From positions 1 through 20,351 of the IMG/VR virus record IMGVR_UViG_3300030331_003588: a stretch of 20,351 bases of DNA, one strand, 5' to 3'. Under the pieces are notes generated by a model. The model was given only the letters and a program-made list of their open reading frames with translations. It searched no databases and was not told where the DNA came from. The position numbers were made by a program, and so were the translations under genes. Shown in pieces: positions 1 through 20,351 of this stretch (the stretch's first letter is position 1; each line of letters starts with the position of its first letter). The stretch is from a virus.

Positions 1-1
1 T

Positions 2-3000
2 AGAGAAGCCATAGTTAGTGAAGAGCGTCCAAGTAGAATTACCTTTGATTACGACAGGCAAGGCTCTGCTAGAATTACTCCTAGTGATGTAAGACAGGCA
101 AAAAGTATTTACCGTGAAGAATTACAATCTTTTAATGACGAATTTAAACCAAAAAGAAATATAGATGACAATATTGTTAAAACAGCTATTGCATTTGCAA
201 AAGAAGACTTTTATAGATTAGATGAGGATTTAGCAATAGAGTTTGAGACGGCTTCTAATAGAGCAATTGATAATTTAAACAAAAAACTAAAACAAATAGG
301 AGCAAATAAAGAATTACAAAATGAAGTTGCTGATTTATATAGCAGACTATCAGATGATTATTCTACAAGATTAAGAAACTACGACCGTCTTGATTTACAA
401 GAAAGAGTTTCAGGATTTAACCCTATTGAAGGAAAAAAACAGGTTATAGAAGCAGGTACAGTAATATCAATAAGACAAGATGTACCATTCTTTTTAAGAA
501 CGGGTAAAATGGCCCTTACAGCTCACGAACCAACTGAGTCAGTAGCACAAGGTAAAGTTATAGGATATTTACCTACATCAAAACTATCAGGTCACCCCGA
601 CGGAGGTAAAGTTAAATTTATTATAGATGAAGCCATAGAACAAGCGGCTTTTGATATAGGTTCAGGTAAAACAGGTAAAAGACCTTTTGCTACTTACAAT
701 GGTAAATTTATTCCTAGAACCACCGAAGAAAACTACGCAGAAGCCGTAGAAATAATGAAAAATAATTTTGACTTAGATGGTAACCCAAAAGATGAAAGTA
801 AATGGGTTCAGGTTGCTTTTAATCCAAGAAGACATTCATATTTCTATACAAGACATAATCAAAAACCTGTAATATCTGCTGACGAAGTTATACAAGTTGA
901 AAATTTAATATTAGCTAAGAATCCTAAATTAGGACAAAAATCAAATTTTAAATATCAGTTTGAAGCAGAAGTAGAAGAAAGACTAGGTAAAGATACAGTC
1001 GAAAGAATTAACAAAACAATCTCCACTGTAAAAGAACAAGAGTTAGCAAAAACTGTTGTTAGTGTTACAAGTCCAGAAGGAATTGACTCTATATTTGGAA
1101 GGTTTAGACAAGCGTTTATTAACCAGTACGAAGGTATAGAAAGGTTAATGAACATTGCGGCAAAGAATTTACCAGAAGGATTCGATGTTTTAAGAGGTGA
1201 AGTTAACGCTCTGGCCTCTGCGGTGTTCTCTGATTTCGGTGCGGCTGTATCTTCAGAAGCGTTTAAACGTGGGGTACCAGTGCTGGACGGAGGAATTACT
1301 CTCGTAGAATCCGTAGACAAAGATGGAAAGAAAATACATAAAGGTTTGATGGAAGTGCTAGAGCCCTTGATGGCTAGAGATGACCCAGACGGATATGTGT
1401 TTAAAGCTTTCCAATACTATATGTCTGCCAAGCGTTCACAAGAGTTAGTCGCTAAAGAAAAAGCAAGGGTAGCTAAGGTACGAAAAGAAATAGAAATTGA
1501 AAGAGCAAGAATAGAATCTCAGTTTGGTACAGGTCCGTTAACATTTGAAGAAGCAAAAAGAAAGAAAACTCTTTTAGCTAATTTACCAAAAGACCCCAAA
1601 CCTCAATACACTGAGAAGCTATTTACACCGGAAGATATTAAGAAAGCTGATGAATTAGCTAAGACATTCCCAGAGTTTGAACAAGTACGAAAAGATTATC
1701 AGACGTTTAATCGCTCATTAGTTAAATATCTCATTGATACTGGAGTTCTATCCAAAGAGATGGGTGAGTCATGGATGAGAGATTCCTTTTATATTCCTTT
1801 CTATAGACAAATGGAAGGTGAAGAAACATCTGGTCCAAGATTGTTATCCGGTCTTGCAGGACAAAGACTAACGCCTAAGATAAAAGGTGGAGAGCAAAAG
1901 CTTGATGATTTCTTTTTAAACGTTGTACAAAATACAAGAGCCGCGATAGAAGCGGGATTGAAAAACGAAGCGGCTAGAAAAACAATAAGTTATGCGGTTA
2001 GATTGAACGACCCTGCCATGAATGTTCCTTATGCTATGAAGGTTAACAAAAAGTTTGCAGGGGATAATGATGTAATCAGAATTAGAGAAGATGGTAAGGA
2101 TGTATATTACAGAGTTGCCGACCCTCTGCTTCTGTCGTCTATGCAATCGTTTACAACTCCCCATATACCGGGAATACAAATACTGTCTAAACCGGCTACA
2201 GTGTTGAGAGAGATGGTAACAAGAGACCCCGGATTTATGATGGCAAACTTATTCAGGGATTCTTTTTCTGCATGGTTCACCAGTGGAGCAAAAGGATACA
2301 CACCTATAATTAGTTCTCTCAAACAATTGACACAAACTGCCGCAAATATGTCTCCGGAAGCACAGCTTCTTATGAGTGCAGGAGTCGGCACAGGTTACGA
2401 GTTCAAGGCAAACGTACTAGACACAGCCGAAGAAGTCAGAAGGCAAATGAGAGAAAGAGCAGGTACATTAACAGGGCTTGATAGAGCAGGACAAGCACCG
2501 TTAGCGCTGTGGAGAAAGCTAGAAAAAGGTACAACATTATCTGATATATCCACAAGGGCGGCTGTAGCTGAACAAGTTTTAAAGAATGGCGGTTCAAGAG
2601 CAGACGCTGTGTATCAAGCAATAGAGATAATGAACTTTAACAGAAAAGGTTCTAGTCCAATTATTAGAATACTAGCGGCCTCAATACCATTTTTAAACGC
2701 TCGTATACAAGGTTTAGACGTTCTTTACAGAGTTGGCATGGGTAAGATGGCTACCAAAAACCAAGCGGCCAGACACAAAGCGTTCTTAAATAGAGCACTA
2801 TTTATGATTGCTTCATCTGTTTTGTATTACTACTTAGCAAAAGACGAAGAAGAATATCAAACGGCAGAGGATGAGCAAAGAGATTTAAACTGGATTGTAG
2901 GTTCAGCTAAACTGCCAGTTCCATTTGAATTAGGAATATTATTTAAAACAATCCCTGAGAGATTATCTGCATACTTTATGGGGCATCAGAAAGCTGATGA

Positions 3001-3697
3001 CCTAGCAGAATCTATGACAAGGAATTTAATTTCAACATTCAACTTTCTTCCTATACCACAGGTTGCGAAACCATTGATTGAAGTTACATCAAATCACTCA
3101 TTCTTTACAGGTGAAAGAATTGTAGGATTAGGACAGGAAGGTATAGAAGAAAGATATCAGGCAAACAACGGCACATCTTTGTTTGCAAGAAGTATAGGTG
3201 AAAACACAGGAATATCCCCGATTCAAATAGACTATTTAGTTAGAGGATATACAGGTACTTTAGGTAGTTATGCTGTAATGTTGTTGGATTCTATATTCCG
3301 CGGGCAAGGAGACCCAATCAAACCAACGTTTAATCCTGAGCAAATGCCAGTCTTAAAAAGATTTTTTGCTAGTCCTGAGAGCACGAAACCAAAAACAGAT
3401 TTCTTTAAATTAAGAGTAGAATTAGATAAGGCAGTCTCTACAATCAATCATCTGGAAAGAACAGGAAAGACCAACGAGTTACTTGAATACTTGAATGAGA
3501 AACAACCTCTAATAGATTTAGCGCCATACATAAGACAGTTAGACAAAGATTTAAAGTCTTTGAGGTCAGAGAAAAACTTTATATTAGAGAGCCCAAGCAT
3601 GGCTCCTGAATTAAAGCAACAAACACTAAATGCTATACGCACTGCTGAAATGAATTTATTATCTAATATAAATCAGTTCAAGTCATATCTGCGATAA
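2..3697 (+). CDS. Giant polyvalent virion-type protein, 5' end outside window
   Basis: The reading frame is open from base 2 to the TAA at 3695-3697, so the protein enters from upstream and shows at least 1231 residues here. The Met at 509 is internal: the 169 codons before it are open and code-like, with no ribosome site in front of 509. A stretch near 509-900, with motifs such as GHPDGGKVKF, WVQVAFNPRRHSYFYTR and ADEVIQVENLILAKN, resembles a module I know from large polyvalent phage proteins. A later segment near 2680-2750 (PFLNARIQGLDVLYR) resembles the LPD38-type domain. The rest is mostly charged and helical, with one hydrophobic segment near 2800-2840. By family knowledge such proteins are ejected or internal virion proteins delivered with the DNA; that role is inferred. 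The 3' end overlaps the convergent HNH gene by 20 bases. Confidence 0.8.
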   Translation, partial: REAIVSEERPSRITFDYDRQGSARITPSDVRQAKSIYREELQSFNDEFKPKRNIDDNIVKTAIAFAKEDFYRLDEDLAIEFETASNRAIDNLNKKLKQIGANKELQNEVADLYSRLSDDYSTRLRNYDRLDLQERVSGFNPIEGKKQVIEAGTVISIRQDVPFFLRTGKMALTAHEPTESVAQGKVIGYLPTSKLSGHPDGGKVKFIIDEAIEQAAFDIGSGKTGKRPFATYNGKFIPRTTEENYAEAVEIMKNNFDLDGNPKDESKWVQVAFNPRRHSYFYTRHNQKPVISADEVIQVENLILAKNPKLGQKSNFKYQFEAEVEERLGKDTVERINKTISTVKEQELAKTVVSVTSPEGIDSIFGRFRQAFINQYEGIERLMNIAAKNLPEGFDVLRGEVNALASAVFSDFGAAVSSEAFKRGVPVLDGGITLVESVDKDGKKIHKGLMEVLEPLMARDDPDGYVFKAFQYYMSAKRSQELVAKEKARVAKVRKEIEIERARIESQFGTGPLTFEEAKRKKTLLANLPKDPKPQYTEKLFTPEDIKKADELAKTFPEFEQVRKDYQTFNRSLVKYLIDTGVLSKEMGESWMRDSFYIPFYRQMEGEETSGPRLLSGLAGQRLTPKIKGGEQKLDDFFLNVVQNTRAAIEAGLKNEAARKTISYAVRLNDPAMNVPYAMKVNKKFAGDNDVIRIREDGKDVYYRVADPLLLSSMQSFTTPHIPGIQILSKPATVLREMVTRDPGFMMANLFRDSFSAWFTSGAKGYTPIISSLKQLTQTAANMSPEAQLLMSAGVGTGYEFKANVLDTAEEVRRQMRERAGTLTGLDRAGQAPLALWRKLEKGTTLSDISTRAAVAEQVLKNGGSRADAVYQAIEIMNFNRKGSSPIIRILAASIPFLNARIQGLDVLYRVGMGKMATKNQAARHKAFLNRALFMIASSVLYYYLAKDEEEYQTAEDEQRDLNWIVGSAKLPVPFELGILFKTIPERLSAYFMGHQKADDLAESMTRNLISTFNFLPIPQVAKPLIEVTSNHSFFTGERIVGLGQEGIEERYQANNGTSLFARSIGENTGISPIQIDYLVRGYTGTLGSYAVMLLDSIFRGQGDPIKPTFNPEQMPVLKRFFASPESTKPKTDFFKLRVELDKAVSTINHLERTGKTNELLEYLNEKQPLIDLAPYIRQLDKDLKSLRSEKNFILESPSMAPELKQQTLNAIRTAEMNLLSNINQFKSYLR

Positions 3698-3965
3698 TCT
3701 GTTTAACCTGTTTAAACAAGTCCCACTCATCCCCGTATCTTTTTTCAAACTCTTTTTTCCAAGGATGGCGAGACACCCATCTACCATTATTAGACCCTTC
3801 CCTGTGGTGATGGAAGCATAAAGGAATGGTATGCAAATGGTCCACCCTCCTACTGTTTTTCAGTATATGATGGATGTCCGCCGGAACTCTTGGTTTACCC
3901 TCGTTATAACAAACTATACAACCTATATCTTGTAATTGATTGAACCATTTTTGGTGTTTATTCAC
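3678..3965 (-). CDS. HNH nuclease, Ref-like
   Basis: This 95-aa protein has a zinc-binding CIVC pair at residues 16-19, a DIHHI motif near residue 32, and LCFHHHREG near residue 49, followed by a basic WKKEFEKRYG segment. The order Cys-pair, His-His, Cys/His cluster fits the beta-beta-alpha metal fold of HNH nucleases. It is especially like the small phage P1 Ref type, which cuts DNA in recombination settings; the Ref assignment is less certain than HNH. It is the last gene of the long leftward operon and its start overlaps the upstream stop by ATGA. Its stop lies inside the convergent giant gene, so no dedicated terminator fits between them. Confidence 0.8.
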   Translation of the reverse strand: MNKHQKWFNQLQDIGCIVCYNEGKPRVPADIHHILKNSRRVDHLHTIPLCFHHHREGSNNGRWVSRHPWKKEFEKRYGDEWDLFKQVKQIIADMT

Positions 3966-4198
3966 TTCCAGACAGGTCCGCCGGACTCAAAACTCTGCCT
4001 TTTTGTCCCCATCGGTATGCCTAATAGTTTTTTAACTTTTATCAACTTATCGTGGAATTCAATGGAGCTCATTCCTATATTGTGCGCGACCACATAGAAT
4101 GGAAGTCCCTTGTGAGTTTCATACATAGCGATAGCAACTTTTTTTAAATCATCGTCTATGTTAGTTAATTGATTTTTATATTTGTTAGAAAATCTCAT
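3962..4198 (-). CDS. Hypothetical protein, 78 aa
   Basis: I do not recognise this protein. It begins basic (MRFSNKYKNQ), continues with predicted helices, and contains a segment (residues 34-60, VVAHNIGMSSIEFHDKLIKV) spaced like a helix-turn-helix. That resemblance is weak. The start codon directly follows the upstream stop with no gap, and its own stop overlaps the HNH gene by four bases. It is therefore probably made by translational coupling inside the recombination operon. Its place next to a nuclease suggests a DNA-related accessory role, but that is inference only. Confidence 0.65.
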   Translation of the reverse strand: MRFSNKYKNQLTNIDDDLKKVAIAMYETHKGLPFYVVAHNIGMSSIEFHDKLIKVKKLLGIPMGTKRQSFESGGPVWK

Positions 4199-4777
4199 TT
4201 AATGTGCCTCGTCTCTCAAGGATTGTTTCTTTAATAAATATGTTTTCCAATACATTTCAGCCGCATCACAGTATATTTCGTTTTCTCTCCAGCTTCTTGT
4301 TTTGCTAAAGTTAGCGGCATCAACAGGGGAAAAGTTTTGAATTAATACTTGGAACATTGCTAAATTTTTTATTCTGCTTTTTAGTTTGTAGTGTTCGACA
4401 TTTTCTTCTGCCACCATTCCAGCATATATTATTGTAAACAATGCTCCCACACCGATTTCCATTGCGCTTGGACTGTCGTTTCTTCTTATCGTAGATATGT
4501 GATAACGAAAATAATCTAAAGCTTCTATTTTGTCTAGTATTCGCTTGTCAATTTCTTTTGATGTATTTTCATAAATACCCCAAAAGTCGTTATACACAAG
4601 CTCATTCCCATATGTAACCGCAAGTTGTTTAAACAAGGTAAAGTAGTACACATCTGAAAAAGCAGTCAAAAAGTTTCCATCCTGATAATAAACACACCAA
4701 TCATCTTTTTTACCAGTTCCAAAAAATACACTTTTATCGTCATCCCATACCTTAATTTTCCTAATATTTTCTGTCAT
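4199..4777 (-). CDS. Hypothetical protein, 192 aa
   Basis: I cannot assign this soluble protein. The N-terminal part (residues 1-75) is rich in aromatic residues and looks like beta strands (WCVYYQDGNFLTAFSDVYYF). The C-terminal part (residues 80-190) is mostly helical and ends in a charged tail. There is no signal peptide and no clear catalytic motif. Its start overlaps the stop of the glycosyltransferase gene by ATGA, so both are likely made together. It could be a partner of that enzyme or an unrelated accessory protein. Confidence 0.7.
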   Translation of the reverse strand: MTENIRKIKVWDDDKSVFFGTGKKDDWCVYYQDGNFLTAFSDVYYFTLFKQLAVTYGNELVYNDFWGIYENTSKEIDKRILDKIEALDYFRYHISTIRRNDSPSAMEIGVGALFTIIYAGMVAEENVEHYKLKSRIKNLAMFQVLIQNFSPVDAANFSKTRSWRENEIYCDAAEMYWKTYLLKKQSLRDEAH

Positions 4778-5562
4778 ACTATTCTCCCTTCAAAAACATG
4801 AGTTCCTATATGTTTCAAATGTATATCTGGGTCAACAAAAATCTTTCCGCCTTTTTTTCTCCAGAGTTCACAAAAATGATAATCCTCCGATAACAAAGCC
4901 CCTGTGTAGTCAATGCTAGTGTCAAAAAATTGCTTAACCAAAGGTTTAATATAATTATCATTTTGGTCTTTTAAAGTCGATGACCTATATATTGCAACGC
5001 TAGAGGACAGGTCTTCAAAAACTTTTCTTTTAACCATCATAAAACCAGTTCCAGCGTGACGAACTTCAATTAAACCTCTAGAGTCTTGTTTAATCTTTGT
5101 AACACCGTCGGGCAGATTAATGACAAAATTACACGAGTATTCATTTAAATTATTCATGCCAGCATCAGAAGCTTTTTTTACTCTATCCCATTCAATTTCT
5201 TTTTTAGGATACAAACCACAAACAATATCTTCATCATAGCTGTACAGCCTGCTTATAGAATCTTCCTCAAAATAAATATCAGCATCAATAAACATTAAAT
5301 GGGTAAATTTATCGTCATCCAAAAACATTCTAGCTAATTCGTTTCTCGCTCTCGTAATCAAAGACTCATTCATAAGACTTGCTAGATGACACTCTATTCG
5401 TTGCTTTCTTAGTTCGTTCATCGCGTTTATAGTAGCCATTGTAAAATGACCTGTGCACATACCTCCAAACATTGGAGTAGCAATTAAGATACAAGGAGAC
5501 TTTGTTTTTTCACCAACGTTTAAACTTTTGTTAGCAGATTCGTTGATTGTAAACTTTGTCAT
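4774..5562 (-). CDS. GT-A fold glycosyltransferase
   Basis: The 262-aa protein opens its core with CILIATPMFGGMCTGHF, a nucleotide-sugar-binding first strand. It then carries ITRARNELARMFL and the hydrophobic strand LMFIDADIYF near residues 88-97, whose DAD is the metal-binding DxD motif of GT-A enzymes. The family transfers a sugar from a nucleotide donor. The acceptor cannot be read from sequence: modified DNA, a virion protein or a host envelope glycan are all possible. I chose the second ATG at 5562 because an AGGAG site lies 6 bases before it; the first ATG at 5568 touches the site directly, although it would make an ATGA overlap with the upstream stop. Sitting among recombination genes is unusual for a surface-glycan enzyme. 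Confidence 0.8.
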   Translation of the reverse strand: MTKFTINESANKSLNVGEKTKSPCILIATPMFGGMCTGHFTMATINAMNELRKQRIECHLASLMNESLITRARNELARMFLDDDKFTHLMFIDADIYFEEDSISRLYSYDEDIVCGLYPKKEIEWDRVKKASDAGMNNLNEYSCNFVINLPDGVTKIKQDSRGLIEVRHAGTGFMMVKRKVFEDLSSSVAIYRSSTLKDQNDNYIKPLVKQFFDTSIDYTGALLSEDYHFCELWRKKGGKIFVDPDIHLKHIGTHVFEGRIV

Positions 5563-5564
5563 AT

Positions 5565-5801
5565 TCATCTCCTTTCCGTTCCAAATAATGTTTTTTTGTC
5601 AGCATATAAAAACATACACTTAGCTTCCATCTGCTCAAACGTAAAGTCCTCAAAAGTTATATCGCTTCTACCTAGCTTATATCCGTCATCTTTACCGACC
5701 GTGTAAGCTTCAGTCCACAAGTCAAATGTTTTGCCATTATATTTTTCTAGCCATCCCCAAGAAAACCAAGCTCCTAATAAAAAACTAATTATTAATTTCA
5801 T
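5565..5801 (-). CDS. Small membrane-anchored protein, 78 aa
   Basis: The protein starts with KLIISFLLGAWFSWGW, a single hydrophobic segment at residues 2-17 that would act as a membrane anchor. A soluble, acidic and aromatic-rich tail of about 60 residues follows. It could be an uncleaved signal anchor, since no clear signal-peptidase site is visible. An AAAGGAG site precedes the start, which overlaps the upstream stop by ATGA. I do not recognise a family. Possible roles include a spanin-like or membrane accessory protein; neither is supported by a specific motif. Confidence 0.65.
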   Translation of the reverse strand: MKLIISFLLGAWFSWGWLEKYNGKTFDLWTEAYTVGKDDGYKLGRSDITFEDFTFEQMEAKCMFLYADKKTLFGTERR

Positions 5802-6112
5802 TTGTCTCCTTTCTCTAATTTTTTTCTAGCGAATAAAGATACATCTATGTTATCAAGATTTTTCCATCCTCCTAACGCGGGAGGCGGTTGCTCTTTTACA
5901 AAATAAACGTACTGCCTTTTCTTATTAGGAATAGGTAGCCTATACACTGAACCGTCTTTCTCTAATCTAAGAAGTAATTCCCTAATTAAATTAGCACCAA
6001 CGTTAAGTGCTTCAGAAAGAGCATTAGGAGAAAACCCATCACGTTTCATTTGTGTTTTCATATATTGACGAACTTTTATCTTCAACTTTGACTTCCTCCC
6101 CCCTACGCCCAT
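5798..6112 (-). CDS. Winged-helix-like DNA-binding protein
   Basis: The 104-aa protein has a basic N-terminus, then SPNALSEALNVGANLIRELLLRLEKDGSVYRL (given here in parts: SPNALSEALNVGANL and IRELLLRLEKDGSVYRL, residues 28-59), and next KKRQYVYFV. Helix, turn, recognition helix and a two-strand wing in this order fit a winged-helix DNA-binding fold, so it may be a phage regulator. The chosen start has a GAAGGA site 8 bases upstream but overlaps the DUF3310 gene by 74 bases. A shorter start at 6061 would reduce that overlap to 23 bases but has no good ribosome site. Confidence 0.65.
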   Translation of the reverse strand: MGVGGRKSKLKIKVRQYMKTQMKRDGFSPNALSEALNVGANLIRELLLRLEKDGSVYRLPIPNKKRQYVYFVKEQPPPALGGWKNLDNIDVSLFARKKLEKGDK

Positions 6113-6362
6113 ACATGTCTTCCTTCTTGATTTCGTTTTCCAAAAATTTAAGATACCACATAGCTTTTCGTAAATCGTTTAATTTACTTGCGTAAAGATT
6201 GCCATCAACTATTTTTTTGCCGTAACGCATTAAATATTTAAGAGCGCTTAAACGTAAGTGCCCTTGAAACTCCTCCGGGCTGGAGGTAGATTTTAAAGCA
6301 AAAATAGTTTCAACGATTTCTGATTTATAGTGCTTTGGATTTACAGCATCGTCTTCAGTCAT
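6039..6362 (-). CDS. DUF3310 family phage protein
   Basis: The opening VNPKHYKSEIVETIFAL, followed by HLRLSALKYLMRYGKK and DLRKAMWYLKFLENEI, is the hallmark pattern of the DUF3310 family (NPKHY, ALKYL.R.GKK, DL.KA.WYL). As I recall, that family includes phage T7 gp1.7, which has nucleotide kinase activity. That function should not be assumed here, since many members are short and untested. The start overlaps the RHH gene stop by eight bases. The hydrophilic tail after residue 80 is the part shared with the next gene in another frame, and is likely free of folding constraint. Confidence 0.8.
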   Translation of the reverse strand: MTEDDAVNPKHYKSEIVETIFALKSTSSPEEFQGHLRLSALKYLMRYGKKIVDGNLYASKLNDLRKAMWYLKFLENEIKKEDMYGRRGEEVKVEDKSSSIYENTNET

Positions 6363-6648
6363 TTATAAGCTTCCTTATATCTTGTTCAAACCCGTTTTGC
6401 TTAGATTGAATCTCAACTATAAATTTTTCAACTAAATTTATACAATCATCCACGCCTGCTTTGTACCCATTGAGATAAGGGTTATCGCCTTTTACTATTG
6501 CTTTGAAACCTAGACGCATAGCTTCCGACACAGACATGTTGTTGTGTGTAGCAAATCCTTTTACTTCATCAATCATTGTTTGTGGCATATAAATCATCAA
6601 AGGAATATGCTTGCCACTAAACTCCAAATTTTTCTTTCGACCACTCAT
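6355..6648 (-). CDS. Ribbon-helix-helix type protein, 97 aa
   Basis: Residues 14-55 read as a short beta strand (IPLMIYMPQTMIDEV) followed by two helices (FATHNNMSVSEAMRLGFKAI). This is the pattern of CopG/Arc-type ribbon-helix-helix repressors, which bind DNA as dimers through the strand. The C-terminal 40 residues form a second helical part that could mediate assembly. A GGAG site lies 7 bases before the start. The gene overlaps the upstream gene by 32 bases. It is one of three possible regulators in the window that could bind the repeated 12-mer operator-like box; no evidence links it to that box beyond co-occurrence. Confidence 0.7.
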   Translation of the reverse strand: MSGRKKNLEFSGKHIPLMIYMPQTMIDEVKGFATHNNMSVSEAMRLGFKAIVKGDNPYLNGYKAGVDDCINLVEKFIVEIQSKQNGFEQDIRKLIND

Positions 6649-7033
6649 TGTAATTCTCCATCATATTGTCAAAAGCTTTTTTTGCTTTTGCGCTGTTGTT
6701 TAGTTGAACACGGCTACTAATTGCACAAATCGAATATAAAACTTTTACAGCCGATGATTCAGAAGAAACTTCTTCACCTATTTCGCTAGATAAGTATTCC
6801 CAGAATGATTTGTTCTTACAAAGAATCCCTGCTTCTTTAGTTCTGTTCTTATAGGAAACAGGGGTCTCATCATCACTAATTCTAGCCATGGCAACTATGT
6901 ATCGTGCCCCACAAAAATCTCTAAACAATTCTTCTGGCAACTCGTCAGGATGTACTCGCAAGGTTAAAACAAAGCCAGTGGCATCCTGTTTAAGAGCCAT
7001 CTTTATTGATTCAAAATGTAAAGCATCTACCAT
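6617..7033 (-). CDS. Conserved phage protein of the recombination module
   Basis: The 138-aa protein begins MVDALHFESIKMALKQDATGF and has a strand-rich core LTLRVHPDELPEELFRDF followed by GARYIVAMARI. I have seen this HPDE-P-EL / G-RY-VA pattern in small conserved phage proteins next to SSB and annealase genes, but I know no proven function. The second half is helical and charged. It lies eight bases after the SSB-like gene and overlaps the RHH gene by 32 bases. A role in single-strand DNA handling is a guess from neighbours only. Confidence 0.75.
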   Translation of the reverse strand: MVDALHFESIKMALKQDATGFVLTLRVHPDELPEELFRDFCGARYIVAMARISDDETPVSYKNRTKEAGILCKNKSFWEYLSSEIGEEVSSESSAVKVLYSICAISSRVQLNNSAKAKKAFDNMMENYNEWSKEKFGV

Positions 7034-7041
7034 AGTCTCTC

Positions 7042-7374
7042 CTAAAAGGGTATATCAGGGTCTATCTTCTCAGACTTGACTTCGTTTGAAGATTCGTGGT
7101 TCGCTGTGTTGTTTAATTTAGCTTTTTCCTCTTCGGATTTATAAGTGTTTAAACTTAAAGAAAGAAACTTATCTCCCTCCTTTGTTGTTTTCCTCCAAGC
7201 AGATAGCTTCATTATGGCAACTTTAATTTGATTGCCTTTTTCATCGTAATCAGTCTCAACATCTAAGTCGGACATAACTACCTTAAACTTCCCTGTGATG
7301 TCAGGGCTCTTGGCGCTCTTTTTAGACTTTGCAGTCCACAGTGAGCCACTGTTTGGCTTTAGTTCGTATGCCAT
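7042..7374 (-). CDS. SSB-like protein with DIPF tail
   Basis: The last residues are KIDPDIPF, preceded by a disordered, Asn/Ser/Glu-rich linker (residues 82-103). This matches the acidic tip of bacterial SSB proteins (DDDIPF in E. coli), which docks nucleases, helicases and recombinases. The body (residues 1-80) is strand-rich and basic near the N-terminus (TAKSKKSAKS) and could be a small OB fold, but no classical SSB motif is evident. Its position directly after the annealase gene, with a single shared base, supports a single-strand DNA-binding role. Being only 110 aa, it is shorter than cellular SSB. Confidence 0.7.
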   Translation of the reverse strand: MAYELKPNSGSLWTAKSKKSAKSPDITGKFKVVMSDLDVETDYDEKGNQIKVAIMKLSAWRKTTKEGDKFLSLSLNTYKSEEEKAKLNNTANHESSNEVKSEKIDPDIPF

Positions 7375-8084
7375 TACACGTTCTCCTCTATCTTCTGTTT
7401 TACTTTCTTAGCGGAATTAACAAGCATTTCGTACACCTCTGGATTAAGTTCTTTCAATTTGTCAATCTCTGGTTTATTGGCTTGCCAAAGGTCTCGTAAG
7501 CCAGCCTCTGTTTCACAGCTATTGATAAATTCCTTTGCAAAGTATGCCCAATATTCCTGTCCTTTTGGTGAGACATGTTGTAAACCCTTTTTAGGTTTTT
7601 CTTCAGGTACATCAATCTTTTCGTTTTTTTCGACATCAACATACATCTCGTCTGTTTCATCTTGTGTAAATATATCCAAACCTAAACCAAAGGTTGCAAT
7701 AGTTTTAACAAGACAACGCTGGTAAGCTGTATTAATTGCGTAAGCGTCAGGATTAACAATAGCTTTAGGTTTACCGCCCCAGTTGGTGTACACAGGCAGT
7801 ATGTAATGCTTTGTTACGTTGTTAATAGTAACTGATGTTTCTACCATGATACTCCCATCAGGATAAACTGTATGTGGCAGAAACCTCCAAGAAGCACTTG
7901 GGTACGCCATAATTAACTGTTTAACAACTACTGCCCAAGGTAAATAATCGAACTTACCTTTCGACTTAAGAAAGTCCTCCATCTTGATTGGCAATAACTT
8001 CTTTGTTGTATTGACTGCACCACTCTGCAACTCCGCAGTAGTTTCCGGTGCATCGGATTGGTTCACCTTTTCTTTGTTCGACAT
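7374..8084 (-). CDS. Single-strand annealing protein, Sak3/DUF1071 type
   Basis: After a low-complexity N-terminus (residues 1-35) come DYLPWAVVVKQLIMAYPSASW, DGSIMVETSVTI, ILPVYTN and then INTAYQRCLVKTIATFGLGLDIF near residues 118-140. This is the DUF1071 (Sak3) pattern of phage recombinases of the Erf/RAD52-like groups, which anneal complementary single strands during phage recombination. The tail beyond residue 160 is a charged helical extension. A strong AAGGAG site 7 bases before the start fixes it at 8084, even though the gene then overlaps the nuclease gene by 119 bases. Partner genes are the nuclease upstream and the SSB-like gene downstream. Confidence 0.87.
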   Translation of the reverse strand: MSNKEKVNQSDAPETTAELQSGAVNTTKKLLPIKMEDFLKSKGKFDYLPWAVVVKQLIMAYPSASWRFLPHTVYPDGSIMVETSVTINNVTKHYILPVYTNWGGKPKAIVNPDAYAINTAYQRCLVKTIATFGLGLDIFTQDETDEMYVDVEKNEKIDVPEEKPKKGLQHVSPKGQEYWAYFAKEFINSCETEAGLRDLWQANKPEIDKLKELNPEVYEMLVNSAKKVKQKIEENV

Positions 8085-8859
8085 AAAAGTCTCCTTCCTT
8101 TTTTTCGTTACATACTTTCGTTGCTACTTCTAAATCATCGAAGAGTTTTACCGCTCTCTTCGCCCCCTTTTTCATCACCGCATATTTAGTGGGTCGTTTC
8201 CATCGTTCACCATCACTGCACAACGGCAATTCTTCTCCTAAGTCGCATTGCAACTTAGACATCTTGTGCAAATTCACACGTTTCGTTATATAGTCTTCAG
8301 TTTGTTTTAAGTCCCATACAGGAATGTCCAAAATTTGTATAGGTGCTTTTGGATATTCATATTTATCTAATAGTTTGGAACGAGTCCAGTCTCTAATCAA
8401 CGCACAAATCTGAAGTTTGTCAATCTCAAGACCTTTTACTTTATTAATTAGCCATCCGTAAATATTTAATTGAGTTTCCCACTCAGGTTTTATATCTGTA
8501 ACACTAAACGAACTACAAAATTTATAATCAATCACGGATACTTTGTTCCCGTTTACAATCTGCACATCAATCGCTCCGGACAAAGTCACGCCTGCTATTT
8601 TGCAAACTAATCTTTCTTCGTTAATATGATTTTTAACCTGTGATTTTTCAGCTACGTTGTGAAGAGCAGTGCCAAGCATTTGCCATAACATGTCAGCCAC
8701 ATCTGTCTGCATCTGTTTAAAATGAATTTTCCGTAGACGTTGTATGCGCGGAGGAGATATAATCTCCGTAACACTATAGTCAGCATTCTTACTGTAGTCA
8801 TTAGTTTTCGCTAACTTAACTAACGTTTCTGGCACATTATGTATATTTGTAATTTCCAA
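7966..8859 (-). CDS. PD-(D/E)XK exonuclease, RecB/Cas4-like
   Basis: The 297-aa protein has GTALHNVAE (His67), GAIDVQ (Asp98), VIDYKF (Asp111, Lys113) and QLNIYGW (Gln130, Tyr134), the motif order of RecB-family PD-(D/E)XK nucleases. Cys270, Cys275 and Cys281 form a C-terminal cluster like the iron-sulphur site of Cas4 and AddB; the fourth Cys is not certain (Cys86, Cys115 and others are candidates). It probably resects DNA ends for the annealase encoded next. The start is TTG at 8857-8859, chosen for the AAAGGGG site just before it. The Cys cluster lies wholly in the 119-base overlap with the annealase gene. Confidence 0.85.
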   Translation of the reverse strand: MEITNIHNVPETLVKLAKTNDYSKNADYSVTEIISPPRIQRLRKIHFKQMQTDVADMLWQMLGTALHNVAEKSQVKNHINEERLVCKIAGVTLSGAIDVQIVNGNKVSVIDYKFCSSFSVTDIKPEWETQLNIYGWLINKVKGLEIDKLQICALIRDWTRSKLLDKYEYPKAPIQILDIPVWDLKQTEDYITKRVNLHKMSKLQCDLGEELPLCSDGERWKRPTKYAVMKKGAKRAVKLFDDLEVATKVCNEKKEGDFYVEQRKGEPIRCTGNYCGVAEWCSQYNKEVIANQDGGLS

Positions 8860-8875
8860 ATTGTTTCCCCTTTAG

Positions 8876-9247
8876 ATGAATAATAGCACTATCCCTACAG
8901 ATACACAAGTGTTTTCTATGCTAGGAGAACCTGCATCAAAAGCTAACTCAAGAAGAGCTGTTATCATCGGCGGTAAAATTAGATTTATCAAGTCCAGCAA
9001 AGCACTCGGTTATTCATCAATGTTTAAACAACAGTTAACAGGAGCTGGAGAAAACTGGGAAGAAGATGTAGCTGTTGAGATTACAATCTATTATGCTTCT
9101 CGAAGACCTGATTTAGATGAGTCTTTAATACTCGATTTGTTACAAGGACATGCTTATAAGAATGACCGACAAGTAAAAGAAAAACATATATTTTGGAAAC
9201 TTGATAAAAAAAACCCCAGAGCAGAAATAAAAATATGGAAGATTTAA
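8876..9247 (+). CDS. RusA-like Holliday junction resolvase
   Basis: The 123-aa protein has the RusA pattern: a first strand with LGEPASKANSRR (residues 16-27), basic segments, then RRPDLDESLILDLLQGHAYKND (in parts: RRPDLDESLI and LDLLQGHAYKNDRQV, residues 76-100). Asp79, Asp81 and Asp97 stand where RusA has its metal-binding aspartates. RusA proteins are dimers that cut four-way junctions symmetrically, fitting the recombination neighbours. Its start is only 16 bases from the divergent nuclease start and no Shine-Dalgarno site precedes it. Either translation is leaderless or the true start is the Met at residue 15, which also lacks a good site. Confidence 0.85.
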   Translation: MNNSTIPTDTQVFSMLGEPASKANSRRAVIIGGKIRFIKSSKALGYSSMFKQQLTGAGENWEEDVAVEITIYYASRRPDLDESLILDLLQGHAYKNDRQVKEKHIFWKLDKKNPRAEIKIWKI

Positions 9248-9411
9248 TGTCAAATAAAGAAATACAAAAACTCGTAGACGAAGAATACAAAAACATTATG
9301 AAGACTCCATTAGAAGATTTTTTAAAAGAGGCTTTTGAGTTGGGATATTCTGTTTTCTGGAAAGATATTGTTAAAAAAGTAATCACCGCCAGAGTACAGC
9401 AGAAAAAATAA
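9247..9411 (+). CDS. Small helical protein, 54 aa
   Basis: The ATG shares one base with the RusA stop (TAATG), and the frame runs 54 codons to TAA. The product is charged and helical, with an amphipathic stretch (residues 21-45, PLEDFLKEAFELGYSVFWKD). No family is recognised. Coupling to RusA suggests co-expression, and perhaps an accessory role in junction resolution, which is a guess. A hairpin lies directly after its stop. Codon use is like its neighbours. Confidence 0.65.
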   Translation: MSNKEIQKLVDEEYKNIMKTPLEDFLKEAFELGYSVFWKDIVKKVITARVQQKK

Positions 9412-9432
9412 AAGCCCGCGTTGCACGGGCTT
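9412..9432 (+). terminator. Hairpin after RusA operon
   Basis: A perfect 7-bp stem (AAGCCCG at 9412-9418 with CGGGCTT at 9426-9432) closes a 7-base loop right after the stop of the 54-aa gene. The following bases (CTACCACAC) lack a T tract, so it is a weak terminator or an RNA-end protecting hairpin. Confidence 0.55.
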
Positions 9433-9578
9433 CTACCACACTAAAGGGGTAAGTGTGTCAAACGATAGAGAGGTCTATCAAAAACAAGAGTATAAAATAT
9501 TTCACATCATTGCAAGCTTTGTGGTAATATTTAATCGACTGTCAATTCTTTGATATGTCATATTTGTATCCTTTCCTA
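9433..9578 (+). other. Non-coding stretch with two short hairpins
   Basis: Between two terminator-like hairpins lie a CACACT/AGTGTG stem near 9437-9458 and a perfect 6-bp GATAGA/TCTATC stem with a GAGG loop near 9464-9479. A 24-codon frame with a GTG start after AAAGGGG can be read here (VCQTIERSIK...), but it crosses the hairpin and has little support. It may be a 3' UTR or a small RNA ending at the strong terminator that follows. Confidence 0.35.
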
Positions 9579-9619
9579 GAGGGCATTGTGTGCGGACGCT
9601 TTGCCCTCGCTTTTTTTTT
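9579..9619 (+). terminator. Strong Rho-independent terminator
   Basis: GAGGGCA at 9579-9585 pairs perfectly with TGCCCTC at 9602-9608. A small inner GCG/CGC stem sits in the loop, and nine T residues follow at 9611-9619. This is a textbook intrinsic terminator on the plus strand. It insulates the RusA operon from the structured leader and primase operon that start about 25 bases later. Confidence 0.88.
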
Positions 9620-9642
9620 CACACACACAATAAAAAAATAGT

Positions 9643-9648
9643 TATACT
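9643..9648 (+). promoter_or_regulatory. Possible -10 element of the primase operon
   Basis: TATACT lies between the strong terminator and the structured RNA, in a very AT-rich stretch, where a promoter for the downstream operon is required. There is no good -35 match 17 bases upstream (ACACAC-type sequence), so an activator or a phage polymerase may be needed. This is a position-based guess. Confidence 0.35.
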
Positions 9649-9675
9649 AATTTTACGTACCGTTTGCGTTAACGA

Positions 9676-9860
9676 TGAGGTAAAGGTTGCCTGCTGACGA
9701 GAAAAGACCTACCAGTATCCCTCTTTGGAGGGCGGTGCAAATCCGTAAGAATCTGGCGACTGGCGTGGACTGTGAGGTCGAGGGGTTAAGCTACGGCTTA
9801 AGTGTCACAGTACCTTTAAGGGGGTGGAGCCTTCCGTCTTTCTACCTGTGGGGGTAGGGG
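9676..9860 (+). ncRNA. Candidate structured leader RNA of the primase operon
   Basis: This GC-rich stretch in an AT-rich genome has no sensible reading frame but many helices. They are GTTGCC 9686-9691 with GGCGAC 9755-9760; CCCTC 9719-9723 with GAGGG 9728-9732; ACTGTGA 9769-9775 with TCACAGT 9805-9811; TTAAGC 9786-9791 with GCTTAA 9796-9801, closed by a C(UACG)G loop of the very stable UNCG class; and CTACC 9842-9846 with GGTAG 9853-9857. GACCT at 9706-9710 could also pair with AGGTC at 9775-9779 as a pseudoknot. It lies between a terminator and the ribosome site of the zinc-ribbon gene, so it is either a cis-acting leader or a processed RNA. It matches no family I recognise. Confidence 0.55.
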
Positions 9861-9894
9861 GGCGTGTGGGTGGAATACATAGTAAGGAGAGGAA

Positions 9895-10056
9895 ATGAAA
9901 TGTTGGCATTGTAGAACAGAACTAATCTGGGGGGGTGACCATGACCTCGAAGACGAAGACGAATATTTTGGGATGGTTACAAACTTAACCTGCCCTAAGT
10001 GTGACAGCTACGTAGAAGTGTACTTACCGAAAAGGGAGACAGAGTATGACAATTAA
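9895..10056 (+). CDS. Small zinc-ribbon protein, 53 aa
   Basis: A strong AAGGAGAGG site sits just before the ATG. The product begins MKCWHCRTEL and later has LTCPKCDSYVEV, giving two CxxC knuckles (Cys3/Cys6 and Cys33/Cys36) of a zinc ribbon, with an acidic loop (DHDLEDEDEY) between them. Such ribbons bind nucleic acid or protein partners. It is the first gene after the structured leader, and its end overlaps the next start by 11 bases. A role in replication is suggested only by the primase-helicase downstream. Confidence 0.75.
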   Translation: MKCWHCRTELIWGGDHDLEDEDEYFGMVTNLTCPKCDSYVEVYLPKRETEYDN

Positions 10057-10321
10057 AAGGAATACAATTAAAAGGAATTATAAAAAAGAATATCAAGGGC
10101 AGTTACGCAGAGGGGACAACAAAAAACAAATAGAAAGGCAACGCGCCCGTAGGTTACTTGATAGAATAGGGGCAGACAAAAACAAAAATGGTAAAGCCGA
10201 TAAAAGGGAAGGCAAAGACATAGACCATAAAAAACCGATACGAAGAGGAGGTAAATCAAACTTAGCAAACTTAAGGCTGAGAAACAGAAAAGCAAATCGC
10301 AGAGACAACAAAAGAACGTAA
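10046..10321 (+). CDS. Basic HNH-like protein, 91 aa
   Basis: This very Lys/Arg-rich protein contains KDIDHKKPIRRGGKSNLANLRLRNRKANR (in parts: KDIDHKKPIRRGG, residues 56-68, and KSNLANLRLRNRKANR). It is the D-H...P...GG...NL...N core of HNH endonucleases but lacks the usual zinc cysteines. Small proteins of this kind are common in phages. They may be weak nucleases, or DNA-binding proteins that have lost nuclease activity. A GGGAG site lies 8 bases before the start. The stop shares one base with the primase-helicase start (TAATG), so the two are coupled. Confidence 0.7.
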   Translation: MTIKRNTIKRNYKKEYQGQLRRGDNKKQIERQRARRLLDRIGADKNKNGKADKREGKDIDHKKPIRRGGKSNLANLRLRNRKANRRDNKRT

Positions 10322-11991
10322 TGCTAGTGTCAAAACGCATTGCGTGTCCGCTCTGTTCTCAAGACAGAAAGAAAAGGAAATCAAAAGATTGTGTTGTTTC
10401 GGAAAAACCTGACGGAACAGAAGTATTCTTTTGTCATCATTGCGGAGAAAGTGGGGTGTATAACCAGTCTCCAAACCATCGCCCCACACCGCATCAACAA
10501 GGAGGGGAACAAAAAATGTTTAAACCGCAAGTAGTGCAAGACCTAGACAAAGACCACATTGAGTTTTTAGAAAAGCGTGGCATATCTCAAAATACAGCCA
10601 AGGTAGTTGGAATTTTCGGGGCAGAGAAATGGTTCACTAGATTGAACAAGAAGGCCAAGTCAATTGCATTTCCGTACATAAAAAACGGAGAACTGATGGC
10701 AGTAAAGTATAGGTCACTAGAGGGCAAAGACTTTACACAAGACGCAAGTGGAGCCACACTTCTATTTAACATAGACAATATCGACAAATCCAAGCCAATG
10801 ATTTTTGTGGAAGGAGAGATAGACGCTTTAACTCTTATTGAGTGTGGCGTTGACAATGTTGTGTCGGTTCCTACAGGGGCTCCCATAAAAGTATCGGAAG
10901 GCAAGGTAGACCCCAGTGAGGATAAACGTTTCCAGTATATTTGGCAGTCTCACGAAGTAATTAAAGAATGCGAAAAAATTATTATAGCTACCGACAATGA
11001 TACCGCCGGTCAGGCTCTAGCTGAAGAATTGGCAAGGCGTATAGGCAAGGACAAATGTCACCTTGTAGAGTTTGATGGGCATAAGGATTTCAATGAAGTG
11101 TTATTGAAGTCTGGCAAAGACGAAGTTAAAAAAATACTAGACTCCGCAAAACCTTACCCAGTTGAAGGTCTCCTGTCACCGGGGGATTTTTTAGAACGTT
11201 TAAACAACCTTAGAGCGAACGGGACAGGGCGTGGAAAATCTACTGGGTATAAAAACTTAGATGATATTTATACAGTGGTTGAAGGACAGCTAACTGTAGT
11301 TACCGGTTATCCATCTAGTGGTAAGTCTAATTTTGTAGACCAGTTAATGGTAAACCTTGGTTCACAACATGACTGGAAGTTTGCTGTATGTTCTTTTGAG
11401 AACGCTCCGGAAACTCACATAGCAAGGCTGATGGAAATCAGGCAAAAGAAAAGATTCTTTGAGGGCAAGAATCAAATGACTAAAGACGAATACACTGAGG
11501 GGTTTGAATGGGTCAACGAACATTTTATTTTCTTAACGCACCAGTCTAGTGAGCCCAGTACAATTGATAGTATCCTAGAACGTCTCAAAGTTGCAGTAGC
11601 CAGAGATGGGGTTCGAGGTGCAGTTATAGACCCCTACAATTACATCATCATGGATAAAGAGTCTTCTGAAACTGAGAGCATTAGTAATATGCTTACTCGT
11701 GTACAAAGCTTTGCCAAAGCTTATGGTTGTCACATTTGGTTTGTAGCTCACCCTGCCAAGATGCAAAGGTATGGAAACGAATTACCAAGACCCGATGGAA
11801 TGGCTATCTCCGGTAGTATGGCGTGGTGGGCAAAAGCTGACGCAGGGCTAACGGTACACAGGCAGGAAAATATGACAGAGATTATTTGCTGGAAATGTAG
11901 GTACAGATGGGTAGGCAAAACAGGATTAGTGGAGATGGCCTACGACACGATAACAGGAAGTTATACAGAAATCGAAGACCCTTTTGGATAA
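10321..11991 (+). CDS. T7 gp4-type DNA primase-helicase
   Basis: Domains in order: a zinc finger with Cys9, Cys12, Cys38 and Cys41; a TOPRIM primase domain with IFVEGEIDALTL (around residue 165) and IIIATDNDTAGQ (around residue 224); a linker; and a RecA/DnaB-type helicase with Walker A GYPSSGKSN (around residues 328-336) and Walker B-like GAVIDPYNYI (around residue 434). By family knowledge it makes RNA primers and, as a hexamer, unwinds the fork for the phage polymerase. Length (556 aa) matches T7 gp4 (566 aa). No DNA polymerase gene lies in the window. The start is coupled to the HNH-like gene; its own ribosome site is weak. Confidence 0.93.
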   Translation: MLVSKRIACPLCSQDRKKRKSKDCVVSEKPDGTEVFFCHHCGESGVYNQSPNHRPTPHQQGGEQKMFKPQVVQDLDKDHIEFLEKRGISQNTAKVVGIFGAEKWFTRLNKKAKSIAFPYIKNGELMAVKYRSLEGKDFTQDASGATLLFNIDNIDKSKPMIFVEGEIDALTLIECGVDNVVSVPTGAPIKVSEGKVDPSEDKRFQYIWQSHEVIKECEKIIIATDNDTAGQALAEELARRIGKDKCHLVEFDGHKDFNEVLLKSGKDEVKKILDSAKPYPVEGLLSPGDFLERLNNLRANGTGRGKSTGYKNLDDIYTVVEGQLTVVTGYPSSGKSNFVDQLMVNLGSQHDWKFAVCSFENAPETHIARLMEIRQKKRFFEGKNQMTKDEYTEGFEWVNEHFIFLTHQSSEPSTIDSILERLKVAVARDGVRGAVIDPYNYIIMDKESSETESISNMLTRVQSFAKAYGCHIWFVAHPAKMQRYGNELPRPDGMAISGSMAWWAKADAGLTVHRQENMTEIICWKCRYRWVGKTGLVEMAYDTITGSYTEIEDPFG

Positions 11992-12183
11992 TATGTCAAG
12001 TTATAAATTCGGCAAACGCTATTTTTTCGTGTAAATATTATTTGATGTTTAAACATTAATAATATTCAAAGTTTACCTGCCTCAGTTCGTTTTGCTTGTT
12101 TGGTAAAAGAATATAAAAAAATAATAATTAGACCAGAAACTCCGGCAGGATTACCGAAGCTTCTGAACTAATAGTGCGGTTAT
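11992..12183 (+). other. Convergent intergenic region
   Basis: This AT-rich gap lies between convergent primase and small-gene operons. It holds a 13-codon frame from the ATG at 11993 (MSSYKFGKRYFFV), one GTTTAAAC copy at 12047-12054, and, without an ATG, an open frame of about 34 codons ending at 12171 that reads like protein (VRFACLVKEYKK...). These could be remnants of a decayed gene. A hairpin at 12134-12165 is listed separately. Confidence 0.4.
12134..12165 (-). terminator. Imperfect hairpin with T-rich tail, end of small-gene operon
   Basis: CAGAA at 12134-12138 pairs with TTCTG at 12161-12165, with inner CT/AG and CGG/CCG pairs broken by two mismatches. Read on the minus strand it is followed, after a few bases, by TTATTATTTTTTT. 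This fits a weak terminator for the leftward operon that ends at 12184. Confidence 0.45.
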
Positions 12184-12369
12184 TTATTGAGTTTCGTTTG
12201 TTGGATGTCTTGAAACGTTTAAGTATTCTCTGTACTTCTTTAACATAAAATAAATACGTTGCTTAGACACCCCAAGTTTTTGTGCAATCTCAGGGAGAGT
12301 CTTACCTTCTTGTCGAAGTTTAAAAACATTTAAGTGACGCTCCCTTGCTTTTTTATTTTGTAAAATCAT
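12184..12369 (-). CDS. Small helix-turn-helix protein, 61 aa
   Basis: After a basic start (MILQNKKARERH) comes GKTLPEIAQKLGVSKQRIYFMLKKY (residues 22-46, in parts GKTLPEIAQKLGVSKQ and RIYFMLKKY). This is a clear helix-turn-helix of the resolvase, sigma-4 or LuxR-like kind. It is therefore a likely DNA-binding regulator and the last gene of the small-gene operon. I placed the start at 12369 because it overlaps the preceding stop by ATGA; a longer frame to 12435 runs through that coding membrane gene and is not supported. It is one candidate for the protein that recognises the repeated promoter box or the GTTTAAAC palindrome, but that is speculation. Confidence 0.75.
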   Translation of the reverse strand: MILQNKKARERHLNVFKLRQEGKTLPEIAQKLGVSKQRIYFMLKKYREYLNVSRHPTNETQ

Positions 12370-12539
12370 AATCCTAAAATAAAACTTTCTAGCCAAAGGA
12401 CTGCTAAACCCAAAAACATCACAGCTACACCGCACAAAACTATTGCCATGAATAAATCGGATACAGTTTCTATCCAGTCTTTCGGGTCATTGTGAAATAT
12501 ATTCCGGTCAATCTTTTCTTTAAACTCTGGTTTGCTCAT
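12366..12539 (-). CDS. Small membrane protein, 57 aa
   Basis: The soluble N-terminus (MSKPEFKEKIDRNIFHNDPKD) is followed by one long hydrophobic segment at residues 29-57 (LFMAIVLCGVAVMFLGLAVLW, given as key residues) with little after it. It would insert as a single membrane helix with the N-terminus probably in the cytoplasm. The start overlaps the upstream membrane gene by 20 bases and the stop overlaps the HTH gene by ATGA. A holin-related or superinfection role is possible, but there is no lysin gene nearby to support it. Confidence 0.65.
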   Translation of the reverse strand: MSKPEFKEKIDRNIFHNDPKDWIETVSDLFMAIVLCGVAVMFLGLAVLWLESFILGL

Positions 12540-12771
12540 AAGTTTTTCCCCTCGTTGAAACTACACAGTGATACACAGTATAAAGAACATTACACGCCCC
12601 AATCAAAACAATTAGACCCCCGATAGCAAGTGCCCCAAGGTAACCTACGTTGTTTACAAAATGAAAGTTTGTAAATACATCTTTTATTACGCAACCTACT
12701 AGAGCACCCCAGATTGTCCAGATGCTTGCCATGATTGCGTTACCGCTACAAATTTTAATGTTTTTGTTCAT
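12520..12771 (-). CDS. Two-helix membrane protein, 83 aa
   Basis: Hydrophobic stretches at about residues 12-29 (AIMASIWTIWGALVGCVI) and 43-68 (YLGALAIGGLIVLIGACNVLY) are joined by an aromatic loop, and a short charged tail follows. Two helices and a short charged tail resemble small class II holins, yet no endolysin is visible in the window, so the label is withheld. An AAGGAG site lies 6 bases before the start, which overlaps the upstream gene by 17 bases. Together with the next gene it forms a pair of adjacent membrane proteins. Confidence 0.7.
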   Translation of the reverse strand: MNKNIKICSGNAIMASIWTIWGALVGCVIKDVFTNFHFVNNVGYLGALAIGGLIVLIGACNVLYTVYHCVVSTRGKTYEQTRV

Positions 12772-13033
12772 GCTCTGTCTCCTTATAAGTTATATCTTCA
12801 ACTATTACATCAGTGATATTTCCTTCCTGAATAACACCTCTGCCTTCAGGATTCTCCAGCAAGGAAGAAATCCACTGCATTACACCCTCTGATAGTAGTG
12901 AATGGTCACCAGTTCGTAACGCGTCTCTATCAGATTCGGATAGTTCATCTGCATTGAAATGTAAATCGGTACTACATTCGATGACCCTGCCAAACTTCAC
13001 AGTCAACACCAAGGTTTTGTTTTTCGCTGTCAT
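12755..13033 (-). CDS. Hypothetical acidic protein, 92 aa
   Basis: I do not recognise this protein. It starts with strands (KTLVLTVKFGRVIEC), has an acidic middle (LSESDRDALRTGDHSLL) and ends with VTDVIVEDITYKE-type strands (residues 73-86) plus a charged tail. The start at 13033 is preceded by AAAGGAG at good spacing. A longer frame to 13060 starts inside the upstream gene without a comparable site. It overlaps the two-helix membrane gene by 17 bases. Confidence 0.65.
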   Translation of the reverse strand: MTAKNKTLVLTVKFGRVIECSTDLHFNADELSESDRDALRTGDHSLLSEGVMQWISSLLENPEGRGVIQEGNITDVIVEDITYKETEHEQKH

Positions 13034-13044
13034 ATTTTCTCCTT

Positions 13045-13251
13045 TCATTCTGTCCTCCAACCTACCACAAGAAAGTCAATGTCCTCGTGGCTATGGCTAT
13101 CTATAACTTTCTTAGGTAAGTAATCTGCTAGTTGATAGTGAGTTTTACCACCGAACCAAGCCATACTATCCTCTGCTCTCATAGGTTTCCAACCTTTACG
13201 TTTAATCATGGCTATGAAAGCCTTTACTATCTTCTTATCTTCCTCAGTCAT
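13045..13251 (-). CDS. Hypothetical protein, 68 aa
   Basis: This small basic-then-acidic protein has a helical N-terminus (EEDKKIVKAFIAMIKRKGW) and a compact aromatic C-terminus ending IDFLVVGWRTE. It has no membrane segment or metal-binding pattern and no family I recognise. An AAAGGAG site precedes the start and the start overlaps the upstream stop by ATGA. Its tail sequence contains the ribosome site of the next gene. Confidence 0.65.
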   Translation of the reverse strand: MTEEDKKIVKAFIAMIKRKGWKPMRAEDSMAWFGGKTHYQLADYLPKKVIDSHSHEDIDFLVVGWRTE

Positions 13252-13403
13252 ACTTTCTCCTTTCTCTTTTTTTCTGCTTCAATAAAAGCAAACGCAATGT
13301 CACGAGAGTTTAAACGCTTTTCATACTGCCCGCGTCTGTCTTTGTGTCTGCCGGTATTTCTATTAGGATTTTTTATTTGTGCCCTAACAACTAAGTTCCT
13401 CAT
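13248..13403 (-). CDS. Small basic protein, 51 aa
   Basis: The frame starts at 13403, inside an ATGA overlap with the upstream stop, and ends in an ATGA overlap with the next start. It has 51 codons and the product is strongly basic (RNTGRHKDRRGQYEKR near residues 15-30, tail EKKRKEK). Chained overlaps on both sides are the main evidence that it is real. A nucleic-acid-binding role is plausible from charge alone. It contains one GTTTAAAC copy (13308-13315), which encodes part of RLN. Confidence 0.6.
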   Translation of the reverse strand: MRNLVVRAQIKNPNRNTGRHKDRRGQYEKRLNSRDIAFAFIEAEKKRKEKV

Positions 13404-13687
13404 TGAACACTCCTAAAGGGCATGTTGCTTGGGCTATGTTGAAACACTAATCGCTCTGCAACCTTTTTGAGAATCTCAATTTTCTCTTTAGATATTGCTA
13501 AACTTTCAATTAAACCCAGAACGTTATCAATCACTATTTCTGATTGCTTTTTTGTCCTAGCTGTAATAGCTAATATAAAACCCTGTACAACAAAAGCTTC
13601 GCCTTTTGTCAGGTTTTCATCTTCCATTAACTTTTCAATTAATGTGAGCATATCTTTTTCTATTTGTTTTTTTTGCTTTGCGTTCAT
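13400..13687 (-). CDS. Hypothetical helical protein, 95 aa
   Basis: The product is almost all helix with a charged N-terminus (MNAKQKKQIEKDMLTLIEKL) and heptad-like leucine/isoleucine spacing through residue 80, so it may form a helical bundle or coiled coil. The C-terminal 15 residues are polar. AAAGGGG lies upstream of the ATG. No family is recognised. It sits in the middle of the chain of tiny genes. Confidence 0.65.
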   Translation of the reverse strand: MNAKQKKQIEKDMLTLIEKLMEDENLTKGEAFVVQGFILAITARTKKQSEIVIDNVLGLIESLAISKEKIEILKKVAERLVFQHSPSNMPFRSVQ

Positions 13688-13689
13688 AA

Positions 13690-13872
13690 TTACTTACCCC
13701 TTTCAATATCGTTTAAACATTGGTTGTGTCCTTCAAAGTCATCTAGGTCAGGCTTCGATAAATCAAACTTGGCATGAACAATATCGCCTTGCATACTAGA
13801 AATTCTGTGTTGCACTGGACAGGTTTTTAACCAATCAAGAAATCGTTCTATGTTTTCAATCTGCTCCATCAT
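13690..13872 (-). CDS. Hypothetical protein, 60 aa
   Basis: This small, soluble product contains ENIERFLDWLKTCPVQHR and an acidic middle (KPDLDDFEGHNQC). It holds two cysteines that do not form a zinc pattern. The start (ATGATG) overlaps the upstream stop by ATGA, and the ribosome site of the next gene spans its last codons. One GTTTAAAC copy at 13711-13718 lies inside. Function unknown. Confidence 0.6.
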   Translation of the reverse strand: MMEQIENIERFLDWLKTCPVQHRISSMQGDIVHAKFDLSKPDLDDFEGHNQCLNDIERGK

Positions 13873-14072
13873 TCTTCCTCTAAGTAATCTAATATCTGCT
13901 TGGCAAACTCTGCCCGACCCTCGTATATATCTTTTGAACCATCGGTGACTTCTTCCATAGCTTCTTCAGAATCATCAATACACTTTTCACAAGCATCTTG
14001 TATTGAATTTAACTTACCGTTCGCATGACACAAGTCCATCTCTAACTGCCTGATTTTTTCAATTAAGTTCAT
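13869..14072 (-). CDS. Hypothetical acidic protein, 67 aa
   Basis: The product is acidic and helical (MNLIEKIRQLEMDLCHANGK, then DSEEAMEEVTDGSKDIYEGR) and reads like a short coiled coil in its first 35 residues. The ATG shares bases with the stop of the upstream 54-aa gene (TAATG) after an AAGGGGGG site. An acidic small phage protein could be a DNA mimic or an inhibitor of a host enzyme; there is no direct evidence. Confidence 0.6.
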   Translation of the reverse strand: MNLIEKIRQLEMDLCHANGKLNSIQDACEKCIDDSEEAMEEVTDGSKDIYEGRAEFAKQILDYLEEE

Positions 14073-14236
14073 TACTTACCCCCCTTCGCAAATTTTAATG
14101 AATCGTTAACGTGCTCAAACCTTCGATTACCTAATTTCCTATCACCAATTTGTTTCATTTTCCTAGCGTGTTCTCTTCTAAGCTTTCTAGCTTTACGCCC
14201 CCCTAAACTAAAACCTCCATTACTGTTTACTTTCAT
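14072..14236 (-). CDS. Small basic protein, 54 aa
   Basis: This 54-codon frame joins its neighbours on both sides by TAATG overlaps, which is strong support. The product is very basic with a Gly-rich start (NGGFSLGGRKARKLRREH) and another RKLGNRRFEH segment, typical of small RNA- or DNA-binding proteins. No known family. The bases AGTAAACAG just after the start resemble part of the 12-mer promoter box, but they are coding here and no -10 follows. Confidence 0.65.
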   Translation of the reverse strand: MKVNSNGGFSLGGRKARKLRREHARKMKQIGDRKLGNRRFEHVNDSLKFAKGGK

Positions 14237-14466
14237 TACTGCCCCTTATAAAAAGAACAAATAAACCATGGCTTGTCTAATGCCAAACCCCAAAACGTTC
14301 CTGCTGTTTTGTCCGAATAACGTGCATACTTTCTACAACGTAAAGCATGTCCGTCTTTTTTTTGTTCCTTCTTTTTAAAATAGTAACCACGTTTTAAATC
14401 AAACATTTTTATCTGTCCGCCCTTAATGGCGTGGCGGTTATGCCATTTATAATTTCTTGGAAACAT
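14236..14466 (-). CDS. Hypothetical basic protein, 76 aa
   Basis: The start at 14466 follows a GGGGG site and lies two bases after the upstream stop; a longer frame to 14538 lies inside the upstream gene and is not favoured. The product is basic and aromatic-rich (MFPRNYKWHNRH, KRGYYFKKKEQKKDGHALRC) and ends WFICSFYKGQ. Two cysteines are too far apart for a clear zinc site. Function unknown. Confidence 0.6.
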   Translation of the reverse strand: MFPRNYKWHNRHAIKGGQIKMFDLKRGYYFKKKEQKKDGHALRCRKYARYSDKTAGTFWGLALDKPWFICSFYKGQ

Positions 14467-14467
14467 A

Positions 14468-14650
14468 TCAATCCCCCTTTTTCTTGCGACCGGTTCCTTC
14501 GATGTGCCATTCAACTGTGTCAATGTCATAGCCTTCACGAATTAAAGCATCATCAATGACACCTCTTATTAAACTCATCTCTTCAGTGTCAAGACAATCT
14601 GAAGGACCACTGTTATACGTTGGTATAATTACAATTTTTTCGGTAGCCAT
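14468..14650 (-). CDS. Hypothetical protein, 60 aa
   Basis: The start at 14650 is set by an AAAGGGG site 8 bases upstream; an earlier in-frame ATG lies inside the preceding gene. The product has a strand-like start (TEKIVIIPTYNSG), an acidic middle with DTEEMSLIRGVIDDALIREG, and a basic tail GRKKKGD. It looks like a small alpha/beta fold. No family is recognised. Confidence 0.6.
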   Translation of the reverse strand: MATEKIVIIPTYNSGPSDCLDTEEMSLIRGVIDDALIREGYDIDTVEWHIEGTGRKKKGD

Positions 14651-14664
14651 AGTGTATCCCCTTT

Positions 14665-14835
14665 CTACTTGCGTTTCATTTCCAAGCCCCACACTCTTAT
14701 AGCGTGGTCCATTTCCATGTTTTTTATTTTAGTGACAGACTGTTTTGAATCTGACGCGATGTTCCTATTCAATATTTTCTGCACATCCCTTGGCAACTTA
14801 GTTATGTCACCGCCCATTGCTTCTAAAACTGTCAT
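14665..14835 (-). CDS. Small protein, 56 aa, first gene after the structured RNA
   Basis: AAGGAAAGGAAAGCTT precedes the ATG, a good ribosome site, and the frame runs 56 codons to TAG at 14665-14667. The product is helical with basic ends (MTVLEAMGGDITKLPRDVQK, later WGLEMKRK). It is the first gene of the leftward small-gene operon, 21 bases after the 3' arm of the large RNA stem, so its translation could depend on that RNA. No family is recognised. Confidence 0.7.
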   Translation of the reverse strand: MTVLEAMGGDITKLPRDVQKILNRNIASDSKQSVTKIKNMEMDHAIRVWGLEMKRK

Positions 14836-14856
14836 AAGCTTTCCTTTCCTTAGTAG

Positions 14857-15156
14857 TTAACAATTTGGAGAATACATAACCTAGTCAGGTACCCAGAATT
14901 AGGGAGCCGACAGCGTGGCTTTTGAGAGTATCGCCTGTATTTTCCCCAAATACAGTTACTAAACTTCTGTGCACCGTCCTCGTTTACCGTAGTGTTTTGC
15001 CCTGTTCACCCCTGCCTTCCTATGGACATGACCCCATATTTCAACTCAGGCTCCCTCAGCGTACCCTAACCTAGCCCCGTGGCTAGTTTGGTCTACTCAG
15101 CAGTACTCCTTTAAATACCCCACAGCATTGTCGCTATGTATTCACCAAATTGTTAA
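14857..15156 (-). ncRNA. Candidate structured RNA, about 300 nt, closed by 22-nt inverted repeat
   Basis: The region has no sensible reading frame and is GC-richer than its surroundings. Arms at 14857-14878 and 15135-15156 pair at 21 of 22 positions; the single mismatch is U-U if read as minus-strand RNA. Nested inside are GGTAC 14888-14892 with GTACC 15061-15065, AGGGAGCC 14901-14908 with GGCTCCCT 15049-15056, and hairpins at 14935-14955 (8 bp), 15021-15038 (5 bp) and 15071-15086 (6 bp). A promoter with a TATATT -10 element fires leftward just outside the right arm, so the transcript would start about 12-15 bases before the stem. It could be a leader for the small-gene operon or a stable RNA cut from it. 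No known RNA family was recognised. Confidence 0.62.
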
Positions 15157-15178
15157 AGAACATAATTACTATATAAGT

Positions 15179-15207
15179 AATATACAACTGTTTACTTTAT
15201 AGGTCAA
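15179..15207 (-). promoter_or_regulatory. Promoter of the structured RNA and small-gene operon, with 12-mer box
   Basis: On the minus strand TTGACC (15207-15202), a 17-base spacer and TATATT (15184-15179) form a sigma70-like promoter. The spacer holds AGTAAACAGTTG (15196-15185), identical to a box in two other promoters of this window. It points at the structured RNA starting about 15 bases downstream. Confidence 0.65.
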
Positions 15208-15231
15208 CTATTATTATTGTCTACTCTTATA

Positions 15232-15249
15232 GAGACGAAATAACGTCTC
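15232..15249. other. Stem-loop after the VWA gene
   Basis: GAGACG at 15232-15237 pairs with CGTCTC at 15244-15249 around a 6-base loop, directly downstream of the VWA stop at 15256. Neither strand has a T tract after it, so it is at best a weak terminator or an RNA-stabilising hairpin. It also lies just upstream of the RNA promoter. Confidence 0.4.
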
Positions 15250-15255
15250 CAATTC

Positions 15256-17082
15256 TCAAAACCTCTCCCTGCTTAACTCGTTTATTAATTTATTGAACGT
15301 AGCCCCAAATAAATCTTTAGAATTATCTATGCTTACAGAACGTTTAAACTTCTTTATGGTTTCAGCTCTAGCAACCATACCTACCATAAATAATTTAACA
15401 TTAGAAGCCTTGGCAACACTTTCTAAATAGTCTACCTCTGACTGGTGTAAAGGACTCTCGCAGTCAGTGATAACGCACACAACCTTTTTAGCGTTGGCCT
15501 GCTTTGCAGTATCTTTAATAGCCCATAGCAATGACTCATAAAGTGGCGTTCCGCCATCAACATAACATCCTAAGTGGCGAACTCTCTTTTTAACATCCTT
15601 GTTATAAGCTTTTGACCAGTCTTTAAATGTAACCATATTCACCCATGTACCCTCACCGTAAAAACCTGTAACGTTTAGCGTGGCATCGGTAGAGTTAACT
15701 ATGTCGCACAAATGTTCTGTAACTTCCCCTGCCTTTATAGCTTTGCCTTTACTGCTCATAGAACTGGAGATATCCAAGAAAATTTGGAACGCTGTATTTT
15801 CAGCTTCCTTTACGTCACGTTGAGAAAATACGGCAGGCGAATTTAAATTTAAATTGACTAAATTTTTTCTATCAACTTTGCCCCTCAATTCCTTGCGAGA
15901 TACTCCAACCTCATCATCAGCTTTGAGTAAACGCCACAAAGCATTACGCGTGGCACCATAGCCCTGTGGCTTTGATGGTGCAAAGCCCTCGCCTAAATCA
16001 TAGTCTGGGTACTCTTTATTTGATTCTATCTGATTACATAAACGCTGTGTATCAACTTTGCCATTATCAAAGGCCTGACCTTGGGGCTCGACTTGAATAA
16101 CTTCTGTCTCAGGGTAGTCTTCAAGGCTGTATTCTTTTTCTACCTTGTTACCCTCACCCTGTTTTGTTTCAGAGCCCTCAGAGCCCTCTGACGAACCCTC
16201 AGAGGTATCTTCGCCAACTTCATTAGATTCCTGACTGTCATCACCCTCACCAGATTCCTCACCGTCTTCCTGTTCTTTCTTCTCGCCTTCACCCTCAGAA
16301 CCTTCGCCCTCTTTACTTTCGCTACCGTCAGAACCTTCCTGCTCTTCAGACTGCTCACCGTCTTCCTGCTGTTCCTCAGATTGTTCCTGAGACTGGGGTG
16401 CATCCTTGCGATACTTAAGCAGTGCATCATATAAAGTTCGGGCAACCTCTACAGTATCGGTAGTACTCTTAGCCTTTGCGTTATCTGCCAAAGCTTTCTG
16501 CATTTCGGTAGCCCAAGGAACCTGAGCCCAATCCCAATCAAAGTCAAACTCATAGCCGTTTAAACGTCTTCCAAGGCAGGCAAGTGCAAAGGGAATATTT
16601 TTGAAATCATCACCGGCAACTGGTGTAACCATGACCCTAATTAGTCCTTCAAATAAATCCCTAGCCCTCACGTTGGGCATACGGTTTATTACTTCCAATT
16701 CCATGCGTACGTCTTCCAAACCATTTATCAAACCATGAAAAAACTGTCTCTCAGCTTCGAGCCCTTTGTGACCCTTAATGTGAAGGTCTTTCACTAACTC
16801 ATTTACACCTATATCCCATGAACTATTACTCGTATAATTTACGTGACCTATTTCATGTAAGCATAGCGAGACAAGTCTCATAAATTCAGAACGTGATACT
16901 GTCTTAGACTCATCAATCTGTGGAACCCTTACTCTGACTTCCTTATATGTCCAGATTACGCCGGCAGTATCGGTAGACCAATAAGTCACATTGACCTTTT
17001 GTTTGTGACCGGTCTCGCGGAGCAGTCTGGTTAGGTAACCTTTTAAAGCATCTAAAACTAAAATTCCCTGTACATTATTCAT
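15256..17082 (-). CDS. VWA protein with metallopeptidase-like N-terminus, CobT-like
   Basis: This 608-aa protein has three parts. The N-terminal part carries CLHEIGHVNYTS, an HExxH zinc motif near residues 76-80, followed by NGLEDVRMELEV about 45 residues later, a likely third-ligand region as in VWA-linked metallopeptidases (DUF2201 type). The middle (about residues 230-310) is a long Glu/Ser/Gly-rich acidic linker. The C-terminal VWA domain has a MIDAS site: DISSSMS (near residue 437), GGTPLYE (near 512) and TDCES (near 540). By analogy with CobT and with RavA/ViaA-type pairs it is the partner and adaptor of the AAA+ ATPase encoded just upstream. The start at 17082 has AAAGGGGG 6 bases upstream; the ATG at 17088 touches that site. 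Confidence 0.85.
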   Translation of the reverse strand: MNNVQGILVLDALKGYLTRLLRETGHKQKVNVTYWSTDTAGVIWTYKEVRVRVPQIDESKTVSRSEFMRLVSLCLHEIGHVNYTSNSSWDIGVNELVKDLHIKGHKGLEAERQFFHGLINGLEDVRMELEVINRMPNVRARDLFEGLIRVMVTPVAGDDFKNIPFALACLGRRLNGYEFDFDWDWAQVPWATEMQKALADNAKAKSTTDTVEVARTLYDALLKYRKDAPQSQEQSEEQQEDGEQSEEQEGSDGSESKEGEGSEGEGEKKEQEDGEESGEGDDSQESNEVGEDTSEGSSEGSEGSETKQGEGNKVEKEYSLEDYPETEVIQVEPQGQAFDNGKVDTQRLCNQIESNKEYPDYDLGEGFAPSKPQGYGATRNALWRLLKADDEVGVSRKELRGKVDRKNLVNLNLNSPAVFSQRDVKEAENTAFQIFLDISSSMSSKGKAIKAGEVTEHLCDIVNSTDATLNVTGFYGEGTWVNMVTFKDWSKAYNKDVKKRVRHLGCYVDGGTPLYESLLWAIKDTAKQANAKKVVCVITDCESPLHQSEVDYLESVAKASNVKLFMVGMVARAETIKKFKRSVSIDNSKDLFGATFNKLINELSRERF

Positions 17083-17108
17083 AAGCATCCCCCTTTGTTA
17101 GTGTGTTA

Positions 17109-17138
17109 ATTATACTACCCAACTGTTTACTTTTTCAA
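17109..17138 (-). promoter_or_regulatory. Promoter of the VWA gene, with 12-mer box
   Basis: TTGAAA (17138-17133) overlaps the stop of the ATPase gene, and a perfect TATAAT (17114-17109) follows after 18 bases. The spacer holds AGTAAACAGTTG (17131-17120). The VWA gene can therefore be transcribed separately from the ATPase gene. Confidence 0.7.
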
Positions 17139-18613
17139 GAAACTTTTACAGTGAAAGCTTTCTCGTTTATTTTTGTTTTTCTGATAGCTTCCAATTCCGG
17201 TGCACAGTCAGCAGGGTACTTGTTTATTATTGAGTTTCTAAAGGCTAACTCAAATGGCAAACCCTTCTGACATGACCTAGCCAATGTCATCAACTGACGT
17301 ATCGATGGGGGCTGAGTTAACAAACCATCCACAGATTTTTGTCTGGCTGTTGTCGCAAACTCAACAATATTCTCAGCAACCTCAGCACGAACTCCGGTTT
17401 TTTTAACAAGCAATTCAGCTTCCTTTGCTTTTGGAAGATAGTGAAACTCCATACATGGATTAAACCTATCCACGAACGCACTGTTCTGCTCAAGTGTGCC
17501 GGCATGTCCGCCAGTCTCATCGCCATAGCCACGAGTATTATCAGCAACCGCAAAGCAAACGTAATCAGCTACAGGTATTTTTTTACCGGTCTCAGCGATA
17601 GTCAGCCCTCTACCCTTCGCAACTTCTACCACTGCCTGAAGCATAAGAACCTGACGCGGACGGCTACAGCTAACCTCGTCAAATAAAACTATCGTGCCTG
17701 CTTTTTGGATAGCAGTAGAGACGATACCCTCTGACCATTTTATAGTACCATTTTCACTGGTCATACCGCCTATCAAAGCATCGTCAGTGCCTTCGGAGAA
17801 ATTCACTCGAACCACGTTTAAACCTAGTCTGGAACCTAGATTGTTTATGAACTGAGTTTTTCCTGTACCGCGATGACCGGCTAACCAAAGGTTATCAGGC
17901 AGGGCACCATGCGAGAGACTGATTAAGGTTTGATGTAGGTGCATTGGGTCAAATATATAATCAGGGTCAAACGTATCGTCCTTTGGATGATTAAAGACAT
18001 TGACCGGAAACTCAGTAAAGTCTTCGAGGTTTCCATTTAAAGTGTACTGGCAGACATCAAAACCAAACACCTCACCGGCAGTTTTCACTGTGAACTTAGC
18101 CCCTTCTAATTTCTCAGCTACTACCTGAACCTGCTCAGGCTTTGCATCCGAAAGGTAGGGATTGAGAATCTCAGAAACCCTTGAAGAAACTAACTCCGCA
18201 AGTACATTGGGGTCAGGCTTTAACGCATTTTGGATGTCGGCTGTGGCATTCTGTAAAGTTTGCTCGATGTGGTTCAACTGGTGACTCATCCGCCCATTGA
18301 CATCGTCAAAACGTTTGTCAACTTCATCGTGAAGTTCTTTGGCGCGAGTGATAAGGCTTGCAACCTCATTACTGCCATTGGTTTTTACACCTTCACTGGT
18401 ACCTGCGCTTTTAGCTACGGCCATCAACTGCTCAAACTGGTACTTGCTTTTAACCCTTGGGTGCATAACAAACTCGAGAGCCTGCTCTTTTGTCAGGTTC
18501 TTAAACGCGTGGTCATCTATTTGGATTACACCACTGCGAGAAACCTTAGCAATGATAGCCTTCAATTGATGCAAAGATAATTTTGATAACTGTAATTTTT
18601 GTCCTTTTGTCAT
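17135..18613 (-). CDS. MoxR/CobS-type AAA+ ATPase
   Basis: The 492-aa protein has an N-terminal helical region and a coiled coil (about residues 80-130). Its AAA+ core carries Walker A GHRGTGKTQF near residue 245, RVNFSEGTDDALIGG, Walker B IVLFDEVSCSRP near residue 308, and a sensor-1 region FAVADNTRGYGDETGG followed by SAFVDRF. This set is typical of CobS, the ATPase of cobaltochelatase, and of MoxR ATPases that work with VWA proteins. No other cobalamin gene lies nearby, so a general remodelling role with the downstream VWA protein is more likely. AAGGGGG precedes the start by 8 bases. The stop overlaps the -35 element of the VWA promoter. Confidence 0.9.
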   Translation of the reverse strand: MTKGQKLQLSKLSLHQLKAIIAKVSRSGVIQIDDHAFKNLTKEQALEFVMHPRVKSKYQFEQLMAVAKSAGTSEGVKTNGSNEVASLITRAKELHDEVDKRFDDVNGRMSHQLNHIEQTLQNATADIQNALKPDPNVLAELVSSRVSEILNPYLSDAKPEQVQVVAEKLEGAKFTVKTAGEVFGFDVCQYTLNGNLEDFTEFPVNVFNHPKDDTFDPDYIFDPMHLHQTLISLSHGALPDNLWLAGHRGTGKTQFINNLGSRLGLNVVRVNFSEGTDDALIGGMTSENGTIKWSEGIVSTAIQKAGTIVLFDEVSCSRPRQVLMLQAVVEVAKGRGLTIAETGKKIPVADYVCFAVADNTRGYGDETGGHAGTLEQNSAFVDRFNPCMEFHYLPKAKEAELLVKKTGVRAEVAENIVEFATTARQKSVDGLLTQPPSIRQLMTLARSCQKGLPFELAFRNSIINKYPADCAPELEAIRKTKINEKAFTVKVS

Positions 18614-18625
18614 ATTCGTACCCCC

Positions 18626-19375
18626 TTATTGATAACGTGGAAAATGGTAAGGCGTATTGTGCACTGGACACAATGGCGAGCCGAACCGGTCTAGCTGACC
18701 CCTAAGCACAGAGCAACGTGCGTCACACTCTGTACACTTGCCGGAAAGCATAGCCCGACTATTATCGTTGGCAAGCTTGTTACTTTTAAGCTTTACTGCT
18801 TGGTGCGGAAACTCGCCCAACTCTTCAATCAGGTTTAGATATTCCTGAGTGAAACTGTCGGTAGCACGCGGGCGGACTGGGTCAGATACATCTAGACCAA
18901 ACCAACGCAGAAACCATTTATAGTTTTTAATTTTGACTCCATGAAATTCAAACTGGTTATATTTTTTATCAAGTTCTGTAGTTGACGTATATTTGAAACC
19001 TTGTTTGACTGCCATTTTCTCTAAATACACGTACCCGAACCCGACTCTAGCAATGCCGGTCAGCATGGAAACTAGGGCATCCTGTTCTTTTGTGATGTCA
19101 ATCCCTATGGACACCTGATGAGTATCGGGACTCGCATTCAAAACAACCTCGCAAGTTAACGGGTTCTTAGTACGATTACGTCGAGACTGGAACCCGACGG
19201 CGAATTGAATTCTATCTAGCTGTCTGTCATCGAACCCATATTTGAGAGGGTTTTCATTAAAGGCCAGATTAATAATCGGCCTGACTTCCTGAAACGCACG
19301 CTGTACCCACTCCGCGCCGTTTGCATACTTAGCGGTTAAAACTACCGCCTGATTGTTTATAGTGATTTCCTTCAT
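18626..19375 (-). CDS. Hypothetical protein with C-terminal zinc knuckles, 249 aa
   Basis: I do not recognise the main body, a mixed alpha/beta protein with VVLNASPDTHQVSIGIDIT-type strands in the middle. The last 45 residues contain CTECDARC and later LCPVHNTPYH, a Cys/His pattern that could hold zinc. The start at 19375 shares bases with the upstream stop (TAATG) and follows AGGGGG; the frame to 19402 lies inside the neighbour. Its place directly before the AAA+ ATPase suggests it belongs to that system, perhaps as substrate or adaptor. Confidence 0.7.
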   Translation of the reverse strand: MKEITINNQAVVLTAKYANGAEWVQRAFQEVRPIINLAFNENPLKYGFDDRQLDRIQFAVGFQSRRNRTKNPLTCEVVLNASPDTHQVSIGIDITKEQDALVSMLTGIARVGFGYVYLEKMAVKQGFKYTSTTELDKKYNQFEFHGVKIKNYKWFLRWFGLDVSDPVRPRATDSFTQEYLNLIEELGEFPHQAVKLKSNKLANDNSRAMLSGKCTECDARCSVLRGQLDRFGSPLCPVHNTPYHFPRYQ

Positions 19376-19794
19376 TACACACCCCCTTCTGGTAAATCCC
19401 ACTTAGTTCTAGTCACTTCTGGATTTTGCTTGAGATACAACTCCCGAAAGTTTGTAACCTTACGCCAGTTATCCCTTACCATTCTCACTACAGAAGCACG
19501 GTCATTCGGTGACATGGATTTTCTGAAACATTTTTTGCCGTTAGGCAAGCTTGTTTGATAAACCTCGCAAGAGGGATTTGCAGATGGTCTACCATATACA
19601 TCAATACATACGTTTGGCTTGTAGTCGCACCGGAAAGTAACAACTTCAGGTTCCAAAGAATGACCATTTTTTTCACCATACTTTGTTTTCCGAACCACTG
19701 CTGTAACTTCAAATTCTTTGGTTCCCTCAACTAACTGCCCAACATTACGGCTGTCGTGCATCTCAAGCACTTCCCACATTTCTGATATCGCCAT
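19375..19794 (-). CDS. Hypothetical protein, 139 aa
   Basis: The product is strand-rich in the first half (EFEVTAVVRKTKYG, EVVTFRCDYKPNVCIDVYGR) and helical and basic in the second. The start at 19794 follows an AAAGGGGG site; the frame up to 19848 lies in the upstream gene. Several cysteines (CDYKPNVC and others) do not make a clean zinc motif. No family is recognised. It is co-directional and coupled with the zinc-knuckle gene before the AAA+ ATPase. Confidence 0.65.
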   Translation of the reverse strand: MAISEMWEVLEMHDSRNVGQLVEGTKEFEVTAVVRKTKYGEKNGHSLEPEVVTFRCDYKPNVCIDVYGRPSANPSCEVYQTSLPNGKKCFRKSMSPNDRASVVRMVRDNWRKVTNFRELYLKQNPEVTRTKWDLPEGGV

Positions 19795-19795
19795 A

Positions 19796-20047
19796 TTACA
19801 CACCCCCTTTCGTGCTGAGTTTATCTTCCAACCTTTGCATCCAATCAAGGTCCGGCTGTATAACTATCATTCCGGTATGTTCCAACACAAACTGGCCGGT
19901 CTCAAGGTCAAAATCTATTTTCTGAATAATTGGATACACTATGTCACGTCCAACATCCCATCCTGCTCTACGCACGAATAAACGCAACAACCGGCAAGCT
20001 TCACGCTGTACCGGATTAAGCTTTCTCACGTTAACCTTTTCAATCAT
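19796..20047 (-). CDS. Hypothetical protein, 83 aa
   Basis: The helical N-terminus (NPVQREACRLLRLFVRRAGW) and strand-rich middle (KIDFDLETGQFVLEHTGMIV) suggest a small alpha/beta protein. The start at 20047 has GGAGGGG upstream at good spacing; a GTG two codons earlier overlaps that site. It is the first gene after the third copy of the 12-mer promoter box and leads into the ATPase operon. One GTTTAAAC copy (20065-20072) lies in its leader. Confidence 0.65.
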   Translation of the reverse strand: MIEKVNVRKLNPVQREACRLLRLFVRRAGWDVGRDIVYPIIQKIDFDLETGQFVLEHTGMIVIQPDLDWMQRLEDKLSTKGGV

Positions 20048-20090
20048 AAGCACCCCTCCAAAATGTTTAAACGTTATTGCCCTTACCCAT

Positions 20091-20119
20091 AATGTACTAA
20101 CAACTGTTTACTATGTCAA
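20091..20119 (-). promoter_or_regulatory. Promoter of the ATPase operon, with 12-mer box
   Basis: On the minus strand a perfect TTGACA (20119-20114), a 17-base spacer and TACATT (20096-20091) make a promoter-like unit. The spacer contains AGTAAACAGTTG (20112-20101), the third copy of the shared box. The start site would lie near 20084, about 35 bases before the first codon. Confidence 0.65.
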
Positions 20120-20159
20120 CACAATATTGTTATTAATTAGACAAACTTTAAAAAAATTG

Positions 20160-20258
20160 TTAGGCAAGCCACAAAATTAAAAACTTTAAACCCACTCCGC
20201 AAACTACATAAATAACAACCAGTAGAAAATCCCAGATATTAAATGGCGACTCATTCAT
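20160..20258 (-). CDS. Tiny membrane protein, 32 aa
   Basis: AAAGGGGAAAGCTT precedes the ATG, an excellent ribosome site, and the frame runs 32 codons to TAA. The product has a short soluble start (MNESPFNIWDF) and one hydrophobic helix with a Lys near residue 25 (LLVVIYVVCGVGLKFLILW). Size and shape fit regulatory single-pass phage membrane peptides. Its ribosome region shares GCTTATGA with three other first-in-operon genes in the window. The next gene downstream has its own promoter. Confidence 0.65.
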   Translation of the reverse strand: MNESPFNIWDFLLVVIYVVCGVGLKFLILWLA

Positions 20259-20351
20259 AAGCTTTCCCCTTTTCAATTAGTGACATGTAGTAATCAACTG
20301 AGCAACATAAATGTCAGGAATTAAGTTTGTTTAAACTGTGGATAAGTCGAA

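Follow-up and report, generated by a model that had tools for sequence, protein, structure and literature searches.

A structured 300-nt element that looks like an orphan leader RNA in two related uncultured phages

A 300-nt element in a 20,351-base virus record from IMG/VR (hereafter the window, meaning the whole stretch of DNA that was analyzed) looks like a regulatory leader RNA: a ~300-nt orphan phage RNA that is unmatched in Rfam and that was detected in two related uncultured phages. Comparison of the window with another IMG/VR contig that carries the element (L006) and with a close relative that does not (L004) shows presence or absence at one site, changes that preserve minus-strand structure, and slow change. 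The reading that we prefer, and to which we give an even chance, is that the element is a cis-acting structured domain in the leader of an operon beginning with a 56-amino acid gene (p56), where it would set the stability and/or processing of the mRNA.

The element occupies positions 14857 to 15156, with its 5' end at 15156 on the minus strand. It is bounded by the arms of an inverted repeat (14857-14878 and 15135-15156; TTAACAATTTGGAGAATACATA and TATGTATTCACCAAATTGTTAA) that are complementary at 21 of 22 positions and separated by a 256-nt spacer. The best inverted repeat in block-shuffled windows scored 15 as compared to 19 for the real one (100 trials), and no equally strong and equally spaced repeat was identified elsewhere in 2.09 Mb of phage DNA except for its own copies. 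These observations confirm that the inverted repeat, which the original prediction had described with the same number of pairs, is real and far beyond chance. The interior had also been described as GC-richer, and the G+C content of the element is indeed 0.46 versus ~0.39 in its surroundings.

The working strand is the minus strand, on the basis that the neighboring genes on both sides of the element are on that strand, that a sigma-70-like promoter precedes the element on it, and that the consensus pairs all survive in L006. The original prediction had termed 14898-14908 the 3' segment and therefore meant this strand as well; the same-strand promoter that it placed upstream was recovered in a consensus scan (TTGACC-17-TATATT, minus strand, 15207-15179) and is nearly unchanged in both L006 and L004. 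Transcription is predicted to start near 15172. Read along the minus strand, the promoter is followed by ~16 nt, the element (15156-14857), 6 nt, the Shine-Dalgarno region of p56 (AGGAAAGGAA; 14850-14841), and an ATG at 14835. A fold run from the predicted start site leaves this ribosome-binding site unpaired beside the closing stem of the element (P1), and no minus-strand terminator was found between the element and p56. Because the element lies between the promoter and the p56 Shine-Dalgarno region without an intervening terminator, it would be 5'-leader RNA unless processed. The p56 gene itself (14665-14835, minus strand) is kept in L004 (95% identity) and L006 (80%); its product has no Pfam match, and its AlphaFold model is helical and of low confidence.

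The wider neighborhood comprises a primase/helicase (10321-11991, plus strand), a CobT-like VWA protein (15256-17088, minus strand), a MoxR/CobS-like ATPase (17135-18613, minus strand), and otherwise many small genes. The primase/helicase, VWA, and MoxR genes (10321-18613) were identified in the same order in ~50 diverse IMG/VR phages, where VWA and MoxR mostly share 28-45% identity and where PHROGs annotates the module as cobaltochelatase-like. Between the primase and the accessory genes, the window codes for a small helix-turn-helix protein (HTH_23/sigma-70 region 4-like; 12184-12435, minus strand) that is a candidate regulator of the p56 operon. The genes that follow p56 (13869-14692, minus strand) vary among the three phages: p74 was seen only in the window, while L004 and L006 carry other small genes, as is typical of a variable accessory operon. 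A gene of 87/98 amino acids separates VWA from the p56 promoter in L004 (3188-3484, plus strand), and in L006 it likewise lies upstream of this promoter (4669-4932, minus strand), at the end of the contig; it is missing from the window (15157-15255). The surroundings of the promoter are thus a site of gene gain and loss.

L004 provides a view of the same locus with the element cleanly absent. This relative is 87% identical to the window over the VWA region and has the same promoter, the same Shine-Dalgarno region, and a p56 that is 95% identical, and its leader is only ~50 nt long. Its junction reads ...AATTATAGTTTTG-TTAA-CTACTAAGG, whereas that of the window reads ...AATTATGTTCT-TTAA-[292 nt]-TTAA-CTACTAAGG, such that a single TTAA in L004 corresponds to two in the window that flank the element (14857-14860 and 15153-15156). 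The element is optional, given that this promoter and gene occur together in L004 in its absence. Furthermore, the p56 of L004 is closer to that of the window than is the p56 of L006, which indicates that gain, loss, or exchange of the element happened at least once.

Protein-coding content was considered for the element and rejected: no long frame runs through it, only short ones are present, and the two known copies differ by a 1-nt indel. The longest sense-strand frame has 29 codons and a ribosome site in an unfavorable position. This frame begins with GTG (14885-14974, minus strand; MHRSLVTVFGENTGDTLKSHAVGSLILGT) and is open in both copies, but two of the four changes between them alter an amino acid, such that it shows no sign of coding and is probably non-coding. 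The length of the antisense frame is not conserved either (50 versus 133 amino acids). The element was also compared with the covariance models of all 4227 families of Rfam 15, which include riboswitches, group I/II introns, RNase P, tmRNA, SRP, 6S, GOLLD, ROOL, OLE, and HEARO, among others. No match reached gathering scores and, at E ≤ 10, both the window and L006 returned only chance-level matches (12-20 bits as compared to cut-offs of 34-80). Strings that by eye resembled a group I intron, lysine and cobalamin riboswitches, RNase P, and SRP were dropped, as none had a covariance-model match. ARAGORN identified no tRNA or tmRNA in the window, and no reverse transcriptase indicative of a retron was present among the subset of its open reading frames that was scanned. 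The element thus has no conserved protein frame and matches no Rfam family even at the permissive threshold, in keeping with the original prediction of a non-coding region outside the recognized RNA classes. The undescribed structured RNA that the original prediction proposed is supported, also by the strand-specific conservation of pairs and the slow change described below, whereas the switch that it attached to this RNA is not supported. It had also overlooked that the RNA is inserted, as an optional part, into the 5' leader of a small gene.

The predicted minus-strand fold is closed by P1 (15133-15156 with 14857-14880), which is identified by the inverted repeat, by folding (pair probability 0.99), and by consensus pairs; it comprises 22 pairs and one mismatch, and two of these pairs change in L006 only into other standard pairs. 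Within P1, the original prediction of nested helices and hairpins is reproduced, as predictions, by two nested helices and four hairpins. The nested helices are P4 (15059-15070 with 14884-14894) and P5 (AGGGAGCC, 15049-15056, with GGCTCCCT, 14901-14908; 8 pairs, probability 0.94). The hairpins are P2 (15094-15127; probability ~0.9), the paired bases of which are invariant between the two copies; P3 (15071-15086), which reads CTAGCC-ACGG-GGCTAG in the window and CTAGGG-ACCG-CTCTAG in L006, with two pairs changed on both sides; P6 (TATGGG...TCCATA, 15021-15038; probability 0.89); and P8 (CTGTATTT-loop-AAATACAG, 14935-14955; probability 0.98), the top pair of which changes from U-A to U-G in L006. 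The element as a whole is more stable than shuffled sequences on the minus (z = -4.3) and plus (z = -3.8) strands, with P1 accounting for almost all of the excess; taken by itself, the 256-nt interior is not more stable than dinucleotide shuffles (z = -0.48).

The homolog in L006 lies at the same place and is identical at 288 of 300 aligned bases (96%), with one inserted base. Between the window and L006, p56 is 83% and the primase 89.5% identical, and the difference amounts to 4% for the element, 17% for p56, and 28% for fourfold-degenerate sites of the primase. The element therefore changes ~7 times more slowly than fourfold sites, and ~100 nt of its interior, the most constrained stretch, are without any change. 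The simplest reading of this slow change would be strong selection, with local recombination as an alternative.

The structure was evaluated by folding one copy and checking the changed pairs in the other, in both directions. On the minus strand, five of six and five of five changed pairs remain standard in the other copy, as compared to only two of six and none of eight on the plus strand. A plus-strand RNA was rejected on these grounds, as its structure breaks in L006. The two-sequence consensus contains 107 pairs, every one of which is standard in each copy and two of which are changed on both sides; both of these double compensatory changes are in P3 (CUAGCC-ACGG-GGCUAG to CUAGGG-ACCG-CUCUAG), and the other changes to consensus pairs in this single homolog are conservative. 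When the same substitutions were placed at random, one or fewer broken pairs (P = 0.002) and two or more double compensations (P = 0.0014) were rare, but without the cluster of changes in P3 the remaining substitutions are not significant (P = 0.17). Being clustered in one hairpin, the two double changes may represent a single mutational event. The shuffles of the pair-count tool were uninformative at two rows (129 of 500), and an energy test gave no support, since 85 of 300 random mutants matched L006 in stability. Given one homolog, the clustering of changes in P3, and the unremarkable stability of the interior, P1 and P3 are supported, whereas P4, P5, and the remaining helices stand as predictions that L006 does not contradict.

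Within the collections that were searched, the distribution of the element is very narrow. Only the copy in L006 was recovered by word, DNA, and protein searches of IMG/VR together with one word scan over genome contigs and blastn comparisons to phage and plasmid records, although word searches would miss strongly diverged copies. An 18-letter word from the inverted repeat identified L006 as a genuine match among viral contigs, while the other seven matches were similar only at the word and its edges. Three core words (GGTAAACGAGGACGG, GGGTGAACAGGGCAAA, and GAGGGAGCCTGAGTTG) retrieved only the orthologous copy from viral contigs, and an 18-mer core word had 22 matches in genome contigs, none of which was similar beyond the word itself and its edges. 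No further copy was detected by blastn against phages and plasmids, among relatives of VWA and p56, among 80 relatives of the primase (blastn and covariance model), or among 398 genomes of one bacterial phylum, the last in a search without a positive control. In the ~50 relatives with the primase and VWA in the same order, no comparable gap was present behind VWA and a covariance model of the core found nothing.

In the mechanism that we propose for a cis-acting leader domain, the ~300-nt domain would be transcribed on the minus strand, from the predicted promoter, within the 5' leader of the small-gene operon that starts with p56. The 22-pair P1 would close the domain and leave the ribosome-binding site just behind it unpaired, and the folded domain, being near the 5' end, would determine in cis how stable the p56 mRNA is and/or how it is processed. 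We further infer that RNase III might cleave within P1, which would detach the domain and leave the message with a different 5' end. The minimum size of an RNase III target is quoted as 22 nt (PMC5371410), and P1, with its 22 pairs and one mismatch, is long enough. Messages are known to be stabilized or destabilized by 5' hairpins as well as by RNase III sites in their leaders (PMC5371410). The element resembles RNase III-processed leaders and the processing stems of ribosomal RNA in having a long closing double strand around folded RNA near a 5' end, but it differs in that its interior is unrelated to any known family and in that cleavage is here a proposal. Against a cis-acting leader domain, the sole homolog is at the same locus, and the similarity of the two elements could reflect recent recombination.

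RNase III cuts the processing stems of ribosomal RNA. A comparable cut in P1 might instead free a stable ~250-nt interior that acts in trans elsewhere in the infected cell, a possibility to which we assign about half the weight of action in cis. That P1 closes the element flush and at a length suited to RNase III, and that the most constrained stretch of ~100 nt lies in the interior, would be expected of a released RNA; moreover, the RNA is not needed for the p56 gene, since L004 has the gene without the element. Yet the element is always upstream of p56 (two cases at one locus) and has neither a minus-strand terminator nor a separate promoter of its own.

A third explanation, which we consider improbable, is that the element is a non-autonomous, MITE-like mobile DNA insertion that carries inverted repeats at its termini and has duplicated a TTAA target, the RNA fold being a by-product of these repeats. 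Like the MITEs of bacterial insertion sequences, it is short and non-coding, ends in inverted repeats of 22 nt, and offers a clean comparison of filled and empty sites with TTAA on both sides; in addition, its interior folds no better than shuffled sequences and it is more similar between phages than are the flanking genes. It differs from MITEs in that no copy was found at a second locus, with word searches of viral and genome contigs giving only the orthologous copy, and in that no matching transposase is among the annotated proteins of the window. An identical junction would result if L004 had lost the element between short TTAAC repeats, and pairing, including G-U pairs, is kept on one strand only, which is unexpected for a DNA element.

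The original prediction suggested a switch with mutually exclusive helices, and a ligand-sensing riboswitch of this kind now appears quite unlikely. Its leader position, size, and multiple helices are in keeping with such a role, and a second pairing is possible in the window (UUAGGG/CCCUAA; 15070-15065 with 14903-14898). However, an extra A in L006 (TTAGGG to TTAAGGG) bulges this alternative helix while P4 and P5 remain intact, and no output of a switch is visible, since the fold predicted for the leader leaves the ribosome-binding site unpaired and contains no predicted terminator. Riboswitches do occur in marine phages, as exemplified by the glutamine riboswitch of phage Melnitz (PMC9004378), which likewise is a structured RNA in a phage regulatory region, but the element is larger, matches no riboswitch covariance model in Rfam, and has no visible expression platform.

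Slightly less probable still is a new class of phage RNA, a self-contained, mobile-like domain that would enter mRNA leaders at TTAA, be cut out of the transcript by way of its closing stem, and act in trans during infection. A DNA-level signal such as a replication origin or cruciform, although suggested by a long intergenic inverted repeat in the neighborhood of a phage replication gene, is the least credible explanation, given that G-U-type changes are kept on one strand only, that GC skew has no turning point at the element, and that the close relative L004 does without it.

To our knowledge, large structured phage RNAs are few, and several are without known function. Among them, the element is most readily compared with GOLLD and ROOL (PMC12286853), which are large structured noncoding phage RNAs of unknown function; it is, however, much shorter (GOLLD members often exceed 800 nt), has no Rfam match, and is part of an mRNA leader rather than a neighbor of tRNA genes, none of which are in the window. 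As a kind, the element is one more orphan phage RNA, the weight of which rests on two sequences at present. As a case, it is useful for its empty-site relative: L004, which is closely related and shares promoter and gene with the window but lacks the RNA, is a natural control, such that the two alleles offer a direct test of the role of such a leader RNA.
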